Positions 1-37,434 of a stretch of 37,434 bases of DNA are shown one piece after another. Within the stretch, counting starts at the first letter, position 1; every line of letters starts with the position of its first letter. The DNA is from a virus, in the IMG/VR virus record IMGVR_UViG_3300035142_000018, positions 1 through 37,434 of that record. One strand, written 5' to 3'. The notes under the pieces were generated by a model. It did no database searches. It worked only from the letters and a program-made list of their open reading frames with translations, and was not told where the DNA came from. The position numbers and the translations under genes were made by a program.

Positions 1-127
1 CTGCGTCTCCGTTTCCACCAATGAGAGTAATTGCGAGGGATTTAAGCTGTTCAAGTTCTGCATCGGTTAACTCGCTGACTGATTTGACAGTGCGGTTATT
101 CACATTGACAGTAGATTCTTTAGGCAC
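1..127. repeat. terminal direct repeat (left copy)
   Basis: Bases 1-127 are identical to 37308-37434. The terS and terL reading frames continue correctly when the two ends are joined, so the molecule is circular or circularly permuted. A length of 127 equals a common maximum assembly k-mer, so this is probably an assembly overlap and not a packaged terminal repeat. Confidence 0.95.
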
Positions 128-289
128 AAATGAAGACATGGCCTTAAGCGTTTCAAGGGGCTTTTCTTCTAGTTGCTGCTTGATAATAGTGGATAATGGT
201 TTTCCGCCATTCTCTAGCTGTTTTACAGCCATAATGAATCCACTACGGATCATTGGTGCTATGTCTTTTGCGCCTTTTGGTCTAGCCAT
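1..289 (-). CDS. terS: terminase small subunit, N-terminal part (gene crosses the circle junction)
   Basis: ATG at 289 begins MARPKGAKDIAPMIRSG. Read across the joined ends, the frame closes at a TGA at 37267-37269, giving 109 residues. The small subunit recognises phage DNA and hands it to the large subunit for packaging. The assignment rests mainly on position directly upstream of terL, small size and a basic N-terminus of the MARPKG type seen in many phage small terminases. The C-terminal portion is acidic. It is the first gene after a strong promoter and hairpin (417-336), so it opens the late operon. The ribosome binding site is weak. No structural motif is decisive, so the name is likely rather than proven. 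Confidence 0.65.
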   Translation of the reverse strand, partial: MARPKGAKDIAPMIRSGFIMAVKQLENGGKPLSTIIKQQLEEKPLETLKAMSSFVPKESTVNVNNRTVKSVSELTDAELEQLKSLAITLIGGNGDA

Positions 290-335
290 AATTCTTACTT
301 AACTAAGTTATTGATTTTACTTATATCTCACGCAT

Positions 336-366
336 TAGAAAGCCCCGCAGATTTCTCGTTGGGGCT
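336..366 (-). terminator. hairpin between late promoter and terS (tR'-like)
   Basis: On the minus strand AGCCCC pairs with GGGGCT around a 14-base loop, followed by TTTCT. The T-run is short, so intrinsic termination would be weak or conditional. It sits about 45-70 bases downstream of the predicted start of the 417-444 promoter and before terS, the position of a Q-controlled terminator in lambdoid phages. Confidence 0.6.
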
Positions 367-416
367 TGGAGGAACATACTGTGGATATGCTAGAGGCAAT
401 TACACCTCATAAGACA

Positions 417-444
417 ATTGTAGACGGCCTTTTTGGGTTGTCAA
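417..444 (-). promoter_or_regulatory. strong sigma-70-type late promoter (pR'-like)
   Basis: Minus strand: TTGACA (439-444), a 16-base spacer, and TACAAT (417-422), near-consensus for sigma-70. The -35 box overlaps the stop codon of the HNH gene. It is the only promoter-like sequence I see before terS and is followed by a hairpin, so it probably drives the late operon under antitermination. Confidence 0.75.
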
Positions 445-1103
445 GGGGTGAACCTGTTGCCTTTACGAAAATTTAAACTAGCTGGAATTATCTCTAGATT
501 TTCCGGCACATGCAATCCGCAAACTTGCCTACCTTGCAGTGGAATCACATGATCCACATGAAACGGGCCGTCCGGTAGGTTTTGCTTATTTAAGCGATCT
601 CTTTCTGCATATATTCTACCGATAACATCAAAATCCACCCACAGAGGGGTAGCATCCCTTAACCGAGCTTGGCGTTTTGCTGAATGATACTGGCAAATAC
701 TCGAATACTCTTTGAGCTTTTTCCGCCTTTCTAAATACCTCTTCACAGCAATTATGGCTACAGGCATCATGTAACCACTATTTGTTTCGATTGGCTCCCA
801 CCATTGGCTTTGCCAATATTCTTTCATGGTTTTCTTGTATTCAATAGCGAAACTGTCTGTTTGTGTCAAACGGCGCAATTTTTCGTGTTTTTTTAGTTCT
901 TCCTGTATTTTGTACAAAGATAACTGCTTTTGTATTTGCGCTGCCTCAATTTGCTCTTTTTTATAACGCTGCTCTGCCTTTCTGCGCTTTTCCCGATTTT
1001 GTCGTCGAACATGCTCTGGCTTTTTTGCCTTTCTACTGTGATTATTTTTTCTGACTTTTTTCGGTTGCAGTAAAATAATATTGAGCGCGTCCTGTATTTC
1101 CAT
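441..1103 (-). CDS. HNH endonuclease-like protein
   Basis: 220 residues. The C-terminal part carries an HNH-type core: HVDHVIPL around residue 182, then a VPENLEIIPASLNFRKGNR stretch that supplies the remaining metal-site residues. The N-terminal 75 residues are very rich in K, R, Q and E and look like a basic coiled segment that could bind DNA. It overlaps the Q-like gene by TGATG and its stop lies in the late promoter. HNH proteins next to terminases can assist cos or headful cleavage; others are selfish homing enzymes. The sequence does not distinguish these, but the location next to terS makes a packaging role plausible. Confidence 0.75.
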   Translation of the reverse strand: MEIQDALNIILLQPKKVRKNNHSRKAKKPEHVRRQNREKRRKAEQRYKKEQIEAAQIQKQLSLYKIQEELKKHEKLRRLTQTDSFAIEYKKTMKEYWQSQWWEPIETNSGYMMPVAIIAVKRYLERRKKLKEYSSICQYHSAKRQARLRDATPLWVDFDVIGRIYAERDRLNKQNLPDGPFHVDHVIPLQGRQVCGLHVPENLEIIPASLNFRKGNRFTP

Positions 1104-1492
1104 CAGACATCCGCCTTCCTTGAGGAAAAGCGGAAATATTCGCTCATATCATAAGCACCTTCCAAATAATTCTTTCCATCGCGAATTAACTCCCAGTATG
1201 TCGTCAATGACACTTTCATAATTAAAGCCCTGACATTATCCGGTTCGTTTTCGAAATGCCTTAATTCATAAGCCCTAAAAACTGGATATTTATTTTTCCT
1301 CAATTTGTTCATAGCTTCATTTATCACACCAAGACTAGCTGGCATGTGACAGGTGGGGGTAGGATTAGACTTTACCCCAGTCCCTACCGGCTCCCGCCAA
1401 TCACACGAAGCTTTGTACCCCAACCCCCCGGATTTGTTCTTTTCTGTGATTTCAAACCAGTCAGCCAGATCTTTCTCAATGTCTCGCTTCAC
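1103..1492 (-). CDS. antiterminator Q-like protein
   Basis: 129 residues if started at GTG 1492, which has a GGGAGG site six bases upstream; an ATG at 1546 would add 18 residues but has poorer signals. The layout resembles phage antitermination Q proteins: an N-terminal D-x2-L-x-D-W segment, a GGLGYKAS motif, then a helical C-terminal half (INEAMNKLRKN, VRALIMKVSLTTYWELIRDG) resembling a sigma-4-like helix-turn-helix. The position, just upstream of the terS promoter and hairpin, is where Q belongs. The call is from motif likeness and context, not a confirmed family match. Confidence 0.5.
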   Translation of the reverse strand: MKRDIEKDLADWFEITEKNKSGGLGYKASCDWREPVGTGVKSNPTPTCHMPASLGVINEAMNKLRKNKYPVFRAYELRHFENEPDNVRALIMKVSLTTYWELIRDGKNYLEGAYDMSEYFRFSSRKADV

Positions 1493-1676
1493 TCTCAGCC
1501 TCCCGAAGTCTGGATATATATTCCGCAAATTCATCAGGCGATTCATTTACCCAGTGTTCGATTGCTAAATGCTGGCCAAGAAGAGACACAATAAAATTGT
1601 CGTAATCGCTCAACCTTTCACCCTCGCTATGCCGAAAAGAGGCTTTATAACCCAATCCACCGGAGTCGCGTTTCAT
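1476..1676 (-). CDS. small protein sharing the SGGLGYKAS motif
   Basis: 66 residues from ATG 1676, which overlaps the preceding stop as ATGA. It carries SGGLGYKAS near its N-terminus, the same motif as the following Q-like protein, then an acidic helical tail. It could be a partial duplication of the Q-like gene or a partner protein. It overlaps that gene by 17 bases. Function is not recognised. Confidence 0.65.
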   Translation of the reverse strand: MKRDSGGLGYKASFRHSEGERLSDYDNFIVSLLGQHLAIEHWVNESPDEFAEYISRLREAESEARH

Positions 1677-1903
1677 ATAATAAACCCGCCTTTCGCATCT
1701 CTTACCCATAAAGGGCTGATCCCTATACTTCCTTGCAAAATCATTGACGCTTCTTTAGTGATTTCTTCAGGCGTTAATAATGCGCTTGGCATGATTATCT
1801 TTTTCTCAGGCGGTACATATATCCGCATAATATTTTCAGCTTTTACAATAGCCGGAGCCATACCAGTCGCTAATATGGCTTTTAGAAAGTCTCTGCGCTT
1901 CAT
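1673..1903 (-). CDS. small protein with twin-arginine signal peptide
   Basis: 76 residues from ATG 1903, overlapping the upstream stop by ATGA. The N-terminus MKRRDFLKAILATGMAPAIV is a textbook twin-arginine signal: an S/K-R-R-x-F-L-K motif, a short hydrophobic stretch and a likely VKA cleavage point near residue 22. The rest is short with a PEKKIIMPSALLTPEE segment. The Tat system exports folded proteins across the inner membrane. Similar tiny Tat-signal proteins occur in some phages, but the role is unknown. Confidence 0.75.
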   Translation of the reverse strand: MKRRDFLKAILATGMAPAIVKAENIMRIYVPPEKKIIMPSALLTPEEITKEASMILQGSIGISPLWVRDAKGGFII

Positions 1904-2037
1904 ATCGTAGCCGCCCAAATAGTCGAGTTAATAGCACCTATAGCAATCCAAATCTGGCTTTTTATGCTCTTGTCTCCTGAAAAACTGTGGTACGCAGCAA
2001 ACAGTAACCAGATTAATGCTAAACCGACATTTATCAT
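1900..2037 (-). CDS. 45-residue small membrane protein
   Basis: ATG 2037 to TGA 1900, overlapping both neighbours by ATGA. Two hydrophobic segments (INVGLALIWLLFAAY and IWIAIGAINSTIWAATI) are separated by a short polar loop, so it is probably a two-helix inner-membrane hairpin. The coupled overlaps support real translation. Function is unknown. Confidence 0.65.
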   Translation of the reverse strand: MINVGLALIWLLFAAYHSFSGDKSIKSQIWIAIGAINSTIWAATI

Positions 2038-2168
2038 CCCATCACCCAAGCAATCAAAAGACCTATAGAAATAAAAACACTAAAATCAATTACTGCATCT
2101 AGCATACCTAAACCACTGGACTTAAAATATTCGTTGCCAGATAACTTACAGTAAATATATCTAATCAT
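2034..2168 (-). CDS. 44-residue small membrane protein
   Basis: ATG 2168 with an excellent GGAGGCGAGGA site just upstream; TGA overlaps the next ATG as ATGA. Polar N-terminal half and one hydrophobic C-terminal helix (AVIDFSVFISIGLLIAWVMG). Probably a single-pass membrane peptide. Function is unknown. Confidence 0.65.
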   Translation of the reverse strand: MIRYIYCKLSGNEYFKSSGLGMLDAVIDFSVFISIGLLIAWVMG

Positions 2169-2334
2169 TCCTCGCCTCCACATAAAAATGCGTACGCTGT
2201 TTTTGCCCTTTGACCCTCGCCATTGCCTTTAAAACCAACCTCGCCTGCTTCCTGGAAAACGTGTAACACTCCCGCTTGCCGTGACGGGCTACCCACATTC
2301 CCAGTTCTGGGAGGTGTTCTATGCCGTATTTCAT
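2161..2334 (-). CDS. 57-residue basic hypothetical protein
   Basis: ATG 2334 abuts the upstream stop (TGAATG); TAG at 2161. It contains many K and R residues (RHGKRECYTFSRKQARLVLK), suggesting nucleic-acid contact. Its end overlaps the start of the 44-residue gene and carries that gene's ribosome site. Family not recognised. Confidence 0.6.
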   Translation of the reverse strand: MKYGIEHLPELGMWVARHGKRECYTFSRKQARLVLKAMARVKGQKQRTHFYVEARND

Positions 2335-2574
2335 TCAGCAATAAGCCTTTATGTCTGGATTATCATGGACATGAGTGCTACAAGTAATCTCGGGCAAATG
2401 AAAATCAGGTCTTGTATCAGGACATGGATAACTCGGCATTAATGGCGGCGTTACTTTCGTAAACACCAACCGCAAATGCTCCTGAATCATTTTCCATTGC
2501 TCTGGTGTAGGCGGATTATCTGGATTCAGTTCCGCATACCCTTGCAGCCAGTAACAAAATTGCTCTGTATTCAT
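2335..2574 (-). CDS. conserved small phage protein (EQFCYWLQG type)
   Basis: 79 residues from ATG 2574; a GAGGGG site eight bases upstream favours this start over ATG 2580. It begins MNTEQFCYWLQGYAEL and continues with a PTPEQWKMIQEHLRLVFTK segment. From memory, this pattern recurs in many gammaproteobacterial phages as a protein of unknown function. The C-terminal third is proline- and histidine-rich and probably unstructured. Confidence 0.75.
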   Translation of the reverse strand: MNTEQFCYWLQGYAELNPDNPPTPEQWKMIQEHLRLVFTKVTPPLMPSYPCPDTRPDFHLPEITCSTHVHDNPDIKAYC

Positions 2575-2576
2575 AA

Positions 2577-2759
2577 TCATTTCCCCTCGAAATGCTCTGG
2601 TACATCACGCCACGGACCCCAGCCACGACGAAAAAAACCGTCTTGATCCTTTTCATTGTAAAAACGAAACTGCAATACCCGCTCTTTCTCATATTCCGGA
2701 TCTTGGTAAATATCCAGAATTTTCATTTTCTTTCTTGTGGTCCATCGTAACTCTATCAT
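2577..2759 (-). CDS. 60-residue hypothetical protein
   Basis: ATG 2759 follows a strong AAGGAGGAAAA site located beside the attC-like element. Charged, with aromatic residues at the end (FFRRGWGPWRDVPEHF). It is the first gene after the PAPS-reductase-like cassette. Function is not recognised. Confidence 0.65.
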   Translation of the reverse strand: MIELRWTTRKKMKILDIYQDPEYEKERVLQFRFYNEKDQDGFFRRGWGPWRDVPEHFEGK

Positions 2760-2766
2760 TTTTCCT

Positions 2767-2820
2767 CCTTAACAGGTCGATTACAGGGACCTGTCGGCCC
2801 TGTATCTTGGCTGTTAACCG
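2767..2820 (-). repeat. attC-like element G (after the PP-loop gene)
   Basis: Minus strand, starting at the stop codon: R'' GGTTAAC; left arm GATACAGGG; 9-base loop; right arm CCCTGTAATC with one unpaired T; R' GTTAAGG. The fold (outer AAC/GTT boxes, short unpaired spacers, an inner stem with one extrahelical base) is that of an integron attC site. Confidence 0.6.
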
Positions 2821-3578
2821 TCATAGCAGCCGCATACCAACTCGGGGGTGTGGCTGTACTCATCGTCAAACATCTCGCCATTTGCCAGCAGATCGCGCCA
2901 GGCAAAGTTCCTGCCCAACCCTTTCACGCTGGTCAATTCCGCGTTTGCTTCCATCGCCAGTGCGCGTTCAATCAGTTCCGGGTGAGTGTGTGCCAGTTGA
3001 CGGATCTCGCTCGGCTTGCTACTGGGGCAGAAGTAGCAGGCGCTCTTACCTGGGGGGCAGAGTCCCACTTCGTCTATGGTGTCCAGGCACTCTTCCCGGC
3101 CCATGTCCCACTCAACAAGTGGGTACTCATATTGGTACTTCTTGTCCTCGGGAATCTTGGCGCGGTGATCCTCATCAGCGTCATATCCGATCAGTTTTGT
3201 TATCTTCCGGCCTGCTGCCCATTCATCCTTTGCGGGTTGCCAGTTGTTTACATACTTGTCTTGGGGCTGGATCTTGTATTTCTGGCTGCATGACTTGAAG
3301 CCGTAAGCGATACTCGGAAGCATGTTTTGCTCTCTACAATTTTGCTCAAGCGTCAGAACCTCGCCATTTCGCCTCACCTTCTTAACCGTGACGATCTCAG
3401 GCATGTCATGCTCAACCAGCCACTGAGAAAACCGCTTCACATACTCAAGGGTATGGGGCTTCTCCCCGCCCGTGTCCGCGAACAGAATCAGGTCAACCTG
3501 TATGTTTCGCTTGGCGCACTCGATCAGCATTGCTGTGCTGTTGGTGCCGCCACCGTAACTTGCAATCACTAAACTCAT
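2814..3578 (-). CDS. PAPS-reductase-like PP-loop protein (adenine nucleotide alpha-hydrolase fold)
   Basis: 254 residues. The N-terminal SYGGGTNSTAML is a PP-loop that binds the phosphates of ATP in this superfamily; it replaces the usual SGGxDS. Further blocks are LFADTGGEKPHTLEYV, KSCSQKYKIQP and LIGYDADEDHR, as in phosphoadenylyl-sulfate reductase relatives. Four cysteines (KSC, GLC, SAC, YFC) could hold an iron-sulfur cluster as in DndC or TtcA relatives, but the ligand role is inferred. It lies alone between two attC-like sites, and 13-bp inverted repeats (2812-2824, 3591-3603) bracket it. Substrate unknown: sulfur chemistry on DNA, RNA or a small molecule are all possible. Confidence 0.8.
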   Translation of the reverse strand: MSLVIASYGGGTNSTAMLIECAKRNIQVDLILFADTGGEKPHTLEYVKRFSQWLVEHDMPEIVTVKKVRRNGEVLTLEQNCREQNMLPSIAYGFKSCSQKYKIQPQDKYVNNWQPAKDEWAAGRKITKLIGYDADEDHRAKIPEDKKYQYEYPLVEWDMGREECLDTIDEVGLCPPGKSACYFCPSSKPSEIRQLAHTHPELIERALAMEANAELTSVKGLGRNFAWRDLLANGEMFDDEYSHTPELVCGCYDG

Positions 3579-3594
3579 AGTCTTTCCTAAATGA

Positions 3595-3654
3595 CGGTTA
3601 ACAATGCGCGTCTCACCGACCTCGTACCTCGGCGGGTGCGCTCGTCCGTTATAT
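3595..3654 (-). repeat. attC-like element C (before the PP-loop gene)
   Basis: Minus strand, starting at the stop of the HTH gene: R'' ATATAAC, an imperfect GC-rich inner fold, R' GTTAACC. The two outer boxes of this one element match poorly beyond TAAC/GTTA, but each matches the box at the far end of its neighbouring gene, as recombination inside an attC would produce. Confidence 0.55.
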
Positions 3655-3855
3655 TTCCCTCGCAGCCATGAGTTGCGCGAGAGCTCGTTTACTTAAAAGC
3701 AGATGAGCCTCTACGCTGGCCACAATGTAATCAGGGACTTTTCCGCGAGTCCCCCAGCCCTTGTATGTACTAAGCCCGACCTTTAAAAGTCTGGCCATCT
3801 GCGCCTCTGTCAGGCTTAGCTTTTGCCGGGCCTCGTTTAAGTCATCCCAGTTCAT
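3649..3855 (-). CDS. small helix-turn-helix protein
   Basis: 68 residues: WDDLNEARQKLSLTEAQMARLLKVGLSTYKGW has the A-x-L-L-x-V-x3-T-Y-x2-W pattern of a Cro/XRE or YdaS-type helix-turn-helix. The ATG overlaps the upstream stop as ATGA. A DNA-binding regulator is likely, but its operator is not known. Its stop forms the left box of an attC-like element. Confidence 0.65.
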   Translation of the reverse strand: MNWDDLNEARQKLSLTEAQMARLLKVGLSTYKGWGTRGKVPDYIVASVEAHLLLSKRALAQLMAAREI

Positions 3856-4055
3856 CCCAGCAGGCCAACTGGATCGCTATCGGTTGTGTATGAATTTTCG
3901 CTACATTCGATCAGGTATTTGCCGTTTTTGCTTTCTGGGTACTGCTCTTTGATCTGGTCAATAGTCATTTCTGTCTCAACTTCTTGTCCAGGTGCATACT
4001 CAACTGTCCAGTCCTGAGTGCTGCTGCTGTATTCCCAAATGGTTACTGTATTCAT
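3852..4055 (-). CDS. 67-residue acidic hypothetical protein
   Basis: ATG 4055 follows an AAGGAGAAACAAC site. Polar and acidic, with no recognisable domain. It is the first gene after the promoter at 4105-4133 and is coupled by ATGA to the HTH gene, so the two form a small transcription unit inside one cassette. Confidence 0.65.
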   Translation of the reverse strand: MNTVTIWEYSSSTQDWTVEYAPGQEVETEMTIDQIKEQYPESKNGKYLIECSENSYTTDSDPVGLLG

Positions 4056-4104
4056 GTTGTTTCTCCTTGTTTTGGCTTGGCTTCATTGCCTCCCCTTGAC
4101 TAAT

Positions 4105-4133
4105 AATATAGTACTCATTGCGTACCACGTCAA
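4105..4133 (-). promoter_or_regulatory. sigma-70-type promoter inside a cassette
   Basis: Minus strand: TTGACG (4128-4133), exactly 17 bases, TATATT (4105-4110). An 8-bp inverted repeat (CCCTTGAC 4093-4100 and GTCAAGGG 4129-4136) and a GTAC-N7-GTAC repeat overlap it and may form an operator. It begins directly after the R' box of the preceding attC-like element. Confidence 0.75.
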
Positions 4134-4139
4134 GGGTAA

Positions 4140-4203
4140 ATATAACAATAATTTCAAGCGAGATCGTCGATCCGCTCCGACCCCTTAAATTTCTCCGTTA
4201 TAT
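4140..4203 (-). repeat. attC-like element B
   Basis: Minus strand, from the stop of the 71-residue gene: R'' ATATAAC and R' GTTATAT are perfectly complementary. The inner arms AATTTAAG and CTTGAAATT pair with one extra C. A variable GC-rich centre lies between. This is the most symmetric of the attC-like elements. Confidence 0.6.
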
Positions 4204-4413
4204 TTCTCCGCACTTGACTTTAAGGCGGCGAATTTCTTTACTCTGTTTCATCACATAATCAAACCACTTATTTTTAATCGGTCGTTTCGACCTATAAATA
4301 GGCGCGGCTTCTTCCTTTTTCCGCATTTCTACAATCTCCCAGTTTTCGCGCAGTGCTACCCTCTGGTTATGTATCCTTTTTTCAAGTTTCTTTATGTAGT
4401 CGTCTTTATTCAT
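4198..4413 (-). CDS. 71-residue basic hypothetical protein
   Basis: ATG 4413, stop TAA within the attC-like element. Strongly charged, mostly helical (DDYIKKLEKRIHNQRVALREN and KQSKEIRRLKVK). It stands alone between two attC-like elements, with 10-bp inverted ends GTTATATTTC (4197-4206) and its complement (4418-4427). Function is not recognised. Confidence 0.65.
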   Translation of the reverse strand: MNKDDYIKKLEKRIHNQRVALRENWEIVEMRKKEEAAPIYRSKRPIKNKWFDYVMKQSKEIRRLKVKCGEI

Positions 4414-4420
4414 AATCGAA

Positions 4421-4491
4421 ATATAACAAGTAGGTTAAGCCGCCTCTGGCTCGGGCTTCGCTACGCTCAACCGCTTACCTTGGCGTTAATC
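4421..4491 (-). repeat. attC-like element A
   Basis: Minus strand: R'' GATTAAC (carrying the stop of the small zinc protein), left arm GGTAAGC, right arm GCTTAACC with one extra T, R' GTTATAT. Unpaired 5-base spacers lie on both sides. The right half (GCGGCTTAAC, five bases, GTTA) closely resembles the right half of class 1 integron 59-base elements. Confidence 0.6.
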
Positions 4492-4662
4492 TTCCAAATC
4501 TTCATATTCTCCGCTGCCTGGTAAATACACGAACCTGACACACGGATAAGGCCAGTTATCCCCATAACCCAACGCGCATTTCTTGTCTCTCCTGTTGTGT
4601 TGACAGGATAGGCAGGTCAGATCATTGGTAGCTTTCGAATTCCAAACGTCCGGTTTCCCCAT
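4486..4662 (-). CDS. 58-residue cysteine-rich (zinc-binding) protein
   Basis: ATG 4662 lies behind an AAGGAG-rich leader and inside the end of the NinG-like gene (41-base overlap, other frame). TCLSCQHNRRDKKCALG plus a later C in YPCVRF gives a C-x2-C, C, C pattern that could bind zinc. The tail is acidic (GEYEDLED). Family not recognised. Confidence 0.6.
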   Translation of the reverse strand: MGKPDVWNSKATNDLTCLSCQHNRRDKKCALGYGDNWPYPCVRFVYLPGSGEYEDLED

Positions 4663-5041
4663 TTGCCCTTTTCTCCTTCATGATTTTTAGTTGCTTCCTA
4701 TACCAGGCCGCAATTTCTTTTTCTTCCAGCTTTGACACTTTTACCATTGAATCTCTTTTCTCCCTCAGAAGCTCTATATGCCCCTCTCCCAATAAATCCT
4801 CTATCCACTTCCCTGAATCAGCAGGATTACCCCCGTACCAGCTATGACACCCGTAGCAGAGCGCTTGCGCATTATCGCCAGCCCACCGGATTGTCCTGAA
4901 ACGTCTTGAGAAGATATGGCTACAGTGAAGTCCCATAGAATTTTCTTCATGTTGCTTATCGCATTTCTCACACTTCCACCCTGCCCTTTCTCTGACGCAT
5001 TTTGAAAATGCTTGGTCTGCTGGTTTAGCTTTTGTCTTCAT
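4622..5041 (-). CDS. NinG/Rap-like HNH recombination protein
   Basis: 139 residues. C-x2-C (CEKCDKQ), then LHCSHIFSRRFRTIRW and ALCYGCHSWYGGNPADS give the zinc-finger HNH layout of NinG-type proteins, which assist phage recombination as junction-processing nucleases. A basic coiled C-terminal third follows. ATGA overlap with the upstream gene. A general HNH nuclease is the alternative. Confidence 0.65.
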   Translation of the reverse strand: MKTKAKPADQAFSKCVRERAGWKCEKCDKQHEENSMGLHCSHIFSRRFRTIRWAGDNAQALCYGCHSWYGGNPADSGKWIEDLLGEGHIELLREKRDSMVKVSKLEEKEIAAWYRKQLKIMKEKRANGETGRLEFESYQ

Positions 5042-5229
5042 GCGTCACCGTCTAGCACCCAATCTTGTTGATAATTACAAAAAGCACAGAACAACCCAGA
5101 CTCATTCGCATGAAGAACTTTTGAAGGCACACATCCGCCGCATGTGTACGGATGCAAAGTCTCATCCGCCTGCCTTGAGTTGATCTTCTCTACCTGACTA
5201 CGATTGAATGGCGCGTAAACCTTCTTCAT
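5038..5229 (-). CDS. small zinc-ribbon protein
   Basis: 63 residues with C-x2-C twice (TCGGC and FCAFC), ending YQQDWVLDG. From memory, similar zinc-ribbon proteins with a C-terminal Q-D-W occur in many phages without a known role. GGGAGTTATAG precedes the ATG; the stop overlaps the next gene by ATGA. Confidence 0.65.
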   Translation of the reverse strand: MKKVYAPFNRSQVEKINSRQADETLHPYTCGGCVPSKVLHANESGLFCAFCNYQQDWVLDGDA

Positions 5230-5231
5230 AT

Positions 5232-5260
5232 CTATAACTCCCGCTATGCGGCATCCGCAT
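5232..5260 (-). repeat. hairpin J followed by AGCGGGAGTTATAG
   Basis: Minus strand: ATGCGG, ATG loop, CCGCAT, then AGCGGGAGTTATAG. The last part matches the right half of elements I and K, and it also serves as ribosome binding site for the zinc-ribbon gene. The left attC box is missing, so this may be a half-eroded copy. Confidence 0.45.
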
Positions 5261-5480
5261 TTCTCAATAAAGCAGCTCCCAGGCGGGATCTGACTTCACG
5301 GACATTCATCTCATTATTGAAATGACCGATTAACCTTCTCTCGCTAGTCTCTGGCGGTGCTACATCAGTAAAGTAACTGTCAAAACTGTGTTTACTGCCT
5401 ATATCAAATACAGCAATATCCCTTCCTGGCTCCGCCACCTTAATTCTATCCATTGTCATTGTGAATGCTGCTATGCTCAT
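5244..5480 (-). CDS. 78-residue hypothetical protein
   Basis: ATG 5480 with a GAGGAGATAAAA site chosen over an upstream ATG lacking one. Begins MSIAAFTMTMDRIKV; the C-terminal helix (NVREVRSRLGAALLRNADAA) is amphipathic. It follows attC-like element I. Function is not recognised. Confidence 0.6.
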   Translation of the reverse strand: MSIAAFTMTMDRIKVAEPGRDIAVFDIGSKHSFDSYFTDVAPPETSERRLIGHFNNEMNVREVRSRLGAALLRNADAA

Positions 5481-5492
5481 TTTTATCTCCTC

Positions 5493-5544
5493 TATCAACT
5501 CCCGCTAAGTAGGACGCTATGCGCCTACTAGCTATCTGTTACCC
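5493..5544 (-). repeat. attC-like element I
   Basis: Minus strand: R'' GGGTAAC, AGATA, arm GCTAGTAGG, CGC-ATA-GCG tip, arm CCTACTTAGC with one extra A, GGGA, R' GTTGATA, then AGAGGA as ribosome site. It is homologous to element K on the other strand, with compensatory changes in the stem (see findings). Confidence 0.65.
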
Positions 5545-5856
5545 ACCCACCCTTCTATTTGCATTTACTGATCGCCAGAACTCTAAAATCAATTCCTCGC
5601 GCTTTCTTTTTGCCCCTAAAGTTTCCATTTCCAGCACCGCGTTTTGATACTCGTCAACCATTTTCACGAAGGCTCGGTCTGTTTGCGCCCTAGCCTCCCT
5701 CTCTGCAACGGTTCCCTGAGCCTCTAGGAACGCCTGTGCCTTGATTATCTTGAGTCGGTGCTCTAACCCCTTTACCTGGGCTTTTGCGGCCGCGTAAGGC
5801 TCATCTGTGGACGCTAGGTTGTGTATTGCCTGCTCTGCGCGTTTTTCGTCAATCAC
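5539..5856 (-). CDS. coiled-coil hypothetical phage protein
   Basis: 105 residues from a GTG at 5856 that overlaps the upstream stop as GTGA. Almost entirely helical with heptad-like patterns and many A, E, K, R residues. Its stop begins attC-like element I. It resembles small coiled-coil proteins often found downstream of phage replication genes. Function is unknown. Confidence 0.65.
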   Translation of the reverse strand: MIDEKRAEQAIHNLASTDEPYAAAKAQVKGLEHRLKIIKAQAFLEAQGTVAEREARAQTDRAFVKMVDEYQNAVLEMETLGAKRKREELILEFWRSVNANRRVGG

Positions 5857-6086
5857 CCCAATGTCTCCTTAATCTCGTTCAAATGCTTAACCGCTTTCGC
5901 CTTTCTCATGCGCTCCATTTTTCCCTCTATGTTCCTTTGCTTGCCTTCGTCTGTGTACTGAAAGCCTATTTCCTTAAATGGCCCGAATACACCGCCAAAA
6001 CCTTTTAGCGTGCTGAGCATATCAGGTGCGTTTTCCTGTAGGTCTTCTGCTAGTAGCTTTCTGGCTTCAGGGCTGCGGATTTTCAT
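5853..6086 (-). CDS. 77-residue hypothetical protein
   Basis: Begins MKIRSPEARKLLAEDLQENA and is charged and helical with a glycine-rich middle (LKGFGGVFGPFKEIGF). Coupled by GTGA to the next gene. No domain recognised. Confidence 0.6.
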   Translation of the reverse strand: MKIRSPEARKLLAEDLQENAPDMLSTLKGFGGVFGPFKEIGFQYTDEGKQRNIEGKMERMRKAKAVKHLNEIKETLG

Positions 6087-6095
6087 GCCTTGACC

Positions 6096-6455
6096 TCAAT
6101 ATCCGAGTCTGCCGCGCAGGTCTTGCAGCACCATTTGCATTGAAGGCGATAGCATCCCCGCGAATATAGCTCCCGCAGACTTACCAATGAACTGCTCTAG
6201 TTCTTCATTGATTTGCTCTTGTGTGACTGAGTCCCAACCTGTTGAGGTCGTGAGTTTATCGATTGTGGCTTTTGCTTTGTTCATGTAAGCCTCTTGCATT
6301 AGTTCCCGAATAATATTTGGTGCGGTTTCCCGCTTGAACTTTGCTACCTCTGTATCAACCAGGGCTTGCCATTGGTCTTGCGGTATCAGCTCAACAAGGT
6401 CTTTCCCTATCCGTTCAGCTATGCGCTCATTCAGTGTTTGCAATTCTGTTCCCAT
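6096..6455 (-). CDS. 119-residue hypothetical protein
   Basis: Mostly helical, with no cysteines or obvious catalytic motif. Segments include DLVELIPQDQWQALVDTEVA and APNIIRELMQEAYMN. It sits ten bases after a small HTH-like gene in the replication operon. A role in replication or recombination is only suggested by position. Confidence 0.6.
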   Translation of the reverse strand: MGTELQTLNERIAERIGKDLVELIPQDQWQALVDTEVAKFKRETAPNIIRELMQEAYMNKAKATIDKLTTSTGWDSVTQEQINEELEQFIGKSAGAIFAGMLSPSMQMVLQDLRGRLGY

Positions 6456-6464
6456 ACTTCCTCC

Positions 6465-6647
6465 TTATGCCTGTAACCCGATAGCCAGGCGATGCAACGG
6501 CGCTAACCGCTTGCGCTCTACCTCGTCCCTTACCTTTACCCGCATTCTGTAAACGTTCGCCCTGCTATATCCCGTTGCCACTGCCAGTACAGAATCACTC
6601 TGCTGAAAGTTTGCTTTGATGTGTTCTATTGCTTGTTCTGGGTTCAT
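6465..6647 (-). CDS. 60-residue HTH-like protein
   Basis: MNPEQAIEHIKANFQQSDSV, then AVATGYSRANVYRMRVKV, a helix-turn-helix-like A-x2-T-G-Y-S-x2-N-V-Y-R-M pattern. Its ATG overlaps the primase-helicase stop by ATGA. A small DNA-binding protein is likely. Confidence 0.55.
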   Translation of the reverse strand: MNPEQAIEHIKANFQQSDSVLAVATGYSRANVYRMRVKVRDEVERKRLAPLHRLAIGLQA

Positions 6648-8377
6648 CTCAATCCATTCTCATAAAGTGATTTCGCATGTGGCGTTAGCTCGTTATAAGT
6701 TGCCGTTGCGTGTGAGTAGGTTAATACATCCATTCCAATTTTCCCGATTTGCCTGAAGCGGATTTTCTGCACATAAATCTCTACTTGTGCGCTGCCCTCA
6801 GTGAAGTCCCGATAAACAACAACACCATTATCTGCTTTGTTTCTCCAGTGAGCAGAGCCGGAAATATCATACAACGTGGGAACCGGATAGTTCTTGTCTT
6901 TGTCCCGATATAGTTTTGCGGGGTGAGCCACAATCCAGACATGGATATTGTGGTGCCTACCGAACTGGCGAATCCGTTTTAAGGCCCGGCTGATATATTC
7001 TGTTTCTGATAAATTGTCCGGCCGTAAATGCTCTAACTCGTTCCAAGGATCAATCACTAACCCCCTTATGCCCTTGCGGTAGACGAGCTGTTTCGCAATA
7101 TCCAAAACATATTCCAGCGTCCAGTCGTGATCATCATCAGGCAAAATCCATTCGTAGTGATTAGCTAACCACGCAGCCGCTTCATCTCTTAGCTTTGGCT
7201 CCATTCGTGGAGTTGGGCCTTTACCAAAAGGCACCCCGGCCCATTTCTCCATCATCCGGGCCATGTGATCTTCAACAGGCTGGTTTTCTGGTGAGAAAAT
7301 AGCAAAGTTCCAGCCCTGCTCTTTTGCAATGTTCACCGTGAGACAATCCAGCCAGTTTGACTTCCCGCTGTTTGGCATCCCCGTTATTACGGTAAATTCA
7401 CCAGGCCGGACGCTGTAATACTCGTTCAACGAACTCCATCCGGTTGATACACCTTTCTCCCAGCCGTTCTCGTAAAGGTGGATAATCTTGTCAATGACTG
7501 AAGTCGAATTGAAAACGCCGTTTATCGGATAAGGCTCGGCCAGTGAAATACATTCCTTAAGCGTTTCTGCGCCGTGTTTAGTCAAAACCTCGTTTGCGTC
7601 TTTACACCCATCCGGCCAGCGAACCCGCAAGCACTTTTCCTTGCCTAGTCTCCTGGTGAGTTCTTCCTCCAGCCTGATTCCCGGCTCGTCGTTATCCACC
7701 GCAATCACAAATTGGCAAACGCCTTCCAGCTTTTCCCTTGCTGATTCGAGAAAATCAAACTTGCTGCTGTAGTCTTTCGTGTCTGGTGTTGGCGCACCAT
7801 CTGGGACGGAAACACAAGACTTGATCCCAGCCACTTCGATGCTGAGCTTGTCGATCTCCCCCTCAACAAAAATCACCGATTCACCAATATCATCAAGGCC
7901 GTATAAAACACGCTCAGCCCCTGCCTCCATGCGAAAATGCTTTTTTCCATCCCGGTATTTGACATTGATCAATTCCCCTTCGCGGTAATACGGGAAGCTG
8001 ATTGCATTTGTGAAATCTTCCACCTGGGGCATGTAAACCTGGCCATAGCCGATTTTGTTTCGGATGATTGTCTCGTCAGTGATTCCCCGGTCGTGTAACC
8101 ACTTCAGGGCGGGTTCAGGTAGGTCGGATTGCGGTTTTGGCACCGGCTTGCGGTATTTCGGTTTTGCCCAGTGAATAACCCTGTCACGGTCTGCCCCCTC
8201 GTTTAGCGACCCCTTCCAGCCGCAATGATGACAAATCCAGACGCCCTTGTCAGTGTTGACAGACAAACACTTGGCTTTTCTTTTCTTCCTCTGCGGCGAA
8301 CATTCCGGGCAGGTTGTATAAACCTCCCCCGCCTGAGATGAAGAAACCTCTATCCGGTAATCGGCAAAAGTTTTCAT
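6644..8377 (-). CDS. bifunctional primase-helicase
   Basis: 577 residues from ATG 8377, overlapping the upstream stop as ATGA. Domains in order: zinc-binding primase finger (C-x2-C at 23/26 and 49/52); TOPRIM core at about 150-230 (VIFVEGEIDKL and IAVDNDEPG with acidic metal ligands); DnaB/RecA-like helicase with Walker A GMPNSGKS at about 320 and Walker B GLVIDPWNE. This is the layout of T7 gp4-type enzymes, which prime lagging-strand synthesis and unwind the fork. It pairs with the DUF1376 protein upstream, which may load it. Confidence 0.93.
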   Translation of the reverse strand: MKTFADYRIEVSSSQAGEVYTTCPECSPQRKKRKAKCLSVNTDKGVWICHHCGWKGSLNEGADRDRVIHWAKPKYRKPVPKPQSDLPEPALKWLHDRGITDETIIRNKIGYGQVYMPQVEDFTNAISFPYYREGELINVKYRDGKKHFRMEAGAERVLYGLDDIGESVIFVEGEIDKLSIEVAGIKSCVSVPDGAPTPDTKDYSSKFDFLESAREKLEGVCQFVIAVDNDEPGIRLEEELTRRLGKEKCLRVRWPDGCKDANEVLTKHGAETLKECISLAEPYPINGVFNSTSVIDKIIHLYENGWEKGVSTGWSSLNEYYSVRPGEFTVITGMPNSGKSNWLDCLTVNIAKEQGWNFAIFSPENQPVEDHMARMMEKWAGVPFGKGPTPRMEPKLRDEAAAWLANHYEWILPDDDHDWTLEYVLDIAKQLVYRKGIRGLVIDPWNELEHLRPDNLSETEYISRALKRIRQFGRHHNIHVWIVAHPAKLYRDKDKNYPVPTLYDISGSAHWRNKADNGVVVYRDFTEGSAQVEIYVQKIRFRQIGKIGMDVLTYSHATATYNELTPHAKSLYENGLR

Positions 8378-8991
8378 ACAACCACCGTCCGGCGTTTTGG
8401 TTTCATAATCCCGCCGATGTATGAAATTGGGTCTGCCGGATTTTTGGCAATGGTTTCCAATACGCCCTGTTTTGCTTTTTCTTCGCCGTGTTGATTTATA
8501 ACTTTTGCAAGTATTCCGGCTTGGGATTGAGGGACGGATTTTGCCTGTAAAAATTCCCTCCAAATTTTCCAAATATCAAACTCATTCGGCGGCTTGTCCG
8601 CCAGATACGTAGTATCTGTATATTCCTTATCCTTATCCTTAGACGGGACTTCGCCCCCTTCTGCGCCCGTGATAGCAGCGCTATCTGCGACACTGCCTAA
8701 GCCTTTGATTTTGCCGTCATTGTTTAATAAACGGTTTACAAATGGATGAAAATACCCTGACTGATTGGCATGGCATTTGTCCTGTAGAATGGATAGGCAT
8801 TTGGACGCCGAATGCCCCGTCAAATGGAGGATGTTTGCAGCGTGACGGCCATCTTTTATAGGTTTTCTTTCCGTGAACATATACAACAACATGTCCAAAT
8901 ACATGCCTTTTTCTTCATAGGTCATGTGCCTGGTTCCAGCAATCCATTTGTCGATCATTAATGGAAACATAGACAGTTTTTTAGACTTCAT
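8374..8991 (-). CDS. DUF1376 replication protein (helicase loader/initiator-like)
   Basis: 205 residues. The N-terminal MFPLMIDKWIAGTRHMTYEEKGMYLDMLLYMF block is typical of DUF1376 (YdaU) winged-helix proteins encoded beside phage helicases. A variable polar linker (about 100-135) leads to a C-terminal helical domain (FDIWKIWREFLQAKSVPQSQ) like a DnaT/DnaD helicase-interaction module. It probably recognises the origin or loads the primase-helicase that follows with ATGA overlap. Confidence 0.8.
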   Translation of the reverse strand: MKSKKLSMFPLMIDKWIAGTRHMTYEEKGMYLDMLLYMFTERKPIKDGRHAANILHLTGHSASKCLSILQDKCHANQSGYFHPFVNRLLNNDGKIKGLGSVADSAAITGAEGGEVPSKDKDKEYTDTTYLADKPPNEFDIWKIWREFLQAKSVPQSQAGILAKVINQHGEEKAKQGVLETIAKNPADPISYIGGIMKPKRRTVVV

Positions 8992-9166
8992 TTTTACCGC
9001 CTTTTATTACTTTTAATTCGGGTTTCGTGGCAACAATATCCCTGACAAATGTCCGCAATCCTTCTACGCCTTCGCGCTCGGCAACAGCCAAAGCCAGCCG
9101 CAAAATTGAGTCTATCCGCTTGCCGGATTCTTCTATGGTAATGAGTTGGTATTTGAGATCATCCAT
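8981..9166 (-). CDS. 61-residue hypothetical protein
   Basis: MDDLKYQLITIEESGKRIDS, mainly helical, with a basic end (LKVIKGGKNEV). Overlaps both neighbours. Early replication operon; no recognised family. Confidence 0.6.
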   Translation of the reverse strand: MDDLKYQLITIEESGKRIDSILRLALAVAEREGVEGLRTFVRDIVATKPELKVIKGGKNEV

Positions 9167-9296
9167 GATTGGAAAGCCTTTCTAGTTGTTTTTTCAGGCT
9201 CTCAATTTCGATCTGTTGTGCATCAACAATTTGACTGCATTTTTTATCAAAACATGGACAAATTGATAAAAACAATCGACAAAAAATATGTTTCAT
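9159..9296 (-). CDS. 45-residue cysteine-containing small protein
   Basis: ATG 9296 after a strong AGGAGGAATTATATCA leader. The hydrophobic N-terminal half contains four cysteines (FCRLFLSICPCFDKKC), then a coiled helix (IEIESLKKQLERL). Overlaps the next gene by eight bases. It could be membrane-anchored; function unknown. Confidence 0.6.
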   Translation of the reverse strand: MKHIFCRLFLSICPCFDKKCSQIVDAQQIEIESLKKQLERLSNHG

Positions 9297-9324
9297 TGAT
9301 ATAATTCCTCCTGAATCTTGTTCT

Positions 9325-9367
9325 ACCCGCTGAGCCATACCAGGCGTTGACGCGGGTTTCTTTTTTT
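9325..9367 (+). terminator. rightward-facing intrinsic terminator downstream of cro
   Basis: Plus strand: ACCCGC and GCGGGT pair around a 21-base loop that has its own small GCC/GGC pairing, followed by TTCTTTTTTT. It faces opposite to the leftward operon, so it would stop antisense rightward transcripts before they run into cro. On the minus strand it is a leader hairpin without a T-run. Confidence 0.55.
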
Positions 9368-9539
9368 AAACCGCCTTACTTCGCGCCTTTAGCTTACCCC
9401 TTGTTAATACCTGTAGCTGGTATGCCCTACCCAAAGGGACTTCGTCAGGCCAGAGATTCACGGCCTGTCTTGTGATTTGTAAAGCGTCAGCAAGTTTTGC
9501 CTGACTTCCAAAGAAATTAATTGCGTCTATTTTTTTCAT
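9366..9539 (-). CDS. cro: Cro-like repressor
   Basis: 57 residues from ATG 9539: MKKIDAINFFGSQAKLADAL, then QITRQAVNLWPDEVPLGRAY and a basic tail. This is the Cro/YdaS helix-turn-helix pattern (F-G-S-Q-x2-L-A-x-A-L, R-Q-A-V-x2-W). It is the first leftward gene, facing the divergent promoters it probably represses. The predicted transcript starts almost at the ATG, so the message may be nearly leaderless. No CI partner is visible. Confidence 0.85.
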   Translation of the reverse strand: MKKIDAINFFGSQAKLADALQITRQAVNLWPDEVPLGRAYQLQVLTRGKLKARSKAV

Positions 9540-9546
9540 GCCTCAG

Positions 9547-9575
9547 ATAATAGCCCACTCATCGACGTAAAGCAA
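9547..9575 (-). promoter_or_regulatory. leftward early promoter for cro
   Basis: Minus strand: TTGCTT (9570-9575), 17 bases, TATTAT (9547-9552). The start would fall near 9540, one or two bases before the cro ATG. Confidence 0.5.
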
Positions 9576-9577
9576 TC

Positions 9578-9615
9578 TTGAATTTCAAATAAATATATCT
9601 TAACTTTTTCGTTAA
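9578..9615. promoter_or_regulatory. candidate operators between divergent promoters
   Basis: Two palindromes lie in this AT-rich spacer: TTGAATTTCAA (9578-9588) and TTAAC-N6-GTTAA (9600-9615). They sit between the leftward cro promoter and the rightward promoter and are natural Cro targets. The assignment is from position and symmetry only. Confidence 0.45.
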
Positions 9616-9621
9616 AAATGC

Positions 9622-9650
9622 TTGACGGATTTATCCTGTGTTGCTATTGT
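9622..9650 (+). promoter_or_regulatory. rightward early promoter
   Basis: TTGACG (9622-9627), 17-base spacer, TATTGT (9645-9650). The first rightward ATG with a ribosome site is at 9681, about 25 bases downstream of the predicted start. Confidence 0.65.
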
Positions 9651-9680
9651 TTTACTCAAGCTAACCAAGAGGGCAGACAG

Positions 9681-9860
9681 ATGGAATCAATGAAACATAA
9701 TGAAAATTATATCCCGGTTGTAGATGGGAAAATTTTAACTATGCCGCAAGGTGGACCTATTCAATACGGAAGTAAATTACAAGCTGAAGTTCACGCAAGA
9801 CGTTACAAAAACGGATATACAGGTGGAGCTTATCTGCGTGATGCAGAAGACGTATTGTGA
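9681..9860 (+). CDS. 59-residue hypothetical protein
   Basis: ATG 9681 lies downstream of the rightward promoter and after AGAGGGCAGACAG; an upstream in-frame ATG at 9618 would precede the promoter and is rejected. The glycine- and tyrosine-rich product shows no known domain. First gene of the rightward operon. Confidence 0.6.
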   Translation: MESMKHNENYIPVVDGKILTMPQGGPIQYGSKLQAEVHARRYKNGYTGGAYLRDAEDVL

Positions 9861-9877
9861 GAACACCACCAACAACA

Positions 9878-9893
9878 GCCGCCTACGGGCGGC
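9878..9893 (+). other. small GC hairpin
   Basis: GCCGCC and GGCGGC pair around a 4-base loop, followed by AAGGAATGATAA and the GTG start at 9906. It may stabilise the message end or shape initiation. No T-run, so not a terminator. Confidence 0.5.
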
Positions 9894-9905
9894 AAGGAAT
9901 GATAA

Positions 9906-10226
9906 GTGGACATTAACACCGAATTAAAGATAAAAGACGTTTTGGCCCAAGTGGTCAATCCTAAAAAGTCATCACCCAGAGACCAACAGAGATTCCTGGA
10001 AGAAACTGAAGAATACCTTATACACCAGAAAGCATTAGGTTTGTTGGATAAAAAAGGCTGGCTGGAAGATGCCTTGACCGAATCTCTGTTGACCGAGGAA
10101 GGCCAGCTTAAAATCAAACTAGCCATCAAGCAGTCTGACTATGAGCTATTAGGTCAGATCGCTTTTAATGGGATCATGGGTTATCTGGAAGACGCAGTTA
10201 GAGATGGCCGGGCGGATTTTGCATAA
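9906..10226 (+). CDS. 106-residue helical hypothetical protein
   Basis: Starts at GTG 9906 after AAGGA. Helical and charged throughout (DQQRFLEETEEYLIHQKALG, IAFNGIMGYLEDAVRDGRADF). Its stop TAA starts attC-like element K. No family recognised. Confidence 0.65.
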   Translation: MDINTELKIKDVLAQVVNPKKSSPRDQQRFLEETEEYLIHQKALGLLDKKGWLEDALTESLLTEEGQLKIKLAIKQSDYELLGQIAFNGIMGYLEDAVRDGRADFA

Positions 10227-10272
10227 CAGATAGCTACAGGGCGCACAGCGTCCCTGTGAGCGGGAGTTAATA
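10221..10272 (+). repeat. attC-like element K
   Basis: R'' GCATAAC, AGATA, arm GCTACAGGG, CGC-ACA-GCG tip, arm CCCTGTGAGC with one extra base, GGGA, R' GTTAATA, then AGAGGA. Homologous to element I of the opposite arm; three stem pairs changed with pairing kept. Confidence 0.65.
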
Positions 10273-10284
10273 GAGGATTAAGGA

Positions 10285-10530
10285 ATGGAGATAGCAACTA
10301 AAGTTATACGCCAAGTATATGACGATGGCGGTAAGTATTTGACTGTACAACCTTGGCCTGAGTCGCCTAGCGCAGTAGGCTTGATGTCAGTCGGAAAGGA
10401 AAATCAGGAATACTGGGGAGACAATGAAATTGTAATGTCACCTGAGTTTGCCCGTCAATTAGGAAAGGCTTTGATTGCTTGCGCTGATGAAATTGAGTGT
10501 AACTTTAAAAACTCACACAGCGGGAGATAG
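10285..10530 (+). CDS. 81-residue hypothetical protein
   Basis: MEIATKVIRQVYDDGGKYLT followed by strand-rich sequence and an SPEFARQLGKALIACADEI helix. It resembles small phage proteins that end in a helix of this type, but I cannot name a family. AAGGA precedes the ATG. Confidence 0.6.
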   Translation: MEIATKVIRQVYDDGGKYLTVQPWPESPSAVGLMSVGKENQEYWGDNEIVMSPEFARQLGKALIACADEIECNFKNSHSGR

Positions 10531-10532
10531 AA

Positions 10533-10556
10533 ATGGTTAAAAGATACGGTTGGTAA
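10533..10556 (+). CDS. seven-codon minigene (MVKRYGW)
   Basis: ATG 10533 follows GCGGGAGATAGAA and the frame stops after seven codons. It could be a leader peptide for the structured RNA downstream. A second seven-codon frame with a similar CGGGAGATA block precedes SSB. Translation is unproven. Confidence 0.3.
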   Translation: MVKRYGW

Positions 10557-10576
10557 AGGGTAGTTCCAAAGTGTTA

Positions 10577-10613
10577 GCCGGGGGATCGCTCTCCTGTGAA
10601 CCCGGCATTTTTT
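10577..10613 (+). terminator. intrinsic-terminator-like hairpin before the structured RNA
   Basis: GCCGGG (10577-10582) pairs with CCCGGC (10601-10606), followed by ATTTTTT. It could terminate the first rightward unit or be the 5' domain of the RNA that follows. Confidence 0.6.
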
Positions 10614-10985
10614 AGTAAGGGCGTTGCGGCGTGAAAGCTGAAGCTGTTGAAAGGGCTAGACCCTGTAGATAGTAGAGACACGCGGAAACCGTAGAGGCTA
10701 ACTGGTAGTGGTAGCTATGGGGGCAAGGCCACAACCGAGCAGGATTAGCGCCCTGCCAGCGTCCTTACTAAAGATTATTAGTGATAAGGGTGGAGAGCCT
10801 TGTACGAGCGGGCTTTCGTCTGGTCGGACCTTGCATCCGGCCAGCACCCTTATCAGTAAATCGCTTGCTCAGCGTAGAAAAATAGAGCCAGTGTAGGGCC
10901 GAGCTGAGGCAGGACACAATTTGAGGCGAATGAGTAATCCTAGGGGTACTCGCTAGCTGGACGAGCCATCGGCCTTATCAGTAAC
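10614..10985 (+). ncRNA. large structured noncoding RNA, family not recognised
   Basis: No plausible gene is found here; the open frames lack ribosome sites and codon structure. The RNA can form a 13-bp helix (10614-10626 with 10757-10769) enclosing GCGTG/CACGC, AGGG/CCCT, CGG-AAA-CCG and GCAGG/CCTGC hairpins; a 15-bp helix with one mismatch (10778-10792 with 10845-10859) enclosing GAGAGCC/GGCTTTC and CTGG-CGGA/TCCG-CCAG stems; and a third domain (GGCCGA 10897-10902 with TCGGCC 10969-10974) with a GAGTA/TACTC hairpin. I do not see group I, group II, RNase P or tmRNA signatures. It ends just before the ribosome site of the 10999 gene. Confidence 0.65.
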
Positions 10986-10998
10986 AAGAGGTAAATAA

Positions 10999-11196
10999 AT
11001 GGACCCATACACCAAATACCGCCAGGAATTAGACAAAGAGATAAAGGAAAGAATCATGACGAAGGATTATTCAAAAAGCATAAGACAGGAAACCGAGGAA
11101 CAGGAAGCCAGAAAAACAGAGCGCCGCATGACTTTGTTTGTCTCCCTGTTTGCCCTCTATGGATTGATTAATTATGTATTTAGCTTAAGGGGTTGA
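10999..11196 (+). CDS. 65-residue tail-anchored membrane protein
   Basis: ATG 10999 after AAGAGGTAAATAA. Highly charged helical N-terminal two thirds, then one hydrophobic helix (MTLFVSLFALYGLINYVFSL). Predicted cytoplasmic coil anchored in the inner membrane. Function unknown. Confidence 0.65.
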   Translation: MDPYTKYRQELDKEIKERIMTKDYSKSIRQETEEQEARKTERRMTLFVSLFALYGLINYVFSLRG

Positions 11197-11197
11197 T

Positions 11198-11401
11198 ATG
11201 TTCAATTACAAACCTACCACTTGCGTCAGGAACATCGAAGAACACTTTGATTGCCAGGCAGGATATGAGCCTGAGAGGTACGCCGCAGACGCACGAGAAG
11301 CACTAACCAATGTATTGAGGTATTCACACTACCTGGAATTATCTGGTAGTGATAAAGAGCAATTCGCCGCAATGATTATCAGACTACAGGAGTTGACATG
11401 A
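11198..11401 (+). CDS. 67-residue hypothetical protein
   Basis: Starts MFNYKPTTCVRNIEEHFDCQ, with two cysteines, then helical. AAGGGG precedes the ATG. Coupled to the next gene by ATGA. Confidence 0.6.
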   Translation: MFNYKPTTCVRNIEEHFDCQAGYEPERYAADAREALTNVLRYSHYLELSGSDKEQFAAMIIRLQELT

Positions 11402-11916
11402 AGGTCGGCGTTGAATCATGGATTGCTAAGAATTTTCCAGGCAGGGTATTTCAAATAATACCCACCGCCTGCCGGTACGCGGTAAGCGATAAGGGCGATG
11501 TTATTTCTTTTTTTGGCGAAAGGCCGCGAGCGCTAAAGCCGTCAGTTTCCGGCTTCGGTTACAAGGCGTTTAAGTTAGTTGATAACTATGGGAATAGGAA
11601 AACTACATATGTGCATACAGTTGTAGCTGAAAACTTCCTTGGCCCAAGGCCTGATAATAATGTCATACGTCATTTAGACGGTGATTGCACAAACAACCGC
11701 ATAGACAACCTTGCGTATGGGACGCAGAAGGATAATGAGGCGGATAAAAGTATTTACGGAGTCAGGAAAGCGACAAACGCAAAATTAACCGCTTCTCAAG
11801 TTAACTCTATAAGAGAGAGGCATTCATTTGGCGCGAAGCAAAAAAGTCTTGCTGATGAATTTTCTGTATCCCCAATGTGTATAAATCGTATTGTAAGAGG
11901 AGTTTCGTGGAAATGA
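11398..11916 (+). CDS. HNH homing-type endonuclease
   Basis: 172 residues. An N-terminal NUMOD4-like region (YAVSDKGDVISFFGERPRALKPSVSGFGYKAFKL) leads to an HNH_3 core HTVVAENF-PDNNVIRHLDGD-CTNNRIDNLAYGT. A C-terminal helix-turn-helix (KSLADEFSVSPMCINRIV) probably reads DNA. Such enzymes nick or cut at a specific site and spread by homing. It is free-standing, wedged by ATGA overlaps into the early operon just before the ERF gene. Confidence 0.88.
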   Translation: MKVGVESWIAKNFPGRVFQIIPTACRYAVSDKGDVISFFGERPRALKPSVSGFGYKAFKLVDNYGNRKTTYVHTVVAENFLGPRPDNNVIRHLDGDCTNNRIDNLAYGTQKDNEADKSIYGVRKATNAKLTASQVNSIRERHSFGAKQKSLADEFSVSPMCINRIVRGVSWK

Positions 11917-12515
11917 ATATGTCTGAGTCTATCAAAGAGCTATCTTCTGCCTTAGCTAAGGCGCAAGCGGAAATGGCAAACCCAAAAAAGAATTCAAGCA
12001 ATCCATTCTTCAAATCTAAATATGCTGACCTGTCCGAAGTTATCAATGTGTCTAAGCCTGTTTTGGCAAGTCATGGACTATCTATTCTTCAGTTACCTGG
12101 TTATCAAGATGGTTTGGTTTCTGTTGAAACAGTCATTACCCATGAATCAGGAGAATACATTTCTAGCATTATGTCTTTACCGCCAGTAAAAGGTGACCCG
12201 CAGGCGGTTGGGTCTGCTGTTACTTATGCCCGTCGATATGCGCTTGCCGCAATTTGCGGTATAGCTCAAGAAGACGATGACGGTAATGAAGCGGTTAAAC
12301 AGGTTGCTCCGAAGAAACGGGTGAATAAAAAGCAGGTCCAGGGCTATGTTGCAGACTTTATCGTAGCTATTGAAAACGAGGACGCACTAGCAATCCGTCA
12401 AATGGGCGAGGAACTTACTGACACCCCAGAGCATGACGCAGTATGGCAGGCACTTGATTCTGAGCAGAAGACCAAAGTAAAAGCGATATTGCAGACGCTT
12501 AGGGAAACTGGATAA
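11913..12515 (+). CDS. erf: ERF-family single-strand annealing protein
   Basis: 200 residues from ATG 11913 (ATGA overlap with the HNH gene). NPFFKSKYADLSEVINVSKP, then a VETVITHESGEYI block, DPQAVGSAVTYARRYALAAI and EDDDGNEA are the ERF hallmarks. The protein binds single-stranded DNA and anneals complementary strands in phage recombination or circularisation. SSB lies shortly downstream. The C-terminal helical part is variable in this family. The stop TAA begins attC-like element D. Confidence 0.93.
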   Translation: MNMSESIKELSSALAKAQAEMANPKKNSSNPFFKSKYADLSEVINVSKPVLASHGLSILQLPGYQDGLVSVETVITHESGEYISSIMSLPPVKGDPQAVGSAVTYARRYALAAICGIAQEDDDGNEAVKQVAPKKRVNKKQVQGYVADFIVAIENEDALAIRQMGEELTDTPEHDAVWQALDSEQKTKVKAILQTLRETG

Positions 12516-12582
12516 CGATATTTATTAACTGGCGGGAGCGAAGCGACCGTCCAAGCGTAGCGGGTTGAATTGCTTGTTATGC
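12510..12582 (+). repeat. attC-like element D
   Basis: R'' GGATAAC (carrying the ERF stop), inner TTAAC pairing with GTTGAA around a bulged base, a GAGCGAAGCGA-type central fold, then R' GTTATGC. The R' box and next two bases (GTTATGCGC, 12576-12584) are repeated inverted at the end of the next gene. Confidence 0.6.
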
Positions 12583-12602
12583 GCAGACACCGGAGATTGA
12601 AA

Positions 12603-12818
12603 ATGGAGAAGCTGGACATGCAACACAAACATATACTTAAGCTCATAGCTCGAGACAGTGATGAAGAGGGTTGGGCAACAGTGAGCGAAACACTGTATCC
12701 GCACCTGTCGCAAAACATCCCGGAAGAATTGGCAGAATTTCAGAAGCTGGAGGCTGGCGGACGCGCACGACTTACTACTGAAGGACAAAACGTGGTTGAC
12801 GCGATGGCGTGGCTTTAG
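12603..12818 (+). CDS. 71-residue hypothetical cassette protein
   Basis: ATG 12603 has a CGGAGATTGAAA leader. Sequence HKHILKLIARDSDEEGWATV, LYPHLSQNIPEELAEF, RARLTTEGQNVVDAMAWL looks like a small winged-helix fold. It is bracketed by GTTATGCGC (12576-12584) and GCGCATAAC (12819-12827), so it forms a single-gene cassette. I cannot name a function. Confidence 0.65.
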   Translation: MEKLDMQHKHILKLIARDSDEEGWATVSETLYPHLSQNIPEELAEFQKLEAGGRARLTTEGQNVVDAMAWL

Positions 12819-12820
12819 GC

Positions 12821-12871
12821 GCATAACACCAAGTTCACGGGCTGAAAGTCCCGTGTAACGTACAGTTAAAC
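12821..12871 (+). repeat. attC-like element F
   Basis: The clearest fold: R'' GCATAAC, 5-base spacer, arm GTTCACGGG, 8-base loop, arm CCCGTGTAAC with one extrahelical A, 5-base spacer, R' GTTAAAC. Confidence 0.65.
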
Positions 12872-12885
12872 AATAGGAGAAAGAA

Positions 12886-12909
12886 ATGAATCGCGGGAGA
12901 TATATCTAA
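12886..12909 (+). CDS. seven-codon leader minigene (MNRGRYI) before SSB
   Basis: ATG 12886 is preceded by a strong AGGAGAAAGAA site; the stop TAA overlaps the SSB start as TAATG. Coupled reinitiation onto ssb is plausible, because SSB itself has only a GGGAG site inside the minigene. Unproven. Confidence 0.4.
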
Positions 12910-13361
12910 TGGCACAACGTGGAGTTAATCGTGTAATCATCATTGGCAACATGGGCCAAGACCCTGAAGTTAAATACATGCAAAACGGTAACGCGGTAGC
13001 CAATATCACAGTAGCTACGAGTGAAGCCTGGAAAGATAAGAACACTGGGGAGAATCAGGAAAAGACGGAATGGCACAGGGTTGTCGCTTTCCGAAAGCTG
13101 GCGGAAATCATAGGCGAGTATTTAAAGAAAGGCTCAAAGGTTTACATTGAAGGCAAGCTGCAAACGCGCAAATGGCAAGACCAGAACGGCAATGATAGAT
13201 ACACAACAGAGATTATTGCAGATCAGATGCAGATGCTTGATGGACGAGGCGGGGCGTCAACGAGTAGCGATACCGCTACCCATCAAGGGGCTGACGGCAG
13301 CCAGTCCTCCCCGCAAGCTGCCCCAAACAATGAAGGCTTTGACGACGACATTCCGTTCTGA
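12909..13361 (+). CDS. ssb: single-stranded DNA-binding protein
   Basis: 150 residues. The OB-fold occupies about 1-110: [59 protein letters not shown] flexible S/Q/A/P-rich linker leads to the acidic tip FDDDIPF, the usual docking peptide for replication and repair partners. It coats single-stranded DNA and works with ERF and the primase-helicase. Confidence 0.97.
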
Positions 13362-13371
13362 GGACAGATAA

Positions 13372-13551
13372 ATGGTTGACCCATTATTCAAGCGATACAA
13401 AATAGAAGCCGATATAAAAGCCTGTAACACTCGCTATTCGATAGACATGGACAAGGTAGAGCGTAGGAGGAAAGACGAAGAACGCAGGCTTGCGAGGGAA
13501 GAACGCGAGGCTGATCCGATATTTTATGATGATAGGGAGGTGGGATGGTGA
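13372..13551 (+). CDS. 59-residue charged hypothetical protein
   Basis: ATG 13372, TGA 13549-13551. The middle is an extremely basic/acidic helix (DKVERRRKDEERRLAREERE), then an acidic end. Overlaps the next gene by seven bases. No known family. Confidence 0.55.
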   Translation: MVDPLFKRYKIEADIKACNTRYSIDMDKVERRRKDEERRLAREEREADPIFYDDREVGW

Positions 13552-13766
13552 GAACAGTAGAAGATAAAGTTAATGATTTTTTGAGGTTGTATGTAGATGA
13601 ATTTAACAACGCGCAAGAACGCGCATTAATCAGACTATTAAAGGATCAAGACAGAGACACACGCCATGCCTGTGCTGAAGCTGTTGCTTTTATGGATGAT
13701 GATGACAATCATGATGCTGTTATTGGTAATGCTATACGAGTCATTATAAACACGAGGGCCGTATGA
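13545..13766 (+). CDS. 73-residue hypothetical protein
   Basis: GGGAGGTGGGATG start region. Helical, with an acidic MDDDDNHD stretch. ATGA overlap with the following gene. Function unknown. Confidence 0.6.
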   Translation: MVRTVEDKVNDFLRLYVDEFNNAQERALIRLLKDQDRDTRHACAEAVAFMDDDDNHDAVIGNAIRVIINTRAV

Positions 13767-13948
13767 CACACATAACAGAAACAGTCTGCGCGACTATCTC
13801 TGATTTAGCCTCAGACCTTGCCCATGATCTTAATATAGAGCCTGAGCTGATCCGCGAAGCGTTTGAATATGGCAGGGCGAGAAAACGCAGGGTTATGTTA
13901 ATGGACGTTACCACCAGGGCAGAAGGGCCGGAGGAGGTAGAGGAATGA
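13763..13948 (+). CDS. 61-residue hypothetical protein
   Basis: MTHITETVCATISDLASDLAHDLN, an acidic helical N-terminus, then a basic RARKRRV segment and a glutamate-rich end. Coupled on both sides by ATGA. Function unknown. Confidence 0.6.
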   Translation: MTHITETVCATISDLASDLAHDLNIEPELIREAFEYGRARKRRVMLMDVTTRAEGPEEVEE

Positions 13949-14016
13949 CCACCCTATTTATACTATCAATAGTAACCCTTGCCTGGTTGCAGAGTGGAGA
14001 ATGGGCGAGGTTTTAA
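13945..14016 (+). CDS. 23-residue membrane peptide
   Basis: ATG 13945 overlaps the upstream stop as ATGA; GGAGGTAGAGGA lies just upstream. Hydrophobic core TLFILSIVTLAWL, so a single membrane helix is likely. The stop lies in the R'' box of attC-like element E. Confidence 0.5.
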   Translation: MTTLFILSIVTLAWLQSGEWARF

Positions 14017-14072
14017 CGCCTAAATAAGCTGGCCGAGCGAAGCGAGGGTCAGCCTTGATTTTCTTGTTAGCG
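14011..14072 (+). repeat. attC-like element E
   Basis: R'' TTTTAAC, left arm TAAGCTGGCC, GAGCGAAGCGAG centre, right arm GGTCAGCCTTGA with extra unpaired bases, R' GTTAGCG. The R' box also supplies the GCGAGG ribosome site of the next gene. Confidence 0.6.
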
Positions 14073-14079
14073 AGGACTT

Positions 14080-14283
14080 ATGGCAACACTACGAAAATAC
14101 TTGGGGAAAGGGGATTGGCCGGTGATGTCTTGTAACTCACGCAAGAACCGGGAGTGCGGAGACAATTACGGGGATGCGGAATGTCCATTTTGTGATTTTG
14201 TTTTTCGCAGGGAAGAGGAAAAGTTTGAAATTGGCGACAAATGCAGCCGATGCGGCGCGACCGTAACTGCTGTATCTCGCTAA
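14080..14283 (+). CDS. 67-residue zinc-ribbon cassette protein
   Basis: Two C-x2-C knuckles (ECPFCDF and KCSRCGA) plus earlier C-x6-C make a small zinc ribbon. The gene is bracketed by GTTAGCGAG (14066-14074) and CTCGCTAAC (14276-14284), so it forms a single-gene cassette. Its ribosome site comes from the upstream attC-like box. Partner unknown. Confidence 0.65.
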   Translation: MATLRKYLGKGDWPVMSCNSRKNRECGDNYGDAECPFCDFVFRREEEKFEIGDKCSRCGATVTAVSR

Positions 14284-14369
14284 CAGTTTCTTATACGGAA
14301 CTCGTTTAAACGGAAAATCCGATATTTACTATTGATTCTGAGACTTAGAAACGAACAGGGGCGAAAAAC

Positions 14370-14435
14370 ATGCCAAGGGGAAATCATAGATTTAGCGTGA
14401 CTCTGCATGACATATTGACAGGAAGGTATTATTGA
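14370..14435 (+). CDS. 21-residue small peptide
   Basis: ATG 14370 follows AGGGGCGAAAAAC; product MPRGNHRFSVTLHDILTGRY. Its stop lies one base before the next ATG, which suggests coupling. Bases 14285-14369 upstream contain a CGGA/TCCG fold around GTTTAAAC but no gene. Confidence 0.4.
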   Translation: MPRGNHRFSVTLHDILTGRYY

Positions 14436-14436
14436 T

Positions 14437-14781
14437 ATGGGAACTATGAAATTAACAGATAGAGAAAAGTGGTTGATGGATCAGGCGCAGGTTCAAGCAG
14501 TCAAAGAACTTGGAGTTGGCTCATTAGGCTGGTTTCAGTTTGAAGATTGGCTTCAGGATAATGAGACTATCCTAGCTAATGTAGCACCTGTGAACGATAT
14601 TAAATCGGACACTATTATAAGAATTATACAGAGCTGGCTCGATTGGCAAGAAAGTAAATATGAATCAGAAGGAGTGATTGTCCATGATGGAACTCATGTG
14701 ATGGGGTTTCCTGAATACCCCACCAGGGGGATGTTAAAGAATTGGATTTCCTTCCTACACAATTGTTCGGCGGGATTATGA
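14437..14781 (+). CDS. 114-residue hypothetical protein
   Basis: MGTMKLTDREKWLMDQAQVQ, tryptophan-rich middle (LGWFQFEDWLQDNE, IIQSWLDWQESKYES) and a less ordered end. No catalytic motif seen. Directly upstream of the parS-like site. Confidence 0.6.
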   Translation: MGTMKLTDREKWLMDQAQVQAVKELGVGSLGWFQFEDWLQDNETILANVAPVNDIKSDTIIRIIQSWLDWQESKYESEGVIVHDGTHVMGFPEYPTRGMLKNWISFLHNCSAGL

Positions 14782-14790
14782 ACTGTTAAA

Positions 14791-14806
14791 TGTTCCACGT
14801 GGAACA
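14791..14806. promoter_or_regulatory. parS-like palindrome (ParB binding site pattern)
   Basis: TGTTCCACGTGGAACA is a perfect 16-bp palindrome and fits the chromosomal parS consensus GTTNCACGTGNAAC. As I recall, the C/G choice at the variable positions is that of Pseudomonas-type parS. No parA or parB gene is present, so a host ParB would be the binder. It lies in the 36 bases between two small genes. Confidence 0.75.
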
Positions 14807-14817
14807 ATGGAGGAATA

Positions 14818-15039
14818 ATGAAAGAATGTGAATGTACCTTCGCGCAAAGAACTGTGGGTGATGGCTGCGAGGCATGCAATCCTGGAAAAGCACTTGAGTA
14901 TGCAGAGGGCGCTATTGAAGATTTTAAACAAGAAAACGCCAGACTGCGCGAGGCTTTGGAAGAGCTATTGAGTTCTTTTCTGGTTAGTGGATCACAAGCT
15001 AAAGTCGTATTAAAAGCCAAGGCTGCATTGGAGGAATAA
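14818..15039 (+). CDS. 73-residue coiled-coil protein with N-terminal cysteines
   Basis: GGAGGAATA precedes the ATG. N-terminal C-x-C and C-x2-C (ECECTF, CEACNPG), then a helix-rich part (IEDFKQENARLREALEELLS). The C-terminus is an amphipathic helix. Function unknown. Confidence 0.6.
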   Translation: MKECECTFAQRTVGDGCEACNPGKALEYAEGAIEDFKQENARLREALEELLSSFLVSGSQAKVVLKAKAALEE

Positions 15040-15140
15040 TGGAAGAATTAAAGCCCTGCCTTTTTTGCGGGATGACCGGGACGCAGCTATTGAGGTTTGG
15101 AATAAAAGGAGTGGATAATGACACCAGAACAAGAAGCTAG
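15039..15140 (+). pseudogene. truncated Lar-like restriction alleviation protein remnant
   Basis: The frame from ATG 15039 starts MEELKPCLFCG, matching the LKPCPFCG opening of Lar-family proteins. A typical Lar end (AIEVWNKRSG) is present in another frame at about 15078-15118, where its stop overlaps the next ATG as TAATG. About 25-35 central residues with the second cysteine pair are absent. This indicates an internal deletion plus frame change, although a new 33-residue product could still be made. Confidence 0.6.
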
Positions 15141-15390
15141 GAATATGCTAGAAAGAATGGGCGTAGAGGATGCTCAAAACATGACTGCTGGTGATGTCGT
15201 AGAAATAGCTAATATTATACGTGACCGCGATAAATATAAGGACAACCTATTCAGAATTTTTACATATATGATTCATAATAATGAATTCAAAGGCGATTTG
15301 ATTTCTGGGGATATTACAGAAGATAAACTAAACGAATGGGGAATAAAATCAGTTATACACAGAGATTCTATCTATTTTGATCTTATTTAA
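15118..15390 (+). CDS. 90-residue hypothetical protein
   Basis: MTPEQEARNMLERMGVEDAQ, acidic and helical. Last rightward gene; its 3' end overlaps the oppositely directed endolysin gene by eight bases. Function unknown. Confidence 0.6.
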   Translation: MTPEQEARNMLERMGVEDAQNMTAGDVVEIANIIRDRDKYKDNLFRIFTYMIHNNEFKGDLISGDITEDKLNEWGIKSVIHRDSIYFDLI

Positions 15391-15703
15391 CCCCGTTATG
15401 TTCTAGAGAATAATGATTTCCATCGCCGAATCTTCCGCCCCAAGTTCCCCCGATTGACTCCCAGTATTCCCCCAAGGGCCTGTGGGCTTCTGTCGATCTG
15501 AGATACCTACCATTTTTAAACAAGTTAAAATCGACAGCCAGCCTTTGTTTGTGCAGGGAATTCTTGATCCCGTAATTACATCTTTTATCCCTGTAGGCAT
15601 CCCCGAAAGTCAACTCATATCCCATCTGTTCGGCGTGAAGAATTAACAGAGCGACCATGTGGGCAAACCGACTTTGCTTCTGTCTAAGGGTTTCTTTTTT
15701 CAT
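15383..15703 (-). CDS. M15-family endolysin (L-Ala-D-Glu/D-Ala-D-Ala type peptidase)
   Basis: 106 residues. Zinc ligands are visible as H51 (LHKQRLAVDF), D58 and H97 (GDGNHYSLEH), the H-x6-D and later H of M15_4 peptidases such as the T5 endolysin. The GDAYRDK and GGTWGGRFGDGNH segments are also typical. It cuts peptide cross-links in the cell wall. It is the final late gene, after the holin-like genes, and has no signal peptide, so it needs a holin. Confidence 0.9.
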   Translation of the reverse strand: MKKETLRQKQSRFAHMVALLILHAEQMGYELTFGDAYRDKRCNYGIKNSLHKQRLAVDFNLFKNGRYLRSTEAHRPLGEYWESIGGTWGGRFGDGNHYSLEHNGVK

Positions 15704-15706
15704 TGC

Positions 15707-15961
15707 CTATTCTTCGTCCTTCAGTTTATCCCGCTCTAATTTGGCGATTTCCAGTTTTACCAAATGAATGCGTATTAATACTAACGACAAGACTATCCCG
15801 ATTAAGGTAGCCAGTTTTCCTATATCGTCGGGGATGTAGTCAAATATCGTTCCTATCCCCGTCCCTGTGGTTGTTATCGCTGTACCGGCCCCGACCTTTG
15901 GACTTTGTATTGTCGTCTGGAAGATCGCGGTAAACTGTCTTATGATTTCGCCGATGTTCAT
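15707..15961 (-). CDS. holin-like membrane protein
   Basis: 84 residues: polar, glycine/threonine-rich N-terminal half, one strong membrane helix (IGKLATLIGIVLSLVLIRI) and a charged tail (KLEIAKLERDKLKDEE). Directly upstream of the endolysin. ATG overlaps the preceding stop as ATGA. One clear helix plus a charged tail suits a holin or spanin-like partner. Confidence 0.55.
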   Translation of the reverse strand: MNIGEIIRQFTAIFQTTIQSPKVGAGTAITTTGTGIGTIFDYIPDDIGKLATLIGIVLSLVLIRIHLVKLEIAKLERDKLKDEE

Positions 15962-16049
15962 TTCTGGTCCTGGCGATGATAACCCATGCCTGGAAGATTA
16001 TTGTAATGAAAGCAAGTACGCCAGCTATCCAGTGAAAAACTTCCCACAT
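15840..16049 (-). CDS. candidate overlapping small membrane protein in the lysis region
   Basis: 69 residues from ATG 16049 with AAGGA nine bases upstream. A membrane helix (IAGVLAFITIIFQAWVIIA) precedes a very polar, arginine- and aspartate-rich tail. It lies in another frame across the end of the 156-residue gene and the start of the holin-like gene. Rz/Rz1-type lysis genes overlap in this way, but the match is only structural. Confidence 0.35.
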   Translation of the reverse strand: MWEVFHWIAGVLAFITIIFQAWVIIARTRNEHRRNHKTVYRDLPDDNTKSKGRGRYSDNNHRDGDRNDI

Positions 16050-16428
16050 CTGTTTTGTCCTTTCTTATTAGTGTGACAAGTGCCCATAGATACAGCAGGA
16101 CAAAAGAGAAATTATACAAAGCAGGGTCTATATAATTAAACCAGAGAATAAAGCCTATAAAATTCAGCCCTATTGCCGTGACACAAATCATGTGTATTCG
16201 CATCACCAGCTTTGGGACTGGCCTGATACCACTGGTTAATATGATAACCGCCAGCGCAAACATGGCCGCAGACCCGTAATACATCAGACCCGTAGTGTGT
16301 GAAAGAAAGACCTCATGTAGCAACGTAATGCCAACGAATATAACCGCTGCAAACAACCTTTGCGCGTTTGGCTGAATAATCGCCGCTAGAGGCAACACAA
16401 TTAATAGAAATGTGGTTAATTCGCTCAT
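15958..16428 (-). CDS. multi-pass membrane protein
   Basis: 156 residues with about five hydrophobic helices (LTTFLLIVLPLAAIIQ, LFAAVIFVGITLLHEVF, AMFALAVIILTSG, HMICVTAIGLNFIGFILW, FSFVLLYLWALVTLI), then a soluble tail. In the lysis region; a holin or antiholin-like role is possible but not shown. Overlaps both neighbours by ATGA. Confidence 0.6.
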   Translation of the reverse strand: MSELTTFLLIVLPLAAIIQPNAQRLFAAVIFVGITLLHEVFLSHTTGLMYYGSAAMFALAVIILTSGIRPVPKLVMRIHMICVTAIGLNFIGFILWFNYIDPALYNFSFVLLYLWALVTLIRKDKTDVGSFSLDSWRTCFHYNNLPGMGYHRQDQK

Positions 16429-16496
16429 GTCTTTTTAGTCCGTTTCTTTCCTCGCCCACCAACTGCAACACGTTTTTTTGTGACTTTCTTTTTCAT
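16425..16496 (-). CDS. 23-residue strongly basic peptide
   Basis: MKKKVTKKRVAVGGRGKKRT plus three more residues; over half are K or R. ATGA overlaps at both ends tie it to its neighbours. It could bind DNA or RNA, or be a minor virion component. Confidence 0.5.
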   Translation of the reverse strand: MKKKVTKKRVAVGGRGKKRTKKT

Positions 16497-16933
16497 AGTA
16501 TAGACCTCTCGTGTACAAACCCCAGACTATCCAGGAAAGCCGGAGTGATTCGTTGATAATTATCATGGTTTATAAATTCCTGAATTAAATAAGCAGCTAA
16601 TTCAGAGCATCCCCATGCGTCTTTATCGTGATGGTCCAAGTGAAACGGGTAGGCAAGTAAAATATCCCAGTCATACGGCTTGCCTCGTAAATCGCTCATT
16701 CTTTCCAAAACGATCTTTTCATCTAACCCTTGATAGGTGCGGGACCTAACGTATGTGTCCCTGTATTTTCTTTTCCACTGGTTGTACGAAAAGATAATCA
16801 CACCGTCTTTGTGATTCGATTCGCAAACCCTGTCGCCCACTTGTGTGGCAACATGGGAAACATCACTGCCGGTCATCTTCATGATGATTTTTGAGGGTAA
16901 ACTTCTCCCGGCGGTGAAATGCTGGATTATCAC
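16493..16933 (-). CDS. NlpC/P60-like (YiiX/permuted) hydrolase
   Basis: 146 residues. SDVSHVATQVGD supplies a histidine, and WGCSELAAYLIQEF supplies the cysteine, in the permuted order of YiiX/YebB-type papain-fold enzymes; GKPYDWDILLAY is also typical. Such proteins hydrolyse peptide or ester bonds in the envelope and may aid lysis or entry. ATGA coupling with both neighbours. Confidence 0.65.
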   Translation of the reverse strand: MIIQHFTAGRSLPSKIIMKMTGSDVSHVATQVGDRVCESNHKDGVIIFSYNQWKRKYRDTYVRSRTYQGLDEKIVLERMSDLRGKPYDWDILLAYPFHLDHHDKDAWGCSELAAYLIQEFINHDNYQRITPAFLDSLGFVHERSIL

Positions 16934-17124
16934 TTGTCGTCAGCGTTTTTATTCTTGCCGATATTCATAGAAAGGACATTCAGAAGACGCAAAATCCAAT
17001 CTACCGCCTTATCATCTGCCCTGGTAGGGGTAAGTACGGTAATCGCATTAGCCGCCGCCACAACGGTGGTAATTGCCGTCAACCAGACAGGAATGGTGTT
17101 AAATATTTCGTTTAAGGTTTCCAT
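16930..17124 (-). CDS. holin-like small membrane protein
   Basis: 64 residues: one membrane helix (IPVWLTAITTVVAAANAITVL) followed by TPTRADDKAVDWILRLLNVL. From memory, the T-P-T-x-D-D...N-V-L-x-M-N-I-G-K pattern is shared by many small phage membrane proteins annotated as holins. It is separate from the 15707 gene, so two holin-like proteins may act together. Confidence 0.6.
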   Translation of the reverse strand: METLNEIFNTIPVWLTAITTVVAAANAITVLTPTRADDKAVDWILRLLNVLSMNIGKNKNADDK

Positions 17125-17132
17125 AATTTCTC

Positions 17133-17537
17133 CTAGGGCCAGTTTTGATCCGTTGCCGGGTCGTAAGCCTCTACAGCAGAAATGGCCGCTGTTTGGGCTT
17201 GTGTGATTTTCGTTTTAGCGTAAAGATAAATGTCTTTTACTGACACCATGCTAGGCCCAGCGTTTGCAACGTCTAACATGGGCCACAATTCAACGATCAA
17301 GTCGAGCATTTCAATGCTGGATAACGCTGGTATCTTCGCCCCAATTAACTGGAGCGCGTGAGCTTTAATCTCTTTAATCTTGCTTGTCCTGATTTGGGCT
17401 TCAGTAAGGTCGTTTACCTGAGCTAGCACCAGTGATTCATCAATCGCAATTTCTTCACCGCTGGCATTCAATACCCGGTTGTCGCCCTCGATTGTGGCCG
17501 CCTCTGGGTATGCTTTTCTTATTGCTTCATGTCTCAT
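17133..17537 (-). CDS. tail fibre-associated/assembly-like protein
   Basis: 134 residues. The N-terminus (IRKAYPEAATIEGDNRVLNA) looks like a short beta domain; the rest is helical with a proline-containing end (YDPATDQNWP). Its ATG overlaps the stop of the fibre gene. Position after the fibre suggests a chaperone or attachment role. Confidence 0.5.
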   Translation of the reverse strand: MRHEAIRKAYPEAATIEGDNRVLNASGEEIAIDESLVLAQVNDLTEAQIRTSKIKEIKAHALQLIGAKIPALSSIEMLDLIVELWPMLDVANAGPSMVSVKDIYLYAKTKITQAQTAAISAVEAYDPATDQNWP

Positions 17538-18727
17538 ACTGCAATCTCCTCGACTGAAAGCCTGACTGCGGCTTTACCACCATAAACACGTCCACCGGAC
17601 AAACCATTGACATAACCTGTCACAGCAGATGGGCCAAAACGTAATTTGAAAGTCGTTTCTGAAGTGGTGCCAGCCTCCATTTCATGTACCAACGGGATTG
17701 GAAACATCGCACCCGCGAAGTAATCTGTTGATGCCGCTAGAGCGTCAGCAGTTGAATCTTGAAATAATGCTAAAGTCACAGCAGCAGAAGAGCTTGTGCC
17801 AAACAAGCCAAGCGCCCGAATAACCAGCCTGTTAGAGGTAGATGTCGGCGTAATGGCTACCGTCAAAATTTCCGCGCCTTCTGTATTCTGTGGAATCGTG
17901 TCGTCATAAGGAATAGTCACCGCTGTACTGGTGTACGTGGTATAGGGCGTGGCCTCAACACGTTGGACGACTTTACCTTCACTGATTCCATCTATCTGGG
18001 TTTGGATAGCTGAAGTCACACCGTTTAAATATCCAACTTCTGTAGCATCTACCGTGGCAGGCCATGTAGGAAGATTGGCGTCATAAGCCTGAACATTGGT
18101 CCCAATAACCAGACCTAACGTAGCCCTTGCTGTGGCCGCGTCTGCATCGTCTAAAATAGTTTTGGCAAAGGCTGTAATCGTTACGGATGACTTCATTTGA
18201 AACACTGTTCCGTCATAAACAACGGTCACAATGTCATTAGCCGCAATATCACCCGCCCCAATATCGTCAGTATTGCCGTTTTGTTTAATGGTTTTTGCCG
18301 CCAAACCACTAACTGCTAAAGTTGAGGCTCCTGTGCTGGCATTTCCCGCAATAAAACGAAAAGTCTGGCCTGCCGCATAAGCACTGATCGCTGGACTTGG
18401 TGCAATTGCATAAGCATCCGCCGCCCCTGTCTCGGCGGCATACACCAACCCACCGGCCTGAACCTGTCCGACTGTGGATAAATCATCAGCTAAAGTGCCA
18501 TCTGCTGCATTGGTGTATTTGTTATTACCTAAATCCAGATCCGCTGTAGCCGCGTTTTCACCGTTCTTAGCCAGACAGGCATTAATCCCAGTAGCCAGAT
18601 CCTGGTCGTGGGTATCATGTCGATCAGCCCTGATTTTCGTCCCATCGTTTTTATCATCCTGCCAGACTTGCGTCCCTGTGTTCGTTCCGTTTGTGCGCGA
18701 AAACGCACCTGAGCCGCTCCAGGCCAT
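17534..18727 (-). CDS. tail fibre / receptor-binding protein
   Basis: 397 residues. The N-terminus (GTQVWQDDKNDGTKIRADRHDTHDQDLATGINACL) is the fibre-attachment motif common in phages. The middle is G/A/T/N-rich beta repeats (LDLGNNKYTNAADGTLADD), and the C-terminal jelly-roll-like part would meet the receptor. Last of the tail structural genes; coupled to the 134-residue gene. Confidence 0.8.
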   Translation of the reverse strand: MAWSGSGAFSRTNGTNTGTQVWQDDKNDGTKIRADRHDTHDQDLATGINACLAKNGENAATADLDLGNNKYTNAADGTLADDLSTVGQVQAGGLVYAAETGAADAYAIAPSPAISAYAAGQTFRFIAGNASTGASTLAVSGLAAKTIKQNGNTDDIGAGDIAANDIVTVVYDGTVFQMKSSVTITAFAKTILDDADAATARATLGLVIGTNVQAYDANLPTWPATVDATEVGYLNGVTSAIQTQIDGISEGKVVQRVEATPYTTYTSTAVTIPYDDTIPQNTEGAEILTVAITPTSTSNRLVIRALGLFGTSSSAAVTLALFQDSTADALAASTDYFAGAMFPIPLVHEMEAGTTSETTFKLRFGPSAVTGYVNGLSGGRVYGGKAAVRLSVEEIAV

Positions 18728-20217
18728 TAGACTAACCCCCCTCGTTTATACATATAATTGGTTGAATACCAGTTCACAGATTCATTTTTGCCTCTAATTT
18801 TTAACCTTGAGGAAAAGTTCATGCCTATCCCGCCGATGGAATTCCACGGTTTATGGATTTTGCTGCCACCTGTCCAGTCAGCTACATCCCAGTCAGCTAC
18901 ATCCCAGGTTGCCCCGGTTGCCGTATAGGTTGATGGATTGTATGCCGCTACGGGGATGGAAAAATCTATTCCTAAACTCACACTAACAGGAAGATCCGAT
19001 TCTGTGCTTAAAACGTTTTGAACCGCTGTGACCTGCTTTAACTGCGCCCTTGACCCTAAATAGTTGTAGGCCGGTAACGCATCAGTGTCGATATTTGCGC
19101 CATCATCGTCATTGCCTTCATCAGCAAGATAAACACTTGCATTCCCGCCGAAATACAATCTGTCGTTATACAAACCCCAACAACGCGCATTCATACCTTT
19201 AAACTGGCAAGGCGCGCCCGTTAAAGTATTGAAAACATGCTGTCTATAGGTTGTGTTAGTGGTCACTGGGACATTGAAAAGCAACATATTAGACCGTGGA
19301 TATAAAATAGCCTGCCAGCCGTAATTATCCCCAAATTCCCTGGTCGCTTCAGATACCGCGCCGTTTATCTGGTCAGAGATAGCTCCTTTCGACCCTCGCC
19401 CGACATTTAATACCGAAGTTAATGGAACATAACCGTCTTTAGTCATTACGATTAAATCGGCTCCGAACTTCACCACCCCCCGGATAGATAAAGGCGCGCC
19501 TATCCTGAAAATGCCAACCAAAGCCCAGTCTGAAGCGTCTCCGGGGTTTGAGCCCTGATAGATTACAGTTTCACCCGAAGACATGAAAAAGACCGCAAGA
19601 TCGTCTACACCATCCCCGCCGTCCCTTGTCCAGGTTCCCATCGTTACAAGCTTTCCGCCAAACTGTGAGACTCTAGAAAGAGGGAATTTGGTTAATGTCC
19701 CGCCTAAAGCGTTAACAGCGGAATACCAAAAGTCTTGTGAATCGTCTTCCCAGAAATAAGTCCTAGACTTGAAAACATTAATTCCGATTAGATTTGCGAC
19801 AGTTAAAGAGGACCCTGAAATGGTCATAGTAGAAATTGCAGAACCGTCAAATTCTAAGGGCGCGTCTTCACCATTGACCAGCCCTAAAAGGCCGTTGAAA
19901 TTAGCCGTTTGCCAACGATTGTTAGAATATCCAGACCCTAAAGAAACCCCGGCTCCTGCTGAAGTGATATTCCAGATATTCCCGTTTGCAGCAGCGAGAA
20001 ACTTCCTGACCGCACCATCGTGGAATTCAGCCAAAGTCTCAACGTCACCGCCTAAAGTGGTAGCATGTTCTGAAAAGCCTTTTCTGATCTGACATCTCCC
20101 TTCCATAGGAAACCAGTTATCTAAGACAACCGCCTGGTCCTCTTTCATCATGTCCAGAGAGTCTCTGGCATTCCAACCCCCGGTAGGAGAAGGAACAGCT
20201 CTAACTTTAGCTTCCAT
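18727..20217 (-). CDS. tail needle/hub or stabilisation-like structural protein
   Basis: 496 residues, beta-rich. PSPTGGWNARDSLDMMKEDQ and VLDNWFPMEGRCQIRKGF are the opening of a conserved podovirus structural family, related in role to P22 gp10 or the T7 tail tube B. No signal or membrane segments. It follows the adaptor gene and precedes the fibre, as expected for a tail-hub protein. Confidence 0.65.
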   Translation of the reverse strand: MEAKVRAVPSPTGGWNARDSLDMMKEDQAVVLDNWFPMEGRCQIRKGFSEHATTLGGDVETLAEFHDGAVRKFLAAANGNIWNITSAGAGVSLGSGYSNNRWQTANFNGLLGLVNGEDAPLEFDGSAISTMTISGSSLTVANLIGINVFKSRTYFWEDDSQDFWYSAVNALGGTLTKFPLSRVSQFGGKLVTMGTWTRDGGDGVDDLAVFFMSSGETVIYQGSNPGDASDWALVGIFRIGAPLSIRGVVKFGADLIVMTKDGYVPLTSVLNVGRGSKGAISDQINGAVSEATREFGDNYGWQAILYPRSNMLLFNVPVTTNTTYRQHVFNTLTGAPCQFKGMNARCWGLYNDRLYFGGNASVYLADEGNDDDGANIDTDALPAYNYLGSRAQLKQVTAVQNVLSTESDLPVSVSLGIDFSIPVAAYNPSTYTATGATWDVADWDVADWTGGSKIHKPWNSIGGIGMNFSSRLKIRGKNESVNWYSTNYMYKRGGLV

Positions 20218-20911
20218 AATCTCTATCAGGCACGTTTAAGCCAACCGATTTAATTGAAGACCCGCCAAGATTCAAAGACCTGGAACCTCCATCACGGGCT
20301 TTAGTCGTACTTAACAAACCCATGTATTCAGTAAAATCAGGCTCCCAGTCTAAACCCTTGGCTTTTTTGTACCTCCAGACCACCCCTTGAGTGATTAATT
20401 CCTCATCGATCCGCCCTACATCGGTATCAGCCTGGAATTTATGCTGTGACGTACCACCTGAAGTTTCAGCCCAGTATTTAGAAATGTATTCGAAATAAAT
20501 TTCCTCTCCGTTTTCCGCCGATGTTATGGTCTGTTCGAATTCCAATTCATTATTTCTAATGCGAGCGCGTAGATTTAACCCGTTAATAGTGGTCCAGCCC
20601 TTTAAAAACTGCCATTCCTGGGAAGTCATTGGATTAATCACAATCCGTTTATCAGAACGGTTCCATGTAGACATGGGGATTATGTAACGAAAGTCAGCAG
20701 GTAAAGAGTAATCCTGGTCACTTGTGACCAACGTTACGTTTCCCTCTTCTTTTAATATCTGCCAAGGATGAGCTTGAGAAATACTCTCACCCTCACGATT
20801 GGCTAACCTTAAAAGCTGTTGCGCGTCTTGAGTGTCATTGTTGACAATTGAAGCAGGAGCCGGAAACCCCACCTCATAAGCAACATCCTGACAAATTGAC
20901 AGTAAACTCAT
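20207..20911 (-). CDS. head-tail adaptor / tail tube A-like protein
   Basis: 234 residues. ICQDVAYEVGFPAPASIVNN, ANREGESISQAHPWQIL, SLPADFRYIIPMSTWNRSDK and TSQEWQFLKG are typical of gp4/gp11-like podovirus adaptors that ring the portal exit. It overlaps the next tail gene by 11 bases and the upstream gene by ATGA. Confidence 0.7.
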   Translation of the reverse strand: MSLLSICQDVAYEVGFPAPASIVNNDTQDAQQLLRLANREGESISQAHPWQILKEEGNVTLVTSDQDYSLPADFRYIIPMSTWNRSDKRIVINPMTSQEWQFLKGWTTINGLNLRARIRNNELEFEQTITSAENGEEIYFEYISKYWAETSGGTSQHKFQADTDVGRIDEELITQGVVWRYKKAKGLDWEPDFTEYMGLLSTTKARDGGSRSLNLGGSSIKSVGLNVPDRDYGS

Positions 20912-21393
20912 GCGACTTTCCTGGGCCGTCCGCGTTTCTTAGCGGGAATAACATCTGGGTCGTTCTTCATCTGTTCTACATCCACAGGATCATCGGCCAC
21001 TTCGGGCTCTTTCTCTACCTCAGAAGCCGCTATATAAGCCTGAGCGCGTTTTCTCAGCGTCACCATACCAGGGTGGCCCAAAACAACCCCATCGCTTAAT
21101 TCGGCTAAATCCTCAACCGTGTTAATTCCGGTAGATTTCAATTCAATCATCGCCGAAGGACTCATACCCGGAATCGCCTGTAATGGTGTTCCATCGGATA
21201 GTTCAAAATCCTGGTCTTTAAATGCGTTCCACCCGTTTGGGTACATGGTTTTGTCTTCCTCTTTCATCGGACGACTAAAAGAGGTGTTTTTATCCCCCTT
21301 GATAAAAATTTCCACATAGACAACATCTTTATAAGTGTCGTCGTGTTGCAGTTGTGGGTGGACGTAAAATCTTGCATAGGTATCAGCTGGCAT
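20908..21393 (-). CDS. structural protein with helix-hairpin-helix and AT-hook-like tail
   Basis: 161 residues from ATG 21393, chosen for its TTGGAGAAAACA site. The central GMSPSAMIELKSTGINTVEDLAEL is a helix-hairpin-helix-like segment. The C-terminus KKRGRPRKVA carries the R-G-R-P core of an AT hook. Both point to DNA contact; it may guide the DNA end near the portal. Confidence 0.6.
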   Translation of the reverse strand: MPADTYARFYVHPQLQHDDTYKDVVYVEIFIKGDKNTSFSRPMKEEDKTMYPNGWNAFKDQDFELSDGTPLQAIPGMSPSAMIELKSTGINTVEDLAELSDGVVLGHPGMVTLRKRAQAYIAASEVEKEPEVADDPVDVEQMKNDPDVIPAKKRGRPRKVA

Positions 21394-22189
21394 TGTTTTC
21401 TCCAATGTGCTTGTGTAAATAGGGGAGTAAACCATCCCCGTGGGTTTGTAACTTGAATAAATGTCCGTGGTTTAAAATCAGGTTCTGGAAGTCCTGCGCT
21501 TGTGCAGCCATGTCCAAAGTAGTAGAAAATGTCCGATCTTTACAAACAATATCTATTTTATTGTTATCTACCTGTTGGTCGTATGCATGGCGTTTGCCAT
21601 CAAATGAGCTATCGTAGCCGTACAGGTGGAAATCCCTGAATCCTAAAGTAAAGGCTAAATTAATTGATCTAAGCCCTACCGTACAACCACCACCGACCAT
21701 TAAAACATCCCCTATAATGTCCCTTTCGCCGATGTTGTGCTGTGCGTGCCACATGGTCACATCGTGACCTTCAAGTTTCTCGAAAACTTTCGGATGGCAC
21801 ATAGAGGCCACGTAATATTTTACCCTTTTATCCGGGGTGAAAATATCCGCAATGATTTCAGAGGTATCTACAAAAACAGTCGCAAAAGGAATGATTCCAT
21901 TTTTGATTAAATAATCCTGGGTTCCGTTAACTGTGAATATCTTCTCTCCGCGTTTTTGTCTTTTCTTTAATGCGGATAATTTCTTTTTCAGAGATGGCCC
22001 ACCGGCAGCGAAATTTAATCTCTCACTGTTAATCGGTAATAAGCCATGTAGGACTTTTACATCCCTGTCGATATTAGCCTTGATATTTTCTAATATCTTT
22101 TCGTTTCCCGGCCCCTTGGATGTGACATTTAGTCGTTTAAGGCCAGGTTGTGTATTCTGTTTTTCTAGTCGTTCTGCTATAGAAGCCAT
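21383..22189 (-). CDS. DUF115 / MptE-like Rossmann protein
   Basis: 268 residues. LNFAAGGPSLKKKLSALKK and MVGGGCTVGLRSINLAFTLG with FRDFHLYGYDSSF match DUF115, a Rossmann-fold family that includes 6-hydroxymethylpterin pyrophosphokinase-like proteins and glycan-linked proteins. The role in a phage is not known; it could modify a virion or host surface component. It lies in the late operon after a run of CTGTCAG repeats. Confidence 0.7.
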   Translation of the reverse strand: MASIAERLEKQNTQPGLKRLNVTSKGPGNEKILENIKANIDRDVKVLHGLLPINSERLNFAAGGPSLKKKLSALKKRQKRGEKIFTVNGTQDYLIKNGIIPFATVFVDTSEIIADIFTPDKRVKYYVASMCHPKVFEKLEGHDVTMWHAQHNIGERDIIGDVLMVGGGCTVGLRSINLAFTLGFRDFHLYGYDSSFDGKRHAYDQQVDNNKIDIVCKDRTFSTTLDMAAQAQDFQNLILNHGHLFKLQTHGDGLLPYLHKHIGENNAS

Positions 22190-22191
22190 AG

Positions 22192-22297
22192 TTTCCGTCA
22201 GAAAGTTATTTTTCTGTCAGCCGGTCTGACAGACGCAAGTTGTTGTTTTGTAAGCTATTTATTTTTTTCTGTCAGAAAGCACATTTTTTCTGTCAGA
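22192..22297 (-). repeat. cluster of CTGTCAG/CTGACAG repeats before the DUF115 gene
   Basis: Five copies of a C-T/C-G-T-C-A-G core, most followed or preceded by runs of T or A: at 22195, 22214, 22225 (inverted, GTCTGACAGAC), 22269 and 22290. TTTCTGTCAGAAA is a perfect palindrome. Two further palindromes (22300-22311, 22320-22343) follow. Likely operator or RNA structure; no protein is known to bind. Confidence 0.55.
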
Positions 22298-22351
22298 TGT
22301 TCCTATAGGAATGGGGCTCATTCCGTTAGTGACTTAACGGAATTAGAACCT

Positions 22352-22597
22352 TTAGTGTTTGGACGAAAGAACCCAATCTGCAAAATTCTCTGCACTATCG
22401 ATTGAGTCTGGCATAACGACGCCTTCTTCAGCCAATGCGGATTTTGCGCTATCTATCACCAACTTTTCCATCTTGTATTTCTGAAATGCGCTATCTACAT
22501 CAATCCCACTGCTTGACTGTCTCAAACTGCAATTACACTGCTCGCCGCAATAAACAAAGCATTTTTTATATTTATTGAAATCAGAAAACAACGGCAT
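22352..22597 (-). CDS. 81-residue cysteine-containing hypothetical protein
   Basis: FVYCGEQCNCSLRQ has three closely spaced cysteines; the rest is helical and acidic. AAAGGTGAAAG precedes the ATG. It stands between two repeat-bearing noncoding stretches in the late operon, so it may be an inserted accessory gene. Function unknown. Confidence 0.5.
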   Translation of the reverse strand: MPLFSDFNKYKKCFVYCGEQCNCSLRQSSSGIDVDSAFQKYKMEKLVIDSAKSALAEEGVVMPDSIDSAENFADWVLSSKH

Positions 22598-22622
22598 ACT
22601 TTCACCTTTTCAATTTGTCAAG

Positions 22623-22732
22623 ACCGGGATAGTGAGATAATTTAATGGTGGAACCGGGATAGTTAATATCCCACTTATAAATCAATAACTTACAAAAGGG
22701 GTATAACCATTAATTAAATAATGGGTATAACC
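22623..22732. repeat. two pairs of short direct repeats in the late-operon gap
   Basis: ACCGGGATAGT occurs at 22623-22633 and 22653-22663 (30 bases apart, about three helical turns). GGGTATAACC occurs at 22699-22708 and 22723-22732. They fill the gap between the terminator after the decoration gene and the 22352-22597 gene, and may restart or control transcription there. Confidence 0.55.
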
Positions 22733-22742
22733 CTTCTACCCA

Positions 22743-22765
22743 TAAAAAGCCCCCCGAAGGGGGCT
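22743..22765 (-). terminator. strong intrinsic terminator after the capsid genes
   Basis: Minus strand: AGCCCCC, TTCG tetraloop, GGGGGCT followed by TTTTTAT. A classic rho-independent terminator immediately after the decoration protein; it would limit or divide late transcription unless read through by an antiterminator. Confidence 0.9.
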
Positions 22766-22771
22766 GGTTGG

Positions 22772-23239
22772 TTAGAACGTGGTTGAACGTGGGAATGAGG
22801 CGATAACCTCTGTTTCCCCTGCTGTAGCCACAGCCGCAACCGCTACCACACCGTCGATATTGGTCTGTGAGGTGCTGGTATCATCCAGCACACCCGCAGT
22901 CGCCGTGGTGTAAAGTGCAACGTCAGCAGCACATGAAGCAGCCACACGAACACTGATATTGGAACCGCGAGTGGCAACCCACCCATAGTCATTATCAGTG
23001 AATGCGACCTGTGCGAAACCGATTTGATGACCATCGTCAGCGATAGCTTTCGTCAAAGCCGCCGCCTGATAGTTCTCATCGATTCCCACAGCGTCATACT
23101 GTGTGATAGCTCCACTGGCCTGTACATAAACCCATTCAGTGCCGTCTGAACCGAGTACACGAGTACCCAGATCAAAACCGGCAGTAGTGGGTGTAGCAGT
23201 GAAATCAACCCCAACGCATCCAGAAGTAGCAAAAGTCAT
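22772..23239 (-). CDS. capsid decoration/stabilisation-like protein
   Basis: 155 residues, A/T/G-rich and beta-predicted: LGTRVLGSDGTEWVYVQASG and VAAVATAGETEVIASFPRS. Small beta-rich proteins directly after the major capsid gene are usually head decoration or head-fibre bases. Terminated by the strong hairpin at 22743-22765. Confidence 0.65.
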   Translation of the reverse strand: MTFATSGCVGVDFTATPTTAGFDLGTRVLGSDGTEWVYVQASGAITQYDAVGIDENYQAAALTKAIADDGHQIGFAQVAFTDNDYGWVATRGSNISVRVAASCAADVALYTTATAGVLDDTSTSQTNIDGVVAVAAVATAGETEVIASFPRSTTF

Positions 23240-23249
23240 AATAACCCCC

Positions 23250-23992
23250 TTAGCTGGCGATGATAACGCCCTGAAGTGAACGGTTAGAACAGGTCATATT
23301 ACCCGCCCAAACTACCGGAATCACCATAGCGTCTTGGTTAATGGAATTGCGCTCATCCAATGGTACGAACTGACGCGAGGAATGTGGCCGCAGATACATA
23401 TAGTCTGTATTCACAAAATACATATGACTGGCAGGACATTGATCATCATAGAACACATCCGCAGTTTTGTATTTTAGTGATTCGAAACCCTGCTCCGCTT
23501 CTGACGCACTTGAGAACCTTTGGTACTGCTGGAGTGATTCTTCAAAATGCGTGTACATAACCGCATCAGCAGCAATAAAGTCAGGTTTGTCAGTACCACG
23601 AATAGTTGACAGCCACATGGTATTCATTCGAGCGCCAATAGTACCCGCTGAGGTCGCAGCAGCAGCAGAATACTGGTTTTGCCAGAAATCGTAAGTGGAC
23701 TGATTAATACCACCAACAGTCGCAGAAGCGGTAGGATCGTCAGCAATCAACAATTGCAAACCGCCCAGGCTTTTCGTGTCGGTAGTACCATCAGCATAAA
23801 CAGCAGTCGCAGCCGAGTTCTGGAGGGTTTTTTCCAGGTTCTTGATGCGCTTATCCAGAAGATTGATGATTCTGGATTTACCAGAGTTCTTGATTTCTTC
23901 CAGGCCGGAAATTGTGACTGTACCGGCAAGCTGTTTCCAATCGTAAGTAGCAGCGTCAAATACTTCCTGTGGGGTAGTATCGAGTACTTCAT
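23250..23992 (-). CDS. major capsid protein, exon 2
   Basis: Second exon of the split capsid gene, about 247 residues. EVLDTTPQEVFDAATYDWKQ, EEIKNSGKSRIINLLDKRIK and LGGLQLLIADDPTASATVGG are typical of a podovirus capsid family. Joined to exon 1 (24857-25058) the coding length is 945 bases, 314 residues, in frame, and the junction reads YSG-YEVLDTTPQ. A stop occurs a few codons upstream in the intron, so splicing is needed. Confidence 0.88.
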
Positions 23993-24856
23993 CAGTTATG
24001 TTATCGCGGCTTTTTTAATTACCGCTTCTGCATGTCGCCATACAGCTCAGACTATATCATCCCTTTCGGGCAGGGCGCTCGTGGGAGGATTACCGGCATT
24101 GCTTTCGCGTTAGCCTCGCCTCCTAGTCGTTGCACCGTCTAAAACGTTTCCGCTTTAGCTTGGCTCAGGATTGACTTCATAACCTCGATTTAGTATTATG
24201 AAGTTGTTCCCTGAATTCACCCCGTTTTACCACCTATACATAATGGCTCGAGCAAAACCACAACCTAGACAAACTTTTTACTGTGAAGTGTGCGGTAAAG
24301 GCTTTCTTCGCAATCAGGCGCAGATTAAAAAAAGCACCCCTCGCTGGTGTTCTCGTGACTGTCAATCCAAAGGAATGTCTGGAAAAAACAATCCGTTTTG
24401 GAATAAATCACACTCCGAAAAGACCAGGAAGAAAATCTCCGACTCTCGTAAAGGCAAACAAATTGGTAATCAACATGCCAAAGGCTATGCACATTCAGAA
24501 GAGGCTAAAAAGAAAATCTCTGAAGCATCTAAAGAAATGTGGAAAAAAAACCGGGACAAAATGATTGCCAGCTTACCTCGTGGAGAGGACCACATATTTC
24601 ACAAACCACCAGAAGAACGGCGGTATCGTAAAGAATTTACACCATATCAAAGACGTGAATGGAAAGATGATCATTGCGCCTATTGCGGCACCACGAAAAA
24701 TCTAGTGTTAGATCACATAATTCCTGTATTTGATGGTGGGACGAATATTAAAGAGAACGCCCAAACTCTTTGCCAAGGTTGTAATATATGGAAAGTCTAT
24801 TTAATCGACCTTCCACGCCGTAATGCCAAATTAGCTATAGATGGGGGCCAAAGTTA
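23993..24856 (-). other. group I intron in the major capsid gene
   Basis: 864 bases on the capsid-coding strand. Conserved core elements are visible: P (TGAATTCAGGGAAC, 24206-24219), Q (AATCCTGAGCCAAGC, 24158-24172), R (GGTGCAACGACTAGGA, 24121-24136) and S (GATATAGTCTGAG, 24046-24058). P4 pairs TCAGG with CCTGA and P7 pairs GACTA with TAGTC. Exon 1 ends in T, the intron ends in G, and P1 can form as exon GGGT with intron GCCC (U-G at the splice site). Splicing restores the capsid frame. Confidence 0.9.
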
Positions 24857-24857
24857 A
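24243..24857 (+). CDS. HNH homing endonuclease, antisense within the group I intron
   Basis: 204 residues from ATG 24243; an upstream in-frame ATG at 24198 would run through the intron P element. N-terminal zinc knuckles (FYCEVCGKGF, RWCSRDCQ), two NUMOD3 DNA-binding repeats (HSEKTRKKISDSRKGK, HSEEAKKKISEASKEM) and an HNH core (CAYCGTTKN, LDHIIPVFDGGTN, NAQTLCQGCN). It points opposite to the capsid gene, and its stop codon reaches one base into exon 1. No good ribosome site or promoter is seen. Confidence 0.88.
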   Translation: MARAKPQPRQTFYCEVCGKGFLRNQAQIKKSTPRWCSRDCQSKGMSGKNNPFWNKSHSEKTRKKISDSRKGKQIGNQHAKGYAHSEEAKKKISEASKEMWKKNRDKMIASLPRGEDHIFHKPPEERRYRKEFTPYQRREWKDDHCAYCGTTKNLVLDHIIPVFDGGTNIKENAQTLCQGCNIWKVYLIDLPRRNAKLAIDGGQS

Positions 24858-25058
24858 CCCTGAGTACCATCCCGCAGTGCCGTTTTCTGCATATTCGAGT
24901 TCTTCGACGATTTCGCGACCACCATCGGCAGGAGACACATTACCTTTTCTGTTCAAACGAGAAAAAAGGGCATTGTGATTCAATACGTTGTCGGACAGTT
25001 TACCTCTCCGATTTCGCAGCGTAGTGGCAACGATTTCGCCAATATTAATAGTAGCCAT
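24857..25058 (-). CDS. major capsid protein, exon 1
   Basis: First exon, 67 codons plus one base: MATINIGEIVATTLRNRRGK to EIVEELEYAENGTAGWYSG. GGAGTCCTTATG-like leader upstream. The D-G-G-R-E-I-V-E-E-L-E-Y block is conserved in this capsid family. Without splicing the frame runs into the intron and stops after seven more residues. Confidence 0.88.
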
Positions 25059-25080
25059 AAGGACTCCTTAAATTGACATA

Positions 25081-26031
25081 TTATGAATAAGTCGCGAACT
25101 GGGCTTCTATTTCTTCACGCCAAGTTTTTGACTCTGATTTTTTCGCTGTGCCTCCGCTTTTGACTCCGGTTGCAGCTTTTTTGGCTTTTTTGACTTTTTC
25201 CTTTATTTCCGCCTTCGGTTCGGCCTTTGACTCCTGAAGAGTAAGGTCTGATCTTAGGGCCAGGGATTTCTGATAGGCTTCCGACATATCACCGGCTAAG
25301 CCGCTGTTTATCAGTCGCCCCATATCTGCTCGAAGTTCCTCGAAGTGAGGATGTTTGAGCGCTCCCTTTTCGTCTGTCTCGTTTTTAAACGATTCGACTT
25401 GTTGAATTAAGCCTTCATGCTCTTGCTGCTGGACCATCGCGTCTCGCTGGGCCTGCTCTTGCTTAATTGAATTAAGCTCATTTCTGAGGTTTAACACCGC
25501 AGGATCTACATCTTCCTCGACCTGCTGGAAATCCACCCCATACTGCTGTGCTAGAGATAGTAACGTGGACTTCGGATCGTTCCTAAGTTCGTCTCTTATC
25601 GCTAACAGTTGCCGGACTGCTCCGACCTCATCTAAGCCATTGATCGCCAGTTCCTGACGGTACGGCTCGAATACTTCTGAAATAGCCTCAGATTTCTTTC
25701 TTATCTGGGCAATCTCTTGTTTTCCTCTTGAATAGTCTGCATCCCGTTCCTTTTCACGCCTTAAAATGACCTCTTGCGCGTCCCTGGGTATTTGTGCAAA
25801 CCTTTCTCGATCCTCGGCATTCCACCCAACAGGCGGGTCCAAGGGCTCTAATTCTTCCTCAGTTTCTTCTTCTGATTCCTCTGTTTCGTCCGTGATTTCT
25901 TCGGTCTCGCCTTCAAGCTCTTCGGCTTCTTCTTCGGTTTCTACCTCTTCGGCAGCTTCTTGTTCATCAAAAGCAGCCGCAATCTCTTTGTGCAGATCAT
26001 CGACTGGCTGTTGTTCAACAGTGTCATTCAT
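25081..26031 (-). CDS. scaffolding protein
   Basis: 316 residues. An extremely acidic N-terminus (E-rich, residues about 20-65), a helical coiled central part (REKERDADYSRGKQEIAQIR, LRNELNSIKQEQAQRDAMVQ) and a basic lysine-rich C-terminus (KEKVKKAKKAATGVK), the end that usually contacts capsid protein. Position just upstream of the capsid gene is standard. It directs procapsid assembly and then leaves. Confidence 0.85.
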   Translation of the reverse strand: MNDTVEQQPVDDLHKEIAAAFDEQEAAEEVETEEEAEELEGETEEITDETEESEEETEEELEPLDPPVGWNAEDRERFAQIPRDAQEVILRREKERDADYSRGKQEIAQIRKKSEAISEVFEPYRQELAINGLDEVGAVRQLLAIRDELRNDPKSTLLSLAQQYGVDFQQVEEDVDPAVLNLRNELNSIKQEQAQRDAMVQQQEHEGLIQQVESFKNETDEKGALKHPHFEELRADMGRLINSGLAGDMSEAYQKSLALRSDLTLQESKAEPKAEIKEKVKKAKKAATGVKSGGTAKKSESKTWREEIEAQFATYS

Positions 26032-26035
26032 ATCT

Positions 26036-26290
26036 CTATCCTTTCTCTACTAGGTCGTGTTTTTTCATAATTTCCCGCCGTTGCTTGCGAGAACTTACAA
26101 AAGTGTCAGTTACAGGGCATTTGTAACCAGGAAAGTCACCCCCACCAATAACTGGGGCGATTTGGGTAGGGACAATAATTAACTTAGTCTCCCCGCCACA
26201 TTCACAAGTAGGGCAGTTTTTTCTGTCTGCTATACTTTTATATGAATCTTGAGTTTTTCCGCATTTACATTGATAGGTATAAAGAGGCAT
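26036..26290 (-). CDS. FmdB-type zinc-ribbon protein
   Basis: 84 residues: MPLYTYQCKCGKTQDSYKSI, then CPTCECGGETKLII. The C-x-C and C-x2-C-x-C pattern near the N-terminus is the FmdB/CxxC ribbon. Common in phage structural operons, without a settled role. The short gap 26291-26373 on its 5' side holds no gene on this strand. Confidence 0.75.
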   Translation of the reverse strand: MPLYTYQCKCGKTQDSYKSIADRKNCPTCECGGETKLIIVPTQIAPVIGGGDFPGYKCPVTDTFVSSRKQRREIMKKHDLVEKG

Positions 26291-26373
26291 AAACCACCAT
26301 GTCAGAAGAACAATTTCTAAGGCTAATCGTTGTAGGCTCGTTGATCAGTGCGATTTTATTCGGCTGGAATCAG

Positions 26374-27966
26374 TTATTGGCCAGCTACCGCCGCCGCTAC
26401 CCCGGGAGTAGCATACTTGGTCAGCTCTCTCACCAGGTCGGCTACAGGTTTGGCTTGTTGTGGGCGCGAGGTCATCAGTACGCGCGCAAGGCTTTGCATA
26501 GGCTTGGTATACAATCCAGCTCCACCAATGGCTAGAGCTGGAATGACCGGGCTATAAGCACCAGCACCAAGCACACCACCACCAAGCATTAAACGTTCAG
26601 CAGTGCCTGAAGATGGAAGCTTTTGAGCGATTACCTCATCACCAGCAGTCGCCAAGTCCTGCATAAGTGATTTGCCTTGAGCAAATTTGCCCTTCCGTAA
26701 AGACTGATCTGTGGCCCGGACTGAAGATTCCAGTTGGTTAGGTGTGAATATTCCACCCTTAGCCCCCTGCATACCCGCCGCTCTTTCCACCCTGACCATA
26801 TTGGCAAAAGCCTCATCCGCAGCGGATAGCTTTTTGCTAAACTCTGGGTTTCCACGGGCTACCATGCTTCTTAAAGCTGTTTGCACTTCTTTTAAGGCCG
26901 CACCGACTTGCTGATCATCCCTGACCGTGGACTTCATAAATCCTGCCGCTTCACGCCCTAAAGCACTATCCACCTCTTTAAACGATTGAGCGGACATTCT
27001 GTTATCAGGGGTAAAACGGCGATAAAGCTCGTTTTTCAGGATTTTATTTAACTGTTTGGCAGAATCCGGCTTGAGATTCTCAGACATTTGGTTGATCTTG
27101 CCCATTGTGTGTACAAAAGGCTCATCTGCAACCACAGCAACCTTTAAATTCAATGCATCGTCATAAGCCTTGGAAACAGCCGCCTTAGCCTTTTCAATAC
27201 CCTTATACCCAATGTCATCGACTTTCTCCCCAATGGGTTTTAATACCCTGTTCAAGGCAACTTTGTTGAAGTCGTGAATACCTCTTTTATGTGCAGCGGT
27301 AATCGCATCGCCCATGATAGGAATACTTCTAGCGGCCTCCTCAGCGCGTTTTGCCGTACCACCCATAATCTGCCCAGGGGTAAGTCTTACACCCTCTTTT
27401 TGTAGGCCCTGAACCACTTTAGATATTTGTGGAGATATAACACGGGAAACACCCTGACCAATAGCGGGTAGAAAACCACCCGTCACACCACCAATTGCAA
27501 CCTGTTTGGTTTTTTCCTCGCCAAAATCACCTTCTGTTACAGGCATCATGCCTGAAGCTGAAGCGCCGCCTAACATTCCACCCAACACAGGGGCGGTTTT
27601 AGCTACCTGCAAGCCCTTAGCAGCCGGTATAAGGCCGGAAACAACATTGCCACCAATACGCCCCCAGTCCATGCCTTCATCGTCTCTGGATTGCTGATAT
27701 TGTTTCTCGCGTTCTGCAACCATTTGGGAAACGCCGCCTTCAGGAACACGGGCCAACGGGACACCTTTATCGACCAGATAATTATTAAACTGGTTGATTT
27801 TGTCCTCTATTCCTATCGCTTTCGCGCCTTCCGATAAAAGCTGTGCGCCGCCGTGAATAGGGTCCATTAAACCCATCATAAACCCGCTAGGGGCTTCTTG
27901 GGTTTCCTCTACTGGTTGACCGGCAAAACGCGGTTTCTTAACGGCTACTCCTTCAAAACGTGGCAT
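26374..27966 (-). CDS. internal virion / DNA ejection-like protein
   Basis: 530 residues. Contains glycine-rich hydrophobic stretches (VLGGMLGGASASGMMPVTEG, LMLGGGVLGAGAYSPVIPAL) that could enter membranes, and long helical regions. Similar proteins occur between the fibre-like and scaffold genes of podoviruses and are injected with DNA. ATG overlaps the upstream stop. Function inferred from position and composition. Confidence 0.6.
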   Translation of the reverse strand: MPRFEGVAVKKPRFAGQPVEETQEAPSGFMMGLMDPIHGGAQLLSEGAKAIGIEDKINQFNNYLVDKGVPLARVPEGGVSQMVAEREKQYQQSRDDEGMDWGRIGGNVVSGLIPAAKGLQVAKTAPVLGGMLGGASASGMMPVTEGDFGEEKTKQVAIGGVTGGFLPAIGQGVSRVISPQISKVVQGLQKEGVRLTPGQIMGGTAKRAEEAARSIPIMGDAITAAHKRGIHDFNKVALNRVLKPIGEKVDDIGYKGIEKAKAAVSKAYDDALNLKVAVVADEPFVHTMGKINQMSENLKPDSAKQLNKILKNELYRRFTPDNRMSAQSFKEVDSALGREAAGFMKSTVRDDQQVGAALKEVQTALRSMVARGNPEFSKKLSAADEAFANMVRVERAAGMQGAKGGIFTPNQLESSVRATDQSLRKGKFAQGKSLMQDLATAGDEVIAQKLPSSGTAERLMLGGGVLGAGAYSPVIPALAIGGAGLYTKPMQSLARVLMTSRPQQAKPVADLVRELTKYATPGVAAAVAGQ

Positions 27967-29168
27967 TATGGTTTCCTGTATACTTTTCCGTCATCGGGAT
28001 CAATAAACATAGCTCCAGAAGGTAAAGCGTTATAATCCGCTTCGGTTTGTGGTCGCGCTGGAGTAGGTTGTGACAAGTTCTTAAACTCTTGATTTAAACC
28101 ATCTGTGACCGACTGATCAATAGAAATATCCAAATCTCCTAACCCATAGGCATTATCAAGGACTTTAAGAGCAGCCATGTTCGACTGAAGATCGCGTTTA
28201 GGATCAGTTGCGGCTTGTAAGAAGAATTCCAGCTCTTTCTCTGAGTCCATACCCTTAGCGCCCATTTCTGACGCCTGGCGAATATCATTCACTAAGGTTG
28301 GGCGCATAGAATTAATCATGTTCCTGACTGACTGCTCATCAGTGCCAGCGAACCGTCCCAAAGCCTGGCCAAAGTCAGAAGCCCTCAAAGAGGCTAAAAC
28401 ATTATCAATAGTGCTTTTTTCGACGTTGACCGCAGCACTCAATTTATCCAGTTTCCGATAATGGTCAGCTAATGTGCCAAGGTTCCCGCTAACACGGGAT
28501 TTAGCAGAAGCTGTCTTCTCTTTTGGTGAAAGCTCACCAGCAGCTTTAGAACCGGGAATGGCTACCGCTTCGGGTATGCCCTGCTCATTGATATAAAGAG
28601 AACCATCAGGGTTTCTTTTATAAGCCCTGCCCTCGCCCAACTTACTTAAACCTGGGTATTGATTTCCGGTATTCACATTGACATTGGAACGGCTATCTCT
28701 CGCAATTTGTCGTTTCTGCTCCAGGGCAGCATCTGACAGTACATTTTTGTCAAAAGCAGACATATCAGAAAACACAAAATCCCCGGTATCTGCATACCTT
28801 TTACGACCCATAGCATCAGCCATGACTTTTCTTTCCGGTTTGTTCATTATCTGACTTAACTTCATCTGTGCGCCGTAATCGTGAGTCTCTGGAAACTGCA
28901 TCATTTGAGCCGCGACTTCTTGAGGGGTAAGGTTTTCGCCGCTTAAAACACGCGAGAGAATCTCCCTTTTCTTCTTCTCCTGCTCCTGCTCTTGAGTATC
29001 GATCTTCTTATTAATCAACGCCCCGGCTATGGACTTCGCCGCATTGGACAAACCATCTGACCAATGACGGATAGGCTTTTGATCTGCCATCATAGCCTCT
29101 GCCAGTTTTCTGCGTCTTTTTATGTTCGGATCTTGTTGAATAAAGACGTTCTGTTCAGGCATAAACAT
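27966..29168 (-). CDS. internal virion protein-like
   Basis: 400 residues from ATG 29168 (TAATG overlap, GGAGG nine bases upstream). Charged and helical (EQEQEKKKREILSRVLSGEN, LGTLADHYRKLDKLSAAV) with a small domain at the end (NALPSGAMFIDPDDGKVYRKP type). Second of three consecutive putative ejection-complex genes. Confidence 0.6.
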   Translation of the reverse strand: MFMPEQNVFIQQDPNIKRRRKLAEAMMADQKPIRHWSDGLSNAAKSIAGALINKKIDTQEQEQEKKKREILSRVLSGENLTPQEVAAQMMQFPETHDYGAQMKLSQIMNKPERKVMADAMGRKRYADTGDFVFSDMSAFDKNVLSDAALEQKRQIARDSRSNVNVNTGNQYPGLSKLGEGRAYKRNPDGSLYINEQGIPEAVAIPGSKAAGELSPKEKTASAKSRVSGNLGTLADHYRKLDKLSAAVNVEKSTIDNVLASLRASDFGQALGRFAGTDEQSVRNMINSMRPTLVNDIRQASEMGAKGMDSEKELEFFLQAATDPKRDLQSNMAALKVLDNAYGLGDLDISIDQSVTDGLNQEFKNLSQPTPARPQTEADYNALPSGAMFIDPDDGKVYRKP

Positions 29169-30037
29169 TAGAAGAATCCTCCAGCAAGACCACCGCCAAT
29201 AACTGTCCCAGCAGTTCCAAGTACGTTGCCCCACATGGAATTTCGATTGCCCTGCTGGTTCTGCCAGTTTTGAAGCTGTGCGTTGTAGTTATCTTGAATT
29301 AGTCCAGAAATATTAGCCGGAGCCTGTTGATACTGCGCAACACTCGGAGCCTGTTGTCCGGGTAAAGCTGGAGAGCCCTGAAGAATCGCTGCAATCTCGT
29401 TCATAGGCTGGGTTCTTTCAAGCAGTTGGTCAGAAATACCCTGCTGGCGTGCAGCCTGACTTAATCCGAATAAACGCGACTGTTCGCCTCCTCCTGCCAA
29501 AATAGCATCTTGAGCAGCCCTTTCCATCGCCTGGTTGCGGGTATTGCCCCAGATGTCGTATTCGTCAGCGTACGCCTTGCTTCCAACAGGAATTCCGCGA
29601 TTAGCCAGTTTCTGATCCAGTCTTTCTTCCTGTCGCTCAAACTCAGGTCTTAACAGATTCATTTGCCGATCATAGTAAGCCTGCTCTACACGGCCACGGT
29701 CTGCACTCAAATCAGTGGGTATCTCAGGAGCATTAATTTCAAATTGCGAGGGGTCTATTTGATTCGATCGGTCAATAGCGGTCTGCCCCAGAATACTTCC
29801 AAGTTGCGTTTGTTTATCTAAAACCTCCTGACCACCTGGAGTTAATTCTGTAATCTGCGTCCTTTCTGGCGTGCCGATCTCACCTTCCCAATAGGTCTGA
29901 CCGTAAGGGGTGCGCTGGTTGATCTGGTTGACAATCGCACTCTCTCTAATCGCCTCTTTATTAGCCGCCGCCTGTGCTGCCGCTGTCTTGGCTGGATCTG
30001 GTGGTGGTGGTGCTGAAGGTCCGCTTTTTTTACCCAT
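29168..30037 (-). CDS. internal virion / ejection-complex protein
   Basis: 289 residues. Starts MGKKSGPSAPPPPDPAKTAA with alanine-rich helix, Q-rich middle and a glycine-rich hydrophobic C-terminus (GNVLGTAGTVIGGGLAGGFF) suited to membrane insertion. This architecture is widespread in phage head-tail genes of the ejection type. Overlaps GNAT and the next gene. Confidence 0.65.
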   Translation of the reverse strand: MGKKSGPSAPPPPDPAKTAAAQAAANKEAIRESAIVNQINQRTPYGQTYWEGEIGTPERTQITELTPGGQEVLDKQTQLGSILGQTAIDRSNQIDPSQFEINAPEIPTDLSADRGRVEQAYYDRQMNLLRPEFERQEERLDQKLANRGIPVGSKAYADEYDIWGNTRNQAMERAAQDAILAGGGEQSRLFGLSQAARQQGISDQLLERTQPMNEIAAILQGSPALPGQQAPSVAQYQQAPANISGLIQDNYNAQLQNWQNQQGNRNSMWGNVLGTAGTVIGGGLAGGFF

Positions 30038-30443
30038 TGTTTCTACCTTTTATCCATCGACATTCTTCTTTTAACATGCCGTATATGATTACGTCTTTGC
30101 CTTTGTTGGCTTTTCTAATTACACCTTCTCGAATAAATCCGAGCCTTTCGAGCATTTTGATAGACCTTTGATTGTCTTCATCAACTAACGCGGTGGCTCT
30201 GGCGAGTCCTAATTGATAAAACACATACTCAAATACTGCTTTTATGTACTTTCTTGAACCCCATTTTGGAGATCTAGCCGCTATTGCTAACTCAACATCA
30301 TCATAACGTTGATTCCAGAAAATCGTTACCGCTTCAATCTGCCCGTCTACCGCCTGGGTAATGGTCGTACAATCCTTTATTTCGCAATCCAATTCCCTGC
30401 AAATCCATTCCACGAACTCGGGATGCTGATCGTAAATAATCAT
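30030..30443 (-). CDS. GNAT-family acetyltransferase
   Basis: 137 residues. IEAVTIFWNQRYDDVELAIA, GSRKYIKAVFEYVFYQLGLA, ATALVDEDNQRSIKMLERLG and FIREGVIRKANKGKDVIIYG are the acetyl-CoA-binding and terminal elements of GNAT enzymes. It transfers an acetyl group, target unknown; a virion or host protein could be modified. Overlaps both neighbours in the structural operon. Confidence 0.85.
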   Translation of the reverse strand: MIIYDQHPEFVEWICRELDCEIKDCTTITQAVDGQIEAVTIFWNQRYDDVELAIAARSPKWGSRKYIKAVFEYVFYQLGLARATALVDEDNQRSIKMLERLGFIREGVIRKANKGKDVIIYGMLKEECRWIKGRNNG

Positions 30444-32155
30444 GCTGCTAACAGTAAAAGAATGACTTCCTCATCGGCTATTTGCTGTTCATAACGAACA
30501 TTCTCAGCCAAAACCTGCTCGATAATTTCCAGCTTTTTTTCCAAAAGCTCAATATTGACCTCAAGCTTCGGCAGTGTGGTCTTCTTTGGTAACTTTTTGG
30601 GAATTTCTTTTATTTCTTCCTTGATAACCTCAACGGTTTCCTCTGGGATTTCTTGAGGATCTATAAGGTTTTCCAGTTCCTGTCTAAGTTCTTCCCACTC
30701 TTTCCTTTTCTCTTCCTTACGCTTTCTTATATTTTTATGGGTTTTTTCTTCGTAAGGTACAAAACCGCCTTTTGTGTCCTGTGCCGAGGAAATATTAGTT
30801 ACTGTCGCCTGCACACCAGCCACAGTCACCGTGGCAGGGGTGGCGCTAATAATAGTGGCTTTGTCTATTGTAGCCTGAACACCTGCCGCTTGGGCTGTGG
30901 CAACACTGGCAGAAATCTCAGTCTTGGCGTTTATGGAAGCCGAAACACCACTAGCAGTCGCTGTAGCTGGACTACCTGAAACGCTAACAACATCATTAAC
31001 AGTAGCCGATACACCCGAAACCGTAGCCGTAGCAGGCACACCTACAATCGTCGTCGCCCCTGCGGCATCATTGACTACCGTAGCTTGTACGCCGCTTGCA
31101 GTCGATGTCGCCACACTGCCGGGAATCTCTGATTTGGCATTAATTGAAGCTGATACACCAGAAGCCTGGGCTGTGGCAGGACTACCGCTAATATGCGTAT
31201 TATCCGAGACTGTGGCACTTATTCCTGTTGCTGTCGCTGTGGCCGGACTGCCACTAATTACATGCCCTGCGTTGACTGTCGCGCTGACACCTGAAGCCGT
31301 TGCCGTAGCAGGAGTGGCGCTGATTGTTGTGCCAGAACCAGCTGAAACATTTATAAAATACGGGCTGTCGTTGGCTGGCGCTAAAAGCGCCTCTGGATTA
31401 TCGTTGAATAACTTTTCTTCGGCTTCAGTCAGGTGAGGAGAGAAGACAGCAAACAAATATATATTGCCATCCATTGAATAGGCTGAGCCATACCACGCCC
31501 CTAGCCTAAATGGATCAGACGTGTTTTTTGTGTCAGTCTCGTGACCTACATCTGTAGTTGCTGAGGCCGGAGTCCCGTCTTTTGGAATTGCATAACTGAT
31601 TCTTTTTTTTGGGCTTGTCGGTGACAACGTGGCAACAACAGAATTCACCACACCGACCTTCGGGACACACGTCACATTCGATGCGACCCAATTACCTACA
31701 CTATCACCTAGTAGAAATTGGGTTTCTGTTGATGACACATACGGGTCAATAAATAACAGTCTGGTTCCACTATTGTTATTACCCTTACTCATCAAAGTGA
31801 AGCGGGATGCAGAATTTGACTTAAACTGCATCCCATAGCTAATATCACCACCATTAGCTCCAGGCTCTAAAAGATCAGAATCATCTAATTCGATTTTGCC
31901 ATTTTCGGTATTATCCACTTGTACATGGCGACCAACTGCATCCACAGATACTGTCGCGCCTGATCCGAGAGTTGAGGTTTTAAAACCACCAACAATTTCT
32001 ATTTCCTCGCCGGGTAAATACAGATATTTTAACTTTCTGTATAAAGGGTGATTTTTGTTTACCTTTACCGCACCAACCGGCTTTTTGCCTGGTATAAGTA
32101 AATTCGGCTCGCGTAGAGCAGTGGTAAAATCCCCAGGAAGCCAAATATTAGCCAT
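30440..32155 (-). CDS. LamG-like fibre with tandem repeats and coiled-coil tail
   Basis: 571 residues. About 1-270 resembles a concanavalin/LamG sandwich (ISYGMQFKSNSASRFTLMSK, NIYLFAVFSPHLTEAEEKLF). About 275-450 are eight repeats of roughly 22 residues of the type SGSPATATASGVSATVN. The last 115 residues are highly charged coiled coil (KRKEEKRKEWEELRQELENL). Repeats suggest a variable fibrous stalk; the LamG domain may bind glycans. Likely a head or tail appendage. Confidence 0.7.
   Translation of the reverse strand: MANIWLPGDFTTALREPNLLIPGKKPVGAVKVNKNHPLYRKLKYLYLPGEEIEIVGGFKTSTLGSGATVSVDAVGRHVQVDNTENGKIELDDSDLLEPGANGGDISYGMQFKSNSASRFTLMSKGNNNSGTRLLFIDPYVSSTETQFLLGDSVGNWVASNVTCVPKVGVVNSVVATLSPTSPKKRISYAIPKDGTPASATTDVGHETDTKNTSDPFRLGAWYGSAYSMDGNIYLFAVFSPHLTEAEEKLFNDNPEALLAPANDSPYFINVSAGSGTTISATPATATASGVSATVNAGHVISGSPATATATGISATVSDNTHISGSPATAQASGVSASINAKSEIPGSVATSTASGVQATVVNDAAGATTIVGVPATATVSGVSATVNDVVSVSGSPATATASGVSASINAKTEISASVATAQAAGVQATIDKATIISATPATVTVAGVQATVTNISSAQDTKGGFVPYEEKTHKNIRKRKEEKRKEWEELRQELENLIDPQEIPEETVEVIKEEIKEIPKKLPKKTTLPKLEVNIELLEKKLEIIEQVLAENVRYEQQIADEEVILLLLAA
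30795..31325 (-). repeat. eight in-frame tandem repeats in the LamG-fibre gene
   Basis: Repeats of roughly 66 bases encode SGSPATATASGVSATVN-like units. They differ at many third positions and by short insertions (one unit carries extra residues NDAAGAT), so they are old rather than a recent slippage expansion. Confidence 0.8.
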
Positions 32156-32164
32156 GACTCCCCC

Positions 32165-32653
32165 TTATGTGCCGTCATCCTTTGGAATAACTGGCGTCAG
32201 AATAACTCCGTGGTCAGCAGCGGTAGAACTTAAAGCGTCCGCCGTGTTGTTAAATACAACCACCTGAATATAGCGGGCATAAATCGATATTTGACCAGAC
32301 GCAGAAAATTCGGGCGTAGTACTGGCTTCGTCTACAATAATAGAACCCATGTAAGTAAGATTCTTTAACTTGTCTTCAGCCGATAAAGCAGCATCAGTCG
32401 CGCCATCGTCATTGTCATCATGCGTGCCATCTGAGGTTTTCAGATAAATATCTACTGTTTCACCCACTACCGGCGTTGTGGCGAATTTCACATAAGCACG
32501 CCATTCATACAACACATCAAGATCACCAGCGCCCCGGTCATATTCATCAGACTGACGACCAGCACCAGCGGCCACGGATGTCAGCGTTAAAGGCTCAGTA
32601 CCGCCAGAGGCTATAAAATTAATCGCTGTGCCGCGTGTGGCCTTCATTACCAT
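32165..32653 (-). CDS. beta-rich virion structural protein
   Basis: 162 residues. RGTAINFIASGGTEPLTLTS, YEWRAYVKFATTPVVGETVD and ARYIQVVVFNNTADALSS indicate a beta sandwich. Third of three small proteins following the portal; a head or connector appendage is likely. Confidence 0.55.
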   Translation of the reverse strand: MVMKATRGTAINFIASGGTEPLTLTSVAAGAGRQSDEYDRGAGDLDVLYEWRAYVKFATTPVVGETVDIYLKTSDGTHDDNDDGATDAALSAEDKLKNLTYMGSIIVDEASTTPEFSASGQISIYARYIQVVVFNNTADALSSTAADHGVILTPVIPKDDGT

Positions 32654-32655
32654 GA

Positions 32656-32961
32656 TTAAACCCCTGCCAAGGCGTCAACTAAATGCGGTACTGCGTTTCC
32701 TACCTGCGTTTGTATAGCACTGTCTGAAGCCCCTTGAATGGCTGACGATGAAAGACCCTCATTGGCCGCTAAAACATATCGCCATGCTTTTCTCGCTTCC
32801 CCCCCGGGATTGGACAGCACTTCAGCGGCCCATGCCTTATCCGCAGCAGTTGGCGTGCCCACCAAAAGCTGTTGCGCCGCAATAACAATAGCGGACTCTG
32901 TCTTTTCCATGAGATCACTGTCATCAAACAGCGCTCTTAGTTCTTGTAATGTAGCCATCAT
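32656..32961 (-). CDS. 101-residue helical virion protein
   Basis: Helical and alanine-rich: LQELRALFDDSDLMEKTESA and AADKAWAAEVLSNPGGEARK. A second ATG at 32958 is an equally good start. Between two beta-rich structural genes. Function unknown. Confidence 0.5.
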   Translation of the reverse strand: MMATLQELRALFDDSDLMEKTESAIVIAAQQLLVGTPTAADKAWAAEVLSNPGGEARKAWRYVLAANEGLSSSAIQGASDSAIQTQVGNAVPHLVDALAGV

Positions 32962-32966
32962 TCACC

Positions 32967-33431
32967 TCATGGATTAACCGTCAGTGTGAAAATATCACCG
33001 GGAGAACCAGAAGCAACGTTATTAAACTTAATCACAACATCACCCGACTGCTCTGATACAGGCCCGCCAAGCTCCATAAAACCTATTGCTTGATCGCTCA
33101 CAGCAGTGTCGTTATAGATAATCCCCCAGTAAGCATCAGTGAAACCTGAGCCATTTTGTGACAGAGTGAAGGAATCGGCTTTTAGCGTTGCTACACCAGC
33201 CGCTTCTGTGTAAGTCACAGTAGTCAAAGTCACGCCGTTAGCCGTATAACCCCCTGCTGTGCTTACCTCGTTAGCGGAATAATCCGCCCATCTTGGCGTT
33301 TCGTCTGCTGCCGTTGGCGCTGCCGTGTTGTCGATAATGCCGAATTTCAGCGTGTCAGATGCAAGATTATGGATTTCTTCACCAATCTCATCTGCAAATT
33401 CTTCAAAGAGCGTAATATCACCCGTAGCCAT
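32967..33431 (-). CDS. beta-rich virion structural protein
   Basis: 154 residues. LKFGIIDNTAAPTAADETPR, ATLKADSFTLSQNGSGFTDA and DVVIKFNNVASGSPGDIFTL suggest a beta-sandwich common in podovirus virions. ATG overlaps the portal stop. Confidence 0.55.
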   Translation of the reverse strand: MATGDITLFEEFADEIGEEIHNLASDTLKFGIIDNTAAPTAADETPRWADYSANEVSTAGGYTANGVTLTTVTYTEAAGVATLKADSFTLSQNGSGFTDAYWGIIYNDTAVSDQAIGFMELGGPVSEQSGDVVIKFNNVASGSPGDIFTLTVNP

Positions 33432-35680
33432 TAGTTAAGCCTCTCTATAAGTTGTTTTGTCTGTGGTGTACCTGTTTGGTTCAGGTGTTCGATAATCATC
33501 ATTTTGTTACTTTCCCGTTCCTGGTTCATCGCCTGCAATGCTTGTGTAATAGCCTGTAACTGACTGGTGATTTCTTCATAGCGTTGCATGACACCGCCCT
33601 GAAATTCACCTATCTCAGCCTTAAACTGCTCAAAATCCCCACCTGTCGGCAGAGCCAATTCACGCTCTTTGGCATCAATCTTCATCTGTTCGATCTGGAG
33701 CTTAGTCTGTGCGTCCAATTCAGCCCTGTAACGGTCCAGCTCCCTTCCAGCCTGGCTTTCTGATTGTTTCTCTACCAGTTGCATTTGTGTCTGTCGTTCT
33801 TTCATTGCAGCGTCAGTCCTCTTGTCCTCTAAAGCGGCTTGAGACTGGGCTAATTCACCCTGCATATTCTGTATGACCTGCTGAGCCTCCATTTGCATCT
33901 GTTCGAGCTGCTGGCGTAACTGCATGACTTCGGGGTTTTCCCCCTGCTGTTCTTCATCGCCCCCTATGGACTCAAGAGCGTCCTCGACATTCCGACCAGA
34001 CTTAAACCCTCTAACACCGAACAACAAAAGCTCTTTGGCAATTTCAAGCGGAACAATGCCCTCTTGTACCGCAGGGCCAATACTGTCGGCAAAAGACGTG
34101 ATAGAGGTCAGAAGATCTATCCTGTCCTGTCTTTCCTGTGCAGCATCTTCTGTGATTGTAGAATCTGTCTCTATGTCGATCTTGTACGAACGGAGCAAGT
34201 CGTCTCTCATAACCTGCATCATTTCATGCGTAATTTCTTTACCTGTGATTAACGACAAGGTTTGTGGATCGAAATGCTCTACGATAATCTCGGCTTTCAG
34301 TTTAATGAGATTCCTGACCCAGGTATTCACGATACGCTGTCTTTTGGTTAAACGCATGGAGCCAAACTGGGTTTTTAACTGTTGCGCACCTAGAGTCTCT
34401 GTAGCCTTTGAGCTACCGCGCATAATGTCGGCAATACCCGTGATTTCGTATATGGTCTGCTTGACCTGCTCTCTGGCCTGATACAAAGCGACAATAACCC
34501 GCTGAAGCTCTTCCAGTGGCATGACCTTAATGACTTCATCCAAATCCCTACCGTTAGGGAATCGCTGAGCAAAATCATCAATTGCGGTAAATTCGCCGTC
34601 ATCACTATTGGCAACATTCTGCAACTGCTGGAACGAGCCGTCATAAATCCCGCGATACTTCAATTCCTCTGTCAGTTTGTCGATTCTCTGGGTAATAGAA
34701 TCAAGCTCTGCCGCCTGGTCCTGATAATAGATAAAATCAGGGACGGGGATAAACTTATCGCTCGCAGTCGTCGCCACCATCGGGGCAGGAAATGGGTAAA
34801 AACCCTCTAGATCAAGCGGGTCGTCTTCCTCGGCTAAAGGATCGGGACAACCTGGAGCAATTACGATAACTTTTCGTGAAGACTTACAGAAGATTTCATG
34901 GACTAACGCCCTTCCCTTGCCGTCTTCCTCTTCAGATAGCTTTTCGCCGTCCTCTGAATAGCTTAGAGGGACATCTTTAGCCTTATCTCCGAACTGGTCT
35001 TCAAGCTCATCCTTGGACAGAAAATGGTCGATACAAGTCCAGCCGACATCCTCCCACCTTTTAGCCGGTTGCCACCTGAAACGATTCCAGGGAATAGGCT
35101 CACAAGTCACTTCCTCGTAAACCAGTTCCTCTTCCGGCTCACCATAACGAAATGGCCCTTCATCGCCCTGCTGGACTTCCGTGGGGTCTACAAGCGTTTC
35201 ACCTTCGTAATACTCGTACTCGGACGGGAAGTCCTCAATCTCTGCTGGGATTTCCTTCACCTCAAGCGGAATTACAGGCTTTTCGCCAGTCTCAAAATAA
35301 GGCTCATATCTCAGACGCGCATTACCCATTCCGGCTAGAAGATAATCGTCAACACACTTATCCACCGTGGAATCGAAGTCATAAATGTCCAGCGTGTACG
35401 AAACCGCCCGTTCCATAACATCAGATACTTCCCTTGCTACAGGGTCCTTGTCTTTAAACCTCCGGCGAATATCTGGATTAGGGGCTTTATTGTACAGGGC
35501 AGAGTGCAAAACCTCTGTGTTCGACCAAAGGATGTTGAAACGCGCATCGCTGGACTTTTCCTCATCCATATAGCGTTCCATGACCTTTTTCGCCCTGTTG
35601 CGCCATGTCTTATGGGCTTTTTTCTCGGCATCCAGCTCCTTTATCCAGTGATCATAAACCGTGCTTTCTTCTTTCTTCAT
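33431..35680 (-). CDS. portal protein
   Basis: 749 residues. HKTWRNRAKKVMERYMDEEK, NILWSNTEVLHSALYNKAPN and VSYTLDIYDFDSTVDKCVDD lead into a long core with QVKQTIYEITGIADIMRGSS, the portal stem and crown. The C-terminal 150 residues are a Q/E-rich coiled coil. The portal ring is the channel for packaging and ejection. Position after terL and the large size match P22-like podovirus portals. Overlaps the upstream gene by ATGA. Confidence 0.92.
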   Translation of the reverse strand: MKKEESTVYDHWIKELDAEKKAHKTWRNRAKKVMERYMDEEKSSDARFNILWSNTEVLHSALYNKAPNPDIRRRFKDKDPVAREVSDVMERAVSYTLDIYDFDSTVDKCVDDYLLAGMGNARLRYEPYFETGEKPVIPLEVKEIPAEIEDFPSEYEYYEGETLVDPTEVQQGDEGPFRYGEPEEELVYEEVTCEPIPWNRFRWQPAKRWEDVGWTCIDHFLSKDELEDQFGDKAKDVPLSYSEDGEKLSEEEDGKGRALVHEIFCKSSRKVIVIAPGCPDPLAEEDDPLDLEGFYPFPAPMVATTASDKFIPVPDFIYYQDQAAELDSITQRIDKLTEELKYRGIYDGSFQQLQNVANSDDGEFTAIDDFAQRFPNGRDLDEVIKVMPLEELQRVIVALYQAREQVKQTIYEITGIADIMRGSSKATETLGAQQLKTQFGSMRLTKRQRIVNTWVRNLIKLKAEIIVEHFDPQTLSLITGKEITHEMMQVMRDDLLRSYKIDIETDSTITEDAAQERQDRIDLLTSITSFADSIGPAVQEGIVPLEIAKELLLFGVRGFKSGRNVEDALESIGGDEEQQGENPEVMQLRQQLEQMQMEAQQVIQNMQGELAQSQAALEDKRTDAAMKERQTQMQLVEKQSESQAGRELDRYRAELDAQTKLQIEQMKIDAKERELALPTGGDFEQFKAEIGEFQGGVMQRYEEITSQLQAITQALQAMNQERESNKMMIIEHLNQTGTPQTKQLIERLN

Positions 35681-35907
35681 CCGGCTAGCCTTCTGTAAAG
35701 CGTATTACTGCTTTTCATTATTTCTTCTGTGCGTTTCCGGCCTTTCTTCAGTGCCCCTAACACAATTAGGTTCAAGGAAACTTCTTTGCCGTACCAGAAC
35801 CGACTTATAGTAGCCGCCGCCCTTCCGGGATGATCTATATAAAACCGCTCCATCAACGAAGTTCTATTTTTAACCGTGGCGCCAACTTTTTTGTATTCGT
35901 ACGTCAT
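35677..35907 (-). CDS. 76-residue basic hypothetical protein
   Basis: Between terL and portal, overlapping both by ATGA. Basic and helical (RAAATISRFWYGKEVSLNLI, KKGRKRTEEIMKSSNTLYRR). A packaging accessory is possible; no domain identified. Confidence 0.6.
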   Translation of the reverse strand: MTYEYKKVGATVKNRTSLMERFYIDHPGRAAATISRFWYGKEVSLNLIVLGALKKGRKRTEEIMKSSNTLYRRLAG

Positions 35908-37370
35908 ATCCTCTGTCTCTTTTTGGGCTTGGCTTTGTTGTGCCTGTTGATCATCTGATTAAGTGTGGGGCGTTTGTCTATCGGTATCGCCTTGGAAACT
36001 ACTGGCATTCTCGCAGCCCAGGTCTGGTTAATCGCCCGACCTATCAATCCACAAGCGTCAACCTTATCATCTACAACGCCCGCTGGAAATCGCATTAACT
36101 GCCTCAAAAGATCATCTGCCCAATCTGTGTTAGGTAGATAAACCTTACCCATTGAGGCTAACCCCTGAAAGGATCTTGCCCTGGCCGCTTTATCTCCTAT
36201 GGTTGGCAACCATTCAAGACGGCAATAAATCTTCTTTTTCTCCATCCGTTTTAATAAAAACGGCTCTACCGCCCTTCTGATTGGCCCTGTCTCACCAACT
36301 ACCGCGAAAGGATCGTATTTATTTACCAGGCCGATTAATTCATCTGTCCATACATCAGAAGTAGTTTGACCAGACCACCAGTCCAGGATGTAAATATTAT
36401 CCACAGGATCAACCCCGAAAACTCCAATCTCCGTAAAGTCTCCAGCCCCATCAGTCACAGCGTCATCATGTGTGATGTAGATATTCAAATGTTTTGGGGC
36501 TATGTCGTAGCGATGAAACCACTCACGTTTAAAGAACTCACCATCATCAGGAATAGGGTTTTGTTGATATAGGGAGTTCCAATCCCTTGAGGGTAAAGCC
36601 TCTTTAATTCTGTTCAGTGTTTCTATTGGATACCAATCAGGCCACAGTGCTTCCTTGTCTTTCTCTGCTGGCAGCTCCAGGATTTCCCAGTCATCCGAAC
36701 CTTCTGAAAGCAATCGCCCTGCTAAATCGTCGTCATGCCACCGGGTCTGAATCAAAACTATGGCCCCACCGGGCATTAAACGTGTATACAGCGTAGAAGT
36801 GTACCAGTTGTAGACTTTATCCCTGATTACCTCAGAGTCAGCCTCTTCCCTGTCTTTCAATGGATCGTCGATTAACGCAATATGAGCGCCGCGACCCGTG
36901 ATAGCTGTTCCTACCCCAGCCGCTACATACATTCCGTCTTTGTCTGTATGCCAGCGATTAGCCGCCTGTGAATCAGCCGCCAGTTTCACGCCATACAGTT
37001 GCTTGTATTCAGGTGAATTAACAATGTTCCTGACTTCACGGCCAAAATCCCCGGCTAGATCCGAGTTATACGAAGCCGCGATTATTTGTTTGTTTGGGTT
37101 TTTCCCTAAATACCAGGCAGGAAATCTCCTGGAAGCCAACTCTGACTTTCCATGTCTAGGCGGCATAAAGATCATTAAGCGGTCTATCTCTCCCCGCTCT
37201 ACAGCTTCTAGTTTTTCTGCTATCTGCTTATGATGATTTGCTGCCCGATATTCTGGGTTCGTGTACTCAGTGAACTGAATCAGGCTCTGGCGAGCTTTCT
37301 CCCGCCTCTGCGTCTCCGTTTCCACCAATGAGAGTAATTGCGAGGGATTTAAGCTGTTCAAGTTCTGCAT
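35904..37370 (-). CDS. terL: terminase large subunit
   Basis: 488 residues. ATPase: Walker A PPRHGKSE at 70-77, Walker B IALIDDP at 164-170, coupling region QTRWHDDDLAGRL. Nuclease: acidic residues in YITHDDAVTDGAG near 295 and DKVDACG near 450, RNase H fold. This motor pumps DNA into the procapsid and cuts it. Its start overlaps terS by about 104 bases; a shorter start is possible, but the family opening (SLIQFTEYTNPEYRAANHH) needs residues from about 28. Confidence 0.96.
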   Translation of the reverse strand: MQNLNSLNPSQLLSLVETETQRREKARQSLIQFTEYTNPEYRAANHHKQIAEKLEAVERGEIDRLMIFMPPRHGKSELASRRFPAWYLGKNPNKQIIAASYNSDLAGDFGREVRNIVNSPEYKQLYGVKLAADSQAANRWHTDKDGMYVAAGVGTAITGRGAHIALIDDPLKDREEADSEVIRDKVYNWYTSTLYTRLMPGGAIVLIQTRWHDDDLAGRLLSEGSDDWEILELPAEKDKEALWPDWYPIETLNRIKEALPSRDWNSLYQQNPIPDDGEFFKREWFHRYDIAPKHLNIYITHDDAVTDGAGDFTEIGVFGVDPVDNIYILDWWSGQTTSDVWTDELIGLVNKYDPFAVVGETGPIRRAVEPFLLKRMEKKKIYCRLEWLPTIGDKAARARSFQGLASMGKVYLPNTDWADDLLRQLMRFPAGVVDDKVDACGLIGRAINQTWAARMPVVSKAIPIDKRPTLNQMINRHNKAKPKKRQRI

Positions 37371-37434
37371 CGGTTAACTCGCTGACTGATTTGACAGTGC
37401 GGTTATTCACATTGACAGTAGATTCTTTAGGCAC
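37267..37434 (-). CDS. terS: terminase small subunit, C-terminal part
   Basis: Remainder of the terS frame that starts at 289 after circular joining. The last residues are rich in G, E, S and P and end at TGA 37267-37269. The 3' end overlaps the start of terL by about 104 bases in another frame, a long overlap that suggests coupled translation of the two subunits. Confidence 0.65.
   Translation of the reverse strand: MPKESTVNVNNRTVKSVSELTDAELEQLKSLAITLIGGNGDAEAGESSPEPDSVH
37308..37434. repeat. terminal direct repeat (right copy)
   Basis: Second copy of the 127-base sequence at the window start. Joining the two gives a 37,307-bp circle. It lies in the terS 3' half and the terL 5' end. Confidence 0.95.

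What the first reader, a model, noticed from the sequence alone, without database searches (positions are those of the whole stretch)
10577..10985. Large structured RNA of unknown family in the early operon
About 370-410 bases with no credible gene carry three nested domains with long helices (13 bp with two G-U pairs, 15 bp with one mismatch, plus at least six local hairpins) and a terminator-like hairpin at the 5' side. Phages are known to carry large ornate RNAs (GOLLD, ROOL types); I cannot match this one to any by eye.
Basis: partly seen in the sequence, partly recalled or inferred. Interest (0 to 1): 0.82.

Follow-up and report, generated by a model that had tools for sequence, protein, structure and literature searches.

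The report
Orphan structured RNA segment in phage
A phage early operon contains about 415 bases of non-coding sequence that begins with a terminator-like hairpin and folds, in its first two thirds, into much stronger RNA helices than chance gives; it matches no known RNA family and no relative could be found, so it is a good candidate RNA element but not a proven new RNA class.

Summary
Partly confirmed. The stretch 10572-10986 is non-coding: no frame shows the phage's codon usage and all six carry stops. On the + strand it folds better than 150 of 150 shuffles (z -3.7); the - strand does not (z -0.9). The signal sits in two domains: 10776-10861 (z -6.6) and 10609-10774 (z -3.4, mostly its 18-bp closing helix). 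The third domain, 10862-10990, is at chance (z 0.0). The 5' hairpin plus T6 (10577-10612) is real and is the only + strand intrinsic-terminator-like site of its kind in the window. Rfam gives nothing even at E 10. No homologue was found in phages, plasmids, E. coli, IMG/VR patterns, about 50 whole viral records or several hundred genomes, so covariation is untestable. The phage is an orphan, P22-like podovirus; its nearest relative is a 9.6-kb fragment lacking this region. GOLLD/ROOL membership is not supported. Best reading: a terminator plus structured internal leader ending just before the next gene's Shine-Dalgarno, dividing the early operon and capping its downstream mRNA; a separately accumulating RNA is the main rival. 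In passing: a group I intron splits the major capsid gene.

The parts
10577..10606 (+). 5' hairpin GCCGGG...CCCGGC with inner TCGC/GTGA stem; with the following A-T6 an intrinsic-terminator-like site
   Evidence: MFE -17.4 kcal/mol; pair probability 0.98; only + strand site of its type in the window
10607..10612 (+). T-tract after the hairpin; part of it is also the 5' end of the domain 1 closing helix
   Evidence: sequence; pairs 10609-10612 with 10771-10774 in the fold
10609..10774 (+). domain 1: 18-bp closing helix with 3 G-U pairs enclosing several weaker hairpins
   Evidence: z -3.43, 1 of 500 shuffles; inner part alone z -0.97; closing helix mean pair probability 0.96
10776..10861 (+). 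domain 2: three-way junction, closing helix TTAGTGATAAGGGTG/CACCCTTATCAGTAA with two hairpin arms (10793-10817 and 10820-10844)
   Evidence: z -6.58, 0 of 500 shuffles; the - strand of the same stretch also z -4.43
10862..10986 (+). domain 3: weakly predicted hairpin (10862-10893) and a helix TAGGGCCGA/TCGGCCTTA (10894-10902/10969-10977); not more structured than chance
   Evidence: z -0.03, 232 of 500 shuffles as good
10840..10859 (+). direct repeat copy 1, GCCAGCACCCTTATCAGTAA (3' arm of domain 2)
   Evidence: 85% identical to copy 2 over 20 nt; unit 2 against unit 3, P about 0.001 by shuffles
10965..10984 (+). direct repeat copy 2, GCCATCGGCCTTATCAGTAA (3' arm of domain 3)
10285..10530 (+). 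upstream gene, 81 aa, unknown function; weak relative in Acidovorax phage ACP17
   Evidence: ORF; tblastn 43% over 64 aa, E 7e-8
10999..11196 (+). downstream gene, 65 aa, unknown function, preceded by an AGAGG Shine-Dalgarno-like site at 10987-10992
   Evidence: ORF, sequence; no relatives

Best explanation
A cis-acting RNA segment of the early transcript. Transcription coming from upstream meets an intrinsic terminator (10577-10612) after the 81-aa gene. Polymerase that reads through makes a roughly 375-nt structured segment with two robust domains that ends directly before the Shine-Dalgarno of the next gene. The likely role is to split the early operon into a high-expression front part and a reduced back part (two small genes, HNH endonuclease, ERF annealing protein, SSB), with the stable helices forming the protected 5' end or insulator of the downstream mRNA. 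Shown: the sequence and position, the absence of coding signal, and predicted folding beyond chance for domains 1 and 2 and for the + strand. Inferred: that it is transcribed, that the terminator works, and the effect on downstream mRNA.
For: Terminator-like hairpin with T6, unique of its kind on the + strand of the window. No + strand promoter-like site inside or just before the segment. Non-coding. + strand fold z -3.7 against -0.9 on the - strand; domain 2 z -6.6, domain 1 z -3.4, 18 G-U pairs among 139. Flanked on both sides by genes on the same strand, with the last predicted pair 10986 adjoining the Shine-Dalgarno-like AGAGG of the gene at 10999. Helices of domains 1 and 2 form locally in growing transcripts, and the swapped pairings tried cost 10-30 kcal/mol, so it looks like a fixed scaffold rather than a switch.
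Against: No homologue, hence no covariation. No expression data. The terminator lies before, not after, the structured domains, so the domains cannot regulate that terminator by simple attenuation. Coding stretches of the same phage also show low z-scores. Domain 3, the part next to the downstream gene, is at chance level.
Confidence: 0.4

Rival explanations
1. A free, trans-acting phage non-coding RNA of about 375-415 nt, released from the early transcript by processing, which accumulates and acts on host or phage components, functionally like other large phage RNAs.
For: Size, multi-domain fold, closure of the whole element by a 5-bp helix 10572-10576/10982-10986 (probability 0.86), no coding, no Rfam match.
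Against: No own promoter or 3' terminator found; one third of it is at chance level for structure; no second copy in any collection searched, whereas GOLLD and ROOL recur in many phages.
Confidence: 0.3
2. A DNA-level element: nested inverted repeats used as a replication, recombination or protein-binding site, or the remnant of a small palindromic mobile element; the RNA fold is a by-product.
For: Domain 2 is strongly self-complementary on both strands (z -6.6 and -4.4); related inverted-repeat arms and a 20-nt direct repeat.
Against: Domain 1 and the whole element are special only on the + strand (-3.4 against -1.3; -3.7 against -0.9), as expected if G-U pairs are used; no other copies in the window or elsewhere.
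Confidence: 0.13
3. A decayed, formerly coding or randomly structured stretch without function.
For: No homologues; domain 3 and the inner part of domain 1 are at chance level; coding windows elsewhere reach similar or lower z-scores.
Against: Domain 2: 0 of 500 shuffles, z -6.6; an 18-bp helix over 130 nt; no frame retains coding signal or protein-family similarity; of the gaps in the window, the two others tested have no structure signal.
Confidence: 0.12
4. An RNA that modifies RNA polymerase in cis so that it reads through later terminators (works like the put RNAs of phage HK022, known to me from general knowledge).
For: Early-operon position and stable local hairpins on the nascent RNA.
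Against: It lies after, not before, the only + strand terminator of its type in the window; no sequence relation was tested against put because none could be retrieved.
Confidence: 0.05

Closest known systems
ROOL RNA (Rumen-Originating, Ornate, Large)
   Same: Large structured RNA of phages and prophages with unknown function (PMC12286853).
   Different: No Rfam match; no tRNA in the window, whereas ROOL is often near tRNA islands; shorter; one third of the structure not supported.
[quoted passage not shown]
   Same: Phage- or prophage-encoded large RNA with several domains (PMC12286853).
   Different: Many GOLLD exceed 800 nt and have a conserved 3' part (PMC12286853); here about 415 nt, with the 3' part the least structured; no Rfam match.
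Structured internal leaders and intergenic terminators of phage early operons (for example the P22/lambda kind of early regulation)
   Same: Position between same-strand early genes, intrinsic terminator, structure next to a ribosome-binding site.
   Different: Unusually long (about 415 nt) and with the terminator upstream of the structured part; no nut/boxA-type site was tested.
Group I intron (RF00028)
   Same: Structured phage RNA; the same phage carries one at 24028-24269 (-).
   Different: The finding region does not match the group I model and splits no gene.

Membership tests
ROOL / GOLLD | match to the family covariance model in Rfam 15 | tested here: not met
   no match at gathering score over the window and none up to E 10 on 10400-11100
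ROOL / GOLLD | location near phage tRNA genes (frequent, not universal) | tested here: not met
   no tRNA or tmRNA in the 37-kb window
ROOL / GOLLD | self-assembly into RNA cages | not testable with these tools
   needs cryo-EM or native gels
Any known Rfam RNA class, including group I/II introns, riboswitches and self-cleaving ribozymes | covariance-model match | tested here: not met
Conserved structured non-coding RNA (general) | compensatory base changes in homologues | not testable with these tools
   no homologue found
Conserved structured non-coding RNA (general) | more stable fold than shuffled sequence on one strand | tested here: met
   + z -3.7, - z -0.9; domain 2 z -6.6, domain 1 z -3.4, domain 3 z 0.0
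Protein-coding gene | open frame with the genome's codon usage or a family match | tested here: not met
Intrinsic terminator (5' hairpin) | G+C-rich hairpin followed directly by a T-run | tested here: met
   function not tested
Terminator/antiterminator riboswitch-like leader | mutually exclusive pairings of similar stability | tested here: not met
   the two swapped pairings tried cost 10 and 30 kcal/mol; helices of the terminator and domain 1 do not compete; only these alternatives were examined

The most novel reading that the evidence does not exclude
A new class of large multi-domain phage RNA, about 415 nt, made early in infection by an unstudied lineage of P22-like podoviruses, with a function in trans.
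Probability: 0.2. Interest if true: 0.65.

Novelty: new member of a known kind. Interest (0 to 1): 0.36.

Why it matters
If relatives turn up, this would be a further class of structured RNA in phage early regions, where few such RNAs are known, and the terminator-plus-leader arrangement would show how an orphan podovirus divides its early operon without an evident antiterminator. As it stands it is a single-sequence candidate.

Tried and rejected
Three tandem copies of one module: only the 3' ends of units 2 and 3 are alike (20 nt, P about 0.001, post hoc); unit 1 is not significantly similar to either, and the domain 2 model finds no second unit. Pairing switch between arms: swapped pairings are 10-30 kcal/mol worse. 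Group I/II intron, riboswitch, ribozyme: no Rfam hit at E 10 and no split gene. Pseudoknot CTCAGC/GCTGAG with GGCCGA/TCGGCC in domain 3: noticed by eye, not tested. Apparent matches checked and dismissed as chance: L058, L071, L082 and L083, Rheinheimera Barba phages (inside annotated genes), the Salmonella plasmid (inside a gene), 51 genome loci found by a 17-mer (no extended similarity), L266 (in an open frame that reads like an acyl carrier protein). The synteny route (ERF, portal, TerL and flanking small proteins) gave no relative carrying the region. Long gaps in ERF phages: L002 has a non-coding gap upstream of ERF with its own structured stretch, but no sequence similarity to the finding. 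Structured stretch at 22.7-23.2 kb (-): coding (virion structural protein).

Full report
What was claimed.

Setting. The window is a 37,434-base virus record. TerL, portal, an ejection protein and a major head protein mark a P22-like podovirus. The + strand run from about 9.6 kb carries small unknown genes, an HNH endonuclease (11398-11916), an ERF annealing protein (11877-12515) and an SSB (12909-13361); 'early operon' is an inference from these genes. The nearest named phage by TerL is Pseudanabaena phage Pam1, 62.5%. The portal has only 25-33% relatives in the phage collection. The closest IMG/VR relative, L178, shares TerL at about 83% and portal at 68% but is a 9.6-kb fragment without the early region. 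The phage is thus an orphan in the sets searched.

Coding potential. All six frames are broken by 4-14 stops and score -0.17 to +0.08 bits per codon, against 0.10-0.37 for 32 genes of the window scored leave-one-out. Neither the 62-aa ORF at 10708-10896 nor the six translated frames match PHROGs. The region is non-coding.

Folding. For 10560-10995 the + strand MFE is -168.3 kcal/mol, z -3.76, 0 of 100 shuffles; the - strand z is -0.42. By parts: domain 1, 10607-10772, z -3.43 (1 of 500) on +, -1.27 on -, but its interior alone only -0.97, so the closing helix carries the signal. Domain 2, 10776-10861, z -6.58 (0 of 500) on + and -4.43 on -. Domain 3, 10862-10990, z -0.03. Thus two of the three claimed domains exceed chance. 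Eighteen of 139 predicted pairs are G-U. Caution: a scan of the whole window with 200-nt windows puts coding stretches at 22.7-23.2 kb (-) at z down to -6.66, and the finding at -3.5 to -3.8, so a low z in this genome is not by itself proof of an RNA gene.

The hairpin. 10577-10606 (GCCGGG...CCCGGC, -17.4 kcal/mol) followed by ATTTTTT is the only + strand site in the window with a perfect stem of at least 6 bp, at least 5 of them G-C, a loop of up to 30 bases and a T5 run; the only - strand one follows the structural gene at 22775. The tool's own scan missed it because its loop limit is 8. It lies between the 81-aa gene and the structured domains. Its T-tract is shared with the first bases of the domain 1 helix, but its stem does not compete with that helix.

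Limits and arrangement. A 5-bp helix 10572-10576/10982-10986 closes the whole (pair probability 0.86); such a short helix is weak evidence. The Shine-Dalgarno-like AGAGG of the gene at 10999 follows at once. A 20-nt direct repeat (10840-10859, 10965-10984; 85%) provides the 3' arms of domains 2 and 3. Unit 2 and unit 3 are alike there beyond shuffles (P about 0.001, noticed first and tested afterwards), unit 1 is not.

Known families. Rfam 15 gives no match at gathering score and none up to E 10 on both strands of 10400-11100. No tRNA is present.

Search for relatives. blastn, word 11: phages, plasmids, 5,426 E. coli genomes. Exact patterns: IMG/VR (18, 45) and 84,980 species genomes. 49 whole virus records reached through ERF or TerL relatives. 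398 proteobacterial genomes by DNA (70). Single-sequence covariance models of domain 2 (R1) and domain 1 (R2) over 83 loci, 1.2 Mb, and over 369 and 398 genomes. Everything found was short, and those inspected lay in coding sequence. The negative is limited: exact patterns and single-sequence models miss diverged RNAs, the relatives of this phage are not in the sets, and metagenome contigs could not be scanned. Covariation therefore could not be tested.

Mechanism. The anatomy (same-strand neighbours, no own promoter-like site, terminator first, structured part next, ribosome-binding site last) is best read as an internal terminator plus a structured leader of the downstream part of the early transcript (0.40). 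A free trans-acting RNA is the main rival (0.30). A DNA inverted-repeat element (0.13), a non-functional stretch (0.12) and an antitermination RNA (0.05) follow. Transcription itself is not shown.

Comparison. GOLLD and ROOL are defined by their covariance models and are often near tRNA islands, GOLLD often over 800 nt (PMC12286853). The tested features are not met, so it is not filed there. Whether it works like them cannot be told.

Noticed in passing
window 23991-24855 (-), intron core 24028-24269 (-): A group I intron (RF00028, 63 bits) splits the major head protein gene: the upstream part (24834-25058) matches phrog_9953 positions 4-71 and the downstream part (23253-23990) positions 72-328. 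An HNH/NUMOD3 endonuclease ORF (24198-24857) lies inside the intron on the opposite strand and overlaps the start of the matched core.
   Followed up: partly
window 22190-22320: Several copies, in both orientations, of a short motif CTGACAGAAA between genes at 22352 and 22189; strong folding signal on the - strand (z -4.7). Possibly an operator or replication-type site.
   Followed up: no
window 22775-23239 (-): Strongest folding z-score of the window (to -6.66), within a coding virion structural gene (phrog_29386).
   Followed up: partly
L072 3574-3700 (-): Match to the Betaproteobacteria-1 RNA (RF02932, 85.5 bits) in a phage contig, about 1.3 kb from an ERF gene.
   Followed up: no
L002 3863-4418 (+): In the contig with the closest ERF (58%), a non-coding 556-nt gap upstream of ERF holds a promoter-like site, a short structured stretch with terminator, and a long inverted repeat (TTCATAAGACTG/CAGTCTTATGAA); unrelated in sequence to the finding.
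   Followed up: partly
L047 6556-7129, L011 3184-3774, L043 3240-3751, L074 3548-4029: Shared non-coding gaps (82-90% identical in parts) near ERF genes in freshwater phage contigs, with repeated GTAAAGTT and CCCGTTCGGGAA motifs.
   Followed up: no
window 13767-14079 (+): A second non-coding gap (313 nt) in the same gene run, without folding signal (z -0.7).
   Followed up: partly
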